From Myxococcus guangdongensis (lineage in GTDB: Bacteria; Myxococcota; Myxococcia; Myxococcales; Myxococcaceae): a stretch of 64,000 nucleotides of DNA. The position numbers and the translations under genes are program-made. The stretch is from the NCBI RefSeq assembly GCF_024198255.1, contig NZ_JAJVKW010000009.1:372001-436000 (forward strand), given 5' to 3'. Under the pieces are notes generated by a model that was given only the letters and a program-made list of their open reading frames with translations, made no database searches and was not told where the DNA came from. Below, piece by piece: positions 1-64,000 of the stretch (the first letter of the stretch is position 1; each line of letters starts with the position of its first letter).

Positions 1-1
1 G

Positions 2-571
2 CGGCTGCGCGTGCACATCGTCGAGACGCGCGGCTCCACGGTGCGGCTGGACTCCACCGACATCGTCGCCGGGTACTACGCCGCGCGCGAGGACCTGTCG
101 CTCATCGCCCGGGCCCTGTACTCGGTGGAGCTGTGCCGCGAGCTGACGCGAGACCATGAGCCGCACCCGGAGCTCTTCGTCCTGCTCGAGGGCTACCTGG
201 GCCGCCTGGACGCGAAGGAGGCGGGGCCCACGTCGCTGCTGGCCTTCGAGCTGTCGGCGCTCGCCCACGCGGGCCTGATGCCGCGCTTCGATGCGTGCTC
301 GCTGTGTGGCGGCGCGCCCGGTGAGCACCCGCGCTTCGACCAGGCGCACGGCGGCGCGGTATGCGAGGCGTGCAGCGTCCGGGCCCGGGAGGCGGTGCTC
401 GTCCCCTCCGCGCTGCTGTCCGGCCTGCGGGCGCTCCAGGAAGGGGCCCGCACGCCTCTGCCCCCGGACCTGCGTGCCCGCGCCCGGAGCCTGCTCAACG
501 TGTTCATCGCCCACCACCTGGGACGACGCCTCAAGAGCGTGGACTTCATGGCCCAGGTGGGACTGGACTGA
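2..571 (+). CDS. recO: DNA repair protein RecO, 5' end outside window
   Basis: This is the C-terminal part of RecO, the mediator that loads RecA on SSB-coated DNA and anneals strands in the RecF pathway. The reading frame is open from base 2, so the N-terminal OB fold lies upstream of the window. What remains is the all-helical C-terminal domain with a four-Cys zinc site, CSLCGG followed about 20 residues later by CEAC. The length and the end (VDFMAQVGLD) fit the family. It runs in the same direction as the downstream sugar kinase, 43 bases away, so co-transcription is possible. Identity is well supported; only the start is unseen. Confidence 0.93.
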   Translation, partial: RLRVHIVETRGSTVRLDSTDIVAGYYAAREDLSLIARALYSVELCRELTRDHEPHPELFVLLEGYLGRLDAKEAGPTSLLAFELSALAHAGLMPRFDACSLCGGAPGEHPRFDQAHGGAVCEACSVRAREAVLVPSALLSGLRALQEGARTPLPPDLRARARSLLNVFIAHHLGRRLKSVDFMAQVGLD

Positions 572-614
572 CGCGGTTTCCGACGTCGCGACGCCGTCAC
601 ACGAGAGAGGTCAC

Positions 615-1619
615 ATGAGCGAGGGGCAGGAGTCGCCGCTGGACGTGGTGTGCTTCGGTGAGACGCTGGTGGACTTCCTCCCCTCCGAGCAGGGCAAGCG
701 CGTGCGTGACGTGCCCGCGTGGCACCCGTGTCCCGGTGGCTCTCCGGCCAACGTCTCCGTGGGACTGGCGAGGCTGGGGTTGAAGCCCGCGATGCTCGGC
801 GTGGTGGGCTCGGATGAGTTCGGCCACTTCCTCAAAGACAGTCTGTCGCGCGAGGGCGTGGACGTCAGCCACCTGCGACAGACGACGGAGGCTCGCACCG
901 GGCTGGTGTTCATCTCCCTGGATGCGAAAGGTGAGCGCAGCTTCACCTTCTTCCGCACCCGCTCCGCGGAGTTCCTGCTGGGACAGGCCGACGTGGACGC
1001 GGACTTCCTGCTTGGAGCCCGCGCGGTGCACTGTGGCTCCAACTCCCTGCAGCGAGAGGACGCCCAGCTCGCGACGCTGCGGATGCTCGGTCTGGCGCGT
1101 GAGGCGGACCGCATCGTCAGCTGTGATCCGAACCTGCGACTGCATGCGTGGGAAGATCCGACGCAGCTCCAGACGCTGCTCGCGCGGATGCTGCCGTTGT
1201 GCACCGTGGTGAAGCTGTCCGAGGAGGAGATCGGCTTCGTCACCGGCACCGAGTCTCCCGAGGAGGCGCTCACGCGACTGTCCGCCATGGGCGTGAAGCT
1301 GCCGGTGGTGACGCTCGGCGAGCGGGGCGCGCTGTTCCGCTGGAAGGGGGAGGACGTCCATGTGCCAGCGCCGCGCACGCGGGTGGTGGACACCACGGGC
1401 GCGGGGGATGGCTTCGTCGCGGGGCTCCTCCACGGGCTGGTGCGTTGGTACGGCGGAACCCGTGCGCTGGAGTCCGCCACGCGCGAGGAGCTGGTGGTGC
1501 TGGCGACGTTCGCGTGCGCCGTGGGCTCGAGGGTCGTCGAGAGGCCCGGCGCGGTGGAGGGCCTGCCACACGCGGAGGAGCTCTCCTCGGTGTGGCCCTC
1601 CCGACCAGGCGCTCGCTGA
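615..1619 (+). CDS. PfkB family carbohydrate kinase (fructokinase-like)
   Basis: A 334-residue ribokinase/PfkB family sugar kinase that transfers phosphate from ATP to a sugar; fructose is the likeliest substrate but cannot be fixed from sequence. The N-terminal signature GETLVDFLP and GGSPANVSVGLARLG (residues about 13-50) and the C-terminal ATP/active-site motif DTTGAGDGFVAG (near residue 258, with the catalytic Asp) are both intact. The ATG at 615 was chosen because AGAGAGG lies a few bases upstream and the open frame before it lies inside recO. The gene ends 11 bases from the convergent lipoprotein gene. Confidence 0.9.
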   Translation: MSEGQESPLDVVCFGETLVDFLPSEQGKRVRDVPAWHPCPGGSPANVSVGLARLGLKPAMLGVVGSDEFGHFLKDSLSREGVDVSHLRQTTEARTGLVFISLDAKGERSFTFFRTRSAEFLLGQADVDADFLLGARAVHCGSNSLQREDAQLATLRMLGLAREADRIVSCDPNLRLHAWEDPTQLQTLLARMLPLCTVVKLSEEEIGFVTGTESPEEALTRLSAMGVKLPVVTLGERGALFRWKGEDVHVPAPRTRVVDTTGAGDGFVAGLLHGLVRWYGGTRALESATREELVVLATFACAVGSRVVERPGAVEGLPHAEELSSVWPSRPGAR

Positions 1620-1630
1620 GCGGTTCGCGT

Positions 1631-3007
1631 CTACTCCGGCGAGACGCGTGTCAGGAACGAGTCCGTCGACGACCTCCCCGTCACCGGGCCCGCGCCGAAG
1701 TCCAACGTCCCGAGCAGGCGTCCCCACAGGACGACATCCCGTCGACCCGCTGTGACGACACGCTGCGCGGACTGGTTGCCCAGGTCGCCGAAGCCTCGGC
1801 TCCACCACGTCTCGCCGTCGCGACCGAGCTTCACCACGTAGACATCATCGCCCCCCGCGCTCGTCAGCGGTCCGTCACCGAAGTCGATGCGACTGCTGAA
1901 CGTGCCCGTCACCACGGGGCTGCCCAAGGGGTCGACGTCCACGTCGTAGGCCCAGTCGAAGCCGGGGCCGCCGAAGCTCCGGCTCCAGCGGTTGTTGCCA
2001 TCACTGTCGAACGCGGAGACGAACACGTCACCGTCCGCGCTGAAGAGCGGCCCTCCGCCGTGGTCCACCGTGCCGATGAAGGCGCCTGTCGCGACGACCT
2101 GGCCCTGGTGGTCCGCGGCCAGTCGCCAGTGCGTTTGTGTCCTCAGCGCGCCATGGCCCTTCGCCCAGAGGGGAAGGCCGTGGGCGTCCAGCTTCATCAG
2201 GTAGACATTGAAGCCCGGCGCGGTGAGCCAGGGCACTCCGTCGACCGACAGCACGTCCATGTAGCCGCTGCTGAGGTAGAGGTTCTCCTGGTCGTCCAAC
2301 GCCAGCGACGTGAGCGCGGTGGCCGTGCCCGCGTCGTATTGGCGGTGCCAGACGAGGGCCCCCGTGCTTCCGGCGAGCCTCGCGACGAATTGATTCAACG
2401 GCCCCGTCGCGGGAATCGGCCCGGTGTCGTAGTCGATGAAGTGCTCGAAGTACCCGCTCACCAACACATCGCCGTTGCTCGCCGCGACGAGCACGCCGGT
2501 CTGCTGCTGGCCCGCGTCCCCGAAGCAGCGGCTCCAGACGTGCGCGCCCTGCGCGTCGAGCTTCGCCAGGAACGCGCGCGGGTCGCCCGGCTCGCCACGG
2601 CAGGGTAGGGGACCGCCACCGAAGTCGAGCGAGCCCCAGTAGTCCCCCGTGACGAAGATGTTGCCCGCGCCGTCCACCGCGAGGCCCGTGGCCTGCTGGT
2701 AGTTCTCGTCGCCGAAGCGCCGCGTCCAGAGGGGCCGCCCGCTCGGGTCGAACCGCGCGACAAGGATGTCCCAGGACGACGTGGCCACGAACGCCACATG
2801 TCCGCTCGACTGCACCGCCACATCTCCGAAGCCCTCGATTCCTCCGTACGTGGAGGTCCATGGACCCGGTATGAGTTCGCTCGCCCCGAGCGGCTCCCGC
2901 TGTTCATGGGACGAGCGCTCCGCCACCTCCGACTCGCTCGGTGCGCCGCAGGCCACCACCACGCTCAACAGCAACAGGGAGGACGAAGGTCTGAATATCG
3001 AGCTCAT
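1631..3007 (-). CDS. Lipoprotein with SBBP-type beta-propeller repeats
   Basis: A 458-residue exported lipoprotein. The first 20 residues form a hydrophobic signal ending in the lipobox VVAC, so Cys20 should be lipidated. The rest consists of roughly 50-60-residue repeats, each with a module like DFGxGPL...GDxFVxxLDxxG...WSRxFG, typical of the SBBP (seven-bladed beta-propeller) repeats that are abundant in myxobacteria. About six or seven copies can be counted, which would close one propeller. No catalytic motif is visible; a surface scaffold or binding role is inference. It lies 59 bases downstream of the GyrI-like gene on the same strand. Confidence 0.8.
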   Translation of the reverse strand: MSSIFRPSSSLLLLSVVVACGAPSESEVAERSSHEQREPLGASELIPGPWTSTYGGIEGFGDVAVQSSGHVAFVATSSWDILVARFDPSGRPLWTRRFGDENYQQATGLAVDGAGNIFVTGDYWGSLDFGGGPLPCRGEPGDPRAFLAKLDAQGAHVWSRCFGDAGQQQTGVLVAASNGDVLVSGYFEHFIDYDTGPIPATGPLNQFVARLAGSTGALVWHRQYDAGTATALTSLALDDQENLYLSSGYMDVLSVDGVPWLTAPGFNVYLMKLDAHGLPLWAKGHGALRTQTHWRLAADHQGQVVATGAFIGTVDHGGGPLFSADGDVFVSAFDSDGNNRWSRSFGGPGFDWAYDVDVDPLGSPVVTGTFSSRIDFGDGPLTSAGGDDVYVVKLGRDGETWWSRGFGDLGNQSAQRVVTAGRRDVVLWGRLLGTLDFGAGPVTGRSSTDSFLTRVSPE

Positions 3008-3066
3008 GTGGACAGGCTAGGAAAGCGTTTCCACACGAGGCAAGCCAGCGGGTCCGTGCTCGAAAC

Positions 3067-3576
3067 TCACCCGTTCCGAGGCGTCTTGCTGGCCAGCAGT
3101 GGCCTCAGGATGTCGTAGTCGAAGCGCTCGTAGGGGGGCAGCACCCACTGTCGGCGGCGTTCGTAGCGCTCGATGCACTCTGCCCCCACATCCGTCTTCC
3201 GCTCCTGCTCCTCCTCCCACTTCGCGAGTCCCATGTACGCCGCGCCGATGGCGGATGCATCGCCGAGCGCCGTCGCCATGGCGTACTCGCGCGGAGGAAG
3301 CTCCCGAGCGCTCATCCCCTCGGGAACCGGGCCGAGGTGGCTGACCTGGACGCAGACGCTGTATGTGTAGACACCGTCGACGCTCTCCTTCAGGTGGTCA
3401 CTCTCCGGGAACACGCCGTACAGCACGTCCGGATTCACGGCGTTCGGAACGGAGTCCAGACGCGCGACGAGCTCGGTCCACGCCAGGGGGACGCGGTGGC
3501 TCAGCTCGCTGCGGCGGCCCACGACCTTGAGGCCGACCAGTTGCAGGCCGTCCAGGGACACGATGGAGATGTTCAT
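3067..3576 (-). CDS. GyrI-like / AraC-type effector-binding domain protein
   Basis: A stand-alone small-molecule-binding domain of 169 residues (GyrI-like / AraC_E_bind fold). Features consistent with this fold are the VPLAWTELVARLD segment, the short strand-rich core YGVFPES...YSVCVQVS, the ELPPREYAMATALG segment and the C-terminal YERRRQWVLPPYERFDYDILRPL. There is no DNA-binding domain, so it probably binds or sequesters a ligand. I start at the ATG at 3576 because the longer frame upstream runs antisense through the MerR gene. It is divergent from that MerR gene with 54 bases between, and the shared gap contains a MerR-type operator, so co-regulation by the same ligand is likely. Confidence 0.75.
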   Translation of the reverse strand: MNISIVSLDGLQLVGLKVVGRRSELSHRVPLAWTELVARLDSVPNAVNPDVLYGVFPESDHLKESVDGVYTYSVCVQVSHLGPVPEGMSARELPPREYAMATALGDASAIGAAYMGLAKWEEEQERKTDVGAECIERYERRRQWVLPPYERFDYDILRPLLASKTPRNG

Positions 3577-3593
3577 GCGGTCATACCCTGCAC

Positions 3594-3610
3594 CTTGAAC
3601 CAGGTTGAAG
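3594..3610. promoter_or_regulatory. MerR-type operator between divergent genes
   Basis: The sequence CTTGAACC-A-GGTTGAAG is a 17-bp near-perfect palindrome with one mismatched pair. MerR family regulators bind such dyads placed between the -35 and -10 boxes and untwist the DNA. It sits midway between the divergent starts at 3576 and 3631. A TTGAAC hexamer overlaps the left arm and could be a -35 for the + strand gene. Seen: the dyad. Inferred: the regulator is the adjacent MerR protein. Confidence 0.65.
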
Positions 3611-3630
3611 CTCCAGGAGAATGTCGTCGC

Positions 3631-4380
3631 ATGCTGTCGATTTCCCAGTTCTCCGAACGCTGTGGCATCTCCGCGAGCGCCCTGCGCTTCTACGAGCGCA
3701 AGGGCCTGCTCGTCCCCGCCGAGCGGCAGGACAACGGCTATCGCGCGTATTCGCCGAAGCAGGTCGCGGAGGCCCGCTTCCTCGGAAGCCTTCGCGCCGC
3801 GGGCATCTCCCTCCGCGCCATCCGTGACTTCCTCCGCAAGGACGTCCGCTCGAGGGAGGCGATGCTGTCCTCGTGGCGGCAGGAGATGGCCGCGAGGCTG
3901 CTCTCGCTCCAGGTCGCGAACCAGTACCTGCGCGGACTGACACCCGAGCGTCCTCCGCTGCATCTGGAGCATTGGAGCGAGCCCTCCGTCCTCGTCTGGT
4001 TCCCCGCGAGCGCGGTTGAAGCGCCGCTCCCGTTCCGCGCGGATGTCGCCTCCAGGAAGCGGGCCTTGCAGCAACGAGGTGTGCCGGTGCTCACCAGCGG
4101 CTATGTGCGGACGCTCGACTCGCAGGATGGACGGCTGTCGGGGGAGGTCGGGTTCCGCATCAAGGCGAGCAGGCGGACTCCCGCGGGCGCGCGGCGCCAG
4201 GAGGTCCCGCCCACGCTCTTCGCCACCCTGGAGTGCGGCCTGCGTGACGACGTGGCCGCGCATCGCGTGTTCCGCTTCCTCGATGAGATGGGCTTCCGTC
4301 CCGGCTCGCTCCACCTGGAGCGTTACCTTCCCGGGACGTCGGACCGCTACCTGCTCATGTTGGCCGTGCAGCGTCGCTGA
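3631..4380 (+). CDS. MerR family transcriptional regulator
   Basis: A 249-residue regulator. Residues 1-70 are a classical MerR winged helix: SISQFSERCGISASALRFYERKGLL, then NGYRAYS and a second helix pair, followed by a dimerisation helix around residues 75-110. The C-terminal ~140 residues look like a GyrI/BmrR-type ligand pocket (RADVASRKRAL, SGEVGFRIKAS, PPTLFATLECG), so it likely senses a small organic molecule and not a metal; no metal-ligand Cys cluster is seen. The ATG at 3631 starts exactly at the HTH. It is divergent from the GyrI-like gene and 20 bases from the operator, which suggests autoregulation. Confidence 0.88.
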   Translation: MLSISQFSERCGISASALRFYERKGLLVPAERQDNGYRAYSPKQVAEARFLGSLRAAGISLRAIRDFLRKDVRSREAMLSSWRQEMAARLLSLQVANQYLRGLTPERPPLHLEHWSEPSVLVWFPASAVEAPLPFRADVASRKRALQQRGVPVLTSGYVRTLDSQDGRLSGEVGFRIKASRRTPAGARRQEVPPTLFATLECGLRDDVAAHRVFRFLDEMGFRPGSLHLERYLPGTSDRYLLMLAVQRR

Positions 4381-4453
4381 GTCCTCCCGGCCACCGCGTG
4401 TTCACCCGGAAGCGACGAGAGGGGCTCGTGCGGAAGGGGGGCGGGATGGAAAG

Positions 4454-6337
4454 ATGGGGCGGCCCATGGCTTTGTCCCCCCCTCAAGCATCGCCCGAGGC
4501 AACGGCGTCTTCGCTCGCGCCGTCTGCCGCGTCACTGACCCTGCTGAGCATCCCGGGGGACTCGCCCGAGGCCACGGACACGTATTGGCTGGAGCACGTG
4601 TACCAGGGAGACCGGCTGCCGCAGTTCACGTTGCGCTCGGTCCTGTTGGGCGCGGCCATCGGTCTGGTGACCTGCGCCACCAACCTCTACGTCGGGCTCA
4701 AGACGGGCATCGTCTTCGGTGTCGCCATCACCGCCGTGCTGCTCGCGCAGGGCGCCCATGGCTTGTTCCGGCGCCTGGTCCCCGGCGTCGCGGGCGCGCC
4801 GTTGTCTCCGCTGGAGACGTGCAACGCGCAGACCGTGGCGTCGGCCGCGGGCTATGCCACCGGTGGCGCGCTCGTGTCCGTGCAGGGCGCGTGGCTCGTC
4901 GTCACCGGCCACCATCCCTCGGGTCCGGTGCTGCTCGCGTGGACCTTCTTCCTGTCCGCGCTCGGGGTCCTCTTCGCCGTGCCCTTCAAGCGGCGGCTCG
5001 TGGACCATGAGCAGCTGCCCTTCGCGTCCGGCACCGTCGCGGCCACCACCATCCGCGCCATTCACGCGACGGATTCGGAGGCGTCGCTCCGGTTGCGGCT
5101 GCTCGGAGGTGGCGGTCTCTTCTCGGGCCTCGTCACGCTGACGCGGGATGCGTGGGGGAAGCTGCCCGTCTCGCTCCCGTTCCCGGGGACCTGGCGTGGA
5201 CTCACCTTGGAGCGCTTGGGGTTCGGATTCGATCTGAGCCTGCTGCCAATCGGCGCGGGCGTGCTGTTGGGGCCGCGCATCACGACGTCGATGTTGCTGG
5301 GCGCGGTGCTCATCCACGGTGTCGTCGCGCCCCACGTGTTCTCCGCGGGCGTCGTCGACGTGAAGGAGGGGAACCACCTCGAATGGACTTTGTGGCCCGG
5401 CACCGCCGCGCTCGTCGTCGGCTCGTTGCTCCACTTCCTGCTCCAGGGCCGTGTCGTCGGTCGTGCGCTCCGCGGAGTCTTCTCAAGAGAGCCTCGAAGG
5501 CCGCATCCGGTGGACGCGCTGCAGGTCCCACGGCGTTGGTTGCTCACGGGAATCGCCGTGCTGACGCCCGCGTCCGTCGCCGTGGCCTACGTCGGGTTCG
5601 GTGTCCCCGTGGCGCACGGAGCGCTCGCCGTGGCGATGTCCTTCGTACTGTGCCTCATCTCCTGTCGTGTCACGGGTGAGACCGACTCGACGCCTGTCGG
5701 AGCCCTGGGGCAGGTGACGCAGGTGACCTACGGCGTGCTGTTGCCGAACCAGGTGCAGGCCAACCTCGCCACCGCGGGCATCACCGTGAACACGGCGTCC
5801 TCGTCCGCGGACCTGCTCACCGACTTGAAGACGGGACACCTGCTGGGGGCCAATCCCCGTCGCCTGTTCCTCGCGCAGTTGATCGGCTCGGGCATCGGCG
5901 CGCTCGCGGTGGTACCGCTGTTCTTCCTGCTCGTGCCGAACCCGGAGGCGCTGGGCGGTGAGCGCTTCCCCGCACCCGGCGTCTTCACCACCGCGGGCGT
6001 CGCGCGGATACTCGCTTCCGGACTCGACAGCCTGGCGCCGATGACTCGCGCGGCGGTGAGGTGGGCCGCGCTCGTGGCGGCGGTCCTCGTGCTCGCCGAG
6101 CGCCTGCTCCCTCCACGGTGGAGTCGATGGATGCCCTCACCCGTCGGCATGGGGTTGGCCTGCCTGATGCCCGCATCGTACGCGCTCGGTTTCTTCCTCG
6201 GGGGCGTCATCTCCGGAGTCGTGAGCTACGTGAAATCCACGACAGCCGAAGGGCGAGTGGTGACGCTCGCGGCGGGCTGCATCGCGGGCGAGGGGCTGGT
6301 GGGCGTTGCCATCGTCCTGTCGCAGTCGCTCTGGTAG
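4454..6337 (+). CDS. OPT family oligopeptide transporter
   Basis: A polytopic inner-membrane protein of about 627 residues in the OPT/YSL superfamily, which imports peptides or metal chelates with protons. A hydrophilic, Ala/Ser-rich N-terminus is followed by LLGAAIGLVTCATNLYVGLKTG, the family's first membrane signature, and about 14 hydrophobic segments up to the C-terminus. Two starts compete: ATG 4454, with GGAAAG directly before it, and ATG 4466; the difference is four residues. The stop lies 13 bases before the next kinase gene. Substrate cannot be told. Confidence 0.87.
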   Translation: MGRPMALSPPQASPEATASSLAPSAASLTLLSIPGDSPEATDTYWLEHVYQGDRLPQFTLRSVLLGAAIGLVTCATNLYVGLKTGIVFGVAITAVLLAQGAHGLFRRLVPGVAGAPLSPLETCNAQTVASAAGYATGGALVSVQGAWLVVTGHHPSGPVLLAWTFFLSALGVLFAVPFKRRLVDHEQLPFASGTVAATTIRAIHATDSEASLRLRLLGGGGLFSGLVTLTRDAWGKLPVSLPFPGTWRGLTLERLGFGFDLSLLPIGAGVLLGPRITTSMLLGAVLIHGVVAPHVFSAGVVDVKEGNHLEWTLWPGTAALVVGSLLHFLLQGRVVGRALRGVFSREPRRPHPVDALQVPRRWLLTGIAVLTPASVAVAYVGFGVPVAHGALAVAMSFVLCLISCRVTGETDSTPVGALGQVTQVTYGVLLPNQVQANLATAGITVNTASSSADLLTDLKTGHLLGANPRRLFLAQLIGSGIGALAVVPLFFLLVPNPEALGGERFPAPGVFTTAGVARILASGLDSLAPMTRAAVRWAALVAAVLVLAERLLPPRWSRWMPSPVGMGLACLMPASYALGFFLGGVISGVVSYVKSTTAEGRVVTLAAGCIAGEGLVGVAIVLSQSLW

Positions 6338-6350
6338 CGTCTCCACACCG

Positions 6351-9300
6351 ATGCGCTGCCTGAACTGCCACCGCCGCCTTGCTCCGGGCGCGGCTTGTCC
6401 CGTGCACGGCGCGAGTGTTCCAGGCGGCTCGCTCGCCGGGACACTGACGCTCACGGACGTGCCGGGCGTGCGCGGCGCCGCGCCGTTGGGCCGTGGTGGC
6501 TTCTCCCAGGTGTTCACCGCGTATCGCGACTCGGACGGTCGCGAGGTGGCGCTCAAGGTCGGTCATGGTCCGCATCACGAGCGCTTCGCGCGCGAGGCCG
6601 CGGCGCTGCGGCGCGTGGGGGCTCCCATCGTCCCGGAGCTCCTCGAGCACGGCGTCGCGCGCGGTCGGCCCTTCCTGGTGATGGAGCACCTGCACGGGCA
6701 GACGCTCGCGGCGTGGATGGCGGCGCTGCCGGGCTCAGGCGCCGCGTCACTGCCTCGCGTGCGTGAGCTGCTCCGCGGACTGTGCTCGGCGCTGGAGCAC
6801 ACGCACGCGGCGGGCGTGGCGCATCGCGACCTCAAGCCGGAGAACATCTTCCTGCGCGAGGGCGGCGCGCTGAGCCTCCTCGACCTGGGGCTCGCACGCT
6901 TCCATGACCTCGAGGACTTGGACGAGTCGGACGCGCTCCCGCCCGGCGTGACGCCCGCGGGGCAGCGGCTGGGCACGCCGCTGTACATGGCTCCGGAGCA
7001 GTGTCTCGACGCGCGGCTGGCCAGCACTCCCGCCGATATCTACTCGCTGGGCATCGTCCTCTTCGAGCTGCTCACGGGCGCGCCGCCCTTCGTCGGCAGC
7101 CCGGAGCAGATCCGCCACGGCCACGTCAGTCTGCGGCCGCCGAAGGTCTCCGAGCGCGCGGAGGTCCCCGCCGCGCTCGATGATGTCCTCCGCTCCTGTC
7201 TGGCCAAGTCTCCGATGGAGCGCTTCGCCAGGGCGCCCGACGTGCTCGCGGCCTTCGATGCCGCGTGCCGCGCCACCAGCGCCCTGGGCACCGTCGCGTC
7301 GGGCGAGGCCGTGTCGCCGCAGCAGCCGCTCGTGTCGGGCGCGGGGCCTCGGCAGGTGGCGCTGCTCGGGCTCCACACGCCGCTGTCGTTGGACGCGGTG
7401 AAGGCCGCCATCGAGCCGCGCGGAGGGCTCATCGCGCGGGTGAGGCCCGGTGGCTATGTCATCGCCTTCGCGGAGTCGCTCACCGCCGAGGCGAACGTGC
7501 GCGCGGGCGCGCTCGCGGCGAGGAAGCTGCTCGAGGAGTCGGAGGCCTCCGCCGTGCTCCATCTGGCGGAGCTGCACGTGCGCGTCGGTGCGTCCACGTT
7601 GCGGTTGGCGGGGCCCGCGCTGGACTCGCCGGCGGACTGGTGGCCGCAGGCGTGGGTGCCCGGTGAGACACGCGTCACGGAGGCCGCCGCCGCGCGCCTG
7701 GACCCCAGCGCCACCGAGGCCGTGGGGCGCGACACCGCGAGCCTTCTGGAGTCCACCTCGGACTCGGGGCGACTGCGGCTCCTCGACAGCGCGGCGTCCA
7801 GTGCCTCGTCCGAACCGCCGCCACTCTTCGGCCGCGAGGACCTGCTGGAGTCGTTGACGAACGAGGCGTTCCGCAGCCTCTCGGAGAAGGTCCCCGGCTT
7901 CTCGGTCGTCACAGCGGACGTGGGGCTCGGCAAGTCGCGAGTCATCGACGCGCTCGCCGCGCGGTTGGAGTCGAGCGGTCAGGCCCAGGTCATCCGCTTG
8001 CGCGCCACGGCTCCGGATGTCCGCTCGCCGGAGGCGTTGCTCGAGAGCCTGCGCGCCTCGCTCGTCGAGGGGGCGTCACCCCTGCCCGAATCTCCTCGGA
8101 CCAGCGGCGTCCCCCTCGCGGATGCACGTCACGCGGCGGCGCGCTGGCTCGCCGAGGCGCTTCGTCATCGCGCTCGTGAGCTGCCCCGGGTGCTGTTGCT
8201 CGATGATGCGCACCTGGCGGACCCGACGACGCTCGACGCGCTGGAGGTCGCCACGCTCACGGGCGCGTCCGCTCCGCTCTGGGTCTGCGTCGTCGCTCGA
8301 CCGGCGCTGCTCGGCCTGCGTCCCCACCTGGGCGAGCGCAGCGCGAGCGCCGTCCGACATGTCCTGCCGCCGCTGCCTCCAGAGGCCAGTCGCGCGCTGT
8401 TGCTGCACCTGCTGCGCCCCGCGGAGCACATCCCCGAGCCGGTGCTCGTGCGATTGGAGCAGCTGGCCCAGGGCGTGCCGCTGTCGCTCGTCGAGCTGGC
8501 CGTGGCGCTGCGGACCGCGGGCGCGTTGAGGGCCTCGCCCGGGGGAGGTTGGTACATCGCACCGGACGCGCTGCTCGATGTGTCCGTGACGCCGCTCTTC
8601 CAGCGGCTCGCCAGTCGCGCGTTGGATGGACTTCCGGATGCGTACGGCGGGCTCGCGCGACTGTGCGCGGTGCTCGGAACGGAGCTGGAGGTCGAGCACG
8701 TGGACGCGGCCCTTCGACACCTCGGTCCCTCCGAGGAGGGCGTGGGCATGGCCACCTCGCTGGATGCGGGCGCGGGCTTGCAGCGTCTGGCGCGCGCGGG
8801 GCTCCTGAGGCCCGTGGGTCTGGGCCGCTTCGCGTTCCGTCACCCCTTGCTGCGCGAGTCCATCGAAGCGCTCCTGCCGCCGGTGACACGCCGCGCGCTG
8901 CATGCCGCCGCGCGACTGGCGACCTCCGGCGATTCACCTTCCGAGCGTCATCGTCGCGCCCTCCACGCCGCGGCCTGTGGCGCGCATGACGAGGCCGCCA
9001 CCGCCTTCCTCGCCCTCGCCGAGGAGTCACGTCGCGCGCATCGCTCCGTGGAGGCCGAGCAGCTCTACACCCGTGCGCTCGCGCTGCTGCCGGACCGCGA
9101 CTCGGAGCAACGGGCGCGCGCCCTCGCGGGTCGAGGACGCGTGCGCCATCGCCTCCAGCGCTTCCACGAAGGGCTCGGAGACCTGGCCTCCGCGCGCACG
9201 CTGGCGGAGGTCCGCGGGGACAAGGCCCTGTGCGTGGACCTGCTCCTGGAGGAGGCCACCGCGCGCGACTGGATGGAGGACGTGGAGGGCTCGACGCTCT

Positions 9301-10232
9301 GTGCCCGCGAGGCCTTGGAGCGAATCGAACAGCTCGATGACCCACGCCTGTCCCTGCGCTGCACACTGGCTCGCGGTCGGCTGCACGTGCGTCAGGGCGA
9401 GTGGGGACCGGCGGCCCGCATCCTCGACTCCGTCATCGAGGGCGCCGAGCGCGCGCGGGAGCATGAGACGCTGGTGGTGGCCCTCACCATGCTGGGCTCG
9501 TCGCTGACGTTCCTCGAGCGCACGGACGAGGCTTCGTCCCGCTTCGAGGAGGCCCTGGCCCGCTGCGAGGCCGCGGGCGACGCGCTGCACCTGGCCGCCA
9601 CGCTCATCAACCGCGTGCTCCTGTGGTTGGGGCAGGGCGATGTGGCGCGGATGGAGGAGGACCTGCGGCGCGCCATGGGGCTGGGGCGCGAGCTGGGACA
9701 CGCTCAGGTGGAGCGCTGGTCCACCTTCAACCTCGCCGAGGTGCTCTACATGCAGGGGCGCTTGCAGGAGGCGCTCCCGTTGGCGCGCCGTGCCCATGAG
9801 CTCGGCGTGCGCTTCTTCCTGGAGCACCCGGTGCCCGTGGACGCGCTGCTGCTCGCGCGCATCGGCGTGGCGCTCGGTGATTGGGAGGAGGCGTCCCGGC
9901 AGCTGCGCTGGATCGAGTTCCATTGTCCGCCCGCCTCGCTGCCGCCCACCGCCGTCATGCGCAAGCTGGTGGAGCTCCAGGTGCGCGAGGCCGAGCGCGG
10001 AGGCGGGGTGCACGAGTCCCCCGCCTGGACGGCGCTGGAGGACGAGGCCCGCGAGCTGGCCTCTCCCGATGAGAAGGCGGAGCTGCTGCTCCAGGCCGCC
10101 CACTCGGCCTTCCGCTCCCGCCTCCCGGACGAGGCCCGCACCTGGCTGACCCGCGCCGAGAGCGCCGTCGCCTCCGCGCCCCTCTGGCGGACTCGATGGG
10201 AGGCCCTGCGCGACACGGTGGGGCGGGTGTAG
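6351..10232 (+). CDS. Ser/Thr protein kinase with zinc ribbon, cyclase-like, AAA and TPR regions
   Basis: A 1293-residue cytoplasmic signalling protein. In order: a short zinc ribbon (CLNC...CPVH, residues 3-21), a Hanks-type kinase domain (about 38-310) with G-loop LGRGGFSQV, VALK, HRDLKPEN near 157 and GTPLYMAPEQ; the DFG motif reads DLG. Then comes a region (about 345-470) that resembles a class III nucleotide cyclase fold without catalytic residues. Next is an STAND/AAA-type ATPase starting at LFGREDLLESL (about 495), with a Walker A-like ADVGLGKSR and Walker B VLLLDDAH (about 615). The rest is TPR-like helices. This architecture is known in myxobacteria. Kinase is probably active, though the altered DFG leaves some doubt. 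Confidence 0.87.
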   Translation: MRCLNCHRRLAPGAACPVHGASVPGGSLAGTLTLTDVPGVRGAAPLGRGGFSQVFTAYRDSDGREVALKVGHGPHHERFAREAAALRRVGAPIVPELLEHGVARGRPFLVMEHLHGQTLAAWMAALPGSGAASLPRVRELLRGLCSALEHTHAAGVAHRDLKPENIFLREGGALSLLDLGLARFHDLEDLDESDALPPGVTPAGQRLGTPLYMAPEQCLDARLASTPADIYSLGIVLFELLTGAPPFVGSPEQIRHGHVSLRPPKVSERAEVPAALDDVLRSCLAKSPMERFARAPDVLAAFDAACRATSALGTVASGEAVSPQQPLVSGAGPRQVALLGLHTPLSLDAVKAAIEPRGGLIARVRPGGYVIAFAESLTAEANVRAGALAARKLLEESEASAVLHLAELHVRVGASTLRLAGPALDSPADWWPQAWVPGETRVTEAAAARLDPSATEAVGRDTASLLESTSDSGRLRLLDSAASSASSEPPPLFGREDLLESLTNEAFRSLSEKVPGFSVVTADVGLGKSRVIDALAARLESSGQAQVIRLRATAPDVRSPEALLESLRASLVEGASPLPESPRTSGVPLADARHAAARWLAEALRHRARELPRVLLLDDAHLADPTTLDALEVATLTGASAPLWVCVVARPALLGLRPHLGERSASAVRHVLPPLPPEASRALLLHLLRPAEHIPEPVLVRLEQLAQGVPLSLVELAVALRTAGALRASPGGGWYIAPDALLDVSVTPLFQRLASRALDGLPDAYGGLARLCAVLGTELEVEHVDAALRHLGPSEEGVGMATSLDAGAGLQRLARAGLLRPVGLGRFAFRHPLLRESIEALLPPVTRRALHAAARLATSGDSPSERHRRALHAAACGAHDEAATAFLALAEESRRAHRSVEAEQLYTRALALLPDRDSEQRARALAGRGRVRHRLQRFHEGLGDLASARTLAEVRGDKALCVDLLLEEATARDWMEDVEGSTLCAREALERIEQLDDPRLSLRCTLARGRLHVRQGEWGPAARILDSVIEGAERAREHETLVVALTMLGSSLTFLERTDEASSRFEEALARCEAAGDALHLAATLINRVLLWLGQGDVARMEEDLRRAMGLGRELGHAQVERWSTFNLAEVLYMQGRLQEALPLARRAHELGVRFFLEHPVPVDALLLARIGVALGDWEEASRQLRWIEFHCPPASLPPTAVMRKLVELQVREAERGGGVHESPAWTALEDEARELASPDEKAELLLQAAHSAFRSRLPDEARTWLTRAESAVASAPLWRTRWEALRDTVGRV

Positions 10233-10277
10233 CGCGGGACGTCACAAACCCGCCGGGGAGTGACTCCCCACGCTACA
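10228..10277. promoter_or_regulatory. Paired 19-bp dyads, candidate enhancer (UAS) for a sigma-54 activator
   Basis: Two imperfect 19-bp dyads of the form TGTrrC-N7-GyyACA lie at 10228-10246 (TGTAGCGCGGGACGTCACA) and 10259-10277 (AGTGACTCCCCACGCTACA). Their centres are 31 bp apart, three helical turns. They fall at about -120 and -89 from the start predicted by the -24/-12 element at 10331. A second pair with the same consensus and spacing lies at 14984-15034, upstream of the FHA-sigma54 activator gene. The left dyad contains the stop codon of the kinase gene. Binding by the neighbouring activator is inference. Confidence 0.55.
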
Positions 10278-10330
10278 AAGGAGGACCTCCCAGGGAGGGT
10301 CCCAGAGGGGAGGGTGACTGGCGACACGGC

Positions 10331-10346
10331 TGGCCTGGAGCGTGCT
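10331..10346 (+). promoter_or_regulatory. Candidate sigma-54 (-24/-12) promoter for the lipoprotein-kinase operon
   Basis: TGGC-CTGGAGCG-TGCT has the GG and GC dinucleotides at the strict N10 spacing. The -24 TGGC is perfect and the -12 reads GTGC against TTGC. Predicted transcription start is near 10357, leaving a leader of about 41 bases with a strong GGAGGAG ribosome site before ATG 10398. The paired dyads upstream and a sigma-54 activator gene 3 kb away support the call. Confidence 0.5.
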
Positions 10347-10397
10347 TCAGTGGGGGGGTATTTCTCCAATTTCATGTTTTTCACTGGAGGAGCGTCC

Positions 10398-11885
10398 ATG
10401 GGTGTCACTGTCCGTCGCGCCCCGTTGGGTTTTGTGTCCTTGCTGTTGTGGGCCCTGGCCGGCTGTGGAGGAGGGAGTGTGCCCGTCGCGGACGCCCCCA
10501 CGTCCGACGTCGCAGAGAGCCGGGCGGAGATTCGCATCGCGAACTCGCTGTCCACGGATGCGCTCGTCCTCAACGCCCTCTCCACCAACGCGCTGGCCAA
10601 CCGGATGTTGGCGACGCAGAAGCTGCAGGACCTGTTCAGCGCGTCGGGCGGGGACCCGTACATCCGCAAGCAGATGCATGATCCCGATGCCCAGACGTTC
10701 ATGAGCTACCTGGTGAGCTGCGCGCTGGGGCCCACCCAGGTGCTCTGGTACTACAACCCGCGCGGGCCGACGCCGGGCCCCGGGGTGTGGCAGGGCAAGG
10801 CGGGCTTGTGTACGCAGTGGCTGACGTCGGCGCCGACGCCCGAGTGTCTCAACCGCGTCTCCGCGTGCCTCCTGGCCCGCAACAACGCGTTCGGCCGGCG
10901 CGTGGAGCTGTCCATCCGCGGCGAGGTCACCAACAACCCGAGCATCTTCTACCTGGAGCCGGTGTCGAAGCCGGCGGAGTACGATCCGACGACGGCGACG
11001 AAGCTGCCGAGCTTCGAGGGCTGCCAGGAGGGCGAGACGGGCGCGCAGCGTGACTGCGGGTGGACGCCGGACGGTATCGGCTCCTGTCTGCCGGGCTCGC
11101 AGGTCTGGGTCGGGGCGGGCGGCGCCGTCTCCTGCCCGGGGCCGGCGTTGGGGGCCTCGTCCGGCGGGCGCATGGCGCTGCGGGTCTGCTCGGGCGTGGT
11201 GGGCTGCGATACCGGCCGCGACACGGTGCTCGGCGAGTCGGAGTCGAGCTGCTCTGGCACGGGGCCGGTGCTCGGCTTCACCTGCCCGGCGGAGGGGTAC
11301 TTCAGCGTGATGTCCGCGCCGTACGACAGCAGTGACAGCGGTTCGGTGAGCGTGGCCGCGGACCCCGCCGAAGTGTCGGCCTATCCGCTGGCGGAGGCGG
11401 AGGTCTTCGGCGTCCGCGAGGGCGCCTTCTACGGCAACATCTTCGACTCGAAGGCGCTGGCCACGCAGGTGTACGTGGAGGAGATCCGCCAGGGCGACAT
11501 CACGCGCTACCGCGTGGTGGGAGATGATGCGGTGGTGGATGGTGCCATCTACATGCGGATGTACTCCTGTTACGACCCGCAGTGGAGCAACGGCGCGGCG
11601 TACTCCTCGTACCGCGTCTGCGCGCTGCCCGGCTCTGGCGCCAACTGCGCGTCCACGGTGGCGGGCCCCTGCTGGGGGAGCGGCGCGAAGGGGGAGGGCC
11701 GGTGTGCGATCGACGATGGCCCGGAGGTGCCGGGGGATGGCGACTACGAGCGCTGCAAGGACCCGTACGGCGGCCTCTGGAAGGAGCCGGTGACAACCTT
11801 CCTGCATGACGCCTGCGGCCCGGTGAAGGACGCGCGCCTGCGCAAGCTGTGCTCGCGGACGGTTCGCCCGGGCAAGGAGCGCTAG
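10398..11885 (+). CDS. Lipoprotein of unknown function
   Basis: A 495-residue exported lipoprotein: a basic start, a hydrophobic stretch FVSLLLWALAGC, and Cys at the lipobox LAGC. The mature part is Cys-rich (over 20 Cys), consistent with many disulfides outside the cytoplasm, and ends with a basic tail. I recognise no domain. ATG 10398 is chosen for GGAGGAG at 10386-10392; the open frame upstream crosses the proposed promoter. It is separated from the downstream kinase by only three bases, so the two are translated as an operon and the lipoprotein may report an envelope or surface signal to that kinase. That link is inference. Confidence 0.8.
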   Translation: MGVTVRRAPLGFVSLLLWALAGCGGGSVPVADAPTSDVAESRAEIRIANSLSTDALVLNALSTNALANRMLATQKLQDLFSASGGDPYIRKQMHDPDAQTFMSYLVSCALGPTQVLWYYNPRGPTPGPGVWQGKAGLCTQWLTSAPTPECLNRVSACLLARNNAFGRRVELSIRGEVTNNPSIFYLEPVSKPAEYDPTTATKLPSFEGCQEGETGAQRDCGWTPDGIGSCLPGSQVWVGAGGAVSCPGPALGASSGGRMALRVCSGVVGCDTGRDTVLGESESSCSGTGPVLGFTCPAEGYFSVMSAPYDSSDSGSVSVAADPAEVSAYPLAEAEVFGVREGAFYGNIFDSKALATQVYVEEIRQGDITRYRVVGDDAVVDGAIYMRMYSCYDPQWSNGAAYSSYRVCALPGSGANCASTVAGPCWGSGAKGEGRCAIDDGPEVPGDGDYERCKDPYGGLWKEPVTTFLHDACGPVKDARLRKLCSRTVRPGKER

Positions 11886-11888
11886 TCG

Positions 11889-13289
11889 ATGACGAGCGGA
11901 GGCGTGGAGGCCCTCTACGGTGAGGAGCTGCGGCCCGGCGCGCTGGTGGGGCGCTGGGTCGTGGAGCGTGTCCATTACCGGGGGCCGGTCTCCACCCTCT
12001 ATCGCGCTCGGGATGCGAGCAGCGGTTCGCTCGCCGCGCTCAAGGTCCTGCAGTCGTCGGCCTTGTCCACGGACACCGCGCTGCGCCGCTTCCGCCGGGA
12101 GGCGGCGACGCTGCAGCGGTTGAGTCATCCGCACATCGTCCAGGTGCTCGACTACGGCGAGCTCCCGGAAGGCCGGCCCTTCATCGCCATGGAGTGGCTG
12201 GAGGGCAGGGACCTGGCCGCGGAGCTGTCCGCGCGAGGGCCCCTGTCCTCACGCGAGGCGCTGGAGGTGCTGGAGCAGGTGGGCGCCGCGCTGGGCGTCG
12301 CGCACGCCGCGGGCGTGGTGCACCGTGACCTCAAGGCGCAGAACGTGATGCGCCTGTCTGGCGGCGGCGAGGCCCTGTGGGTGAAGCTGGTGGACTTCGG
12401 CGTGGCGAAGGCGCTGACACCGGGCGTTCCCGGAGCCTCCTCGCTCACGCACACGGGCGTCGCCCTGGGCACGCCCCTGTCCATGGCGCCCGAGCAGATT
12501 CGCGGTGAGGTGCCGGACACGCGCACGGACCTGTATGCGCTGGGCGTGCTCCTGTTCCAGCTCGTCACCGGGCAACCTCCGTTCCAGGGAGCCACGCGGC
12601 ACGAGGTGGAGGAGCAGCACCTGCACGCGCCGCCCCCCAGGCCCACCGAGCGCGCGCCCGTGCCCTCGGGCCTGGATGACGTGGTGCTGCGCTGTCTGGG
12701 CAAGACTCGCGAGGAGCGCTACCCGGACGTGGCCCTGTTCCTGGAGGAGCTGCGTCGCGCGGTGGGCGGCGTGGGGCCTCTCGCGAACCCGGGCCACGCG
12801 GTGGCGCTCTACGCGGAGGCCCGCATGTCCCACGCGCCCGACTCGACGAGCCTGGAGCGCATGGACTCCCTGCTCGAGCGCACGGGGCTCATCGCTCGCG
12901 AGGTGGGGTTGGAGGTGCGACTGGAGGGGAGCGGCTGTCTGATGGCGCTGGCGCCGCTGCCGGACGACGCGGCCTCCGAGCGCGCCGTGCGAGAGCGCGT
13001 GTTGGCGGCGGCGCTGTCCCTCCTGGAGCAGGAAGGGGCGCGAGACGAGGACCCGCGCGAGTCCGCCTCCCCGGTGCACCTGGCCATCACCGTCCACGTG
13101 GACCAGCTGCCGGGCGCGGAGGGCCGCGCGGGTGGGAGCCTGCTGCATCTGCCGGGGTGGGTGGCGGACGCGAAGGACGGGGGGCTGGTGGCCACCGAGT
13201 CGGCACTGCGAGGGCTGGAGTCCGGCTTCCTCGCGGCGCCGCTGCCCGGTGGCGGGGCCATCTGGTCCCGCGTCACCGGACGGCGGTGA
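11889..13289 (+). CDS. Ser/Thr protein kinase with degenerate cyclase-like C-terminus
   Basis: A 466-residue cytoplasmic kinase. The Hanks domain covers about residues 18-290: AALKVLQ, HRDLKAQN near 145, an intact DFGVAK, GTPLSMAPEQ and a C-lobe Arg. No membrane segment follows. The last ~160 residues (GLIAREVGLEVRLEG, AVRERVLAAALSLLEQEG, VHLAITVHVDQ, GLVATESALRGLE) have the order of elements of a class III nucleotide cyclase but none of its metal or base residues, so this is probably a regulatory relic. The matching region occurs in the kinase at 6351. It starts three bases after the lipoprotein gene and ends three bases before the convergent FHA-sigma54 activator, an obvious candidate partner. 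Confidence 0.9.
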   Translation: MTSGGVEALYGEELRPGALVGRWVVERVHYRGPVSTLYRARDASSGSLAALKVLQSSALSTDTALRRFRREAATLQRLSHPHIVQVLDYGELPEGRPFIAMEWLEGRDLAAELSARGPLSSREALEVLEQVGAALGVAHAAGVVHRDLKAQNVMRLSGGGEALWVKLVDFGVAKALTPGVPGASSLTHTGVALGTPLSMAPEQIRGEVPDTRTDLYALGVLLFQLVTGQPPFQGATRHEVEEQHLHAPPPRPTERAPVPSGLDDVVLRCLGKTREERYPDVALFLEELRRAVGGVGPLANPGHAVALYAEARMSHAPDSTSLERMDSLLERTGLIAREVGLEVRLEGSGCLMALAPLPDDAASERAVRERVLAAALSLLEQEGARDEDPRESASPVHLAITVHVDQLPGAEGRAGGSLLHLPGWVADAKDGGLVATESALRGLESGFLAAPLPGGGAIWSRVTGRR

Positions 13290-13292
13290 GGC

Positions 13293-14711
<1,419 letters not shown>

Positions 14712-14923
14712 GAGCTTCAAGATACCATGGCCACGTGACGCGAAGTTCCGGTCGTCCATCCCTGTCCAATCGTCAGGTTGCCCCGTGAAATGCCCCCGCG
14801 GAGGCCCGGCTCGGTCGATACCGGCCGGGCCCCGCGTCCCCCCTCTCCGCCCCCCGGCCCCCCTTGCTGCACGGAGCGCACGGTCGTGGTGGGTTGCGCC
14901 CGACCGTGTGGCGCTCGCTGGCA
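14712..14923 (-). other. Long leader of the FHA-sigma54 activator gene
   Basis: If transcription starts at the -24/-12 element at 14924-14940, this stretch is a ~200-base 5' leader, unusually long. It is C-rich on the + strand with several short inverted repeats. No convincing small gene is visible. An in-frame start at 14759 would shorten the leader. Confidence 0.3.
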
Positions 14924-14940
14924 ATGCAGCGGGTGTGCCG
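14924..14940 (-). promoter_or_regulatory. Candidate sigma-54 (-24/-12) promoter for the activator's own gene
   Basis: Read on the minus strand, CGGCAC-ACCCG-CTGCA has GG-N10-GC spacing, a GGCAC -24 element and a -12 reading CTGC against TTGC. Predicted start is near 14914. The paired dyads at 14984-15034 lie at about -79 and -111, the same face of the helix as the pair upstream of 10398, which suggests autoregulation by the FHA-sigma54 activator. Confidence 0.45.
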
Positions 14941-14983
14941 TTCCACCCTCACCCTGGGGTCACTCCCGCCCTCGAAGCCAGGG

Positions 14984-15034
14984 CGTAGCCTTGGAGGTTA
15001 CAAATCCGGCCCGTCTGTGGCGTGGGGGGTCACA
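14984..15034. promoter_or_regulatory. Second pair of 19-bp dyads, candidate enhancer (UAS)
   Basis: Dyads CGTAGCCTTGGAGGTTACA (14984-15002) and TGTGGCGTGGGGGGTCACA (15016-15034) match the TGTrrC-N7-GyyACA pattern of the pair at 10228-10277, with centres 32 bp apart against 31 bp there. They lie between the activator gene and the divergent cyclase-family gene, so either could be controlled. The rest of this 447-base intergenic stretch up to 15158 shows no gene. Confidence 0.5.
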
Positions 15035-15158
15035 GGTGGAGGGCTTCGCCATCGATGACCGTCATCGACGGACTCGATTGGGCGCCCCGGGGCCACGTCG
15101 CTAGGTAGGGCGTGTCCGTCTCTCCATTCCTGGGGAGGTGAGAAGCCACGGAGTGCAC

Positions 15159-16160
15159 ATGTTCAAGCGCGTCATCCAGGGCCTGGTCATCGCGAGCGTG
15201 GGGTGGGGGGCGCTCAGCGCGCTGGCGGCCGAGCCTCCGTCCGGAGCGAAGGGGCTGTCGAGCCCCGAGGCCATCCAGGCCTGGAAGAAGGAGCACCGCA
15301 ACTGGGGGCGGTGGGGAGACAAGGACCAGCTGGGCACGGCGAACCTCATCACGCCCGCGAAGCGCCGCGAGGCCGCGAAGCTCGTGCGAGAGGGCGTGTC
15401 CGTGTCGCTGGCTCACACGCTGGAGACGCGCGAGGCCGCCGATGTCCCGTCGCCGCTGGAGCACCAGATGCTGTTCCACGGCGGGGCGCCCGACGCCACG
15501 TACAGCGCGGACCGGCTGGGCCTGGGCTTCCACGGGTGGTCCCACACGCACCTGGACGCGCTCTGCCACATGTTCGACGAGGGCCGCACGTACAACGGCC
15601 ATCCGCAGTCGCGAGTGGATGCGCGCGGGTGCTCGGTGCTGTCGGTGAACGCGGTGCGGGACGGTCTGCTGACGCGCGGGGTGCTCATCGACATGGCCGC
15701 GTTCAAGGGCGTGCCGTACCTGGAGCCGGGGACGCCCATCCATGCCTCGGACCTGGAGGCGTGGGAGCGCAAGACGAAGGTGAAGGTGACGAGCGGGGAC
15801 GCGGTCATCGTGCGCACGGGGCGGTGGGCGCGGCGCGCGGCGGTGGGGGCGTGGGACGTGTCGTCGAGCTCACCAGGGTTGCATGCGTCGAGCGTGGAGT
15901 GGCTCGCGGCGCGCGGAGTGGCCGTCGTGGCGACGGACGTGGGCCTGGACGTCATCCCCTCGGGCGTGGAGGGGATGCTGGTGCCGGTGCACGTGCTGCT
16001 TATCAACACACTGGGCGTCCACGTCATCGACAACGCGGACCCGGAGGCGCTCGCGAAGGCGGCCGCGTCGCGAGGGCGCTACGACTTCCTCTTGAGCGTG
16101 GCGCCCCTGGCGGTGGAGGGCGGCACGGGCTCTCCCGTCAACCCCATCGCGACCTTCTGA
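15159..16160 (+). CDS. Cyclase family protein (kynurenine formamidase-like hydrolase), exported
   Basis: A 333-residue metal-dependent hydrolase of the cyclase/kynurenine formamidase family, with a Sec signal peptide (FKRVIQGLVIASVGWGALSALAA, about 24 residues), so it should act in the periplasm. The zinc-site motif HTHLDALCH lies near residue 135, and the Asp/His segments around ATDVGLD and VHVLLINTLG also fit the family. Substrate is unknown; it need not be kynurenine. ATG 15159 follows GGAG with five-base spacing; in-frame GTGs at 15138 and 15153 are less well placed. Its last 82 bases overlap the convergent LysR gene. Confidence 0.83.
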   Translation: MFKRVIQGLVIASVGWGALSALAAEPPSGAKGLSSPEAIQAWKKEHRNWGRWGDKDQLGTANLITPAKRREAAKLVREGVSVSLAHTLETREAADVPSPLEHQMLFHGGAPDATYSADRLGLGFHGWSHTHLDALCHMFDEGRTYNGHPQSRVDARGCSVLSVNAVRDGLLTRGVLIDMAAFKGVPYLEPGTPIHASDLEAWERKTKVKVTSGDAVIVRTGRWARRAAVGAWDVSSSSPGLHASSVEWLAARGVAVVATDVGLDVIPSGVEGMLVPVHVLLINTLGVHVIDNADPEALAKAAASRGRYDFLLSVAPLAVEGGTGSPVNPIATF

Positions 16161-17140
16161 CGGGAGCGACGACGGCGCGGCGGCGTCCTGGCCGTGACGT
16201 GCGGGGCGGAGTTCTCCTCACCGCTCTGCGTGGCGGCGCGGAACATCGTCTCGCGCAGCCAGCGGTGTCCGGGGTCCGCGTCGCGCGACGCGTGCCAGCG
16301 CATCACGATGGCGTCCGCGGTGAGGGGCAGGGGTGGCTCGCTGATGCTCAGGCCGAAGGCCTGGGCGCTGGCCAGGGCCGCGCGGCGCGGGAGCACGGCG
16401 AGCAGTCGTGAACCACGCAGCAGGTGCGGCACGCTGAGCGAGTGCGCCGTCTGCACGGCGACGCGGCGCTTCAAGCGGAGCCGGGCCAGCGCATCGTCCA
16501 CGACGTCGCTCGAGTCCGCCCGCCGCGACACCCGCACGTGCGGAATGGACAGGAAGTCCTCCAGGGACAGCGGCAGGTCCACGTCCACGACGTCGGGGTC
16601 GAACACCACGCGGTAGCCGCCCGCGCAGAACTGGCGCAGCTTGTGGTGCGGGGCCTGCTCCAGCGGCGGGCCCACGAGCAGGTCCAGCGCGCCATCATCC
16701 AGCAGCGACAGGCCCAGGGACTCCTGGAGGGGCGACAGCGAGAGCGTGACGCCGGGCGCCTCGCTCGCGGCGAGCGAGAGGAAGGCGGGCACCAGCGAGG
16801 ACTCCAGGCCGTCCGACAGGCTCACCTTGAAGTGGCGCTCCTGGGTGGCGGGGTCGAAGGGGCGCTGGGTGAGGACGCCCTGCAGACACGCGAGCGCGGT
16901 GCGCACGGGCTCGGCGAGCATCAGGGCGTGGGGCGTGGGCACGACGCCAGTGGGCGCGCGGGTGAAGAGCTCGTCGCCGAGCAGCTCGCGCAGCCTCGCC
17001 AGGTGGTGACTCATCGCCGGCTGTCCCAGGCCGATGCGGTGGGCGGCGCGGGTGACGTGGCGCTCGCGCATCAGCGCGTCGAAGGCCACGAGCAGGTTGA
17101 GGTCCAGGCGCGAGAGCTGGGCGTGGTCGATGGGGAGCAT
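16079..17140 (-). CDS. LysR family transcriptional regulator
   Basis: A 353-residue LysR regulator close to the NodD-like subgroup. The winged HTH is DLNLLVAFDALMRERHVTRAAHRIGLGQPAMSHHLARL split over residues 10-45; the substrate-binding domain follows from about 95. It is about 45 residues longer than usual at the C-terminus: a basic tail with PPRRRRSRQK and ending LKRKS, which is encoded antisense to the end of the cyclase gene. AAGGAG precedes the ATG at 17140 by about 11 bases. A short inverted repeat CTTGC...GCAAG (17155-17180) just upstream could be its own site. Likely controls the convergent cyclase gene or the porin; unproven. Confidence 0.88.
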   Translation of the reverse strand: MLPIDHAQLSRLDLNLLVAFDALMRERHVTRAAHRIGLGQPAMSHHLARLRELLGDELFTRAPTGVVPTPHALMLAEPVRTALACLQGVLTQRPFDPATQERHFKVSLSDGLESSLVPAFLSLAASEAPGVTLSLSPLQESLGLSLLDDGALDLLVGPPLEQAPHHKLRQFCAGGYRVVFDPDVVDVDLPLSLEDFLSIPHVRVSRRADSSDVVDDALARLRLKRRVAVQTAHSLSVPHLLRGSRLLAVLPRRAALASAQAFGLSISEPPLPLTADAIVMRWHASRDADPGHRWLRETMFRAATQSGEENSAPHVTARTPPRRRRSRQKVAMGLTGEPVPPSTARGATLKRKS

Positions 17141-17210
17141 GGCGGCGGCGTCTCCTTGCCGTCGGCAGGCATAACGCAAGCGCCGCCAGGATGCCCGCCA
17201 GACGGTGGCG

Positions 17211-18410
17211 CTAGAACGCCAGGTTGAGCTGCAAGGTGATGAGCTGCGAGGTGCCCGGGTCCTTGGGAATCACGACGCCAGCGTCCTCGGCGCCGTTGGC
17301 GGCTTCCTGGTGGGCAATCTGGTAGCGCAGCTTGAACGCCAGGTGAGGCGCGTTGACGAACCAGGCGAGCTGGGCCTCGCCGATGTAGAGCAGGTCGTCG
17401 TCCAGGTCGAAGCTCGGGTTGAGGTAGCTCAGGCGCACGCCCACATCCACGGTCTTCTTGTAGATGACGTAGTCGGCCTGCACCCACGCGCCGAAGCTCG
17501 AGTAGTTGCGCGCGCTGTTCATCGGGTCGACGCGACTGATGTACGCCTCGCCGAAGAAGCTGAACCGCCGCGCCTGGACGAACAGGTCCACGCCGCCGGT
17601 CACGAAGCGGCGCTCGCCCTCGCGCAGGATTTCGAAGACGCCGGACTCCGGGTTGAAGTTCTCCTTCACCTGGGAGACATCGCCGCCGGCGCCTTGCAGG
17701 GTGAAGGACACGTTGAGCGGAGGCGGCTCCTTGTCGCCGGACATGATGTACGGCAGCTCGCCGTAGCCGGGCTTGCCCATGGGGGAGAACGTGGCGCGCG
17801 CGTTGAGCTGATACTTATCGGACTCGGAGCGGACGCTGCGCAGCGGCGAGCCACCGTAGATGCCGACGTAGTACTCCAGCCGGTCCATGGTCCCGAAGAG
17901 CGTCACGCCCTTGTCGCGACCCGTCCAGTAGTAGTTGGCGATGGTGGAGAACTCGGGGAAGAGGATCTGCTGCGGCCCCCAGGACTCGTGACGGCTCAGC
18001 GGGGTGTACTGCTGGCCCGCGCGCACGCCCAGCGCGTCCCAGGGTTGAATCTCCACCAGCGAGTCGAGCAGGTACAGCGGCGGGTCCGCCAGCTCCAGCG
18101 ACGTCCAGAAGCGGATCCAGGGACGGAAGATGTTGCCGCGCATGATGGGGCGCAGGAACGAGAAGGCCGTGCGGGACTCGGCCTTGCCATCCAGATAGAC
18201 GGGCTCGAGCTTGTAGCCGGCCTGCAGCCCGATGCCGAGCAGGTAGTTCCCATCCTCGGACTGGATGTGGAAGCCGTTCTTCTCGTCGTAGCCGCCGGTG
18301 ATGGTGGGCTTGTCGTCGTCCTTCTTCTCGTCCTGCGCGTGGCTCTGCGTCGGCGCGAGCAGCCCGCTGCCCACGCCCGCCACCACCGCCGCCACTCGTA
18401 TCCAGCGCAT
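17211..18410 (-). CDS. Phosphate-selective porin O/P-like outer-membrane protein
   Basis: A 399-residue outer-membrane beta-barrel. A signal peptide (cut near SHAQ, residue 25) is followed by many alternating amphipathic strands rich in aromatic residues and a terminal Phe (LQLNLAF), the usual Bam recognition end. The segment RPIMRGNIFRPWIRFWTSLEL and the FSFFGEAYISRVDP strand fit the OprO/OprP-like family common in myxobacteria. Selectivity for phosphate cannot be deduced. It lies 255 bases downstream of the glutaminase gene on the same strand, with a hairpin between, so independent transcription is likely. Confidence 0.78.
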   Translation of the reverse strand: MRWIRVAAVVAGVGSGLLAPTQSHAQDEKKDDDKPTITGGYDEKNGFHIQSEDGNYLLGIGLQAGYKLEPVYLDGKAESRTAFSFLRPIMRGNIFRPWIRFWTSLELADPPLYLLDSLVEIQPWDALGVRAGQQYTPLSRHESWGPQQILFPEFSTIANYYWTGRDKGVTLFGTMDRLEYYVGIYGGSPLRSVRSESDKYQLNARATFSPMGKPGYGELPYIMSGDKEPPPLNVSFTLQGAGGDVSQVKENFNPESGVFEILREGERRFVTGGVDLFVQARRFSFFGEAYISRVDPMNSARNYSSFGAWVQADYVIYKKTVDVGVRLSYLNPSFDLDDDLLYIGEAQLAWFVNAPHLAFKLRYQIAHQEAANGAEDAGVVIPKDPGTSQLITLQLNLAF

Positions 18411-18611
18411 GCCCTGTTCCCTCGAATGAGCGCGGCCCCGGGCGAGACGACTCGCGAGGGGCCGAGCGGCACGGTGGGCATGCGTGTGGAGCGCGCCAGT
18501 CGGGAGCGACGCGCGCTATCCGCGAGCCGACGGCGGGCGAGGGGCGGCGATGGCTGACGGACAGCGGCCTCGTCCTCGTGGGAGGGGATGCTCGAGAGCG
18601 ACACGCGAGAA

Positions 18612-18643
18612 GGCGCCCCTCCCACGCGATGGGAAGAGGCGCC
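18612..18643 (-). terminator. Hairpin downstream of the glutaminase gene
   Basis: GGCGCCCCTCCC pairs with GGGAAGAGGCGCC around a seven-base loop. It starts 22 bases after the glutaminase stop. There is no T-run, so it is a terminator-like or RNA-stabilising hairpin. The remaining bases of this 255-base gap show nothing else. Confidence 0.45.
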
Positions 18644-18665
18644 CTCGAATCGCGGCTACGGCCAT

Positions 18666-19832
18666 CTACGGTGAGGGAGGCGTCTTCTTCTGCTCCGCGC
18701 CATCGTGGCCCGAGCCACCGATGCCCTGCTTGCCCTCGCCGCCCGGCGTGGCGGCATACAGGTTGTCACCCAGTGAGTTCACCACCTGGGTGATGGCGCG
18801 CTGGGCGCGCACGCTGTTGCCCGCCTTGTCGAGCGGGGGTGAGAAGGCCGCGATGGCATAGCGGCCCGGCACCACCGCGACGATGCCACCGCCCACGCCG
18901 CTCTTGGCGGGGACGCCCGCCTGATAGAGCCACTCGCCGGTGTTCTCATACAGACCATTGGTGGCCATCAGCGCCAGGGTGCGCCGCGCGGTGTCCGGGC
19001 TGATGACCCGCTCGCCCGTGACGGGGTTGATGCCGCCATTGGCGAGCGTGGCCCCCATGGTGGCGAGCTGCCGGGCCGTGACGTTGACCGAGCACTGCCG
19101 CGTGTAGATGTCGAGCGCCTGCTCGCGCGGAGAGCCGAGGACGTCATAGGACTCCAGCAGCGCGGAGATGGACTGGTTGCGGGTGTTGGTGTCCGTCTCC
19201 GACTTGTAGACTTCTTCATTCACCGAGAGCGGCTCGCCCGCGAAGGAGTTGAAGTTGTCGTTGATCTTCTTCCAGCGCTCGTCGGGCGTCTTCGCGGGAA
19301 TCATGCTCACCGAGGTGATGGCGCCCGCGTTGACCAGCGGATTGCCGGCGCGGTGGTCCTCGTTCATCTCGATGGCGACGATGGAGTTGAAAGGCTGCCC
19401 GGTGGCGTCCACGCCAATCTTGTCCTCGACCTTCTTCGCGCCCACCTCCTCCATCAGTCGCGCCAGCGTGAAGGGCTTGGAGAGCGACTCGATGGGGAAG
19501 GGCGAGGCGGCGTCGCCGGCGGTGTAGATCTTCCCGTCGACGGTGACGAGCGCGAGGCCGAAGAGGTTGGAGTCCACCTTGGCCAGGTACGGGATGTAGT
19601 CCGCGTTCTTTCCCTCCTTCGTCCCGCGGAACTGCTTGTGGGCCTTCTGGAGGGCCTGCTGGATGTCCGTCTCGGACGGCATCGCCTCGTCTCCCGGGGA
19701 GGGGCGAGCGGTCGTCGGAGACGCGGCCGGCCTGGACTTGGGCGCGGCGCCCAGCGCGACACCGGGGCCCGCGAGGGCCAGCAGGCATGTGGAGAGCAAC
19801 CAGCTTCTGCGACCGCGGCTTGCGAGCTTCAT
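18666..19832 (-). CDS. glsA: Glutaminase, exported
   Basis: A 388-residue glutaminase of the serine-dependent beta-lactamase fold, converting L-glutamine to glutamate and ammonia. The catalytic tetrad ESLSKPF (Ser and Lys) is present, together with GNPLVNAGAI, ATGQPFNSI and the C-terminal KSGVGGGIVAVVPG. Unlike the cytoplasmic enzymes of about 310 residues, this one starts with a Sec signal (RRSWLLSTCLLALAGPGVALGA) and a Pro/Ala/Ser linker, so it should work outside the inner membrane. ATG 19832 has a strong GGAGGAG. It is divergent from a PLP decarboxylase gene. Confidence 0.92.
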   Translation of the reverse strand: MKLASRGRRSWLLSTCLLALAGPGVALGAAPKSRPAASPTTARPSPGDEAMPSETDIQQALQKAHKQFRGTKEGKNADYIPYLAKVDSNLFGLALVTVDGKIYTAGDAASPFPIESLSKPFTLARLMEEVGAKKVEDKIGVDATGQPFNSIVAIEMNEDHRAGNPLVNAGAITSVSMIPAKTPDERWKKINDNFNSFAGEPLSVNEEVYKSETDTNTRNQSISALLESYDVLGSPREQALDIYTRQCSVNVTARQLATMGATLANGGINPVTGERVISPDTARRTLALMATNGLYENTGEWLYQAGVPAKSGVGGGIVAVVPGRYAIAAFSPPLDKAGNSVRAQRAITQVVNSLGDNLYAATPGGEGKQGIGGSGHDGAEQKKTPPSP

Positions 19833-19961
19833 GTCATCTCCTCCCAGCGACGAGAGCACCCGCGAGCGCAACAGCAGGCGCGTCGGCTTCGGTGGTTGAG
19901 GAGTGGGGGCCACCCGGCCGCGCGGCAACGCCGGGAGCGCACGAGCGAAGAGGCCCTCGCG

Positions 19962-19977
19962 TCCACGCGTGCGTGGA
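19962..19977. promoter_or_regulatory. Perfect 16-bp palindrome in the divergent glutaminase/decarboxylase gap
   Basis: TCCACGC-GT-GCGTGGA is a perfect palindrome lying about midway in the 258-base gap between the divergent starts at 19832 and 20091. It is a candidate operator for a dimeric regulator acting on both genes. No regulator is adjacent. Chance occurrence in such GC-rich DNA is possible. Confidence 0.35.
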
Positions 19978-20090
19978 GGAGCCCTCCCCGCCGTCCGGGC
20001 TTCGCGTCGATGACGTGGCCCCTACCTTGTCCGACGTCGTGTCGCACGGCGCTCCGCCGGTGCCCGCTGACGAAAGGAGGAGGTACCGCC

Positions 20091-22895
20091 ATGGCGGAGC
20101 CCCTGACCTCGCTGGAGTCCGGTGTCCAGGCACACCTGTTGTCCGCGGTCTTCAATCCCGAGCAGGTCCGACTTGACGTGTGGAACCGGCTGCGCGAGGA
20201 GGTGACGCGGCTGGAGGCGCGGCACGCCGAGGGGCACGGGGCCTCCGAGCACATGGAGCAGGTGCTCTCGCTCTTCGCGGAGGTGCACCCCATCGAGCGG
20301 CTCTTCGTGTTCCCGGGCGAGGCCCGGCTGCTGAAGCTGGCGGAGATGGCGCGTCGACACGACGTGGAGGAGCTGGCCGAGGAGGTGCGTCGGCTGGTGG
20401 GGCTGTTGAGCCTGCATCGCGACCGCGCCTGCCTGCTCACGCGGACGGAGGGCCTGCGCGCGTCGGTGCCGGAGGACTCGCACTACTTCACCACGCTGGT
20501 GGTGGACGACATGGCGGCGGAGGACTTCGACCGCGTCCACCGCGGGATGCTCGAGGCGCAGCGCGGAGAGCATCAGTTCCTCTACGAGCTGCTCCAGGTC
20601 CGCTCGGTGGAGGACGCGCTGGTGGCGGTGCTCGTCAACGACGACGTGCAGGCGTGTGTCGTGCGGCAGGACCTGCCGCTGCGCTCGCGCTCACCGGTGA
20701 AGCAGCTGCGCTCCATGCTGGAGCCCATGCTGGCGGAGGCGGAGCGCAACGGTGACGAGGCGGCCCTCGTGGTGGCGCGTTGGGTGCGCCGCCTGCGTCC
20801 GCACCTCAACGTCTACCTCGTCACCGACGAGTCGCTGGTGGGGCGGGAGATGCACACCGAGCGCCTGTTCGACCGCGTCTTCTACCGGTACGAGTCCGCG
20901 CACGAGCTGAACGTCACCGTGGTGGACGGGGTCCGCGAGCGCTACCGGACGCCGTTCTTCGACGCGCTCAAGCACTACGCCTCGCGGCCCATCGGCAACT
21001 TCCACGCGCTGCCGATTGCCCGGGGGCACTCGGTGTTCAACTCGCGCTGGCTGCGGGACATGGGGGAGTTCTACGGGCCCAACCTGTTCATGGCGGAGTC
21101 GTCCTCCACCGCGGGGGGGCTGGACTCCCTGCTGGAGCCGACGGGGTCCATCAAGCAGGCCCAGGAGATGGCGGCGAAGACGTTCGGCGCGAAGCAGACG
21201 TTCTTCGTCACCAACGGCACGTCGACGGCGAACAAGATCGTCCACCAGACGCTGCTCCAGCCCGGTGACGTGGTGCTCATCGACCGCAACTGCCACAAGT
21301 CGCACCACTACGGGCTGGTGCTGGCGGGCGCGCACACGGTGTACCTGGATGCGTATCCGGTGCGGGAGTTCGCGATGTACGGCGGCGTGGCGCTGAGCAC
21401 GCTGAAGGCGAAGCTCCTGGAGCTGAAGTCCGCGGGGCGGTTGGACCGGGTGAAGCTGGTGGTGCTGACCAACTGCACCTTCGACGGGCTCGTCTACCAC
21501 CCGGAGCGGGTGATGGAGGAGCTGCTGGCCATCAAGCCGGACCTGGCGTTCCTCTGGGACGAGGCGTGGTTCGCCTACGCCACGTTCATGCCGCTGGCGC
21601 GTCAACGCACGGCGATGCGGGCCGCGCAGAAGCTGGCGGAGCGGCTGCGCAGTCGCGCGTACCGCGAGGAGTATCGCGCGTGGCGTGCCCGACGCGCAGA
21701 CGGGGACGCGGTGGCGGGAGGCCGGGCGCTGGAGGAGCGGCTGCTGCCGGACCCGGACAAGGTGCGCGTGCGCGTGTACGCGACGCAGTCCACGCACAAG
21801 TCGCTGTCGGCGTTCCGTCAGGCCTCGATGCTGCACGTCTGGGACGAGGACTTCGAGCGGCGCGCGGCCGCACCGCTGACGGAGGCGTACTTCACGCACA
21901 TCACCACGTCGCCCAACCACCAGCTCGTGGCGTCGCTGGACCTGGCGCGCCGGCAGATGGACCTGGAGGGCTTCGCGATGGTGAAGGAGGCCTACCAACT
22001 GGCGATGCGCATGCGCGAGCGGCTGCGCGAGGACCCGTTGCTGCATCGGTACCTGCGGCTCTTGGACGCGGACCAGATGGTGCCGGAGGTGTTCAGGAGC
22101 TCGGGGTTGAACCGATACGTGGGGCCGGGCTCGGCGGGCGTGGACGAGATGACCCGGGCGTGGGCGCAGGACGAGTTCGTGCTGGACCCGACGCGCCTGA
22201 CGCTCTTCACCGCGCTCACGGGCCGCAACGGGTTCGAGTTCCGGGGCAAGGTGTTGATGGAGCGGCTGGGCATCCAGGTGAACCACACGTCCATCAACAC
22301 GGTGTTGATGAACGCGACGATTGGCGTGACGTGGGGCTCGCTGTCGTTCCTCTTGGACGGGCTCCGGCACGAGGCGGAGCGACTGGAGACGATGCTGGCG
22401 CAGGCGACGGGCGCGGAGCGCAGGCTGTTCGACGCGAAGGTGCGCGCCATCACCGAGGAGCTGCCGCCGCTGCCGGACTTCAGCGGGTTCCATCCGGCGT
22501 TCCAGCCCTCGGGCGGAGTGGGGGAGGGTGATTCGCGCAGCGCCTTCTTCCTGGCGTACCGCGAGGAGAACGCGGAGTTCGTGACGTTGCCGGAGGCCGC
22601 GCAGGTGTTGGACTCGGGGCGGCGACTGGTGTCCACGCGCTTCGTGGTGCCGTATCCGCCGGGCTTCCCCATCCTCGTGCCGGGGCAGGAGGTGAGCCCG
22701 GGCATCGTGGAGTTCATGCGGAAGCTGGACGTGAAGGAGGTCCACGGCTACCGGCCGGAGCTCGGGTTGAGCGTCTTCACGGAGGACGCGCTGGAGCGCG
22801 CCGCGAGCACGCCGGCCCCCGAAATCCCGGGGCCCCGGGAGCGCGGCCCGCGTCACGCTCCGGGCCACGACGGGTCCACGCCCGCGTCGCATTGA
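20091..22895 (+). CDS. Orn/Lys/Arg family PLP-dependent decarboxylase, large form
   Basis: A 934-residue fold-type I decarboxylase, about 200 residues longer than the E. coli enzymes. The first ~300 residues are a helical N-terminal extension plus a wing-like domain. The PLP core starts near HALPIARGH (residue 305); FVTNGTSTANKIV binds the phosphate, DEAWFAY is the cofactor Asp region, and THKS at residue 570 carries the Schiff-base lysine. A charged ~45-residue insertion (RSRAYREEYRAWRARRADG region) separates the Asp motif from the lysine. Perfect ribosome site AAGGAGGAGG. Substrate (Lys, Arg or Orn) is not predictable. Divergent from glutaminase, so acid or nitrogen stress is a reasonable guess. 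Confidence 0.88.
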   Translation: MAEPLTSLESGVQAHLLSAVFNPEQVRLDVWNRLREEVTRLEARHAEGHGASEHMEQVLSLFAEVHPIERLFVFPGEARLLKLAEMARRHDVEELAEEVRRLVGLLSLHRDRACLLTRTEGLRASVPEDSHYFTTLVVDDMAAEDFDRVHRGMLEAQRGEHQFLYELLQVRSVEDALVAVLVNDDVQACVVRQDLPLRSRSPVKQLRSMLEPMLAEAERNGDEAALVVARWVRRLRPHLNVYLVTDESLVGREMHTERLFDRVFYRYESAHELNVTVVDGVRERYRTPFFDALKHYASRPIGNFHALPIARGHSVFNSRWLRDMGEFYGPNLFMAESSSTAGGLDSLLEPTGSIKQAQEMAAKTFGAKQTFFVTNGTSTANKIVHQTLLQPGDVVLIDRNCHKSHHYGLVLAGAHTVYLDAYPVREFAMYGGVALSTLKAKLLELKSAGRLDRVKLVVLTNCTFDGLVYHPERVMEELLAIKPDLAFLWDEAWFAYATFMPLARQRTAMRAAQKLAERLRSRAYREEYRAWRARRADGDAVAGGRALEERLLPDPDKVRVRVYATQSTHKSLSAFRQASMLHVWDEDFERRAAAPLTEAYFTHITTSPNHQLVASLDLARRQMDLEGFAMVKEAYQLAMRMRERLREDPLLHRYLRLLDADQMVPEVFRSSGLNRYVGPGSAGVDEMTRAWAQDEFVLDPTRLTLFTALTGRNGFEFRGKVLMERLGIQVNHTSINTVLMNATIGVTWGSLSFLLDGLRHEAERLETMLAQATGAERRLFDAKVRAITEELPPLPDFSGFHPAFQPSGGVGEGDSRSAFFLAYREENAEFVTLPEAAQVLDSGRRLVSTRFVVPYPPGFPILVPGQEVSPGIVEFMRKLDVKEVHGYRPELGLSVFTEDALERAASTPAPEIPGPRERGPRHAPGHDGSTPASH

Positions 22896-22914
22896 GCGCG
22901 AGGCCCGCGCGGCC

Positions 22915-25824
22915 TCAGACGTGCCAGGTGAGGGAGCTGTCCGCCGAGTGCGCGGCGGGCAGCGAGCAGTAGAACGTGGTGCCCAGGCCCGGCTGGCTGT
23001 CCACCCAGACCCGGCCGCCATGGGCCTCGGTGATGCCCTTGACGATGGTGAGCCCCAGGCCCGCGCCTTCCTTCGCGCGGCTCCGGGCCTGCCAGAACGG
23101 CTCGAACAGGTGGTGCTGGTCCTCGGGGAGGATCCCCGAGCCCGTGTCGCTCACCGAGCACCGCACCATCTCTCCCCAGGGGCTCGCGCGCAGGATGATG
23201 CTGCCGCCCATGGGCGTGAACTTGAGCGCGTTGCCAATCAGGTTGGAGAACAGCTGCAGCACCCGGTCCCTGTCCACGAACAGGTCCGGCGTGTCGGGGC
23301 TGACGTCCAGCTGGAGCTGGATGGACTGGGCCTCGGCCAGCGCGCGATGCAGCTCCAAGGCCTCCGTGAGCAGCGCCACCGTCGACTCCGGTCGGCGGTC
23401 CACGGTGAGGCCACCGCCCTGCATCCGCGCCACGTCCAGCAGGTCCTCGATGAGCGCCGTCGCCCGGGTGACCGCCTTCTGGATGGAGTTCAGGGGACGT
23501 GAATCCGCCGCCCGCTCCGACGGCGAGCGCTTCATCATGGTCCCCGCGCTCAGGGAGATGACATTCAGGGGCGCGCGCAGGTCATGGGCCACGATGCGCA
23601 GCACCTCGTCGCGGAGGTGCGTGGCCTCTTCCGAGCGCGCGTGCAGGCGCGCGTTGTCCAGGGCCAGCGCCGCGCGCCGCGCCAGTTCCTCGCAGAGCGT
23701 CAGGTCCCGAGGCCCATAGCTCCGCCCGGACTCGGAGGTGCCCAGCGCGACGACGCCCACCGTGTGCCCGCGCGCGCTCAAGGGCACCACGATGATGGAG
23801 GAGGGCGCGAGCCGTCGCAGCAGGTCCAGGTGCCGGGCATCCTCCGCGGTGCTCTCCAGCAGCGACTCGGGGACGTCCTCCAGCAGCAGCGACTGGCCGC
23901 TCATGAAGACCTCCGTCAGCGCATGTCCACGGCGCAGGTGGGCCTGCGGATACGCGCCGAACAGCTCCTCCATCAGTTGCGTCTTCTCCTGCGTGGAGGC
24001 GAGGCACTCGCGGTGTTGGACCTTCCCGCGCTCGTCGATCATCGTCACGATGCAGAAGTCCGCCAGCGTGGGGACGAGCAGCCGCGACACCGTGGTGACC
24101 GTGGTCCCCAGGTCCAGCGAGCTGGCGAGCCGCGGCCCGGCCTCCGCGAGCAGGTGCTGGTCGCGCTCCTGTCGCTTGCGCTCGGAGATGTCCTGCACCT
24201 GGGAGATGAAGTGCAGCGGCTCCCCTCGCGAGTCGCGGACGAGCGACGCCGTGAGCAGGACGAACACCGAGTGGCCCAGCTTGTGGCGGTAGCGCTTCTC
24301 GAGTTGATACATCCCTCGCTCACCCTCCAGCAGTCGTCGTACCTGGAACAGGTCCCCCTCCAGGTCCTCCGGGTGCGTGAGGTCCTGGAACGTCACCGCG
24401 CACATCTCCTCGCGCGAGTACCCGAGCATCTGCCCCAGCGCCTCGTTCACGTTCAGGAAGTGTCCGTCCAGGCCGACCAGGGACATGCCGATGGGGGCAT
24501 GGTCGAAGGCGGTGCGGAACAACGCCTCCCGGTTGCGACGGGCCTCCTCGGCTCGAACCCGCGCGCTCATGTCTCGGAGGATGACGGCCCTGAACGCCAC
24601 GTCGTCCACGCGCACGTCGGCGAGCGTGGCCTCCGCGGGGAACACCTCTCCATTCTTGCGACGGCCGGACAGGCGCCAGCGCTCGTCGTCGGAGCGGACC
24701 GTCCCCAGGGCCGCGGGGGACGGGAGTTCGAGCGGCCCGTTCAGCAACAAATCCATCGGCTTGCCCAGGACCTCGCCCGCCGCGTAGCCGAAGATGCGCT
24801 CGGCGCCGGTGTTGAACAGGGTGATGTCGCGTTGTTCGTCGATGGCGATGATGGCGTCCGCCGCGTTGTTGACGATGCCGGCGAGGCGCGCCTCGGAGAT
24901 GCGCAGGGACTGCGCCACCTCGCGCTGACGCGCGTCCAGCCGGGACAGGGCATTCGCGTTGCGAGCCAGCAGGAGCACGAAGGCGAGCACCGTGACGAGC
25001 GCGAAGACGGAGTTGCCGAACGGACCGCCGCGATAGCCGAGCTCCTCGATGAGCAGGTGCAGTCCCCACACGAGCAGTGGCAGGACGATGACCGCGGGCA
25101 GCAGCCTGCGCGCCATGAGTCCGCCGGCGTCGTTCCGCAGCAACACGCCCATCAGCCCATGCCGGGGATGCACGGAGAGGATTCCCACCGAGAGCAGCAG
25201 GAACAGCAGCGCCGAGTGCAGCGCCATGGGCGTGTAGCGCCCGAAGGCCCGGAGCCCGATGAACGCCGTCAGCGGCGCTTCCTCCAGGTACGCGTAGCCG
25301 ATGAGGGCCTGCGTGGCGATGAGCGCGACGAACAAGGCGAGCGGACGGGCCGGATGCCATCCCGAGCGGGTCCGGACGTGCAGCAGCAGCAGCGCGAACC
25401 CGAGCATCATCAAGCTCATCGCCGTCAGCGGAGATGGGCGTCCCGGGAGCCGGGGCGCCAGGCCGTCGACTGTGCTCGCGAAGAGCAGTTGGTCGATGCC
25501 GAAGCTTCGCTGCATCCCGTACTCGAGCAGCACCAGCCCGCCCAGCCCCACCACGAGCAGCGCCAGCGCCAGGCCCACGCCTCGCGCCAGGCGCTTACCC
25601 GGCTTGCTCCTCAGCAGCCACAGCGCGCAGCCGGTGGTGAGCAGACTCACGGCGGTGATGGGCATCATCACCCCGGCTCCCGGGAGGAAGACCACGCGGG
25701 TGAGCCGCTCGCTGGCCATCGCCCAGCCCACCAGCACCGTGGCCGACACCAGGACGGTGAACGTGCACACGAGCGGGACCAGCCAGCCGAGCACCCTTTC
25801 CAGAGGGCGCGATGAAACCTCCAT
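22915..25824 (-). CDS. Membrane sensor histidine kinase with two PAS and a GAF domain
   Basis: A 969-residue inner-membrane histidine kinase. Eight hydrophobic segments fill residues 10-290. PAS1 begins near ISEARLAGIVNNAADAI (about 310), PAS2 near FDHAPIGMSLVG (about 445), and a GAF domain covers about 575-725. The HisKA box HDLRAPLNVIS carries the phospho-accepting His at residue 747; the ATPase has NLIGNALKF, DTGSGI and GAGLGLTIVKGI. No receiver domain and no adjacent response regulator, so it is an orphan. It starts 66 bases after the stop of the RND pump gene on the same strand and may be co-transcribed with it. It converges on the decarboxylase gene, 19 bases apart. Confidence 0.92.
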   Translation of the reverse strand: MEVSSRPLERVLGWLVPLVCTFTVLVSATVLVGWAMASERLTRVVFLPGAGVMMPITAVSLLTTGCALWLLRSKPGKRLARGVGLALALLVVGLGGLVLLEYGMQRSFGIDQLLFASTVDGLAPRLPGRPSPLTAMSLMMLGFALLLLHVRTRSGWHPARPLALFVALIATQALIGYAYLEEAPLTAFIGLRAFGRYTPMALHSALLFLLLSVGILSVHPRHGLMGVLLRNDAGGLMARRLLPAVIVLPLLVWGLHLLIEELGYRGGPFGNSVFALVTVLAFVLLLARNANALSRLDARQREVAQSLRISEARLAGIVNNAADAIIAIDEQRDITLFNTGAERIFGYAAGEVLGKPMDLLLNGPLELPSPAALGTVRSDDERWRLSGRRKNGEVFPAEATLADVRVDDVAFRAVILRDMSARVRAEEARRNREALFRTAFDHAPIGMSLVGLDGHFLNVNEALGQMLGYSREEMCAVTFQDLTHPEDLEGDLFQVRRLLEGERGMYQLEKRYRHKLGHSVFVLLTASLVRDSRGEPLHFISQVQDISERKRQERDQHLLAEAGPRLASSLDLGTTVTTVSRLLVPTLADFCIVTMIDERGKVQHRECLASTQEKTQLMEELFGAYPQAHLRRGHALTEVFMSGQSLLLEDVPESLLESTAEDARHLDLLRRLAPSSIIVVPLSARGHTVGVVALGTSESGRSYGPRDLTLCEELARRAALALDNARLHARSEEATHLRDEVLRIVAHDLRAPLNVISLSAGTMMKRSPSERAADSRPLNSIQKAVTRATALIEDLLDVARMQGGGLTVDRRPESTVALLTEALELHRALAEAQSIQLQLDVSPDTPDLFVDRDRVLQLFSNLIGNALKFTPMGGSIILRASPWGEMVRCSVSDTGSGILPEDQHHLFEPFWQARSRAKEGAGLGLTIVKGITEAHGGRVWVDSQPGLGTTFYCSLPAAHSADSSLTWHV

Positions 25825-25890
25825 CCACGAACCTGGAGTCTCGTCCTGTCGTTGACCAACGCCGCGTCAGCGTCCGCTCCTCCGCCCGCT

Positions 25891-28800
25891 TCAGTGCTTC
25901 TCCCAATGAATCCAGCGCAGGTCCTTCACGAACAGCGTGTAGAGCACGGGGACGAGCAGCAGGGTGAGCACCGTGGCCACGGTGAGGCCGCCTATCTGCG
26001 CGTAGCAGAGCGGTTGCCACAGGGGGCCACCGTGCAGCGCCAGGGGGATGAGCCCCAGCACGGTGGCTCCCACCGTCACCAGCACGGGCCGCAGGCGGTG
26101 GAGCCCCGCGTCGAGCAGGGATTCGCGCAGGGACTCGCCGCGCTCGTGCGCCTCCTCGATGTAGTCGAAGAGCACGATGATGTGGCTGACGATGACGCCC
26201 ATCAGGCTGATGATGCCCAGGAAGGCCATGAAGCTGAACGGCGCGCCCATGATGACCAGCGACACCAGTGCCGCCGCCGCGCCGAAGGGGAGGGCCGCGA
26301 ATACGACCAGCGGCTTGACGGCGTTCTTGAACTGGATGACGAGCGCCACGTAGATGGCGACGATGAGCATGCCGAGCACGACGACCATGCTGGCGAAGCT
26401 CTTCTTCTGCTCCTCCGCCTCGCCGCCAATCTCCAGCGTGTAGCCGATGGGCAGGCGCTGCTGGAGCGCGTCGAGCTTCGGTCGGGCCTCCTTCAGCACC
26501 TCCGACGGGAGCACGCCCTGCTGCGGGAACGTGGCGATGGTGATGGTGCGGAACTGGTTGCGGCGGCGGATCTTCTCCGTCTGGAGCGAGTAGGCGACGC
26601 GGGAGACCTGCCGCAGGGGCACCTTCTGGGGCCCGCTGCGCGAGCTGATGTACAGGTTCTCGATGTCGCCCAGCTGGGCGCGCTCCTCGGCGCGGAGCCG
26701 GGCCACGATGTCGATTTGATGGATGCCCTCGCGCAGCTGGCCCACCGTCATGCCGTTCATCGCGGAGGCGGAGGACGTGGCCACGTCCAGGTTGGTGACG
26801 CCCGCGAGGTTGGCCCGGTCCGGGTCCACCTCCAGCTTCACGGAGAACGTGTCGCTGCCCCAGTCGTCGCGCGTGCGCGCGGTGCCGGGGACGGAGCGGA
26901 AGATGGCCTTGGCCTGCTCCGCGATGTCGCGCAGCACGGAGATGTCCTCGCCCGACACGCGGATGGACACGGGGATGCCCACGGGCTTGCCCGTCTCCAG
27001 CTCCCGCACGTCGATGCGCGCCCCGGCGATGCGGCGTGACAGCGCGTCCTGGAACAGGGGCACCAGCAGGCGGGTGTCCTCCTTGTCGCGGACCTGGATG
27101 ACCAGCTGCGCGTAGTTGAGCTGCTGGAGCTCCGGCGCCACGGAGAACCAGAAGCGGGGACCGCCGCCGCCGATGAACTCCGTCACCGACTCGAGCACCT
27201 GGCGCGGCTTGCCGTCGCTCGGGTGGGCCTTGCCGTACTCCTCGGCCACCTCCTGGAGGATGCGGGTGGCGTCCCTGGCGGTGTCTCGCGTCGCGGTGAG
27301 GGTGGCGTCCTCGGGCAGCCAGACGTCCACATAGGACAGGTAGGACAGGTCCTTGGGGAAGAACGCGGAGCGGACGCGGGTGCCCACGAGTCCTCCCGCG
27401 ATGAGCACGAGCAGCGCCACGCCGACCACGAACAGGCGATGGTCGATGGCCCAGCCGACGACCTGTTGGTAGCGCCGCGCGAAGCCGGTGGTCTTCCTCT
27501 CCGACGCGGGCACCTCGGACGCGGGGGCGCGGAGGATGGCGGAGCCCAGCAGCGGGATGAACGTCATGGAGACAACGCGCGAGGCGACCAGGGACAGCGT
27601 GAGGACGATGGGCAGCGTGCGGATGAACTTGCCCGTGTCTCCCGGCAACGAGAGGAAGGGCAGGTAGGCGGCGATGTTGGTGAGGGTGGCGAAGAGGATG
27701 GCGGTGGCCAGCTTCGTGGGCCCGAGCCACGCGGCGATGCGCGGCTTCCATCCCATCGAGAGGGAGCGCTTGATGGCGTCGCTGGCCACGACGGGGTCAT
27801 CCACCAGCAGGCCCAGCGCGATGATGAGCGACGCGATGGAGATCTGCTGCAGGTCCACGCCGAAGACGTGCATCAGCCCGAAGGTCATCGCCAGGGTGAT
27901 GGGGATGGACAGGGCCAACAGCAGCGCCGTCCGCCACTCCCAGAAGCCGATGAGCGCGACGAGCACCACCAGGATGATGGCCTCGTAGAGCGAGGACATG
28001 AACAGGTCCACGTTCTCCTTCACCTGGAGCGGCTGGTCCGACGTGCGGCGGATGACCAGGTCCTCGGGCAGCAGCCGTTGGACGTGCGCCAGCTCCTCGC
28101 TCACGCTGTGCCCGAAGGCGTCGATCTGCTCGCCCGGGCGCATGTTGACGGCGAGGGTGATGGCGCGGTTGCGGACGAACTCGCCCTGGGCGTTGCGCGC
28201 GTCCAGGTAGTTCAGGAAGCGCGGCGGGCTCTGGTAGTCGCGGCGCACGTCCACCATGTCGCGCAGGTACACCGGCGTGCCGTTGGTGCTGGTGGTGGCG
28301 ACGATGTCTCCCAGCTCGCGCTCGCTGGAGAGCTCGCCCGACGGGTCGATGGTGATGCTCTTGCCGCCCATCTCCAGGATGCCGCCGGGCGCGGTGATGT
28401 TGCGCGCGGAGATGAGGTTTGCGAGCCCCGACGCCTGGATGCCGTAGGAGGCGAGGCGCTCCTGCGAGTACTCCAGGAAGATCTTCTCGGGCAGCACGCC
28501 CGTGCGGGTGACCTTCGAGACGACGGGCAGCCGCTGCAGGTGTCGCTGAATCGTGTCGGTGAAGTCGTCGAGCTGCCGGTGGCTGTAGCGGTCTCCGGCG
28601 TTCGCCGTCAGTCGGGCGCGGACGTCCTTCGGGTCGCGGACGATGATGGGGCGCCACACGTCGGGGTGGAGCTCGGACAGGCTCAGGTGGTCCTGGGCGA
28701 ACGCTCGCAGGTGCTGCAGCAGCGTGGCGTCGTCCAGGGAGGTGGCCATGTCCACGCCGATGAAGCCGGGGCTCTGGATGAAGCGCGCGTCGTCTGTCTC

Positions 28801-29484
28801 GGGGAGCTCGTCGAAGAAGCGCAGCGCCTGGTCCCCCAGTCGCTGCATGGACGTCGCGTTGATGGAGGGTGGGAAGCTCACCACCACTGTGGCCCGGGGG
28901 GCGGAGGAGGACGCGGACTTGCGCACGTCCTCGATGGCTCGGGCGACGGCCCGCGAGCGCAGCTCCAGCTCCACATCGTTCGCCGGGGGGCTGGCCACCG
29001 TGAGCATCAGCGTCGCGGTGTCGCCGAAGTCCTTGAGGAACTGCACCGGCCCGGCGCCGCTCGGCAAATCGCGAATCGTGTCGAGCCGTCCCTGGATGTC
29101 GTCGAACTCCTTGGCCCGGTCCGCGACGTCTTCCTTCAGGGTGACGTAGACGACGGACAGGCTGGTGCGACTGATGGACTCAATCTTCTCGACGCTGGCG
29201 TTCTCGGAGATCTTCTGCTCGATGCGGCGGGTGACCAGCTGTTCAATCTTCTCCGCCTCCGCGCCGGGCCACAGACACGTGGCCACCGCGACGCGCACGG
29301 CGATGACCGGGTCCTTCGCCTTGGGCATCTTGAAGTAGCCATAGACGCCCCACACCATCGTGAAGGCCAGGAACACCCAGGCCACCTGACGCTTCTCCGT
29401 GAAGTAGCGCGCGGTGTTGTGCTTGTGGCGGACCAGCGCCTCGTCGCGCTCGCGCTCTGCCTGCTCCGCTTGCTCGGGCGTCAC
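25891..29484 (-). CDS. RND efflux pump, inner-membrane transporter
   Basis: A 1197-residue RND family proton antiporter with the usual duplicated layout: a membrane segment near 33, a large periplasmic loop, segments 2-6, a second loop and the last six segments. The TM4 proton-relay pair is present in LLVDDPVVASDAI. It is 150 residues longer than AcrB, with a long charged N-terminus (MTPEQAEQAERERDEALVRH). No metal-binding motif of the CusA type is seen, so organic substrates are more likely. GTG start at 29484 overlaps the adaptor stop by four bases (GTGA), showing translational coupling. The matching TolC-type channel is not in the window. Confidence 0.92.
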   Translation of the reverse strand: MTPEQAEQAERERDEALVRHKHNTARYFTEKRQVAWVFLAFTMVWGVYGYFKMPKAKDPVIAVRVAVATCLWPGAEAEKIEQLVTRRIEQKISENASVEKIESISRTSLSVVYVTLKEDVADRAKEFDDIQGRLDTIRDLPSGAGPVQFLKDFGDTATLMLTVASPPANDVELELRSRAVARAIEDVRKSASSSAPRATVVVSFPPSINATSMQRLGDQALRFFDELPETDDARFIQSPGFIGVDMATSLDDATLLQHLRAFAQDHLSLSELHPDVWRPIIVRDPKDVRARLTANAGDRYSHRQLDDFTDTIQRHLQRLPVVSKVTRTGVLPEKIFLEYSQERLASYGIQASGLANLISARNITAPGGILEMGGKSITIDPSGELSSERELGDIVATTSTNGTPVYLRDMVDVRRDYQSPPRFLNYLDARNAQGEFVRNRAITLAVNMRPGEQIDAFGHSVSEELAHVQRLLPEDLVIRRTSDQPLQVKENVDLFMSSLYEAIILVVLVALIGFWEWRTALLLALSIPITLAMTFGLMHVFGVDLQQISIASLIIALGLLVDDPVVASDAIKRSLSMGWKPRIAAWLGPTKLATAILFATLTNIAAYLPFLSLPGDTGKFIRTLPIVLTLSLVASRVVSMTFIPLLGSAILRAPASEVPASERKTTGFARRYQQVVGWAIDHRLFVVGVALLVLIAGGLVGTRVRSAFFPKDLSYLSYVDVWLPEDATLTATRDTARDATRILQEVAEEYGKAHPSDGKPRQVLESVTEFIGGGGPRFWFSVAPELQQLNYAQLVIQVRDKEDTRLLVPLFQDALSRRIAGARIDVRELETGKPVGIPVSIRVSGEDISVLRDIAEQAKAIFRSVPGTARTRDDWGSDTFSVKLEVDPDRANLAGVTNLDVATSSASAMNGMTVGQLREGIHQIDIVARLRAEERAQLGDIENLYISSRSGPQKVPLRQVSRVAYSLQTEKIRRRNQFRTITIATFPQQGVLPSEVLKEARPKLDALQQRLPIGYTLEIGGEAEEQKKSFASMVVVLGMLIVAIYVALVIQFKNAVKPLVVFAALPFGAAAALVSLVIMGAPFSFMAFLGIISLMGVIVSHIIVLFDYIEEAHERGESLRESLLDAGLHRLRPVLVTVGATVLGLIPLALHGGPLWQPLCYAQIGGLTVATVLTLLLVPVLYTLFVKDLRWIHWEKH

Positions 29485-30608
29485 GGAATCACCTCCACCG
29501 CCTCGCCGTCCGACAGGAGGCTGGCGCCGGTGACGACGATGCGCTCACCGGCCTCCAGCCCCTTGCGCACCGGGATGACGTTGCCCAGGTACTCGCCCAG
29601 CTCCACCTCGCGCGCACGCACGAGTGACTTGCCGTCCTGCTGCTGGAACACGAAGACGGCGAACCCGTCCGGCTTGCCGGGCGCGCGGACGATGGAGGCC
29701 AGCGGCACGAGCAGCTCCGGCTGGAGTCGGGCGGATCCGCCATCACGCAGCGACAGCGCGGCCACCATGCCCGGCTTGAGCCGCTGGTCCTCGTTGGGGA
29801 TGGAGACCTCCACCGCGAACACGCGGCTCTTCGGGTCCGCGGAGGGGGCGATGCGGGAGATGCGCCCCTCGAAGCGCTGCCCCGGGAAGGCCTGGGTGAT
29901 GACGGCCTGGGGCGCGCCGAGGCGGACGCTGGGCAGCAGCGTGTCCGGGACGCCGAACACCACCCGGACGCTGCGCGTCTCCGCCACGGAGAAGGCGATG
30001 GTGCCGGGCGCGGCCAGCACGCCCACCTCCACGGCGCGCTTGAGCACCACGCCGGAGAGCGGCGAGCGCAGCTGGGTGTCCTCGAGCGCCGTGCGGGCTT
30101 CGTCCACGCGGGCCTGGGCGACGGCCGAGGCGCCGACGGCGCTGTCCTTCTGCGTGCGGGCAGCGTCGAGCTGCGCGGGCGTGGACACCTCCGCGGCGAC
30201 GAGCTTCGTGGTGCGCTCGAAGTTGATGCGCGCCTGCTCCTCGGCGGCGCGGGCCTGGGAGAGCGCCGCGCGGGCCTCGGTGAGCTTCTGCGAGTAGTCC
30301 GTCTTGCGCAGCGCGGCCAGCTCCATGCCCTCGCGCACGGCGTCGCCCTCCTGGATGAGGCGGGGGCGTCCGTCCACGTCCTTCACCTTCGCGATGGACT
30401 CCACGTAGCCGCCGACCTTGAAGGCCATGTCCACGCGCGTGGCGGGCTGAATCTCCGCGGAGAAGCGCGCATCAGCCGTCGTCCCGGCGCGGCCCACGGT
30501 GGCGATGCGCACCGCGGTGGGAGGCGCGGGAGGAGGAGGGGAGCGCCCGCAGGCGAGCCCGAGCAGGGCCCCCAGAGTGAGGGTGAGGGCCAGGAACGAC
30601 GTCCTCAT
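29481..30608 (-). CDS. RND efflux periplasmic adaptor (MFP/HlyD family) lipoprotein
   Basis: A 375-residue membrane fusion protein that links the RND pump to an outer-membrane channel. The signal ends in lipobox LGLAC, so the mature N-terminal Cys should be lipidated. The barrel-sandwich, an alpha-hairpin (LTEARAALSQARAAEEQARI and similar, residues 110-175) and beta-barrel domains follow in normal order. It is the first gene of the pump pair and overlaps it by four bases. Upstream, 167 bases separate it from the small outer-membrane protein gene on the same strand; I see no other element there. Confidence 0.92.
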   Translation of the reverse strand: MRTSFLALTLTLGALLGLACGRSPPPPAPPTAVRIATVGRAGTTADARFSAEIQPATRVDMAFKVGGYVESIAKVKDVDGRPRLIQEGDAVREGMELAALRKTDYSQKLTEARAALSQARAAEEQARINFERTTKLVAAEVSTPAQLDAARTQKDSAVGASAVAQARVDEARTALEDTQLRSPLSGVVLKRAVEVGVLAAPGTIAFSVAETRSVRVVFGVPDTLLPSVRLGAPQAVITQAFPGQRFEGRISRIAPSADPKSRVFAVEVSIPNEDQRLKPGMVAALSLRDGGSARLQPELLVPLASIVRAPGKPDGFAVFVFQQQDGKSLVRAREVELGEYLGNVIPVRKGLEAGERIVVTGASLLSDGEAVEVIP

Positions 30609-30775
30609 GAGAGGGACTCCAGCGACGCGTCGGAAGCGACGATGTGAAGGGCGGCGCCCGGGATGCGGGGCCGTCCGATGGGAAAGCTCACCACGGTGAA
30701 GAAGGGACTCAGGGGGTGGGCACGACGGGGTGGGCCTTGCCTGTCACGCGCCCGACACGCTGGGCCGTCGGATGC

Positions 30776-31408
30776 TCAGAGGACGACGAGCAGGCCGAGT
30801 GACGCTGTCGGGTAGACCTGACGCAGCTTCAGCTCCCCATTCGAGATGCGCAGCGTGCGCACGTCCGTGAAGGTGAAGCCCGGGCCTCCGCGCGCCGTCA
30901 GGCCCAGCCGCCCCGCGCCCGGCCGCCACATGAGGCCCACCGCGGGCTCCACGAAGGCCGCCGTGCTCGCGCTCTGCGAGGGGCCCTTGCCCGCGCGCGC
31001 CACGAACTCCTCGAAGCCCGCCGTCAGCCCGACGAAGGGCCGCAGCGTGCCGTTCGCGAACGTCGTCACCGTGTAGCGCGCGTCCGCGCCCACCGCGTAG
31101 TTGAGCTTCACCTCGCCCAGCTCCGCCCCCTCGAAGCGCGTGCGCACGCCCACCGCGTTGCCCCACTGGCCCGCGCGCGTCATCAGGCCGAAGGAGAACC
31201 GCCCGTCGAACTTGGGCGAGATGTCCAGCCGCACGCCGTACATGGACGCGTCCAGCGCGGGAGGCTGCAGCTCCAGCAGCACCGAGCCCCGCCGCTCCCG
31301 CTCCCGCGACGGAATCAGCTCGCCCGCGTCATCCGCCCACGCCGGCGCTCCCGCCAACACCGCCGCCGCCAACACGCCCGTCAGGACTCCCTGGGTCTGG
31401 ATCTTCAT
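30776..31408 (-). CDS. Small outer-membrane beta-barrel protein, unknown function
   Basis: A 210-residue exported protein: signal peptide cut after AWA (about residue 25), then eight or more alternating amphipathic strands (VLLELQPPALDASMYGVRLDI, FSFGLMTRAGQW and so on) and a hydrophobic end (LGLLVVL). It resembles small eight-stranded OmpA/OmpW-like barrels but matches no family I can name. It is not TolC-like in size. GGAG precedes the ATG by six bases. It is divergent from a TetR gene with two tandem operators in between and lies upstream of the efflux genes, so it is probably the first member of the TetR-controlled unit. Confidence 0.7.
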   Translation of the reverse strand: MKIQTQGVLTGVLAAAVLAGAPAWADDAGELIPSRERERRGSVLLELQPPALDASMYGVRLDISPKFDGRFSFGLMTRAGQWGNAVGVRTRFEGAELGEVKLNYAVGADARYTVTTFANGTLRPFVGLTAGFEEFVARAGKGPSQSASTAAFVEPAVGLMWRPGAGRLGLTARGGPGFTFTDVRTLRISNGELKLRQVYPTASLGLLVVL

Positions 31409-31425
31409 GTCGTGCTCCCGTGCTC

Positions 31426-31458
31426 TTAGTCGTTCGACTAATTTAGTTACACGACTAA
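31426..31458. promoter_or_regulatory. Two tandem TetR-type operators
   Basis: TTAGTCGTTCGACTAA (31426-31441) is a perfect 16-bp palindrome. TTAGTTACACGACTAA (31443-31458) repeats the half-sites TTAGT and ACTAA with the same six-base spacer. The two are 17 bp apart. They lie between the divergent starts at 31408 and 31548 and are AT-rich in an otherwise GC-rich context. Such tandem sites usually bind two TetR dimers that repress both directions. Confidence 0.75.
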
Positions 31459-31547
31459 CTAAGGCGGCGCCCGAGCGATGTCAAGGCGACCGGGCGGCCG
31501 GCATCGGGGTGCTTGCGGGTAGGTGTGTGGCGTCCTATGGGAGACAG

Positions 31548-32282
31548 ATGGCCCGTCCACGCAGCCCGAAGAAGCCGTCGTCCCCTCAGCCCGAGCCGGC
31601 GCTCGCGGGCGAGCCGGATGCCCGGGAGCGGCTCATCGCCGCCAGCTCGCGCGTGTTGGCGGAGCGGGGCTACGACGCGACGACGGTGAAGGAGGTAGCG
31701 CGCGTGGCCGGGGTGAACCAGGGCCTGGTGCACTACTACTTCGGCAGCAAGGACGCGTTGCTGCTCGCCGTCACGCGGGCGCACAGCGCGCAGTACGTGG
31801 CGGAGCTCAAGAAGCTGCGGGACGAGACGCCGCTGGAGGAGCTGGCGGACACGAGCTTCGCGTGGGGTGAGCGCCACCTGCGCGCGTCACCCGAGCAGTT
31901 CCGCCTGCGCTACGAGCTGTTCGCGCTGGGGCTGCGCAACGCGGAGCTCACCTCCGCCGTCGCGGAGCTCCAGGCGGAAGGGGACGTGGAGGTGGCCCGC
32001 ACGGTGGCGCGGTACCGAGGCGGGGAGGCGTCGCGCCCCGAGCCGCTGGACCACCACTACGCCGTCATCATCAAGTCGTGCTTCGACGGACTGGCGCTGC
32101 AGGCGCTGTTGGATCCGAAGTTCGACCCGACGCCGGTGTACGCGCTGCTGAAACACCTGGTGCTGTCGAGTGTCGACGGGCCCGGGGGCGCCAAGCCGCC
32201 CGCGCGTCGGGGTCCCCGGAGCCAGGCGCGTCGAGGTGCACCGAAGCCGCGACGTCGCCCGAGCACGCGGCCTCGGCGGTGA
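31548..32282 (+). CDS. TetR family transcriptional regulator
   Basis: A 244-residue repressor. The HTH is in RERLIAASSRVLAERGYDATTVKEVARVAGVNQGLVHYYFGSKDALL (residues about 30-72, spread over the three N-terminal helices); the ligand-binding helical core follows to about 205. A Pro/Lys/Arg-rich N-terminus and a very basic C-terminal tail (SQARRGAPKPRRRPSTRPRR, 20 residues) are unusual additions that may contact DNA. GGGAGA lies just before ATG 31548. It is divergent from the outer-membrane/efflux genes across tandem operators and likely represses them and itself. Confidence 0.9.
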   Translation: MARPRSPKKPSSPQPEPALAGEPDARERLIAASSRVLAERGYDATTVKEVARVAGVNQGLVHYYFGSKDALLLAVTRAHSAQYVAELKKLRDETPLEELADTSFAWGERHLRASPEQFRLRYELFALGLRNAELTSAVAELQAEGDVEVARTVARYRGGEASRPEPLDHHYAVIIKSCFDGLALQALLDPKFDPTPVYALLKHLVLSSVDGPGGAKPPARRGPRSQARRGAPKPRRRPSTRPRR

Positions 32283-32288
32283 GTGTCG

Positions 32289-33140
32289 TCAGAGGGGGGT
32301 CTGCTCGCCGGGCGTGAGGAACCGCACGCGGCGGTCTTCTGGGAACGCGGCGCGGACCTGGGCCTCGGTGGAGAGAGGCTCGAAGGTGCCGTAGTGCATG
32401 GGGATGACGAGCGACGGGCGGAAGTATTTGCGCACGGCGAGCGCCGCGGCGTCCGGCCCCATCGCCCATCTGCCACCGCCGGCCGCGAGCAACAGGATGT
32501 CCGGATGGAAGAGCTCCTGGATGAGCGACATGTCGCCGAAGAGCCACGTGTCGCCCGTGTGATACAGCGAGCGTCCATCCGCGAAGGTGAGCACGTAGCC
32601 CAGCGGCCTGCCTCCGGGCTCCGTCGAGTGCATGGCGGGCACCGCATCCACCTGGATGTCGCCCACCCGGAAGCTTCCCCCCACGTTGACGCTGTGCTGC
32701 TGGGGTTCGGGAATCTTCATCGCGCGCAGGTGCTCGCCCGTGGTGACCACGAGCGCGCCCGTCACGCGGGCCAGCTCGGGGACATCACCGGCGTGGTCTG
32801 CATGGGCGTGTGTCACCAGGATGGCGGCCGGTTTCTCCTGGGCGAAGCGGGCGAGGTCCTTCCATTGCGTGGGGGTGCTCGGGTTCTCCTTCAGCCACGG
32901 GTCGATGAGCAGGCGGGTGCCTCCGGGTGAGCGCACCTCGAACGCGGCGTGGCCGAGCCAGGTGACCTGAATCGGCTGGAGGGTCTTCGTGGCTTGCGCC
33001 GTCGACGTGGCCCGTGCGCCGCTCGAGGCGGGAGATCGTTTCGACGCTTCGTTCGTGGAAGAGGCGTGGGTCAGGGGCGCTGTCGCCACGAGCAGCAGGG
33101 ACGTCAGCAGCGGGGGAGCGAATGCGCGCGAGCGGTGCAT
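32289..33140 (-). CDS. MBL-fold metal-dependent hydrolase (UlaG/UPF0173-like), exported
   Basis: A 283-residue metallo-beta-lactamase-fold protein. The metal site motif THAHADHAGD is intact, and WLGHAAFEVRSPGGTRLLIDPW at the start of the domain is typical of the UlaG/UPF0173 subgroup. A signal peptide (HRSRAFAPPLLTSLLLVATA) and a Ser/Ala-rich linker precede the fold, so the protein is exported. Substrate is unknown. It starts at ATG 33140 with GAGGAA upstream; the end is six bases from the convergent TetR gene. Confidence 0.85.
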   Translation of the reverse strand: MHRSRAFAPPLLTSLLLVATAPLTHASSTNEASKRSPASSGARATSTAQATKTLQPIQVTWLGHAAFEVRSPGGTRLLIDPWLKENPSTPTQWKDLARFAQEKPAAILVTHAHADHAGDVPELARVTGALVVTTGEHLRAMKIPEPQQHSVNVGGSFRVGDIQVDAVPAMHSTEPGGRPLGYVLTFADGRSLYHTGDTWLFGDMSLIQELFHPDILLLAAGGGRWAMGPDAAALAVRKYFRPSLVIPMHYGTFEPLSTEAQVRAAFPEDRRVRFLTPGEQTPL

Positions 33141-33238
33141 CGGTGTTCCTCGGTGGAGCGGCCTCGCGGACGGTCGCGAGCGCCGGCGTGTCGGCGGCAC
33201 CGAGGAATAGAGGCGAGGGGAGGAGACGTGCTTGGGCG

Positions 33239-34069
33239 TTATTGACGTCGCATCGCGCGAGCGTACTGCCCGGGTGTCAGTCCGACGATGCGCCCGAAGT
33301 GTCGGTTGAGCTGGCTCTGGTCATAGAGGCCCACCTCCACGGCGACGGCGCTCGCGGAGAGCCCCTGGGTGAGCAGCGTCTTCGCGCGGGCCACGCGCAG
33401 GTGCGTCACGTACTCATGGGGAGGCAGGCCCAGCTCCGCCCGGAACACACGCAGCAGATGGAACTTGTTGAGCCCCACGCTCGTCGCGAGCGACTCCAGG
33501 TCCACGTTCCGCGTGTAGCTCGCATGCAGGACGTCACGCGCGCGCGACACGGCGGGGCGGTGCGTGGCGCGCGAGAGCCTGGGGCGGGCCTCGCCGTACT
33601 CGGAGAGCAGCGCCTCGAGTGTCTGGGCGATGAGGCTGTCGCGCTCGAGCGCATCCGGCGTCCTTCGGGCCAGGGCCTCGTGGAGCGCGAGCGCGGTGGA
33701 CTCCGTGCGCCCATGCCCGTGGCTCACGGCGTGCGTCAGGTGGGGTGCCGCGGTGAGGCCGAGCTGTCGCGCCGCGTCTTCCACGAGCGCGGGGGCGAGG
33801 GTGATGGACTGCGCGGTGACGGGGGCGTGGACCCGCTCGTCGCGGTGCACCTCGCCGGGCTCCTTGAGCTTGAGCCGGGGGCCGGGACCGTGGCTCCAGA
33901 CGCGCTGGCGATACCAGAAGTCGAAGGCGCCCGAGTACGTCACGGTGAGGCCGTAGGCGGTGGCGTGGCCGGTCCACAGCCGGGTGTCATCCTCTACTCG
34001 GAGGACCTGGACACCGGGGGCTCCGGCGGGCGTCCAGGTCGAGACGGTGATGGGCCGTGCGCGGGGCAT
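33239..34069 (-). CDS. AraC family transcriptional regulator
   Basis: A 276-residue regulator with an N-terminal cupin-like ligand domain (WSHGPGPRLKLKEPGEVH region) and a C-terminal double HTH: first helix pair in VDLESLATSVGLNKFHLLRVFRAE, second in SASAVAVEVGLYDQSQLNRHFGRIVGLTP (residues about 185-272). The ligand is unknown. It is divergent from the TPR/cNMP protein gene; the 141-base gap holds no repeat that I can call an operator. It lies 98 bases from the MBL gene, which it may regulate. Confidence 0.88.
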   Translation of the reverse strand: MPRARPITVSTWTPAGAPGVQVLRVEDDTRLWTGHATAYGLTVTYSGAFDFWYRQRVWSHGPGPRLKLKEPGEVHRDERVHAPVTAQSITLAPALVEDAARQLGLTAAPHLTHAVSHGHGRTESTALALHEALARRTPDALERDSLIAQTLEALLSEYGEARPRLSRATHRPAVSRARDVLHASYTRNVDLESLATSVGLNKFHLLRVFRAELGLPPHEYVTHLRVARAKTLLTQGLSASAVAVEVGLYDQSQLNRHFGRIVGLTPGQYARAMRRQ

Positions 34070-34210
34070 GGGATGAATCCGGCTGGATGCTTTCTATCTC
34101 ACGTTTAAGGCCTGTACGAGGTATGGGGGCGTCGTGTCATTCGGTGTCGTCGCGATACAAAGCGTCGAACCGGGCCTTTTCTGGCGGCCAACCGGGCCGG
34201 AGGATGAGAC

Positions 34211-35410
34211 ATGCCAGGAGCCACAGTGGGGCTTCGCGTGGGGGGAGCACGCATGGGGACGGATGCAGAAGGGGCGTTGCGCGCGGTGCGGTCGTTGGTG
34301 GAGCTGGAGGACACGGAGCAGGCCGCGCAGCTCTACGAGGAGTTGGGCGCCTCCCAGCGCGAGCGGCTGCGCAAGCAGGCCGCGCAGGGGCCGGTGAAGG
34401 AGCGACGCGGGTTGGTGGAGGTGCTGCGTCGCGCCCGGGACTTCCTGGGCGCCGCGCGGTTGATGGACGGCAGCGGCGACGACGCCGCGGCCGCCGACCT
34501 CTACGTGCAGAGCGGTCAGTACATGGAGGCGGGGGAGGCGTGGCTGCGCGCGGGTGAGTCCGAGCGCGCCGCGGCGGCCTTCGAGCGCGCGGGGGCGCTG
34601 GAGCGCGCGCTGGAGGTGTACCGAGGCCTGGGCGCGCGTGAGTCCATGGCGCAGTGCCTGGTGCGCCTCAAGCGGCCCTTCGACGCGGCGGACCTCTACC
34701 GCGAGCTCGGTCAGCCTCACGCGGAGGTGGAGACCCTTGGCGGCGTGACGCCCGAGGACCCGCGCTACATCGAGGCCGTGCTGCGCATGTGCCGGCTGCT
34801 GGATGTCGAGGGCTTCACGCACCGCGCGCTCGCGGTGCTGGTGGACGCGTTGACCAGCTCCGACGTGGCGCGGGCCGAACCGGCGATGGTGACCGAGCGC
34901 GCGCGCCTCTTGCGTCGCATGGGCATGAACGCGGAGGCGGAGGCGGTGCTCGGCCGTCGCAACGCGCCCGCCACCACGCCCGTGGCCAACGGCTATCGCT
35001 TCCTCAAGGCCATCCCCATCTTCAGCGAGCTGTCGCTGGAGGACATGAAGGACCTCTACCGGCAGGCCCGGCAGGTGGTGCTCGCGCAGGACTCGGTGGT
35101 GCTGGAGAAGGGAGAGCCCGGCGTGGCGCTGCTCGTCCTGATGGAGGGGACGGTGGACGTCTTCAGCGGCCCGGAGTCGGACGCGCGGCTGCTCAACTCG
35201 CTGGGGCCCGGGGAGTATCTCGGGGAGATCTCCCTGGTGCAGGACGCGCCGGTGTCCGCGCACGTGCGGGCCCGCACGGCCGTGCGCGCGCTGCGCATCA
35301 GCCGCACGGCGTTCGAGCACTACCTGGACACCCACGAGGCCGCGGCCCTGCGCATCTACCGTCTCTTCACGCAGAACCTCGCGGCCCGGGTGCGCGCCCT
35401 CAGCGCCTGA
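34211..35410 (+). CDS. TPR-like protein with C-terminal cyclic-nucleotide-binding fold
   Basis: A 399-residue cytoplasmic protein. Residues about 20-230 are short helical repeats of TPR type (AQLYEELGA, AADLYVQSGQYMEAGEAWLRAG, AAAFERAGALERALEVYRGLG). Residues about 265-385 form a cNMP-binding/Crp-like beta-roll with the GEYLGEISLV element. The phosphate-binding cassette reads QDAPVSAHV, without the Arg that contacts the cyclic phosphate, so ligand binding is doubtful. There is no HTH. ATG 34211 is fixed by GGAGGA six bases upstream. Role unknown; a scaffold in signalling is a guess. Confidence 0.8.
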   Translation: MPGATVGLRVGGARMGTDAEGALRAVRSLVELEDTEQAAQLYEELGASQRERLRKQAAQGPVKERRGLVEVLRRARDFLGAARLMDGSGDDAAAADLYVQSGQYMEAGEAWLRAGESERAAAAFERAGALERALEVYRGLGARESMAQCLVRLKRPFDAADLYRELGQPHAEVETLGGVTPEDPRYIEAVLRMCRLLDVEGFTHRALAVLVDALTSSDVARAEPAMVTERARLLRRMGMNAEAEAVLGRRNAPATTPVANGYRFLKAIPIFSELSLEDMKDLYRQARQVVLAQDSVVLEKGEPGVALLVLMEGTVDVFSGPESDARLLNSLGPGEYLGEISLVQDAPVSAHVRARTAVRALRISRTAFEHYLDTHEAAALRIYRLFTQNLAARVRALSA

Positions 35411-35419
35411 CGGGGCGGC

Positions 35420-35809
35420 TCACTTCCAGTTGCAGCCCTTGATCTTCTTGCAGAAGGCCGCGTTCGTGGCCTTCGTGCAATCCATGGCGAGGCCCATGCA
35501 CCGCTTGGTGGCGTACGAGTAGGAACAGCCCGGCTGGCTGTTACAGAAGACGCTCGAGTACACGCCACAGAAGGTCGCCTTGCCAGTGCACTGGCCGCCC
35601 TCGCCCGGCCCGGTGTCCTCGGGGGCCTGCTTCGTGTCCTCCTTCGCGGGGGTTTCCTGCTTCGCGCCGTCCTTCTTCTGGGAGGACTGGGTATTCGTGT
35701 CCTTGGGCGCCACGGCCTGTTCGTCGGCGTGCGCGGGAGCACAGGCGAGCAGCACGAGGGTGGCCAGCATTCCCAGCAGGAGTCGAGGCTGCGCTGCGTC
35801 GCGAGACAT
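35420..35809 (-). CDS. Small Cys-rich exported protein, unknown function
   Basis: A 129-residue secreted protein. Signal LLLGMLATLVLLACAPAHA can be read as a Sec signal cut after AHA, or as a lipobox at LLAC. A charged Lys/Thr/Glu/Pro linker follows, then about 50 residues with eight Cys (QCTG, FCGV, FCNS, GCSY, RCMG, DCTK, FCKK, GCNW), suggesting four disulfides. No family recognised. AAGGA lies six bases before ATG 35809. It is divergent from the kinase at 35981 and converges on the TPR/cNMP gene nine bases away. Confidence 0.68.
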   Translation of the reverse strand: MSRDAAQPRLLLGMLATLVLLACAPAHADEQAVAPKDTNTQSSQKKDGAKQETPAKEDTKQAPEDTGPGEGGQCTGKATFCGVYSSVFCNSQPGCSYSYATKRCMGLAMDCTKATNAAFCKKIKGCNWK

Positions 35810-35980
35810 GGGCGTCCTTTCGGAGAGGGGCTCGGCTTTCGGCCCGCGTGATGTGAACAGCGCACTGTAGAGGACTCCATCCGGGCGTGGGGGAGTGGGC
35901 ACGGCTGGTGGCTCGGCTCACCCAGGAGGTGGGTCCTTTTCGCGCGACTGTCATCGACGTGGACGCAGCGCACGGGTAAC

Positions 35981-38302
35981 ATGCCCCGCTTCATGGCCAG
36001 GCAGGATGGCGCCAGCGAAGATCCCGACCGGGGGCGGCGCATTGGAAAATACGAGATCCTCACCCGCCTCTCGATGGGAGGGATGGCGGAGCTGTTCCTC
36101 GCCTTCACCTCGGGGCCGGGCGGATTTCGCAAGTTCGTCGCCGTCAAGCAGATCCTCCCGGACATCAAGAAGGACGAGCAATTCGTCCAGATGTTCCTGG
36201 ATGAGGCGCGAATCACGGCGGCGTTCTCGCACGCGAACATCGGACAGGTCTTCGACCTGGGCGAGGACGGCGGCGAGCTGTTCCTGGCGATGGAGTTCCT
36301 GCCCGGGCAGAACCTGGAGCAGGTCATCAAGGCCGCCTCGCGGCGCCAGTACGGGCTGCCGCTGGGCTTCATCGGCCGGGTGATCCGCGACACGTGCCTG
36401 GGGCTGCACTACGCCCACCACTTCACGGACCCGTCGGGCCGCTCGGTGGCGGTGGTGCACCGGGACGTGTCCCCGAAGAACGTGATGCTCACCTATGACG
36501 GCGTCGTCAAGGTGATCGACTTCGGCATCGCGAAGGCGAGGGGGCGGCTGGGGCGCACGCAGGTGGGCACGGTGAAGGGGACCAGTGGGTACATGTCCCC
36601 GGAGCAGGTGCGTGGCCACGCGATGGACGGCCGCAGCGACTTGTTCTCCGTGGGCGTGATGCTCCACGAGATGCTCACCGGCCAGCGGCTGTTCAACGGC
36701 CCGCATGAGGCCGCGGTGATGCTGCAGATCGTCGAGGCGAACGTCACGTCGCCCCGCGCCGCCAACCCGGACATCCCGGAGGCGCTGGATGCGGTGGTGA
36801 TGCGCTCGCTGGCCCGGGACGCGACGCAGCGCTTCACGAGCGGCCGTGAGATGGCGCGGGCCATCGAGGCGGCGCTCGGGCCCGAGCTGTTCGACGAGGA
36901 CGGCGTCACGGCGGTGATGGGCGAGCTGTTCGAGGAGAAGCGCCAGAAGACGCGCACGCTCCTGGAGCTGGCCAGCCGCGCCGAGGACGCCCGGGTGAGC
37001 GAGGCGGCCGACGAGCTGCAGCAGGACGACGTCGGTGAGATGGGCGCCACCGCGCAGCTGCCGACGCCGACGGCGGCCCGCACGGCGCGCACGGATGGGA
37101 GCAGCGCGCCCAAGCCGACGCCGCAGCGGCGCACGGATGGGAGCAGCGCGCCCAAGCCGGTTCCCCAGCGGCGTCCGGCCACGCCCACGGACCCGGAGGT
37201 CCCCACGCGCGCGGGCAGCGGTCCCAAGCCCATGCCCCAGCGGCGCACCGGTTCCGAGGCCGCCTCGACGACGCCGCGTGCCCCGCGCGCGCTGCTGGAG
37301 GCGGGCAGCACGTCCCGCACGCCGCGTCCGCGTCCCGCGGCGCGCGAGGAGCCACAGGAGGACGTGGACTCGCTCGACGAGCCGAGTGACTTGTCGACGC
37401 AGCAGTTCCGCACCCGTCCTCCGCGCCCTGGCGCCGGGTCCGCGGGCCGTGGACGGGGCGTGTCGCGCTCGGACACGCCGGTGCACACGCCGGCCGCGAA
37501 GCCCAAGTCCCGCTGGATGGGACGGTTGTTCCTGCTCGCGCTGCTGGGCGCCGCGGGCTGGGCGTCGACGCAGCCCATGATCCGCGCCCAGTTCGTTCCC
37601 GCGTACGAGTCCGCGAAGGCCTGGGTGAAGGCGGAGCTGGATCCACAGGCCCCTGTCGACCCCACGCTCAACGCGGAGTGGCCGCCCCAGCAGAAGCCGG
37701 GGCCTCCGCCGGGCTTCCCGGGGACCGCGCCCGCGCCGGACCCCCGTCCTGGCGCCCAGCAGGCCGAGGCACCCTCCGCGCCAGAGCCCACCGCCCAGCC
37801 CGAGACCCCGCCGGAGCCACCCCCGACCACGCCCGAGGTTCGCCCCGCGTCCACCGCCACGGTGCGCAAGGGGAAGGAGTCGCCGAAGGAGGACCCGGCC
37901 CAGGTGGCCCGGAACGCCGAGGCCTCCAAGCCCGTCACGCGCAAGGCGCGGGTGTACGCCGGCAAGGAGAAGCCGGAGGACGAGCCCGTCACCACGGTGA
38001 CGAAGGACCCGGACGCGCTGGCGGAGGTGATGGACACCAGCACCCCCAAGGGCGCGGCGAAGGCTGGGCTCGGGTGGATCACCCTCTACACGGTGCCCCG
38101 GGCGGCGGTGTTCGACGGCGCCACCCAATTGGGCACCACGCCGCTGTTGAAGTTCCCGCTGCCGGTGGGGACGTACACGCTGAGGTTGGTCGACCCCACG
38201 AGCCCCGACGGGGTGAGCCGGCGCCTGTCCGCGCCGGTGAAGCCCGGCGAGGTGACGAAGCTGCAGATTCGACTGGCGGACCTCCCCCTGTACAAGGAGT
38301 GA
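35981..38302 (+). CDS. Membrane Ser/Thr protein kinase with PEGA-like C-terminus
   Basis: A 773-residue kinase. The Hanks domain (about 22-300) has VAVKQI, HRDVSPKN, DFGIAK and GTSGYMSPEQ, all intact. A long Pro/Ala/Arg/Ser linker follows, including two tandem 14-residue repeats (RTDGSSAPKPTPQR). One membrane segment FLLALLGAAGWAS lies near residue 515, then a second Pro-rich linker, and a C-terminal PEGA-like beta domain (about 685-773: GWITLYTVPRAAVFDGATQ...TTPLLKFPLPVGTYTLRLVD). So the kinase is cytoplasmic and the PEGA domain outside, a common myxobacterial layout for envelope sensing. Starts at ATG 35981 or 35993. Divergent from the Cys-rich protein gene. Confidence 0.92.
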   Translation: MPRFMARQDGASEDPDRGRRIGKYEILTRLSMGGMAELFLAFTSGPGGFRKFVAVKQILPDIKKDEQFVQMFLDEARITAAFSHANIGQVFDLGEDGGELFLAMEFLPGQNLEQVIKAASRRQYGLPLGFIGRVIRDTCLGLHYAHHFTDPSGRSVAVVHRDVSPKNVMLTYDGVVKVIDFGIAKARGRLGRTQVGTVKGTSGYMSPEQVRGHAMDGRSDLFSVGVMLHEMLTGQRLFNGPHEAAVMLQIVEANVTSPRAANPDIPEALDAVVMRSLARDATQRFTSGREMARAIEAALGPELFDEDGVTAVMGELFEEKRQKTRTLLELASRAEDARVSEAADELQQDDVGEMGATAQLPTPTAARTARTDGSSAPKPTPQRRTDGSSAPKPVPQRRPATPTDPEVPTRAGSGPKPMPQRRTGSEAASTTPRAPRALLEAGSTSRTPRPRPAAREEPQEDVDSLDEPSDLSTQQFRTRPPRPGAGSAGRGRGVSRSDTPVHTPAAKPKSRWMGRLFLLALLGAAGWASTQPMIRAQFVPAYESAKAWVKAELDPQAPVDPTLNAEWPPQQKPGPPPGFPGTAPAPDPRPGAQQAEAPSAPEPTAQPETPPEPPPTTPEVRPASTATVRKGKESPKEDPAQVARNAEASKPVTRKARVYAGKEKPEDEPVTTVTKDPDALAEVMDTSTPKGAAKAGLGWITLYTVPRAAVFDGATQLGTTPLLKFPLPVGTYTLRLVDPTSPDGVSRRLSAPVKPGEVTKLQIRLADLPLYKE
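37087..37170 (+). repeat. Two tandem 42-bp repeats inside the kinase linker
   Basis: Two adjacent copies of a 42-bp unit encode RTDGSSAPKPTPQR and RTDGSSAPKPVPQR; a third diverged partial copy (SGPKPMPQRR) follows near 37215. In-frame expansion would lengthen the flexible linker only. Probably a source of strain-to-strain length variation. Confidence 0.75.
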
Positions 38303-38316
38303 GCGCCGTCCTTGAC

Positions 38317-38355
38317 GCCCTCGGACCCCCTCAATAGGGTCCGCGGGCTCTTTTT
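38317..38355 (+). terminator. Intrinsic terminator between the kinase gene and glyQ
   Basis: GCCC-TC-GGACCC pairs with GGGTCC-GC-GGGC around loop CCTCAATA, with a 2x2 internal loop, followed by TC and TTTTT. This is a rare textbook intrinsic terminator in this GC-rich window. It ends the kinase transcript 15 bases after its stop and lies 34 bases before glyQ. I see no T-box elements, so attenuation of glyQ is not supported. Confidence 0.75.
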
Positions 38356-38388
38356 CCTTCGACGCACTGCGAGAAGGACACCATCGCT

Positions 38389-39370
<982 letters not shown>

Positions 39371-39381
<11 letters not shown>

Positions 39382-41476
39382 TCTGCTCCTGGAAGTGGGC
39401 GCGGAGGAGATCCCCGCCTCGTTCATCGCCCCCGCGCTGGAGGACCTGCGCCGGGTGGTGACGGAGCGCCTGGCGGACGCGCGCCTCGAGCACGGTGAGG
39501 TGAAGGTCTACGGCACGCCCCGGCGCCTGGCGGTCTGGGTGCGCGACGTGGCGGACGCGGGCAAGGACGTGGTGAAGGAGGTGCTGGGGCCCAGCGCCAA
39601 GGCCGCGTTCGACGCGCAGGGCAAGCCCACCAAGGCGGCGGAGAAGTTCGCCGAGGGGCTGAAGCTCTCGGTGGACCAGCTCGGTCGCGCGCAGACGGCC
39701 AAGGGTGAGTACGTGTCCGCGCGCGTGGAGGAGAAGGGCCGCGCGGCGGCGGACATCGTCCCGGACGCGCTGTACGCGGCGGTGCACTCCATCAACTTCC
39801 GCAAGTCCATGCGCTGGGGTGACGTGGAGTCCTCCTTCGCCCGGCCCGTGCAGTGGCTGGTGGCGCTGCTCGGCGGCGACGTGGTGCCCGTCATCTTCGG
39901 CGACGTGAAGAGCGGCCGCGTGACGTACGGCCACCGCTTCCTGTCGCCCGGCGCCATCGAGCTGAAGGCGCCTGGGGACTACGAGGCCGCGCTGGCGAAG
40001 GCGAACGTGGTGGCGGACATCGCGAAGCGCCGCGCCCAGCTGGTCGAGAAGGTGACGGCGGCGGCGAAGGCGGCCGGCGGCGCGCTGCTCGAGGACGAGG
40101 GCCTGGTGGACCAGGTGACCAACCTGGTGGAGCTGCCCAGCCCCGTGGTGGGCACGTTCGAAGAGCGCCACCTGGACCTGCCGGCGGAGGTGCTGGTGCA
40201 GGAGATGAAGAGCCACCAGCGCTACTTCTCGCTGGTGGACGGGGCGGGGAAGCTGTTGCCCAAGTTCATCGCCGTGTCGAACACGCCGGTGCGCGACGAG
40301 CAGCTCAGCCTGCGCGGCTACCAGCGCGTGCTGCGCGCGCGGCTGGCGGACGGCCGCTTCTTCTTCGACGAGGACCGCAAGACGCCGCTCGCCGACCGCG
40401 TGGAGAAGCTGGGCCGCGTGGTGTGGCAGGGGCAGCTGGGCACCTATCTGGAGAAGGTGGAGCGCTTCCGCTCGCTGGCGGTGTGGCTGGCCGGGCAGAC
40501 GAAGCGGGCAGGGGAGAGCGCCACCATCGAGCGCGCGGCCACGCTGGCCAAGGCGGACCTCGTCACCGGCATGGTGGGCGAGTTCCCGGAGCTCCAGGGC
40601 GTCATGGGCCGCGAGTACGCGCGGGCCAGCGGCGAACCGGACGCGGTGGCCCTGGCCATCTTCGAGCACTACCTGCCCCGAGGCGCCGAGGACGCGCTGC
40701 CCACGCAGGACGCGGGCGCGCTCATCGGCATCGCCGACCGGCTCGACTCGCTGTGCGGCATCTTCGCCATCGGCAAGGTGCCCAGCGGCGCGGCGGACCC
40801 GTTCGGCCTGCGCCGCGCGTGTCTGGCCATCATCCGGCTGGTGCTGGGGCGGGGCTACCGCTTCAGCCTGTCTGCGGCGGTGGACGAGGCGCTTCGGCTG
40901 CTCGCCCCCCGGCTGGCCAACGTCAAGCGCAAGGCGGGCGACCCCGCGCCGCGCGAGCAGGTGCTGGAGTTCTTCCGCGGGCGCCTCAAGGCGCTGTGGG
41001 GGGAGCAGCACCGCACGGACGTGGTGGAGGCGGTGCTCGCGGCGGGCTTCGATGACCTGGTGGCCGCCCAGAAGCGCCTGGAGGCGCTGAGCCTCATCGT
41101 CGGGCGGGCCGACTTCCAGCCCCTGGCCGCGGCCTTCAAGCGCGTGGTCAACATCGTGGAGAAGCAGGGCCGCGACGTGGCGGGGGGCCAGACGCAGGCC
41201 CAGAAGCTGGTGGACGACGCCGAGAAGCAGCTCCACACCGCCTTCTCCCAGGCGCGCACGTCCGTGACGGGGCTGCTCCAGGGGGATGACTACGCGGGCG
41301 CCCTCAAGGAAATCACCGGGTTGAAGCCCGTCGTGGACACCTTCTTCGACAAGGTGATGGTGATGGCCGAGGACAAGGAGCTGCGGGAGAACCGCATCCG
41401 GCTGCTCACGGAGATTGGCGCCCTGTTCAACCAGGTGGCCGACTTCTCGAAGATCCAGGCCGAAGTCGCGGCCTGA
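39371..41476 (+). CDS. glyS: Glycyl-tRNA synthetase beta subunit
   Basis: The 701-residue beta subunit, which binds tRNA-Gly. The N-terminal [22 protein letters not shown] is the family signature; MKSHQRYF and the HD-like segment in the middle are present, and the C-terminal anticodon-binding region ([24 protein letters not shown]) is complete. GTG start at 39371 with GGAGG seven bases upstream, inside the end of glyQ. Coupled translation of alpha and beta is expected. Confidence 0.97.
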
Positions 41477-41496
41477 CGGCCTGCACGCGGCCGCCT

Positions 41497-41529
41497 GCCC
41501 CCCGGGGGATGGAGCACGTCCCCGGGGGC
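41497..41529 (+). terminator. GC-rich hairpin after glyS
   Basis: GCCCCCCGGGGGA pairs imperfectly with TCCCCGGGGGC around a ten-base loop, 20 bases after the glyS stop. No T-run follows. Probable terminator or transcript-end hairpin. Confidence 0.4.
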
Positions 41530-41621
41530 GCCGGTTCGTCGGCTGCCGTGCGCCCGGGAATGGCGCGGCCCCTTTCCGGTTGCCCGGGGGGAGGCCCCTT
41601 CCTACACTCCCGCCCCCTCTG

Positions 41622-43091
41622 ATGCGCCCCTACCTCGTCACCTCCGCGCTGCTGCTGCTGTCGTCTTGTGTCGACACCACGCAGAAGCCTCCGCCGTCCA
41701 CTCGCCTCGTCTATCCGAGCGGTGTCGCCTTCTGGCGACCCGAGGTCACCCAGTCCACGAACGGATTCCTGTACGTGGCGGGAGCCAACTTCGACAAGTG
41801 CTACGAATCCGGCGCGGTGACGGCGCTGGACCTGGACGCCCTGGGCCTGCGGCCCTTCGGCAAGGACTTCGCCGACGCCGCCGAGGTCGGAAGCTTCCCC
41901 GCGCTGCTGACCGACCTGAAGGTCGACGCCAACCGCAGCTACGTGCGCATCGACAGCTTCGCCGGGGAGATGACGCTCTGGACCCCGCCGGGCCGCTCGC
42001 CCCGCTTGTTCGTCCCGACGCGCGCCGAGGGCAGCTACCTCCAGGTCATCGACGTGGCGGATGACGGGCTGGGCCTGACGTGCGCGCAGTCCGCGTCCAA
42101 CCGCGACTGCCGCGTCAACGCGCTCTCGCTGGTGGGCGTCCCGGGCGCCAACAAGGATGGTGTCCCGGGCGCGCCGGCGCCGCTGGGCGTCACGGTGGAC
42201 CGCTTCAACCCGGACGGCCGGGTGTGGGTGACGCACACGGAGCTCGTCGGCCCGCCGACGACGGACACCCAGTCCGACCTCCAGGGGTATCTGGTGGACC
42301 TGCCCGCGGCGGCCCCCACGCGCGACTCGCTGAGCCCGGCGAGCTTCGTCCCGCTGGGCGTCAACGGGCTGTTGCCGGGCGCGGCGCACTCGGTGGCCAT
42401 CGGCAGCCGGTACCTCTACGCGTCGGGCCGCAACTCCGCGACGCAGCAGCTGGGCACGTTGTCGGCGGCATACGTGCTGCGCCTGGTGGACCGCACGGCG
42501 ACCGACCGGGTGCTGGAGACCGACGTGCGGAGCATCTACTCCATCCGCGAGGCGCGCGGCGTGGCGGTGGTGTCCCTGCCGCGGCGCGACGACCCGACGC
42601 AGGTGGACCTGGACCGCGAGCGCGTCTATCTGCTCGCGCGAGGTCCGGACACGCTGCTCATCATCGACATCGAGAACGCGCGCGCGGACCTGCCGACGCT
42701 GCGCGTGGTGTCCGCGCAGTCGCTGCCCGAGGGCGCCAGCGAGCTGGAGGTCATCCCCCGGGCCGCTGGTCGCGGCAACCTGGTGGCGGTGACGGGCAGT
42801 GGCGACGAGGCGGTCTCCATCTACGACGAGGAGGTGGGACAGCTGGTGGCCCAGGTGCTCGTCGGAGACCAGGACCCGGCCCAGCCCAGCCAGCCCTACG
42901 GGTTGACGGCGGACGTGCGGAACAACTCGGCGCGCCTGTTCACCACGACGTTTGGCGACGGACGCGTCGCCGTCATCGACATCCCCAACCTCGACCGGCC
43001 GCAGGATGCGCGGCGGGTCGCCCTGCTCGGCGTGCAGCAGCTCCGCGACACGCGTCAGGGCACCAGCGTGTGTCAGGAGTCCTCCCCGTGA
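41622..43091 (+). CDS. Lipoprotein with beta-propeller-like repeats, unknown function
   Basis: A 489-residue lipoprotein: signal RPYLVTSALLLLSSC with lipobox LSSC. The mature protein holds repeated strand motifs of the type seen in LVIVD/YVTN propellers (FVPTRAEGSYLQVIDV, LLIIDIENARADLPTLRVV, LVAVTGSGDEAVSIYDEEVG, ARLFTTTFGDGRVAVIDI). No enzyme motif. ATG 41622 is the first Met before the signal; no strong ribosome site is seen. It overlaps the next lipoprotein gene by four bases, so the two form an operon and possibly a complex. Confidence 0.75.
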   Translation: MRPYLVTSALLLLSSCVDTTQKPPPSTRLVYPSGVAFWRPEVTQSTNGFLYVAGANFDKCYESGAVTALDLDALGLRPFGKDFADAAEVGSFPALLTDLKVDANRSYVRIDSFAGEMTLWTPPGRSPRLFVPTRAEGSYLQVIDVADDGLGLTCAQSASNRDCRVNALSLVGVPGANKDGVPGAPAPLGVTVDRFNPDGRVWVTHTELVGPPTTDTQSDLQGYLVDLPAAAPTRDSLSPASFVPLGVNGLLPGAAHSVAIGSRYLYASGRNSATQQLGTLSAAYVLRLVDRTATDRVLETDVRSIYSIREARGVAVVSLPRRDDPTQVDLDRERVYLLARGPDTLLIIDIENARADLPTLRVVSAQSLPEGASELEVIPRAAGRGNLVAVTGSGDEAVSIYDEEVGQLVAQVLVGDQDPAQPSQPYGLTADVRNNSARLFTTTFGDGRVAVIDIPNLDRPQDARRVALLGVQQLRDTRQGTSVCQESSP

Positions 43092-45253
43092 AGCGCGGCA
43101 CCCTCACCGTCCTCCTCGCGTGCGCCGGGCTGGGCGCCGGCTGCTCGGATACCCAGGCCACCACGGGCTTCGCCGGCCTGTCCGGCACCTATGACCTGGC
43201 CATGGTCGGCGACCTGGTCTTCGTCACGTCCTCGGACCGCGACGAGCTCCAGGTCCTCGACTTGTCGAAGGACCCCAAGCAGTTCATCCCCGCGCCCAAC
43301 CCGCTGCAGACGCTGGCCATCCCGGTGCTGGACCGGCCGGACTCGCTCACGCGCGACGTGGGCTACACCGACGAAGGCGCGGACCACCCGGGGCCTTACG
43401 TCTACGCGCGCAGCGCCGGCGCCTCGCAGATCTCCGTGGTGGCCGCGGACCCGGAGCGGCTGGTGCAGGTGCTCCGGATCGAGGGCCGCAGCCTCATCAC
43501 CGCGTTCGCGGCGCGCTCGCCCGCGCCCGTGCCCCAGGGACAGACGCCCGGGCCCGGCGTGCTCTACTACGGCATCCAGGACCCCGACGCGCCCTTCGAG
43601 CCCGACACGGGCGGCTCGCGCATCGAGCGTCAGCGGGTGCCCGGCCCCCTCGCCCTGGTGGCGGGCGAGACCGTTCCGGCGGCGGTGACGCTGTTCTGCC
43701 TGCAGCCGGGTGAGTCCGTGCAGGCGATGGCGGTGCTCCCGAACGACCAGCTCGTCGTGGCCACGCGCCAGGCCACGGGCCTGACGGGCCGCACGCTGCT
43801 GGTGGCGGACACGAACCCGGCGACGAGCGTCGACTGCACCACGCCCTCCGCGGCGGTGCGGGATTTGTCCGGCGGCTTCGACAACTTCCCGGTGCGCTAC
43901 CTGGTGACGCACCCGCGCGTGTCCATCCCCGACAACGCGGAGACGCCGCAGAACGAGACCCAGGTGATGGCGGCGGGGCAGTTCGTCTTCGGCATCAAGG
44001 ACGAGCTGTCATGCGGTGGCGCGCCGGAGTGCACGGGCGTGCTCGCGGTGGACACGGTGACGGGCCTGACGGCCACGGACCTGAGCGGCGCGAAGATGCT
44101 GCCCATCCGTCCGCCGGACGGTCTGCCCACGGGGCTGGCGCTGGTCCCGACGGCGACCCTGCGGCTGCGGCTGCTGGGCGCGGAGGGGACCATCACCGCG
44201 GACGCGTCGGCGACGGTACCCCTGCTGGGGCTGATGCCGTCGTCCAACGGCAGCATCACCACCTTCTCGGCGAGCGACCGGCGTCAGTTCGACCTGGATC
44301 AGCGCCGGGCCAACGTGGTGGTGGAGGCCCGCAACGAGCTGGAGCAGGCCATCACGGTGGGCGACGCCTCCACGCTCGTCAACGTGAGCCAGGTGGTGGA
44401 GTACCCGTGCGACCCGTCGAATCCGACGGGAACGAGCGTCCCCCGGCGGACGCTGCTCGAGGGCTCGGTGGAGAACGGGCTGTTCCGCTTCATCTTCCAG
44501 GGCGCGTTCCCGACCATGGTGGACCAGACGCGGGACCTGACCACGCCCACGAGCTTCGTGGTCCTCCAGTCCGCCGAGGTTTCCCGGCAGGTGAGGGTGG
44601 ACGACTCCATCGTCCTCGCGAACCAGGACATCCGCTGCACCACGGACCTCAAGGTGACCAGCATCCGGCCCGCGAGCGAGGCCGGCAAGGTGGTGCTCGA
44701 GACGACGACGCCCATTCCCGAGGACTGCGCGGAGCTGCCCCTCTTCACGGTGCGCGCTGGTGGGGACCAGCCCTTCGTGCTGGTGAACGACCTGGGTGAG
44801 GTCCTCTCCCGCGACGTGGCGGACTCGGGGCCGGGCTACCAGATTCCGACGAGCTACTTCTTCCACCCCATCGACTTCACCCAGACGACGACGGTGGCCA
44901 ACTCCGCCGTCACCTGTGGCGTGTCGAGCGACCTCACGGTGCCGCTCTTCCCGGCCACGCCGCCACCTCTCACTCTTCGTGCGACCGCGAGCAGCGCGCT
45001 GAGTCGGGGTGATCGGTTCGTGGTGTCCGTGGGGTCCGGCATCCGCAACCACATCTTCGGCGTGGACACGTCCTCGTCCTCGGGAGCGGGCCTGGTGTTC
45101 TACACGCTGCCGGGTCCCGTGGTGGCGGCCCAGAAGGGTGGGGCGTCCCTGGCCTACATCGCCTACCCCTCCGCCGATGGAATTCTACAGCTGAACCTGA
45201 GCGTGATTACCGACAACACGCTCAACGCGTTCGGCCTGTCCGCGTTCGAGTAA
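43088..45253 (+). CDS. Large lipoprotein with propeller-like N-terminus, unknown function
   Basis: A 721-residue lipoprotein: KRGTLTVLLACAGLGAGC gives a lipobox GAGC. The first ~280 residues carry propeller-like repeats (YDLAMVGDLVFVTSSDRDEL, PYVYARSAGASQISVV). The remainder has beta-rich segments without a known family. GTG start 43088 overlaps the previous stop (GTGA) and AGGAG lies eight bases upstream, a clear coupled start. Its nearness to the Tad-like genes suggests an outer-membrane accessory, but the 63-base gap and lack of homology leave this open. Confidence 0.73.
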   Translation: MKRGTLTVLLACAGLGAGCSDTQATTGFAGLSGTYDLAMVGDLVFVTSSDRDELQVLDLSKDPKQFIPAPNPLQTLAIPVLDRPDSLTRDVGYTDEGADHPGPYVYARSAGASQISVVAADPERLVQVLRIEGRSLITAFAARSPAPVPQGQTPGPGVLYYGIQDPDAPFEPDTGGSRIERQRVPGPLALVAGETVPAAVTLFCLQPGESVQAMAVLPNDQLVVATRQATGLTGRTLLVADTNPATSVDCTTPSAAVRDLSGGFDNFPVRYLVTHPRVSIPDNAETPQNETQVMAAGQFVFGIKDELSCGGAPECTGVLAVDTVTGLTATDLSGAKMLPIRPPDGLPTGLALVPTATLRLRLLGAEGTITADASATVPLLGLMPSSNGSITTFSASDRRQFDLDQRRANVVVEARNELEQAITVGDASTLVNVSQVVEYPCDPSNPTGTSVPRRTLLEGSVENGLFRFIFQGAFPTMVDQTRDLTTPTSFVVLQSAEVSRQVRVDDSIVLANQDIRCTTDLKVTSIRPASEAGKVVLETTTPIPEDCAELPLFTVRAGGDQPFVLVNDLGEVLSRDVADSGPGYQIPTSYFFHPIDFTQTTTVANSAVTCGVSSDLTVPLFPATPPPLTLRATASSALSRGDRFVVSVGSGIRNHIFGVDTSSSSGAGLVFYTLPGPVVAAQKGGASLAYIAYPSADGILQLNLSVITDNTLNAFGLSAFE

Positions 45254-45316
45254 TTGGGCGTGGCCAGAGGTGTCTGTTAGAGTCCGGGTCATCCTGTACC
45301 GTCCGAGTCAAGACCG

Positions 45317-46183
45317 ATGATCGATCAGAACTCACGCCCCGCCCGCAAGGTCGGTATCGCCGACCACCTGTGGGAGACGTACGAAGACATGGCCCAGCAG
45401 ATGGGCTCGGACCGCGACGCCCTGATCAACCAGGCGCTGTTCATGTTCGCGCGCCTCAACGGGTTCATCGAGGCGAAGTCCCGAGGGGAGGCGCACGTCG
45501 CGCCTGCTCCCGTGGCCGCGCCTTCGCGTCCGTCTCCCGTGGCGGCGGCCCCCGCCGCCCGTCCCTCCGCGCCCCCGGTGCTGGCGCCCGCGCCGGCGCC
45601 CAAGGCCGAGCCACCCGCGCCCGCCCGTGCGGGGGGCCGTGGCGCGCCGCCTCCTCCCGAGGACCGCTCTTCCGCCAACGGCCTGGACAATGACCCCGTC
45701 CGCCGCGAGGTGGCCGAGCGCGTGCTGGAGACCGCCGCGGAGCTCGAGCGCCTCATCAAGGGCAAGAACGAGCCGCCCCCGCCCACCGACGAGATGGTCG
45801 AGGACGAGGAGCCGCTGCCCGACCAGGACGAGCCGCCCCTCGAGGACGAGGAGCAGGCCGAGCCCGAGGAGGAGCCCGCGGACGAGCTCGCCGAGGAGGA
45901 GGGCGCCGCGCTCTACCTCTGCACGGAGGACGGTGGCGAGGAGCGCATCGTCAAGGAGCGCTACGTCATCGGCCGCGGCAAGCACTGCGACTTCGTCATC
46001 AATTCCGGCAAGGTGTCGCGCGAGCACGCCGTCATCAGCCAGGAAGGCAATGACTGGATCATCGAGGACCTGGGCTCGTCCAACGGGACCTGGTTCAACA
46101 AGCAGCGGATCAAACGCCGCAAGATCGAAGACTCGGACGAGTACTTCATCTGCAGCGAGAAAATCCGGCTCATCTTCCGCTGA
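45317..46183 (+). CDS. Ribbon-helix-helix plus FHA domain protein
   Basis: A 288-residue protein with two ends joined by a long linker. Residues about 10-55 (RKVGIADHLWETYEDMAQQMGSDRDALINQALFMFARLNGF, in two helices after a short strand) look like a ribbon-helix-helix DNA-binding or dimer domain. Residues 60-190 are Pro/Ala-rich then strongly acidic. An FHA domain occupies about 195-288, with IGRGKHCDF, SREHAVI and SSNGTWFN, all the phosphothreonine-binding residues intact. It is first in the Tad-like gene group. A phosphorylation-responsive regulator of these genes is a reasonable hypothesis. Confidence 0.8.
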   Translation: MIDQNSRPARKVGIADHLWETYEDMAQQMGSDRDALINQALFMFARLNGFIEAKSRGEAHVAPAPVAAPSRPSPVAAAPAARPSAPPVLAPAPAPKAEPPAPARAGGRGAPPPPEDRSSANGLDNDPVRREVAERVLETAAELERLIKGKNEPPPPTDEMVEDEEPLPDQDEPPLEDEEQAEPEEEPADELAEEEGAALYLCTEDGGEERIVKERYVIGRGKHCDFVINSGKVSREHAVISQEGNDWIIEDLGSSNGTWFNKQRIKRRKIEDSDEYFICSEKIRLIFR

Positions 46184-46240
46184 GACGATGAGACACCCCT
46201 CGTTCCAGGGGGGCTCTCGCTGTTCGCCAATTGACGGGCT

Positions 46241-46273
46241 CCAGGCGTCCCTGGTTTGATACCGGACGCCTGG
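46241..46273. promoter_or_regulatory. 10-bp-arm inverted repeat upstream of the prepilin peptidase gene
   Basis: CCAGGCGTCC and GGACGCCTGG are perfect inverted arms separated by 13 bases, ending 22 bases before ATG 46296. TTGACG lies five bases before the left arm and TTTGAT inside the loop, so the repeat may span a promoter. It can act as an operator, or as an RNA hairpin in the leader. Confidence 0.45.
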
Positions 46274-46295
46274 ACGCGAATGGGACAGGCGACGG

Positions 46296-46832
46296 ATGAC
46301 GCCTGGACAACTCGCGCTTTGGACGGCCCTTGCAGTGGCCCTGGTGATCTCGGTGGTGACGGACGTCATGCGCCGGGAGATCCTCGACGTGGTCACCTAC
46401 CCGCTGATGGCGGTGGGGCTGGGAGTGCGCCTCGCCACCGAAGGGGTGGGGGGGCTGGACCAGGGGCTCATCAGCGGGCTGGTGTCGGGCGTGGGCCTGG
46501 CACTGCTGCTGGTGCCCGCGGCGGTCCGGGGGCGGATGGGGTGGGGCGACGTGAAGTTGATGGGTGGGGTGGGCGCCGTGCTGGGGTTCCCAGCGTCGAT
46601 GGCGGCCGCCGCGTTCATCTCCCTGGTGGGCGCGGCCCAGGCGGTGGTCTCGCTCCTGTGGCAGGGGGCGGTCTGGGACACGGTGGCGGCGGCGCTGCGG
46701 CGTTGGGCGGTCCGTCTTCGCCTGGCGCGCGCGGAGACGGAGCCCTCCACGCAGCGCCACATCCCCTACGGGGTGGCCATCGCGCTCGGGACCTTCTGGG
46801 CGGTGTGGTGGCAGCAACAAAGCTTGGGTTAG
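46296..46832 (+). CDS. Prepilin peptidase, TadV/CpaA type (A24)
   Basis: A 178-residue integral membrane aspartic peptidase that cleaves class III prepilins of Tad/Flp systems. Two catalytic aspartates are seen: in TDVMRREILD near residue 20 and in GWGDVKLMGG near residue 82. Six hydrophobic segments and the absence of the N-methylation domain fit the short CpaA/TadV form. The C-terminal loop with RRWAVRLRLARAE is longer than usual. It precedes the secretin gene by 46 bases. No pilin gene is in the window for it to process. Confidence 0.88.
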   Translation: MTPGQLALWTALAVALVISVVTDVMRREILDVVTYPLMAVGLGVRLATEGVGGLDQGLISGLVSGVGLALLLVPAAVRGRMGWGDVKLMGGVGAVLGFPASMAAAAFISLVGAAQAVVSLLWQGAVWDTVAAALRRWAVRLRLARAETEPSTQRHIPYGVAIALGTFWAVWWQQQSLG

Positions 46833-46878
46833 CGCAGAGACTGTAGGCGCAGAGACTTTGGAAGAGGGGACACGCACG

Positions 46879-48327
46879 ATGTTCACACGCTTCACGCATG
46901 CCGCCGCCCTGGGCGCGCTCGTTGCCCTGGTTGCCAGCGGCTCCGCCCTGGCCCAGGAAGGCACCACGTTCAGCCTCGGGGTGGGCGCCCAGAAGGTTCT
47001 CAACATCCCGGGCCTCAGCAAGGTGGCCCTCGGCGATCCGTCCATCGCCGACGTGAAGACGCTCGGCTCCGGCCAGCTGCTCGTCACCGGCCAGGCGGAA
47101 GGCAAGACGACCCTCCTCATCTGGAAGACCACCGGTCAGCGCACCAGCTACCTCATCAACGTGCGCAAGCAGGACCCCAACGACGTCATCGCGGAGATCA
47201 AGCGCCTGCTGGGTGAGATCGAAGGCGTCTCCGTCCGCATGGTGGGAGACCGCATCTACCTGGACGGTCAGGCCTACACCACGCAGGACGCGGACCGCAT
47301 CGAGCAGGTGGTGAGCCTGTATCCGAACGTGAAGTCGTTCGTGAAGATCGCCCCCAACGCCAAGAAGCTGGTGGCGCAGAACCTGAACGCCGCGTTCCAG
47401 AAGGGCGGCCTGAAGAACGTGCAGGCCAACGTGGTCGGCGCGACCATCTTCCTGGAGGGCTCGGTGGAGAGCCAGCAGGACCTCCAGAAGGCGGAGCTCA
47501 TCACCAAGGCCATCGGCGAGAAGGTGGAGAACCTGCTCGTGGTCGGCATCAAGCGGATGATTCTGTCGGAGGTCCAGTTCGTCGAAATCCGCCGCAACAG
47601 CCGCGACCGTTACGGCATCCGCTACCCCCTGGACATCACGGGCACAGCGTCCGCCGCGGCCACGGTGACGCAGGAGCTGTTCCCGGGCACCTTCGGCCAG
47701 GGCGGTTCCAACCTGGGCCTGACGGCGGGCGCGGACTTCTCCATCGGCTTCCAGGGCAACGACGGTTACGGCCGTCTGCTCGCGCAGCCCAAGCTGGTGT
47801 GCGCCAGCGGTGAGAAGGCGGAGTTCCTGGCGGGCGGCGAGGTCCCGATTCCGCTCATCACCAACAACCAGTTCTCCGTCGAGTACAAGAAGTACGGCGT
47901 CATCCTGAACCTGCGCCCCACGGCGGACCGCAACGGCAACATCCAGACGGAGATCGAGGCCGAGGCCTCCGAAATCGACACGTCCGTCGCGGTGTCCTTC
48001 GGCGGTTCGTCCACGATTCCGGGCTTCCGCACCCGCAAGGTGAAGACGAACGTCACCGTGCGCCACGGTGAGACCATCGTCCTGTCCGGCGTGTTCAGCC
48101 ACGACGAGCAGAAGTCCGTCTCCAAGATTCCCGGCCTGGGTCACATCCCCATCGTCGGCGAGCTCTTCAAGAGCCGCGGCTTCGACTCGACCAAGCGCGA
48201 GCTGGTCATCTTCGTCACGCCGCGCATCGTCAACCCGGACTCCGACAAGGTCCGCACCATCATCGAGGACGTGAAGAGCCGCTACAAGCAGGCCCGGTCC
48301 GAGGTGAACTTCAACATCTTCGACTGA
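46879..48327 (+). CDS. Secretin, CpaC/RcpA type (Tad system)
   Basis: A 482-residue outer-membrane secretin that should form the exit ring for a Tad pilus or its cargo. A signal peptide is cut near SALAQ. The N-terminal domain (SLGVGAQKVLNIPGLSKVALG, then VTGQAEGKTTLLIW) is the Tad/CpaC N-domain; a BON-like region follows near 150-215, and the secretin core runs from about 230 with VPIPLI and the closing LGHIPIVGELFKSRGFDSTKRELVIFVTPRIV. The length is typical. A direct repeat GCGCAGAGACT occurs twice just before the gene. Confidence 0.93.
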   Translation: MFTRFTHAAALGALVALVASGSALAQEGTTFSLGVGAQKVLNIPGLSKVALGDPSIADVKTLGSGQLLVTGQAEGKTTLLIWKTTGQRTSYLINVRKQDPNDVIAEIKRLLGEIEGVSVRMVGDRIYLDGQAYTTQDADRIEQVVSLYPNVKSFVKIAPNAKKLVAQNLNAAFQKGGLKNVQANVVGATIFLEGSVESQQDLQKAELITKAIGEKVENLLVVGIKRMILSEVQFVEIRRNSRDRYGIRYPLDITGTASAAATVTQELFPGTFGQGGSNLGLTAGADFSIGFQGNDGYGRLLAQPKLVCASGEKAEFLAGGEVPIPLITNNQFSVEYKKYGVILNLRPTADRNGNIQTEIEAEASEIDTSVAVSFGGSSTIPGFRTRKVKTNVTVRHGETIVLSGVFSHDEQKSVSKIPGLGHIPIVGELFKSRGFDSTKRELVIFVTPRIVNPDSDKVRTIIEDVKSRYKQARSEVNFNIFD

Positions 48328-48364
48328 AACACGGGGCGCCGCTCACCCGGCGCCAGGTGTCACC

Positions 48365-48429
48365 GGGGCCCACCAGGGGCCCCGTCACGGGCCGGTTTCC
48401 TTCCCCTTCGGGGGTGGGAGCCGGCCCGT
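48365..48429 (+). terminator. Two strong hairpins between the secretin and CpaF genes
   Basis: GGGGCCC/GGGCCCC (48365-48383) is followed by ACGGGCCGG/CCGGCCCGT (48387-48429), the latter with a nested inner stem around TTCG. A GGCGCC palindrome precedes them. CTTT is the only T-run. They likely attenuate or end secretin transcripts before the ATPase gene, so the two may not be one simple operon. Confidence 0.5.
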
Positions 48430-48501
48430 CGGCTTTGCGGGCGGGCATTCGGCTGCGAGCGACGCTTTGAGGTGGAAGAGGCGCTTGGTAGCATCAGCCC
48501 C

Positions 48502-50289
48502 ATGTTTTTGATCACCCTCGCGGAAAAGGGCGGCGGGACCGAGCAGCGTGAGTACCACAAGCCGGAGATCACCATCGGTCGGCTGCCCGGCAATGACATC
48601 ATGCTCGCGAAGGGCAATGTCTCGAAGTACCACTCCCGCATCGTCGCCAAGGATGGCAAGTGCATCATCGTGGACATGAAGTCCACGAACGGCACCTTCG
48701 TGAACGGCAAGAAGATCGCCGCGCCACAGGTGCTGAAGCCGACGGACCAGATCTACATCGGCGACTACATCATCAACGTGGAACCGCTGGAGGACGCGGG
48801 TCCGGCGATGACGCGCGCGGGCCAGGAAGAAGAGGCCTACGACGACCAGGGTGAGGAGGAGGGCTACCCCGAGGAGGAGCAGTACGAGGACGAGGAGCCC
48901 TACGAGGAGGAGGAGCCGCCTCCGCCGCCGCCTCCTCAGCCCGCGGCGGGCCGCATGCCCGCGTCGATGGCGTCCGCGCTGGCGAAGAACAAGAAGAAGG
49001 TGGACCCCCGGGTGGAGCGCTACACGCGGCTCCAGAAGGAGATCCACGACCGGCTCATCGAGTACCTCGACCTGCGTCGCATGGACATGGACCGGCTGGG
49101 TGACGACGAGCTGTGGCGTCGCACCGAGAAGGCCATCCGCGACATCATCGACCAGATGGAGGCCGATGGTGAGCTCCCGGAGGACGTGGACCGGGAGGAG
49201 CTGCTCACCGACGTCATCAACGAGGCGCTGGGCCTGGGGCCCCTCGAGGCGTTCCTCGCGTCGGATGAGATCAGCGAGATCATGGTGAACCACGCCAACC
49301 AGATCTACATCGAGAAGAAGGGCAAGCTGACGCTGTCGGAGAAGACGTTCTCCTCGAACCAGGCGGTGCTCGGCGTCATCGAGCGAATCGTGGCGCCCAT
49401 CGGTCGGCGCATCGACGAGTCCAGCCCGCTGGTGGACGCGCGCCTCAAGGACGGCAGCCGCGTCAACGCCATCATCCCGCCGCTGGCGCTGAAGGGTCCC
49501 TGCATCACCATCCGCAAGTTCAAGAAGGACTCGCTGAAGATCCAGGACCTCATCAAGTACAAGACGCTGACGGCGCAGATGGCCGAGTTCCTGGAGATGT
49601 GCGTCAAGGCCCGGCGCAACATCGTCATCTCCGGCGGCACCGGCTCCGGCAAGACGACGACGCTCAACATCATCAGCGCCTTCATCCCCGACGACGAGCG
49701 CATCGTCACGGTGGAGGACGCCGCGGAGCTGCAGCTGCCCCAGGACCACTGGGTGCAGTTGGAGAGCCGGCCGCCCAACCTGGAAGGCAAGGGCGCCATC
49801 ACCATCCGCGACCTGGTGAAGAACTGCCTGCGCATGCGTCCGGACCGCATCGTCGTGGGCGAGTGCCGCTCGGGCGAGACGCTGGACATGCTCCAGGCGA
49901 TGAACACGGGCCACGACGGCTCGCTCACCACGCTGCACGCCAACACGCCGCGCGACGCCATCGCCCGGTTGGAGACGATGGTGCTCATGTCCGGCATGGA
50001 CCTGCCGGTGAAGGCCATCCGCGAACAGATCTCCAGCGCCGTGCACATGATCGTCCAGCAGACGCGCTTCTCCGACGGAACGCGGAAGATCTGCTACGTC
50101 ACGGAGGTGTCCGGCATGGAGGTCGACATCGTCACGCTCCAGGACATCTTCTATTACAAGCAGGACGGCTTCACGGAGGACCACAAGGTGCGTGGTCGCT
50201 TCGTGGCGTCCGGCTTCGTGCCGAAGTTCTACGACGAGCTTCAGCGCAAGGGCATCCCCGTCAACATGAGCATCTTCCGCGAGGACTGA
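48502..50289 (+). CDS. CpaF/TadA secretion ATPase with N-terminal FHA domain
   Basis: A 595-residue traffic ATPase fused to an FHA reader. Residues 1-100 form the FHA domain (TIGRLPGNDIML, SKYHSRIV, STNGTFVNGKKI). A 50-residue linker, almost all Glu/Tyr/Pro, follows. The CpaF part (about 170-595) has an N-terminal helical domain, Walker A SGGTGSGKTTT near 376, Walker B RPDRIVVGECRSGE and the His box GSLTTLHAN. It should drive assembly of a Tad-type fibre at the inner membrane, with the FHA domain allowing control by threonine phosphorylation. ATG 48502 starts directly at the FHA; GTG 48472 is an alternative. Six bases from the next gene. Confidence 0.93.
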   Translation: MFLITLAEKGGGTEQREYHKPEITIGRLPGNDIMLAKGNVSKYHSRIVAKDGKCIIVDMKSTNGTFVNGKKIAAPQVLKPTDQIYIGDYIINVEPLEDAGPAMTRAGQEEEAYDDQGEEEGYPEEEQYEDEEPYEEEEPPPPPPPQPAAGRMPASMASALAKNKKKVDPRVERYTRLQKEIHDRLIEYLDLRRMDMDRLGDDELWRRTEKAIRDIIDQMEADGELPEDVDREELLTDVINEALGLGPLEAFLASDEISEIMVNHANQIYIEKKGKLTLSEKTFSSNQAVLGVIERIVAPIGRRIDESSPLVDARLKDGSRVNAIIPPLALKGPCITIRKFKKDSLKIQDLIKYKTLTAQMAEFLEMCVKARRNIVISGGTGSGKTTTLNIISAFIPDDERIVTVEDAAELQLPQDHWVQLESRPPNLEGKGAITIRDLVKNCLRMRPDRIVVGECRSGETLDMLQAMNTGHDGSLTTLHANTPRDAIARLETMVLMSGMDLPVKAIREQISSAVHMIVQQTRFSDGTRKICYVTEVSGMEVDIVTLQDIFYYKQDGFTEDHKVRGRFVASGFVPKFYDELQRKGIPVNMSIFRED

Positions 50290-50295
50290 CGCGCC

Positions 50296-52533
50296 ATGGC
50301 TACATTGGTCGTCCGTCTGCCCGACGGCACGGAGAACGAGCACGAAGTCGTCGGCGAGCTGAAGCTGGGTCGTCAGGCGGGCTGTGACATCCTGCTCACC
50401 GAGGGAGGCGTGTCGCGCACGCACGCGCGCGTCTTCACCGAGGCGGGTACGGTCTTCATCGAGGATTTGGGGAGCGCCAACGGCACCTTCGTGAACGGCG
50501 AAGCCATCGCCGAGCCCACGGCCCTCACTCCTCAGTCCGAGGTGGTGCTCGGTGACTACACGCTGAGCCTCAAGGCCGCGCCCAGCCGCGCGTCCGGCCC
50601 CCGGCGCGCCGCGAAGGCCGCCGGCTCCGAGCCGCCCATGCCCGTGGGCGGCGAGGGCGGTGGTGCGCGCGCCACGCGGGCCCTGCCGAGCGTCAAGTCG
50701 AAGCCCGCGGGCGCTCCTCCTCCGGGTGGGGCGCTGGCGAAGCGTCCGAAGCCGGCGGGCGGGCCCGCGGGAGGTGGCGCGAGCGGTCCGCTGCTGCGGG
50801 GCACCGTGGGGCCCTGGGCGGGCAAGACGTATCCGCTCAAGGGCAAGGTGCTGGTGGGCCGGCTTCCTCCGGCGGCCATCATCCTGGAGGACGACTCGGT
50901 CAGCCGGAAGCACGCGGAGCTCGAGGCTTCCAGCCGGGGCGTCCTGGTGAGGGATCTGGGCAGCGCCAACGGCACGTTGCTCAACGGAGACCCGCTGGGC
51001 CCGGAGCCCGTGGAGCTCCAGCCCGGAGACCAGCTCCAGTTCGGCGTCATCGAGCTGACCTTCGAGGCGCCGCAGGAAGAGGCGGCGGCGGTGCCCTCCC
51101 GGCGTGGCGCGGGCGCGCCTCCGCCCAGTCGGCGTCGAGACGCTGGCAACGGCGGTGCAGACCCGGAGGCCGCGCGGCGCAAGAAGCTGTTCGTGGCGGG
51201 CGGTGGCCTGGTGGCGGTGCTGCTCGTGGCCGGCGTGGTGAAGGTGATGCTGCCCTCCACGCCTTCGGACACGAACCGCCCCATGGGGCCGGGCGTGCAG
51301 GTGGACCCCGCGCAACAGATCTCGGACCTGCTCAGCGAGTGTCGCTCCTTCGCGTCCAGCGAGCTGGGCGCTCCCAATTGGGTGAAGGCCGAGCAGATCT
51401 GCTCCCAGGTGCTGGACCTGGACCCCATCAACACGGACGCCAACACCCTCATCCGCCGCATCAAGCTGGAGAAGGAGGCGTACGAGAACTTCTCCGCGGG
51501 CGAGAAGCTGGTGCAGCGCCTCAAGCCCGAGGAGGCCCTGGCGTCGTTCCGCAAGATTCCGCGCGAGAGCGAGTACTTCCGCCGCGCTCGCTCCAAGGCG
51601 AGCGAGGCGGCCGAGCAGGTGACGAAGCGCGCGCTGGATGACTGCAAGCGCTACCTGAACAACTCGCAGTGGAGCGCCGCGGTGCCGCGCTGCCAGACGT
51701 ACATGGCGGTGTGGTGCCAGAACCAGCCGCGCGAGGACCTGCAGCCGCCCCTGGGCTACACGCTCAAGCTGGACGGGCGCCTGCGCCGCAACGAGTGGCG
51801 GCCGAAGGACCCGCTGTTCGTGAAGTTCCTCATCTCGCGCCTGAAGCTGGACCCGAACTCCATCCCCTGGACGTGCCCGGTGGCCGAGGTGCTCAACCAG
51901 GAGAACCTGCCCACGGACCCGAAGACGGTGGTGCTCGAGTCGGTGAAGCAGCGCTACCCGAACAAGCTGATGCAGGCGGCGATGATGGACTACTGGTCCG
52001 GCCGCGGCAGCGAGGCCCTGGCCACGCTGCAGAAGCTGCGCGCCAACTACGAGTCCTCGGCGCTGCACGGGGCCGCGGACGAGATGATGAAGACCATGTC
52101 CACGGTGGATCAGCTCTTCAAGGGTGGCCAGAGCTACCTGGCCGCGGATGACCCGGAGAAGGCGTCGGAGCCGCTGCGCGAGGCGCTGGAGGTGGACAAG
52201 TCGCTGATGCTCGACCTGGCCGAGTCCAAGCCGTCGTTCTACCGGCGCAGCATCCTCCAGGACATGGCGGACAAGGCCTACCAGCGTGGCAGGCATTGGG
52301 CGGACCGCGAGGACAACCGCCGCGCGTGCCGCGTGTGGAAGCTGGGCTTCAGCTTCTACGCGGGCAACGCGGACCTCAACAAGGCGGCGGGCTTCTGCTC
52401 GACGCTGGCGCTCAACACCTTCCGTGGGGCCGGCGGCTGTCCGGACCTGGCGGCGGTGCTGGACCTGGCCGTCAAGGGTGACGGCGTGGAGGAGATGGTC
52501 GTCGCGAAGAAGAAGGAGTGGAGCTGCAACTAG
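50296..52533 (+). CDS. Double-FHA membrane protein with helical repeats
   Basis: A 745-residue protein with two FHA domains: residues about 1-95 (KLGRQAGCDILL, SRTHARV, SANGTFVNGE) and about 165-260 (VGRLPPAAIIL, SRKHAEL, SANGTLLNGD), joined by a Gly/Pro/Ala linker. A membrane segment FVAGGGLVAVLLVAGVVKVML lies at about 298-318. The C-terminal ~420 residues, outside the cytoplasm if the FHA domains are inside, form TPR-like helices with scattered Cys. It sits six bases after the FHA-CpaF gene, so it is likely part of the same machine, bringing two phospho-readers to the membrane. Confidence 0.85.
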   Translation: MATLVVRLPDGTENEHEVVGELKLGRQAGCDILLTEGGVSRTHARVFTEAGTVFIEDLGSANGTFVNGEAIAEPTALTPQSEVVLGDYTLSLKAAPSRASGPRRAAKAAGSEPPMPVGGEGGGARATRALPSVKSKPAGAPPPGGALAKRPKPAGGPAGGGASGPLLRGTVGPWAGKTYPLKGKVLVGRLPPAAIILEDDSVSRKHAELEASSRGVLVRDLGSANGTLLNGDPLGPEPVELQPGDQLQFGVIELTFEAPQEEAAAVPSRRGAGAPPPSRRRDAGNGGADPEAARRKKLFVAGGGLVAVLLVAGVVKVMLPSTPSDTNRPMGPGVQVDPAQQISDLLSECRSFASSELGAPNWVKAEQICSQVLDLDPINTDANTLIRRIKLEKEAYENFSAGEKLVQRLKPEEALASFRKIPRESEYFRRARSKASEAAEQVTKRALDDCKRYLNNSQWSAAVPRCQTYMAVWCQNQPREDLQPPLGYTLKLDGRLRRNEWRPKDPLFVKFLISRLKLDPNSIPWTCPVAEVLNQENLPTDPKTVVLESVKQRYPNKLMQAAMMDYWSGRGSEALATLQKLRANYESSALHGAADEMMKTMSTVDQLFKGGQSYLAADDPEKASEPLREALEVDKSLMLDLAESKPSFYRRSILQDMADKAYQRGRHWADREDNRRACRVWKLGFSFYAGNADLNKAAGFCSTLALNTFRGAGGCPDLAAVLDLAVKGDGVEEMVVAKKKEWSCN

Positions 52534-52578
52534 CGCGCGACGTGGACAGGGAGGGACGGGCGCGCTAGGCACGGGGGC

Positions 52579-55311
52579 ATGGCCGACACCAGCCCTCCGC
52601 GCTCCGCGCCCACCCTGGTCCTCATCGACGCGTCCGGCTTCATCTTCCGCGCCTACCACGCGATTCCGCCGCTCACGACGAGCAAGGGCGTGCCCACCAA
52701 CGCCGTGCTCGGCTTCACGCGCATGGTGCTCAAGTCCCTGCGGGACTTGAAGCCCACCCACGTCGCGCTCGCCTTCGACAAGGAGAGCCGCGTGGAGCGC
52801 CAGAAGATCGACCCCACGTACAAGGCGAACCGCGAAGGGCCTCCCGAGGACCTGGTGCCGCAGTTCGCGCTCATCCGCCGCGTGGTGGAGGCGCTCAACC
52901 TGCCCATCCTGGAGATGCCGGGCTGGGAGGCGGACGACGTCATCGGAACGCTCGCGCAGAAGGCGAAGGCGGAGGGCTTCTGCGTCCAGGTCGTCACCGG
53001 GGACAAGGACTTCATCCAGATTGTCGACGAGGACGTGCGCCTGTTCGACCCGATGAAGGACGTGCACACCCTGCCTGCGGACGTGAAGGAGCGGCTGGGC
53101 ATCGAACCGAAGCAGATGCGCGACTACCTGGCGCTCATCGGCGACGCGGTGGACAACGTGGCCAAGGTGCCGGGCATCGGCCCGAAGACGGCCACGGAGC
53201 TCATCCAGCAATTCGGCGACGTGGACACGCTGCTGTCGCGGCTGGACGAGGTGAAGAAGCCGAAGGTTCGCGAGAACCTCGCCTCGCACCGCGAGAGCCT
53301 GCTGCGCGCCCGTCAGCTGGTGAGCTTCAAGACGGACCTGCCGCTGGACGTCCGCGTGGCGGAGCTGACGCGCAAGGAGCTGGACGCCACGCGCGCCCGG
53401 GAGCTGTTCACCGAGCTGGAGTTCTACGCGCTGCTCAAGGAGCTGCCGCAGGCGGGGCAGGGCGGACCGCCGGGGGCCTCCGAGCCCGCGAAGGAGAAGC
53501 CCGCGCCGCTGCCCACCACCACGACGCTCGTCACGACGGACGAGGAGCTCAAGGCGCTGGCCCAGGCGGTGCGCGCGGCGGGCTCGGTGAGCCTGGTGCC
53601 GGCCTACGAGGGCCTGCCCTTCGCCGCGAAGCTGGTGGGCCTGGGCGTGGCCCTGCCCGACGCGAGCACCCGCTACGTGCCGCTGCGCCACGATGTCCTC
53701 GGGGCCACCCAGGTGCGCCCGGACGCCTTCGCCGCCGCCTTCAAGGCCGTGCTCGAGGACGCGGCGGTGAAGAAGGGCGGCCATGACCTCAAGGCGCTCA
53801 CCCTGGTGCTCGCCAACGAGGGCATCGACCTCACGGGCGCGCACGACGACGTGGAGCTGCTCAGCTACCTGCTCAACCCCTCGCGGCGCGAGCACGCGCT
53901 GGCGGACCTGGCGCGCGAGCGGCTCGTGACCGAGCTGCCGGCGCTGCCCCCCGCGGCCGAAGGGCGGCGCGGCAAGAAGGACCGCGCGCTGGCGGACCAC
54001 TCACCGGAGGAGCTGGCGCTGGGCTTCGCGGTGCGCGCCGAGGCCGCGCGCAGGCTCGCCCCGGAGCTGTGGAAGGAGCTGGACGAGGCGAAGCTCTCGG
54101 AGCTGGCCCAGAAGCTGGAGTTGCCGCTGCTGCCCATCCTCGCGCGCATGGAGCGGCGGGGCGTGAGCCTGGACACGCAGGAGCTCGCGCGCATCTCCGT
54201 GAAGGTGGACGCGGCCGTCGAGTCGCAGGTGAAGGAGGTCTACAAGCACGCCGGACGCGAGTTCAACATCGGCTCCAATCCGCAGCTGGTGCAGGTGCTC
54301 TTCACCGAGCTGAAGCTGCCCATCATCAAGCGCGGCAAGACGGGGCCGTCCGCGGACCAGGAGGTGCTGGAGAAGCTGGCCGAGGAGCACCCGCTGCCCA
54401 ACGCCATCATCGAGTATCGCAGCCTGTCCAAGCTCAAGAGCACCTACCTGGACACGCTGCCCACGCTGGTGGCCGCGGATGGCCGCATCCACACCACGTA
54501 CCACCAGGCCGCCACCGCCACGGGCCGCCTGTCCTCCACGGACCCCAACCTCCAGAACATCCCCGTGCGCACGGAGCTGGGTCGGGAGATCCGCCGCGCC
54601 TTCGTGGCGGCCCCGGGGCATCAGCTGGTCAGCGCGGACTACAGCCAGGTGGAGCTGCGGCTCTTGGCGCACATCGCTGAAGACGCCGTGCTGGTGGAGG
54701 CGTTCCGCAACGACGAGGACGTGCACAGCCGCACCGCCGCCGAGGTCTTCGGCGTGGCGCCGGACCAGGTGGACCGCGAGCAGCGCCGCGTGGCGAAGAT
54801 GGTGAACTTCGGCATCGCCTACGGCCTGTCGCCGCACGGCCTGTCCACGCGCCTGGGCATCCCCCAGGAGACGGCGCGCGACATCATCGAGCGCTACTTC
54901 ATCCGCTACGCCGGCATCCGCCGCTACCTGGACGAAACGGTCAACACCGCCCGCAAGACGGGCTACGTGGAGACGCTGTACGGTCGGCGCCGGTACATGG
55001 CGGACCTGAACTCGAAGAACCGGGGCGTGGCGCAGGCCGCCGAGCGGGCCGCCATCAACATGCCCATCCAGGGCACCGCCGCGGACCTCATCAAGAAGGC
55101 CATGCTGGTGGTGGACGAGGAGCTGCGCGCCCAGAAGCTCTCCACCGTGCTGCTCCTGCAGGTGCACGACGAGCTCCTGCTGGAGGCGCCGGACGCGGAG
55201 GTGGAGCAGGTGAAGGCGCTGGTGGCGCGCGGCATGGCGGGCGTGGCGTCGCTGAAGGTGCCGCTGAAGGTGGACGTCGGCGCGGGGCGGAGCTGGGCGG
55301 ACGCCCACTGA
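52579..55311 (+). CDS. polA: DNA polymerase I, proofreading site lost
   Basis: A 910-residue family A polymerase for Okazaki-fragment maturation and repair. The 5' nuclease domain (1-290) has DASGFIFRAYHA, GWEADDVIG and GDKDFIQIV. The polymerase domain has motif A DYSQVELRLLAHIAED, motif B RRVAKMVNFGIAYG and motif C VHDELLLE. The middle 3'-5' exonuclease fold is present but its four catalytic acidic residues are gone: the FDTET-equivalent is SLVPAY, the KYD-equivalent is KAL, and the last Asp is also replaced. So it should lack proofreading, as in the Thermus and Bacillus stearothermophilus enzymes. Start at ATG 52579. Confidence 0.95.
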   Translation: MADTSPPRSAPTLVLIDASGFIFRAYHAIPPLTTSKGVPTNAVLGFTRMVLKSLRDLKPTHVALAFDKESRVERQKIDPTYKANREGPPEDLVPQFALIRRVVEALNLPILEMPGWEADDVIGTLAQKAKAEGFCVQVVTGDKDFIQIVDEDVRLFDPMKDVHTLPADVKERLGIEPKQMRDYLALIGDAVDNVAKVPGIGPKTATELIQQFGDVDTLLSRLDEVKKPKVRENLASHRESLLRARQLVSFKTDLPLDVRVAELTRKELDATRARELFTELEFYALLKELPQAGQGGPPGASEPAKEKPAPLPTTTTLVTTDEELKALAQAVRAAGSVSLVPAYEGLPFAAKLVGLGVALPDASTRYVPLRHDVLGATQVRPDAFAAAFKAVLEDAAVKKGGHDLKALTLVLANEGIDLTGAHDDVELLSYLLNPSRREHALADLARERLVTELPALPPAAEGRRGKKDRALADHSPEELALGFAVRAEAARRLAPELWKELDEAKLSELAQKLELPLLPILARMERRGVSLDTQELARISVKVDAAVESQVKEVYKHAGREFNIGSNPQLVQVLFTELKLPIIKRGKTGPSADQEVLEKLAEEHPLPNAIIEYRSLSKLKSTYLDTLPTLVAADGRIHTTYHQAATATGRLSSTDPNLQNIPVRTELGREIRRAFVAAPGHQLVSADYSQVELRLLAHIAEDAVLVEAFRNDEDVHSRTAAEVFGVAPDQVDREQRRVAKMVNFGIAYGLSPHGLSTRLGIPQETARDIIERYFIRYAGIRRYLDETVNTARKTGYVETLYGRRRYMADLNSKNRGVAQAAERAAINMPIQGTAADLIKKAMLVVDEELRAQKLSTVLLLQVHDELLLEAPDAEVEQVKALVARGMAGVASLKVPLKVDVGAGRSWADAH

Positions 55312-55320
55312 AAAGCAACA

Positions 55321-55356
55321 CGGGAGGAGCGCCCACCCCCGTAGACGCTCCTCCCG
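55321..55356 (+). terminator. Perfect 11-bp hairpin after polA
   Basis: CGGGAGGAGCG pairs perfectly with CGCTCCTCCCG around a 14-base loop, nine bases after the polA stop. No T-run. The rest of the 312-base stretch to 55623 shows no convincing gene, only GC-rich spacer. Confidence 0.6.
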
Positions 55357-55623
55357 CGGTTCCACGCGCTATCTCACTGCCCCCACGAAACAGCCCCCAC
55401 GACAACAATGCCGACCCGTCCGACCGGCGAGTCGCGCGGACCCCCATCCACGCGTCTTGCCAGCGGCTCGCGATGCGCGCTCACCACTCCCCAGCGGGAG
55501 CACGCGTCCCCATAAGGCGCGCCACGGGGTCCCCACCCCTGGCACGCTCCCTCCCGCCGGCCTCGGACCCTCCCAGTCTGGAGCGTCAAGCCGAACGGGT
55601 CGGCAAACCCGACCACCCCTCAC

Positions 55624-56148
55624 TCAATGCATCGCGGTGCGTCCATCCCTCGAGCCGGGCGGCACGTGCCTGACGCGCGACGGCCGCTCGAAGTACTCCA
55701 CCACCAATCCCCCGAAGGGCACCCTCGGCCCTTCCACCCTCGAATCCCTGAGTCGCTGGAGCAGCGCCACCGCCGAGTCCACGGCCTCGTCCACGGCGCG
55801 GTTGATCTGCTCCTTCTCCCAATCCCCGCCGCCCAACACCTCCGCGGCATCCACCAGACAGCGCCGCAGCGCCGAGAACTCCTCGTGCAAGGCGCGCGCG
55901 CCACGCTCCGGCGACAGCCGCAGCACCGCCTTCGTCCGGCTCCAGGGGCTCGTGTCGTCCCCCTCCAGCGTCACGCCCAGCTCCCGGACGAACGGCTCCA
56001 CCAGTCCGTCCAGTTGGCTCAGCGGCGTCTGCGAGCCGTCCGAGTCGTGCGCCGTCATCCGCATCCGCCGCCACAGCGCGGCGATTCGGTCCGGCTGCTG
56101 GCGGAAGAACCTCGCCAACCCCGCTGCCTTACGTCCCCGCTCGCTCAT
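55624..56148 (-). CDS. Helical protein of unknown function, RsbRD_N-like
   Basis: A 174-residue soluble protein predicted to be mostly helical: LARFFRQQPDRIAALWRRM, LSQLDGLVEPFVRELGVTLEG, ALHEEFSALRRCLVDAAEVLG and INRAVDEAVDSAVALLQRL. The pattern, especially the EFSALRRCL helix, resembles the RsbRD/N-terminal domain found in stressosome and histidine-kinase proteins, but this is a weak call. ATG 56148 is preceded by AAGG; a Met at 56166 lacks a site. It stands alone between polA and the peptidase gene, facing polA. Confidence 0.55.
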   Translation of the reverse strand: MSERGRKAAGLARFFRQQPDRIAALWRRMRMTAHDSDGSQTPLSQLDGLVEPFVRELGVTLEGDDTSPWSRTKAVLRLSPERGARALHEEFSALRRCLVDAAEVLGGGDWEKEQINRAVDEAVDSAVALLQRLRDSRVEGPRVPFGGLVVEYFERPSRVRHVPPGSRDGRTAMH

Positions 56149-56331
56149 GTCCGGTGCCTTCCGCATCGCATCGGGAGCTATAGCAAGGCGGTTGCCAGCG
56201 CCTGAGGTCCGCACCCTCCAGCAATTCCAGCCACTTGGCCAGAGGGGGTGTGGCGTGGAGGTGCGTGGAACGGTAAAAACTTCCGGGTTCGGCTTGTAGA
56301 GGTGTCCGGAGGTCCAGATGCTCCGGACGCT

Positions 56332-57576
56332 TCAGTGCAGGGTGGGCTTGAGCGTGCGGGCCCGCGCGTCCTCGCCGTCCGCGTCCGGAGCCTCACCCTC
56401 GGGGCCCATCCCGAACTCGCCGGAGGGCGACTCCGCGTGGGGCGCGCTGTCGGCGTGCTCGGGCTCCGGCGCGGGTGGGGCGCCCGTCCAGTACACCTCG
56501 CCTGGGGGCGCGTCGTCCGCGGGGACGGGCAGGGGCGTGGCGTTGGCCTCGGCCGCCTGCTGCTGGGCGACGAGCATCAGCCTCAGGGCGGCCTCGTCCG
56601 CGGCCTCCTGGGCGGCCATCTCGGCCAGGCGCAGGTTCTTCTGCCGGCTGCGGCGCGCGTACGCGGCCACGCACAGCACGGAGGCCGTCAACCACAGCAG
56701 CGCGGAGCTGGTGGTGAGCGGCAGCCAGCCGTAGCGGGCCGCGAGCCCCTCGCGCCAGCCGGACTCCTCCACGTCCAGCGAGGTGTGGAAGGCCTTGCCG
56801 AAGGCCGTCTCGAAGGGCTCTCCGGCGCGCACCCCGTCCACCAACTGCCCCATGGCGTGGGCGCCGTAACGGGCCCCCAGGTGCGCGACGAAGGCGGCGC
56901 TCTGGGCATAGGCGATCTCCACGTCCGCGGGCAGGTCCGGCCAGTCGTCGGACAGGTCCTCGAAGTGGAAGACGCGCTCCTGCGTCACCGCGCGGAAGAG
57001 GGCGGAGTAGTGCGTGAGCGAGAAGCGCTCCCCGGTGACGTTCTGCGCGACGCCCTCCTGGAACCAGCGGGGCCAGCCGCGCGCGAGCTGTCCCAGCGCC
57101 ACGTGCGCCAGCTCGTGCCGCAGCGTCTGCTGCCCGTCCGGCGCGTTCAGGCTCAGCGCGTCCAGGAGGATGATTTGATGGGCGGGGTAGGCGAGCGCCA
57201 CCGCCCAGCCCGGGGGCTTGCCGCCGGGGAGCGCCAGCGCGTCGAACTCGTCGCGTCCCACGCCCAGCCGCACCTCGGTCACCCCCGGCCAGTCCCGCCC
57301 GAGGATGGTGCCGAAGCCGTCACGCACCGCTTCAATCTGCCCCGCCAGCTCCCGGGCCGCCCCGGTGGCCGCGGCCGTGTGGAGGATGCGGAAGCGCTTC
57401 GTCGTCACCTCGCCGGCGACCTGGGGGGGCCGGGCATGGGGGACGAGCACCACGTCGTTGTCCACGAGGGCGTCACCCGCGCCGTGGGGATGGGACACAG
57501 AGCCTTCGACCAGGCCCTGGGCCCACGCCCGAGGCATGGCCCAAAGCAACAGCAGCAGGACGAGCAGGTGGCGCAT
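56332..57576 (-). CDS. HExxH zinc peptidase-like protein, membrane-anchored
   Basis: A 414-residue exported protein. A signal peptide (RHLLVLLLLLWAMPRAWA) is followed by a peptidase MA-like domain with the zinc motif HELAHVALG near residue 154 and WFQEGVAQ 15 residues later, giving the third ligand Glu. After about residue 280 comes one membrane segment (SSALLWLTASVLCVAAYA), then a short cytoplasmic tail of Ala/Glu-rich coiled coil and an acidic Pro-rich end. The catalytic domain should face the periplasm. Last gene of the DivIVA-DUF167-peptidase set; 12 bases separate it from the DUF167 gene. Confidence 0.82.
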   Translation of the reverse strand: MRHLLVLLLLLWAMPRAWAQGLVEGSVSHPHGAGDALVDNDVVLVPHARPPQVAGEVTTKRFRILHTAAATGAARELAGQIEAVRDGFGTILGRDWPGVTEVRLGVGRDEFDALALPGGKPPGWAVALAYPAHQIILLDALSLNAPDGQQTLRHELAHVALGQLARGWPRWFQEGVAQNVTGERFSLTHYSALFRAVTQERVFHFEDLSDDWPDLPADVEIAYAQSAAFVAHLGARYGAHAMGQLVDGVRAGEPFETAFGKAFHTSLDVEESGWREGLAARYGWLPLTTSSALLWLTASVLCVAAYARRSRQKNLRLAEMAAQEAADEAALRLMLVAQQQAAEANATPLPVPADDAPPGEVYWTGAPPAPEPEHADSAPHAESPSGEFGMGPEGEAPDADGEDARARTLKPTLH

Positions 57577-57588
57577 GCGGGGGCCTCG

Positions 57589-57885
57589 CTAGGCCCCAGA
57601 CATAACAGCCTCAGTCCGCGCCGCATCAATGCCGACCACGTGCACGCGTTTGCGGCGCGATGCGTCACCCGCGATGAGCGTCACCTGCCTCCGGGGGACA
57701 CCCAACTGCTTGCCCAGGAACTCGAGCAGGGCGGCGTTGGCTTCTCCATCCACGGGAGGGGCGGCGAGCTGGATTTTCAACAGCCCGTCATGCTCCCCGA
57801 CGACGCGGGTGCGCGAGGCGCGGGGCTGGATGAGCAGCGCCAGCTCCACGCCGTCCGGCAGGGACTTCAGCCAGGGTGGGGCCAC
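57589..57885 (-). CDS. DUF167 (YggU) family protein
   Basis: A 98-residue member of the DUF167/YggU family, of unknown biochemical role. The core motifs are present: LLIQPRASRTRVVGEHDG, IQLAAPPVDGEANAALLEFLGK and VTLIAGDASRRKRV. GTG start at 57885, four bases after the DivIVA stop. The DUF167-DivIVA neighbourhood occurs widely in bacteria, which supports both calls. Confidence 0.92.
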   Translation of the reverse strand: MAPPWLKSLPDGVELALLIQPRASRTRVVGEHDGLLKIQLAAPPVDGEANAALLEFLGKQLGVPRRQVTLIAGDASRRKRVHVVGIDAARTEAVMSGA

Positions 57886-57889
57886 GGTG

Positions 57890-58417
57890 CTACTCGCTGA
57901 CGGTGGCCTTCTTCTGGGACAGGTAGGCCACGTTGTCCTCGACGCGGGCGTAGTCGCGGTCCGCGAAGGCGGGGGCCTTGAACGTCTCCAGCAGCTTCTG
58001 GTGTGCGTCCAGTACCGAGCGCACCTGCGACTCGAACTGGGTGCGCTGGCGCTTGAGCTCGTTGATGTCCTCCACCACCTGCACCAGCCGCTGGTGCGCG
58101 CCGTGGACGATCTTCTCCGCCTGGTGCTCGGCGTCCGCGATGATGATCTCCGCCTCCTTCTTGGCGGCGGACTGGAGGTCCTCGCTGATGCGCTGCGCGG
58201 TGACCATCGTCTCCTGGAGGGTGCGCTCCCGCTCCTGATGCTGCTCGAGCTTGAGCTGCGTGCGCTTGAGCTCCTCCTTGAGCGCGATGTTCTCCTTCAC
58301 CACCTCCTCGAACTCGCCGGCGATCAACTCGAGGTAGGCCTCGACCTCGCGGCGGGAGAAGCCGCGCAGCGCCGTGTCGAACCGCTTCTGCCGGATGTCG
58401 AGCGGAGTGATCTTCAT
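57890..58417 (-). CDS. DivIVA domain protein
   Basis: A 175-residue coiled-coil protein that should bind curved membrane at poles or septa. The N-terminal DivIVA signature is KITPLDIRQKRFDTALRGFSRREVEAYLELI, residues 2-32, with the Phe/Arg tip residues present; a coiled coil covers about 35-140. Found mainly in Gram-positives but also in Myxococcota. It is first in the set DivIVA-DUF167-peptidase on the minus strand. Confidence 0.92.
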   Translation of the reverse strand: MKITPLDIRQKRFDTALRGFSRREVEAYLELIAGEFEEVVKENIALKEELKRTQLKLEQHQERERTLQETMVTAQRISEDLQSAAKKEAEIIIADAEHQAEKIVHGAHQRLVQVVEDINELKRQRTQFESQVRSVLDAHQKLLETFKAPAFADRDYARVEDNVAYLSQKKATVSE

Positions 58418-58488
58418 GCGCCGGGAGTCTAGCGCAGGACCGCGACTTCTCCAGGAATCGGCCCGGGGTGACCCCAGCCGCCCTTCCA

Positions 58489-58524
58489 GGCCCGCCTGCC
58501 CGCAGTGCGAGGGAGCAGCGGGCC
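58489..58524 (-). terminator. Hairpin directly after the HEAT-repeat gene
   Basis: GGCCCGC and GCGGGCC form a seven-bp stem with a 22-base loop immediately beyond the stop of the HEAT-like gene (minus strand). No T-run. Weak terminator candidate, separating that gene from divIVA. Confidence 0.3.
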
Positions 58525-58525
58525 C

Positions 58526-59065
58526 TCAGGGAGCGGCGGCGGGGGCCTCCCACTGCGCGGCGACGGCGCGGGCCGCGTTCTGCACGGCGGAGGTGAGGCG
58601 CGCATCCGTGATGGCGTCCTGAAGGGTGCGCCGGGCGGAGGGGGTGCGCTGGAAGATGAGCCCGTTGAGGGCCTGGATCTTCAGCGCGTCCGGCATCCGG
58701 GGGTGGCGCACCACGTTGCCCAGAATCTCCTCGGCCCGGGGATGCTGGAACAGCGCCACCGCGCGCAGCACGGCCTGCTGGGTGCGGGGGTTGGGGTCCC
58801 ACAGGTGGATGGCCAGCGAGTCCAGGGCGCGGGGGTCCCCCAAGAGGGCCAGGTCCTCCACGGCGATGGCGCGAATCTCCTCGGGCGCGGGACGGGCGGC
58901 CCACAAAAGGGCGCGCAGGAAGGCGGCGTCGTCGCCGGGCGCGGCCTGGGGGTTGGCCGGCTCGGGGGCGGGCCGGGGCGTTTCGGCGGCGGGGCGGGCC
59001 TGGGCGGCCGGGGGCCGGGCCGGGGCGGCGGCGAGCAGCAATCCGGCGACGAGCAGGGGGCTCAT
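58526..59065 (-). CDS. Exported HEAT-repeat-like protein
   Basis: A 179-residue protein with a signal peptide (SPLLVAGLLLAAAPARP), an Ala/Pro-rich linker to about residue 45, and then three or four helical pairs with HEAT-like spacing (AVEDLALLGDPRALDSLAIHLWDPNPRTQQAVLRAVALF is spread over two of them). It probably acts as a small periplasmic adaptor. No enzyme motif. It is divergent from the J-domain gene with 123 bases between and 108 bases upstream of divIVA. Confidence 0.7.
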   Translation of the reverse strand: MSPLLVAGLLLAAAPARPPAAQARPAAETPRPAPEPANPQAAPGDDAAFLRALLWAARPAPEEIRAIAVEDLALLGDPRALDSLAIHLWDPNPRTQQAVLRAVALFQHPRAEEILGNVVRHPRMPDALKIQALNGLIFQRTPSARRTLQDAITDARLTSAVQNAARAVAAQWEAPAAAP

Positions 59066-59188
59066 GCGGTGGGTTCTACCCGAAAGGCCGAAGGTTCGGC
59101 GGGGCGTGGTGGAGATTTTCTTGACGCGATCTCCCGACGTGGGACCTTGGCGCTGCTACAGGACTGTTGCTGACGGGAGCAAGGGCCG

Positions 59189-59698
59189 ATGAACGCGGTG
59201 GCTTCGAACTGGCGGACACTGGAAAACGTCGAGGTGGAGTGTACCCACTGCGGCATCCGGATGACCCTTCAGATGGGGAACCGGATTCGCTACTTCCGGT
59301 GTTCCAGCTGCCACCGCTGGGTCTCGAGCACCTACTCGGAGGTGTTCCGGGCGGACGCCAAGGTGCGCACCCACCCCGTGAAGGACACCGGGGCCCAGGA
59401 CGAGCAGTTCATCGAGGTGAAGGACCGGCTGGAGCGCTGGCTGTCCGCCATCGAGGACCAGGACCCGTACCAGCTGCTCGGCGTGTCGCCGCTGGACTCG
59501 GCGGACAAGGTGCGCGCGCGCTACCACGCGCTGGCGATGGAGCGTCACCCGGACCGGGGCGGCTCCGCGGAGAAGATGCGCGAGCTGAACGTGGCCTATG
59601 AGCGCATCCTCCGCCACCAGCAGCGCAAGCGTCAGGAGGCGCTGACCTCCGGCGCCTCCGTGGTGTCCGCGTCGGCCCTGCCGGCCCGCAGCAGGTAG
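59189..59698 (+). CDS. J-domain protein with N-terminal zinc ribbon
   Basis: A 169-residue co-chaperone-like protein. A zinc ribbon at residues about 15-45 (VECTHCGIRM...FRCSSCHRW, CxxC twice) is followed by a J domain at about 95-150: YQLLGVS, the essential HPD loop in ERHPDRGG, and ELNVAYERIL. It should stimulate a DnaK-type ATPase on a specific client recognised by the zinc ribbon. No DnaK gene is adjacent. AAGGG lies near the ATG at 59189. Its last 67 bases overlap the end of the convergent SpoIIM gene. Confidence 0.82.
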   Translation: MNAVASNWRTLENVEVECTHCGIRMTLQMGNRIRYFRCSSCHRWVSSTYSEVFRADAKVRTHPVKDTGAQDEQFIEVKDRLERWLSAIEDQDPYQLLGVSPLDSADKVRARYHALAMERHPDRGGSAEKMRELNVAYERILRHQQRKRQEALTSGASVVSASALPARSR

Positions 59699-60624
59699 GC
59701 CCAGAACAGGCCCCCCAGGGTCAGGCCCAGCGCGGCCTTGGCCCAGGTGGGGAACAGGTCGCCCGGGGACACGTAGCCCTCCACCACGCCGATGCAGGCG
59801 AGGAAGGGCGCGCACCCCAGCACCAGCTTCACCGCTTCGCGGCCGCGCAGGGCCAACGCCTGGCTCCGGGGCAGCTCCCCGGGGTCCACCAACGCCTGGC
59901 CCACCATCAGCCCCGCGCCGCCGGCGATGACGATGATGGACAGCTCCACCGGGCCGTGCGCGGCGATGAAGTCCAGGAAGCCCACCGTCATGCCCTCGCG
60001 GATGCACAGCGCGGTGATGGCGCCAATCTGCACGCCGTTGTTCACCAGGATGAACATCGTCCCCAGCCCCGCGAAGATGCCCATCGCGAAGGTGAGGATG
60101 GTGACGGTGAGGTTGTTGGTGGCGATGCCGGACGACACGGAGTTGGGCGGCGCGACCGACAGGATGTCGTCCGTCCACATGCGGCCCTGGGCCACGTACT
60201 GACGCACGCCCGCGGGCACCAGCAGCTCCGCGCCGCGGGGCTCCCACAGCACCACCAGCGCGCCCAGCAGCAGCCCCAGGCAGAACAGCGCGGCGCTCGT
60301 CCCCACGAAGCCCAGCTCGCGGCGCAGCGTGCGCGGGAAGTCGCGGCGGAAGAAGCCTCGCACCGCGGCCCAGCGCTCGCGGGGGGGCTGGTAGATGGCG
60401 GCGTACGCGCGCGCGCAGAGCTGGTTGAGGAAGCGGTGCGCGTCGGTGTCCGGATAGAACGTCTGCGCGAGCGCCAGGTCCGAGGCCGCGCGGCGATACA
60501 GCGTGTCCAGCGTGCGCAGCTCCTCCAGCGTCAGCGTGCCCGCGCGCTGGCGCTCGAGCAGCCCCTCCAGCGACTTCCAGCCCTCCCGCTTCTGGGAGAC
60601 GAACGTCGTCAGCGCCAGGGCCAT
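59632..60624 (-). CDS. SpoIIM / DUF95 family membrane protein
   Basis: A 330-residue membrane protein of the stage II sporulation protein M/DUF95 family. A helical cytoplasmic N-terminus (FVSQKREGWKSLEGLLERQ) is followed by about five membrane segments, including FAMGIFAGLGTMFILVNNGV and the HGPVELSIIVIAGGAGL signature. In non-Bacillus bacteria such proteins are often next to RDD proteins; here the RDD gene ends two bases before, so they form an operon. Function outside Bacillus sporulation is unknown; a link to myxospore formation is not supported. Confidence 0.88.
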   Translation of the reverse strand: MALALTTFVSQKREGWKSLEGLLERQRAGTLTLEELRTLDTLYRRAASDLALAQTFYPDTDAHRFLNQLCARAYAAIYQPPRERWAAVRGFFRRDFPRTLRRELGFVGTSAALFCLGLLLGALVVLWEPRGAELLVPAGVRQYVAQGRMWTDDILSVAPPNSVSSGIATNNLTVTILTFAMGIFAGLGTMFILVNNGVQIGAITALCIREGMTVGFLDFIAAHGPVELSIIVIAGGAGLMVGQALVDPGELPRSQALALRGREAVKLVLGCAPFLACIGVVEGYVSPGDLFPTWAKAALGLTLGGLFWAYLLRAGRADADTTEAPEVSAS

Positions 60625-60626
60625 CC

Positions 60627-61391
60627 TCAGCGCTCCGTCCGCACGAGGCCGCGCAGGTGGGCCTCGATGGACTCCGAGGACGCGAGCACCGCGTCGCGCT
60701 CCTCGTCCGTCAGCCCGCCCACCTTCTCCACCATCCGCGCGCCCATGTTGCGCCGCACGTCGGGCGCGAGGCCCGGCGCGCGGGTGAGGAACGCCAGCAC
60801 CAGCTCCACCTCGTCGGGCTTCAGCGCCCGCGTCGTGGAGGGCGCCGCGCCGCTCGTCGCCTGGGGCGCTGGCTGCGTGTACTTGTCCAGGTCGATGCGC
60901 TCCTCGCGAACCAGCACCGTACCCGCCAGCACGTCGCCCAGCCGCTGATGCCGGGGCGTCAGCAGGAGGCTGATGCAGCCCACCGCGTAGACGCCGGGCA
61001 GGAAGTCCACCGCGCGGCACAGGTTGCGCACGGCGCTCTCGTAGAGGCCCACGGGCGAGCCGTCCAGGCGCACCACGCGGATGCCCAGCGCGCGCTTGCC
61101 TGGCGTCTGTCCATGGAAGAAGACCTCGCCCAGCGTCCAGTACAGCCACTGGGTGGCGAACACGCCCACCACCAGCAGGGTCTGCCCCAGGCTCGACAGG
61201 CCCTGGAACACGCCCAGCACGTCCGACACCAGCAGCGTGAAGACGAAGTACGCCACCACCCAGAAGAAGAAGAGCAGGCTGGCGTCCACCAACCACGCCA
61301 GGCAGCGGTAGCCGATTCCGGCCACGGGCAGGGAGAGCGCCACGCGCTCCGGCGTGGCCACGGCGAGATGCGGGCTGGGTGCGGTACTCAT
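60627..61391 (-). CDS. RDD family membrane protein
   Basis: A 254-residue protein. The RDD domain (about 25-150) has the pattern GYRCLAWLVDASLLFF, then the TPGKRALGIRVVRLDG loop and DFLPGVYAVGCISLLLTPRHQRLGD, with three to four membrane segments. The C-terminal ~90 residues are soluble, with helices LVLAFLTRAPGLAPDVRRNM and LTDEERDAVLAS. First gene of the RDD-SpoIIM pair. Some RDD proteins have been linked to Na+/H+ exchange, but no such role can be read here. Confidence 0.88.
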   Translation of the reverse strand: MSTAPSPHLAVATPERVALSLPVAGIGYRCLAWLVDASLLFFFWVVAYFVFTLLVSDVLGVFQGLSSLGQTLLVVGVFATQWLYWTLGEVFFHGQTPGKRALGIRVVRLDGSPVGLYESAVRNLCRAVDFLPGVYAVGCISLLLTPRHQRLGDVLAGTVLVREERIDLDKYTQPAPQATSGAAPSTTRALKPDEVELVLAFLTRAPGLAPDVRRNMGARMVEKVGGLTDEERDAVLASSESIEAHLRGLVRTER

Positions 61392-61909
61392 GTCCGCTCC
61401 CCAGCATACACGCCGAGGGCCCGTCGCCCGTCGCCACCTGGGGCAGTCCCTCCGACGATTCCGGACATCACCCGCTGTCGCCTGGTCGACAGCCGACCGC
61501 GTGCCCAGGCTCGGCGGATATCGGCTGCTGGACGGAAGGGCTTGTCAGTCCAACGACAGCGATGACGAACCAACGGACGCGGTGCCTGAATCGCATCGGA
61601 TTCGCGCACACTTGACACTCTCTCCAGGGTCGGCTTCGCCTCTGCGCTTCCTCGGTGTTAGGGTATTGGTGACGTTGGACCTGGAGCTGGCTCCATCGGA
61701 GGTGGAGCCCGGAAGGACGTCACCAGTTGTGAGGAGTGAAAAGCAGTCACGGAGTCAGGTCGTGCATCATCGGACCGACCCCGGAGTGGTTCAGCGGACG
61801 CGCAAGCTCGACCTGGAAGCCTCATCCCGCTGACCGAGCAGTCCCGAGGTCGGAAGCAGTCAACACGCTAGTACAAGTTGTTTCGCCATGGCGGCTGGGG
61901 GGCCTTCGC
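61392..61909. other. 518-base intergenic region upstream of a LuxR-type regulator
   Basis: This long gap between divergent genes (RDD and LuxR) is less GC-rich than its surroundings. It contains the inverted repeat GCTGTCG-CCTGGT-CGACAGC at 61474-61493 and a TTGACA at 61612 without a clear -10. Short open frames here do not have convincing codon use. It most likely carries control sites for the LuxR gene. Confidence 0.5.
61474..61493. promoter_or_regulatory. Inverted repeat in the RDD/LuxR intergenic region
   Basis: GCTGTCG and CGACAGC are perfect seven-base arms with a six-base spacer (CCTGGT). It is 82 bases from the RDD start and over 400 from the LuxR start. Length and symmetry suit a dimeric regulator. 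Target gene is unclear. Confidence 0.35.
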
Positions 61910-62599
61910 ATGGCAACTAATCAAGCTGCGATTCGTGTATCCATTCTCGAAGGGCCGTTCGTGATGTGGGAGAACATCGCCGACGGTCTTCGTGGTGAGG
62001 GCGTGAGCGTGACCTCGGTGACGAGGGATGCGCGCCTGTTCCTCGACAGTCTCGGGACTGATCCGCCTCAGGTGGCGGTGATGGACGTGGAAGGAGACGG
62101 CGAAGCATCCCTGGGATGCTCCGTGACGGAGGGCATCAATCTGTTGCGCGAGGCGCGCAAGCGACGTCTGGAGGTGCGCATGCTCCTCCTGTCGGCCGTG
62201 AGCGTTCCGGAGATCATCTCCCAGTGCTTCGATGAAGGCGCCTCGGGGTATCTCTTCCGCAAGGGATTGGGCACCTCCGCGGTCTCCTCGGCCATCAACT
62301 CACTGGTGCGCGGTGAGCGGCTGTTCCCGGTCCAATTGCTGCGCAACGACTTCGAGCATCCACCGGTGACGACGCCCACCGCGAGCGTGCTCATGGCGCT
62401 CACGCAACGCGAGCGCGAGGTGCTGCAGTATGTCTCGGGCGGCGCGGACAACTTGAAGATCGCCGCGCACCTGCAAATCGCCGAGCGCACCGTGAAGTCG
62501 CACGTCACGCAGCTCTACCGGAAGCTCGGGGCCGAGAACCGCACCCAGCTCGCGCTGCGCGCGTGCCACCTGGGGGTTCGTCCGCCTCCGGACCTCTGA
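61910..62599 (+). CDS. LuxR/FixJ-type response regulator
   Basis: A 229-residue regulator. The receiver-like domain (about 8-130) keeps the phospho-acceptor position in QVAVMDVEG, a Ser in LLLLSAVS and a Lys in GYLFRKG, but the usual N-terminal acidic pair is reduced to a single Glu (ILEGP), so phosphorylation is uncertain. The LuxR HTH (about 155-220) is canonical: LTQREREVLQYVSGGADNLKIAAHL, then ERTVKSHVTQLYRKLG. No partner kinase is next to it. It is convergent with the mbtH/NRPS genes, a plausible but unproven target. ATG 61910 follows a GGGGGG run. Confidence 0.87.
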   Translation: MATNQAAIRVSILEGPFVMWENIADGLRGEGVSVTSVTRDARLFLDSLGTDPPQVAVMDVEGDGEASLGCSVTEGINLLREARKRRLEVRMLLLSAVSVPEIISQCFDEGASGYLFRKGLGTSAVSSAINSLVRGERLFPVQLLRNDFEHPPVTTPTASVLMALTQREREVLQYVSGGADNLKIAAHLQIAERTVKSHVTQLYRKLGAENRTQLALRACHLGVRPPPDL

Positions 62600-62665
62600 G
62601 TCGACACCGCCCGCCACGGACCCCAGCCAGGTCGCCGGGGTCCGTCGGGCACGACTCGGGGCGCC

Positions 62666-62887
62666 TCAGTTCTTCAGGGCCTGCTCTTCCATCTTCTTGC
62701 GCAGGCTGAGCGGACGCATGTCCGTCCACACTTCCTTGATGTACGCGAGGCACTCGGCCTTCAGGCCCTGCTTGCCCGCGTCCTTCCAGCCCAGCGCGTT
62801 CTCCCGGTCCGCCGGCCAGATGGAGTACTGCTCCTCGTGGTTGACGACGACCTTGTAGATCGTCGTGTCTTCGCGCTCGTCCGCCAT
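62666..62887 (-). CDS. MbtH family NRPS adenylation-domain chaperone
   Basis: A 73-residue MbtH-like protein, which binds and activates NRPS adenylation domains. The family pattern is intact: [12 protein letters not shown], the AGK/GW segment ([13 protein letters not shown]), [21 protein letters not shown] 62887 has AGGGGTGA upstream. It follows the NRPS/PKS gene on the same strand, 183 bases beyond its stop. A possible promoter of its own (TTGACC at 62943-62938 and CAAGAT at 62918-62913, minus strand) lies in that gap. Its presence shows that the adjacent assembly line contains at least one adenylation domain. Confidence 0.93.
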
Positions 62888-63070
62888 GTGAGTCACCCCT
62901 GAAAGTGGCTGCATCTTGTTCACATCCCAGGAAAATGGGTCAAGACCGCCAAAAGTAGGCTGACGCCCACTTGACCCTCTCCTGGTCGCACTGCTCCGAC
63001 AGGCTGTCTTCCGCGGCACCGTGGGTGCTGGTGCGCGAGGGCCGCCCGGCCCTGGTGTGAAACGCGGCCC

Positions 63071-64000
63071 TCATTCCCCGGAACCTCCCAGGTCCACCCA
63101 CCGCTTCACCCACTCGGTGACGGCCGGCGCTTGCAGCACCGCGACGGCGTCACCGGATGTTTCCAACATCGTCAGCCCGCCCTCGGCCAGCTCGCCCCAG
63201 CCGCCATCGAGCGCATCCTCGTCATGCTCGGGGGCGTCGGCGGCGCGCAGCAGGTGCACCGGGCCCTCGTAGGGCTCGGGCAGGTAGCGGCGCGCGGCGC
63301 GCAGGTGGCTGGCGAAGACCTTGAAGCGCGTGCGCAGCTCCGCGAGCGACAGGTCCTCGGGCAGCAGGCCCGTCTTCGCGCCCTGCTCGTGCATGAGCGC
63401 GAGCAGCGGCTCGGCGTCCTTGCCGGACGTGAGCGCGGCGGGGAACGCCGGCGCGTCGATGCCTCCTTGCGTGGCCAGGGTCCGGGCGAAGAGCGCGGCC
63501 TGCGCTCCCGCCGTCGTCGCCGCCGTGGACGCATCCGGCTCGGCGGGCAGGGGCTCGACGAGGAGCAGCTCCACGGCGTGGCCCTCGCGCTGGAGCTGCT
63601 GCGCCATCTCCCAGGCGATGTGGCCACCCAGACCCGGGCCCGCCAGGCGGTAGGGGCCCTGGGGCATCGCGCCGCGCAGCGCCTCCACGTAGAGCGTGGC
63701 CATGGCCTCCACGGACTCGAGCGGGGCACGGCCTTCCTCCAGGCCACGGGCCTGGATGCCGACCACGCTCCAGCCCTCGGGGGCGTGGCGGGCCAGCTCG
63801 GTGTAGCGCTCCACGCGGCCATCCAGGTCATGGATGACGTGCAGCACGCGGCGGTGGTCGTTGCCCGCGCGCAGCGTGACGAGCGGAGACCAGGCGGGCG
63901 TGGCGGGACGCGCCTTGGGACGCGCCTCCTGCGCCTGTGCCCGCTGCAGCAGCGCCGCGAGCGACTCCACCGTGGGCGCCTCGAAGAGGGCGCGCAGCGG
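63071..64000 (-). CDS. C-terminus of an NRPS/PKS with degenerate thioesterase, 5' end outside window
   Basis: The last 309 residues of a larger synthetase; the frame is open to the window edge. The first residues visible (PLRALFEAPTVESLAALL) are the last helix of a carrier protein. A linker leads into a type I thioesterase fold from about residue 40. The nucleophile elbow, normally GxSxGG, reads GPGLGG, so the serine is Gly. The usual GDH near the end reads GDAV, so the His is Ala. The Asp position after the elbow is Glu (LLLVEP). The domain should not hydrolyse or cyclise the product. The mbtH gene lies downstream in the same direction. Confidence 0.88.
   Translation of the reverse strand, partial: PLRALFEAPTVESLAALLQRAQAQEARPKARPATPAWSPLVTLRAGNDHRRVLHVIHDLDGRVERYTELARHAPEGWSVVGIQARGLEEGRAPLESVEAMATLYVEALRGAMPQGPYRLAGPGLGGHIAWEMAQQLQREGHAVELLLVEPLPAEPDASTAATTAGAQAALFARTLATQGGIDAPAFPAALTSGKDAEPLLALMHEQGAKTGLLPEDLSLAELRTRFKVFASHLRAARRYLPEPYEGPVHLLRAADAPEHDEDALDGGWGELAEGGLTMLETSGDAVAVLQAPAVTEWVKRWVDLGGSGE

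Follow-up and report, generated by a model that had tools for sequence, protein, structure and literature searches.

How does a nonribosomal peptide synthetase (NRPS) part with its product when the thioesterase (TE) at its end has lost the residues that do the work? This question is raised by the last kilobase of the window, a stretch of 64,000 nucleotides from Myxococcus guangdongensis (contig C9, bases 372001-436000, of an 11.2-Mb genome in 53 contigs). The gene concerned, which we call gene a, reaches into the window with the C-terminal tail of an open frame, 309 residues and a stop on the minus strand (63071..64000), and runs on without a stop to the end of the contig, for a total of at least 7068 aa. 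Seven modules, the first of them partial, are visible in it with our own profiles, followed by the TE, and the Pfam domains found in the stretches scanned are exclusively condensation (C), adenylation (A), carrier (PCP) and TE domains, which identifies it as an NRPS. The C-terminal end of the last PCP lies at 63947..64000 (minus strand), and its Ser (GGHSLLAT) is intact just beyond the window edge. Behind it, residues 55-299 (63104..63838, minus strand) match the TE family PF00975 with an E of 8.8e-22 and 78.9 bits, against a curated cut-off of 26.4, while the NCBIfam matches to this region were all far under their cut-offs.

As for the catalytic residues, the original prediction held that the nucleophile and the His were gone and that two of the three triad positions were thereby lost. 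Both losses are borne out by an alignment of 76 TE rows, of which 53 (50 distinct) lie outside the dead group and represent the TEs that we fetched rather than a census. The nucleophile-elbow position (63632..63634, minus strand) holds Gly, in GPGLGG, where these 53 rows have Ser (52) or Cys (1), and the His position (63146..63148, minus strand) holds Ala, in GDAVAV, where all 53 have His; the realignment brings neither a Ser or Cys nor a His back into place. What had been overlooked is that the acid position (63554..63556, minus strand; LLVEPLP) has changed as well, conservatively, from Asp to Glu (active rows: Asp 49/50, Glu 1/50). The domain belongs to a set of 23, hereafter dead TEs, in which a Ser/Cys nucleophile and a His are each found in none and Glu as the acid in all, the nucleophile column being occupied by Ala (14/23) or Gly (9/23). 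Since identical losses are common to 22 relatives, a chance loss of the triad is excluded. The nine dead TEs that end gene a have Gly as nucleophile and a variable residue in the former His column (Ala in five, Ser, Val, Pro and Gln in one each), and the remaining 14 have Ala, Glu and Gly at the nucleophile, acid and His columns.

The fold, by contrast with the triad, is well kept, as had been predicted. The AlphaFold2 model of the window's TE, built from a 19-row alignment, has a mean pLDDT of 86.7 and a pTM of 0.82. The closest PDB structure is the NRPS AB3403 (4zxh), with a Foldseek E of 3.9e-21 and a sequence E of 2.3e-24, and the top matches are TE domains or proteins holding one, which places the domain in the α/β-hydrolase TE fold. 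Judged by its residues, usual TE chemistry with this domain cannot release the chain from the last carrier of gene a. A separate TE could do so, and a check for one had been proposed. Among frames of at least 60 aa, our own profiles found no other TE near gene a in the stretches fetched from the nine genomes that carry the gene, which span ~13 kb downstream and 20 kb upstream in G019 and much less on one side in several others. Elsewhere in the window genome, there is a TE frame of stand-alone size (285 aa, C4:556294-556950).

To place the domain among its relatives, we searched 27 genomes of the genus, 96 of the family and 145 of the order with the internal copy of G015 as query, scoring in the family and order at most the best 24 and 16 candidates per genome, respectively, with E up to 1e-45. 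Dead TEs at 58% identity or more (E ≤7e-96) are present in 13 of the 27 genus genomes, and the next match drops to 48% (E 2e-65); no domain of comparable similarity was found outside these 13 among the matches listed for the family and order genomes. A search of genome contigs returned one distant TE match, which has Cys and His. The 23 copies comprise nine at the C terminus of gene a, nine at the N terminus of a second NRPS gene, which we call gene b, and five inside larger proteins. The original reading of a dead terminal TE had thus missed a wider pattern, and the domain now looks like a silent internal TE exposed at a cut end. All the copies form a single clade (support 100/99), within which those of gene a (100/100) and of gene b (100/100) are each a clade, and the gene b copies group with four of the five internal ones (97/85). 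Genes a and b co-occur in nine genomes out of nine (G000, G003, G005, G007, G008, G011, G016, G018 and G019), whereas internal copies are carried by G004 (two), G010, G014 and G015. In an rpoB tree of the 27 genomes, the nine with the split form make up one clade (0.971), and the four with internal copies fall elsewhere, intermixed with three genomes that have no dead TE. Because the nine are one rpoB clade, the co-occurrence of a and b counts as one history and not as nine independent ones, and it may go back to a single event.

The fused proteins show what a dead TE looks like in the middle of an assembly line. G015 and G010 each have a frame of ~16,000 aa in which five modules, the dead TE, nine modules and an active TE follow one another. 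The first such frame of G004 has five modules, the dead TE, ten modules and a TE, and the second, which is cut by the contig, has five modules, the dead TE, three modules and a TE. The internal domain is always set as PCP-TE-C. Ser is intact in the carrier in front of it, and the HHxxxDG motif is present in the C domain behind it in four of five cases, the exception (HHIISDA) being the second protein of G004. Since both the carrier Ser and the following C motif are kept, the chain must pass the internal dead TE if the line works. A model of the PCP-TE-C unit (mean pLDDT 63.4, pTM 0.40) gave no usable arrangement. We also considered that the internal copies might be recombinants with an a-like start and a b-like end, which was rejected as no such switch appeared in 40-column windows. 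The modules before the dead TE on contigs C52 and C333 of G004 are near-identical (A 97%, PCP 95%, C 90%), which suggests a recent gene conversion or duplication.

In the split clade, dead TEs stand in two separate NRPSs. Gene a has 13 modules and then the dead TE in both G018, where the frame begins at a contig edge, and G019. Three PKS proteins and a glycosyltransferase are encoded upstream of the G019 gene, together with a protein that combines C and A domains with a luciferase-like monooxygenase. Gene b starts with the dead TE, continues as C-A-PCP and so on for nine modules (G007, G019) or ten (G018), and ends in a TE with Ser and His; that of G016 has the same layout, split across two frames. 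An active TE was thus found in all four genomes in which the end of gene b is reached (G007, G016, G018 and G019), the frame leaving the contig or the fetched stretch in the other five. An MFS exporter lies upstream of gene b in all nine. In the stretches fetched before gene b (45 kb in G019, 34 kb in G018 and between 3.6 and 25 kb in the other seven genomes), frames of at least 60 aa contain no domain of the A, C, carrier or TE type. The first C domain of b resembles elongation C domains to the same degree as these resemble one another. Dead TEs stand at the C terminus of a and the N terminus of b in nine of nine genomes, as docking domains would if a and b, putative partners, work together. 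In the four genomes assembled into one or two contigs (G007, G016, G018 and G019), the two genes point in the same direction and are 1.01-1.10 Mb apart by subtraction of coordinates.

Upstream decay of gene a, which had been named as a case against the original prediction, is not seen in the part of the gene visible in the window genome: seven modules are stop-free, the last carrier keeps its Ser and all six C domains have HHxxxDG. The picture is less uniform in the relatives, since far upstream of the dead TE the gene a frame is broken in G007 (C1 ~2381-2384 kb, L044) and G016 (C1 ~4542-4544 kb, L054), with fragments of C and A domains spread over frames that overlap. A break is also present in gene b of G016 (C1 ~3415 kb, about 3414677-3421405, L101), and the stretch from G003 has two overlapping frames as well as a 100-N gap. 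These breaks may be sequence errors or real decay, and they weaken the claim of a working line in all nine species. No frame break touches the dead TE itself in any of the nine.

The dead TE has been kept by selection. By the Nei-Gojobori method, the median omega of the gene a copies is 0.29 (36 pairs, 0.16-0.40), as it is for the gene b copies, with 0.31 for the internal copies and 0.27 for the active TE that ends gene b (6 pairs). Within the last module of gene a, the A (0.15) and PCP (0.17) domains are held more tightly than the dead TE, and the C domain has 0.27. Over the nine gene a copies (tree length 1.59 dS), about 35 stop gains would be expected neutrally, a figure that assumes equal mutation rates and that GC bias would lower, and none is observed. 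The conservation has an unusual distribution. The lid subdomain (residues 157-245; 63266..63532, minus strand), whose limits we set ourselves from predicted strands, is conserved about as well as the core: the ratio of lid to core identity has a median of 1.13 between gene a and gene b copies (81 pairs, 0.97-1.29) and of 1.06 between either and the internal copies (90 pairs, 0.87-1.41), compared with 0.60 for active TEs at 40-68% identity, where 0 of 784 pairs reach 1.13 and seven reach 0.97, these pairs being non-independent throughout. For 22 active representatives, the maximum among 168 pairs is 0.97. Conservation reaches at least 95% among dead TEs but stays below 60% among active ones in 38 columns, many of which fall in the lid. 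By these measures, the dead TE is under purifying selection, strongest in the lid.

A comparison with G004 suggests how the dead TE came to be the last domain of gene a. The last module of gene a resembles the two G004 modules that precede a dead TE (A 85-88%, PCP 78-88%, C 67-72%), the next best among A domains preceding a TE being at 47%; for the last A domain of G019, the best A domain in G015 is at 65%. The resemblance extends to the neighbourhood. The original prediction had placed an mbtH gene beside the NRPS, and an MbtH-like protein of 73 aa (PF03621; 62669..62887, minus strand) does lie directly downstream of gene a, separated from its stop codon by 62888..63070 (minus strand). It is followed by a LuxR-type response regulator (about 61910..62599, plus strand, with a start codon picked by eye), which is convergent with the NRPS and conserved with the locus. 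MbtH is kept beside gene a in nine of nine loci and beside the G004 version, and both MbtH (93-100%) and LuxR adjoin the second protein of G004 as they do gene a in the nine genomes. In G004, three modules and an active TE, absent from gene a, lie between the dead TE and MbtH. The two borders of this segment can be recognized in the DNA. In all nine gene a loci, the 65-70 bases ahead of MbtH have a counterpart at G004 C52:25575-25643 (71-80%; E 5e-11 to 0.006), and the end of the dead TE matches G004 C52:14939-15038 in five of nine, with E of 1e-13 to 1e-5 in four and 0.007 in the window genome; in the remaining four loci, the dead TE is homologous to G004 at the protein level only. At most ~250 bases separate the two pieces in gene a, compared with 10.5 kb in G004. 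Such a footprint would be left by a loss in gene a or by a gain in G004. We prefer the loss, purely as a matter of parsimony, since a dead TE already inside a line explains its being dead. Probably, the domain was a silent internal one at the outset and gene a ends where the downstream part went missing.

The beginning of gene b has left no comparable trace. Its flanks share with the fused loci only the MFS exporter (49-55%), which is on the other side of the gene, so that a loss at the beginning of b would be without footprint, unlike the end of gene a. The A domain after the dead TE has a match in the fused form in three of nine b genes (62%), the other six being at 34-41%, and the first C domains of b are at 50-60% to the fused form in all nine, like other elongation C domains. 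Nor do the fused proteins correspond to a plus b module for module, with five modules before the dead TE compared with 13, and three to ten after it.

The best explanation that we can offer, with a probability of about 0.4, is that fused ancestral lines suffered complementary losses and that gene a hands its peptide over to gene b, with the dead TE as a non-catalytic element of the junction. Lines composed of modules, a dead TE, further modules and a TE would once have stood at two loci. In the split clade, these would have lost opposite parts, a its end and b its beginning, leaving a without a terminator and b without an initiator, and for this reason the peptide of a would go to b. The last carrier of gene a would pass it to the first C domain of b, in trans here and in cis in the fused relatives, the dead TE would serve as a scaffold or docking element at the junction, and the active TE of b would perform the final release. 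Transfer to another chain, which was among the routes originally listed, would thereby acquire a named candidate acceptor in gene b. The full form of this proposal, in which a and b, ~1 Mb apart, work as a single assembly line whose two proteins are linked by matching dead TEs (at the C terminus of the donor and at the N terminus of the acceptor), both derived from a silent internal TE by duplication and complementary loss, is advanced only tentatively. A distance of ~1 Mb between a and b is unusual for one assembly line and speaks against the hand-over.

Alternatively, gene a may be a line of its own, in which the dead TE is a structural cap that stabilizes the last carrier and release is left to a stand-alone type II TE elsewhere, to a small nucleophile or to spontaneous chemistry. 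Each gene does have accessories of its own: MbtH and the regulator for a, preceded in G019 by PKS modules and the glycosyltransferase, and the exporter for b. The 285-aa frame on C4 has a suitable size, and a precedent for spontaneous chemistry is found in pacidamycin synthesis, where the carrier before a dead TE loads another carrier spontaneously (PMC8748450). We nevertheless regard an independent gene a as somewhat unlikely. No other TE was found beside it in the stretches fetched, and the idea leaves unexplained both why the same domain stands at the N terminus of b and inside fused proteins, and why its lid is conserved at core level in all three positions. As a further possibility, the dead TE may recruit a trans partner, such as a tailoring enzyme, an editing thioesterase or MbtH, to the adjacent carrier, as the X domain of glycopeptide NRPSs does. 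Many of the 38 columns specific to dead TEs are in the lid, and the domain adjoins a carrier in gene a and in the internal forms. In gene b, however, no carrier precedes it, and no tailoring gene was found at all three kinds of locus: of ten non-NRPS frames compared beside the internal copies, MFS is common with b, and LuxR, MbtH and two unnamed ORFs are common with a. We consider such a platform unlikely.

The remaining two possibilities differ from these in granting the domain either no function or a catalytic one. A functionless relic of fusion, simply carried along, would fit the missing catalytic residues, the drift of the former His column among Ala, Ser, Val, Pro and Gln in gene a, the weaker constraint on the dead TE than on the adjacent A and PCP domains, and the broken upstream frames of G007 and G016. 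It is disfavoured by the omega of 0.16-0.40 over 36 pairs and by the absence of stops or frameshifts inside the domain in nine species where ~35 neutral stop gains were expected, all the more since the domain has been retained at a C terminus, where any stop would delete it, and we judge it improbable. Least of all do we expect an enzyme with unusual chemistry, for instance an acyl transferase using the Glu as general base without Ser or His. The Glu is invariant in 23 of 23, but the nucleophile column holds Ala or Gly, the His column holds Gly or varies, and the newly conserved columns include no Ser, Cys or His apart from Ser96, which is far from the elbow in sequence.

Four known systems bear comparison with the dead TE. 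NRPS docking or COM domains, which are short terminal segments, resemble the dead TE in its proposed role of joining two NRPS proteins in order and differ from it in size, the dead TE being a whole domain of ~260 residues. Active NRPS TEs (PF00975; AB3403, 4zxh) share its fold and its position behind the last PCP; the dead TE is set apart by the missing Ser and His, by Glu in place of Asp and by a lid that roughly equals the core in conservation, unlike that of active TEs. The closest precedent found is PacP of the pacidamycin pathway, an A-T-TE0 protein whose TE0 has no triad and whose aminoacyl load moves spontaneously to the carrier PacH (PMC8748450). Gene a likewise ends in a TE without catalytic triad behind a carrier. 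PacP, however, has three domains and one dead TE, whereas gene a is a multimodule line with internal and N-terminal homologues of its dead TE, and its proposed partner has a copy of its own; for a transfer of the carrier load in trans, gene b is a candidate acceptor on genomic grounds. The same paper also describes LgnA, a type II TE by which an aminoacyl group is carried from one NRPS subunit to another (PMC8748450). LgnA is similar in being a TE-fold protein engaged in translocation between subunits, but its Ser-Asp-His triad is intact and its mechanism covalent, while the dead TEs have neither Ser nor His. In the open-licence PMC literature, searched by title and the start of the abstract, we found no account of dead TEs inside NRPSs or at their N termini for this group of bacteria.

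If the hand-over is real, it shows how an assembly line, once split into two proteins, can retain its reading order by reusing a release domain without activity as the joint; NRPS engineering is in need of joints of this kind. Should there be no docking role, the finding of 23 dead TEs within a single genus, in C-terminal, N-terminal and internal positions, still calls for caution in annotation: where PF00975 is matched at the end of an NRPS, the product need not leave at that point, and the peptides predicted for such clusters may be wrong.

The modules of both genes also show internal repetition. In gene b of G019 (C1:3389514-3419897, minus strand; L083, L098), the A domains have a period of about three modules: A2, A5 and A8 all pair best with A3 of G018 (90-91%), and A3 and A6 both with A6 of that genome (78-86%), which suggests a repetitive peptide. 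In gene a of G019 (C1:4453535-4497331, minus strand), A domains 3 to 6 all have A6 of G018 as best partner (92%), so that one amino acid is probably incorporated four times in a row. Upstream of the PKS genes that precede this gene a, the A domain of the NRPS protein encoded at C1:4512293-4517329 (minus strand; L106) is split by the luciferase-like monooxygenase. Near gene b of G011, a 943-aa protein with 14 RCC1 repeats is encoded at L075:2269-5097 (plus strand).
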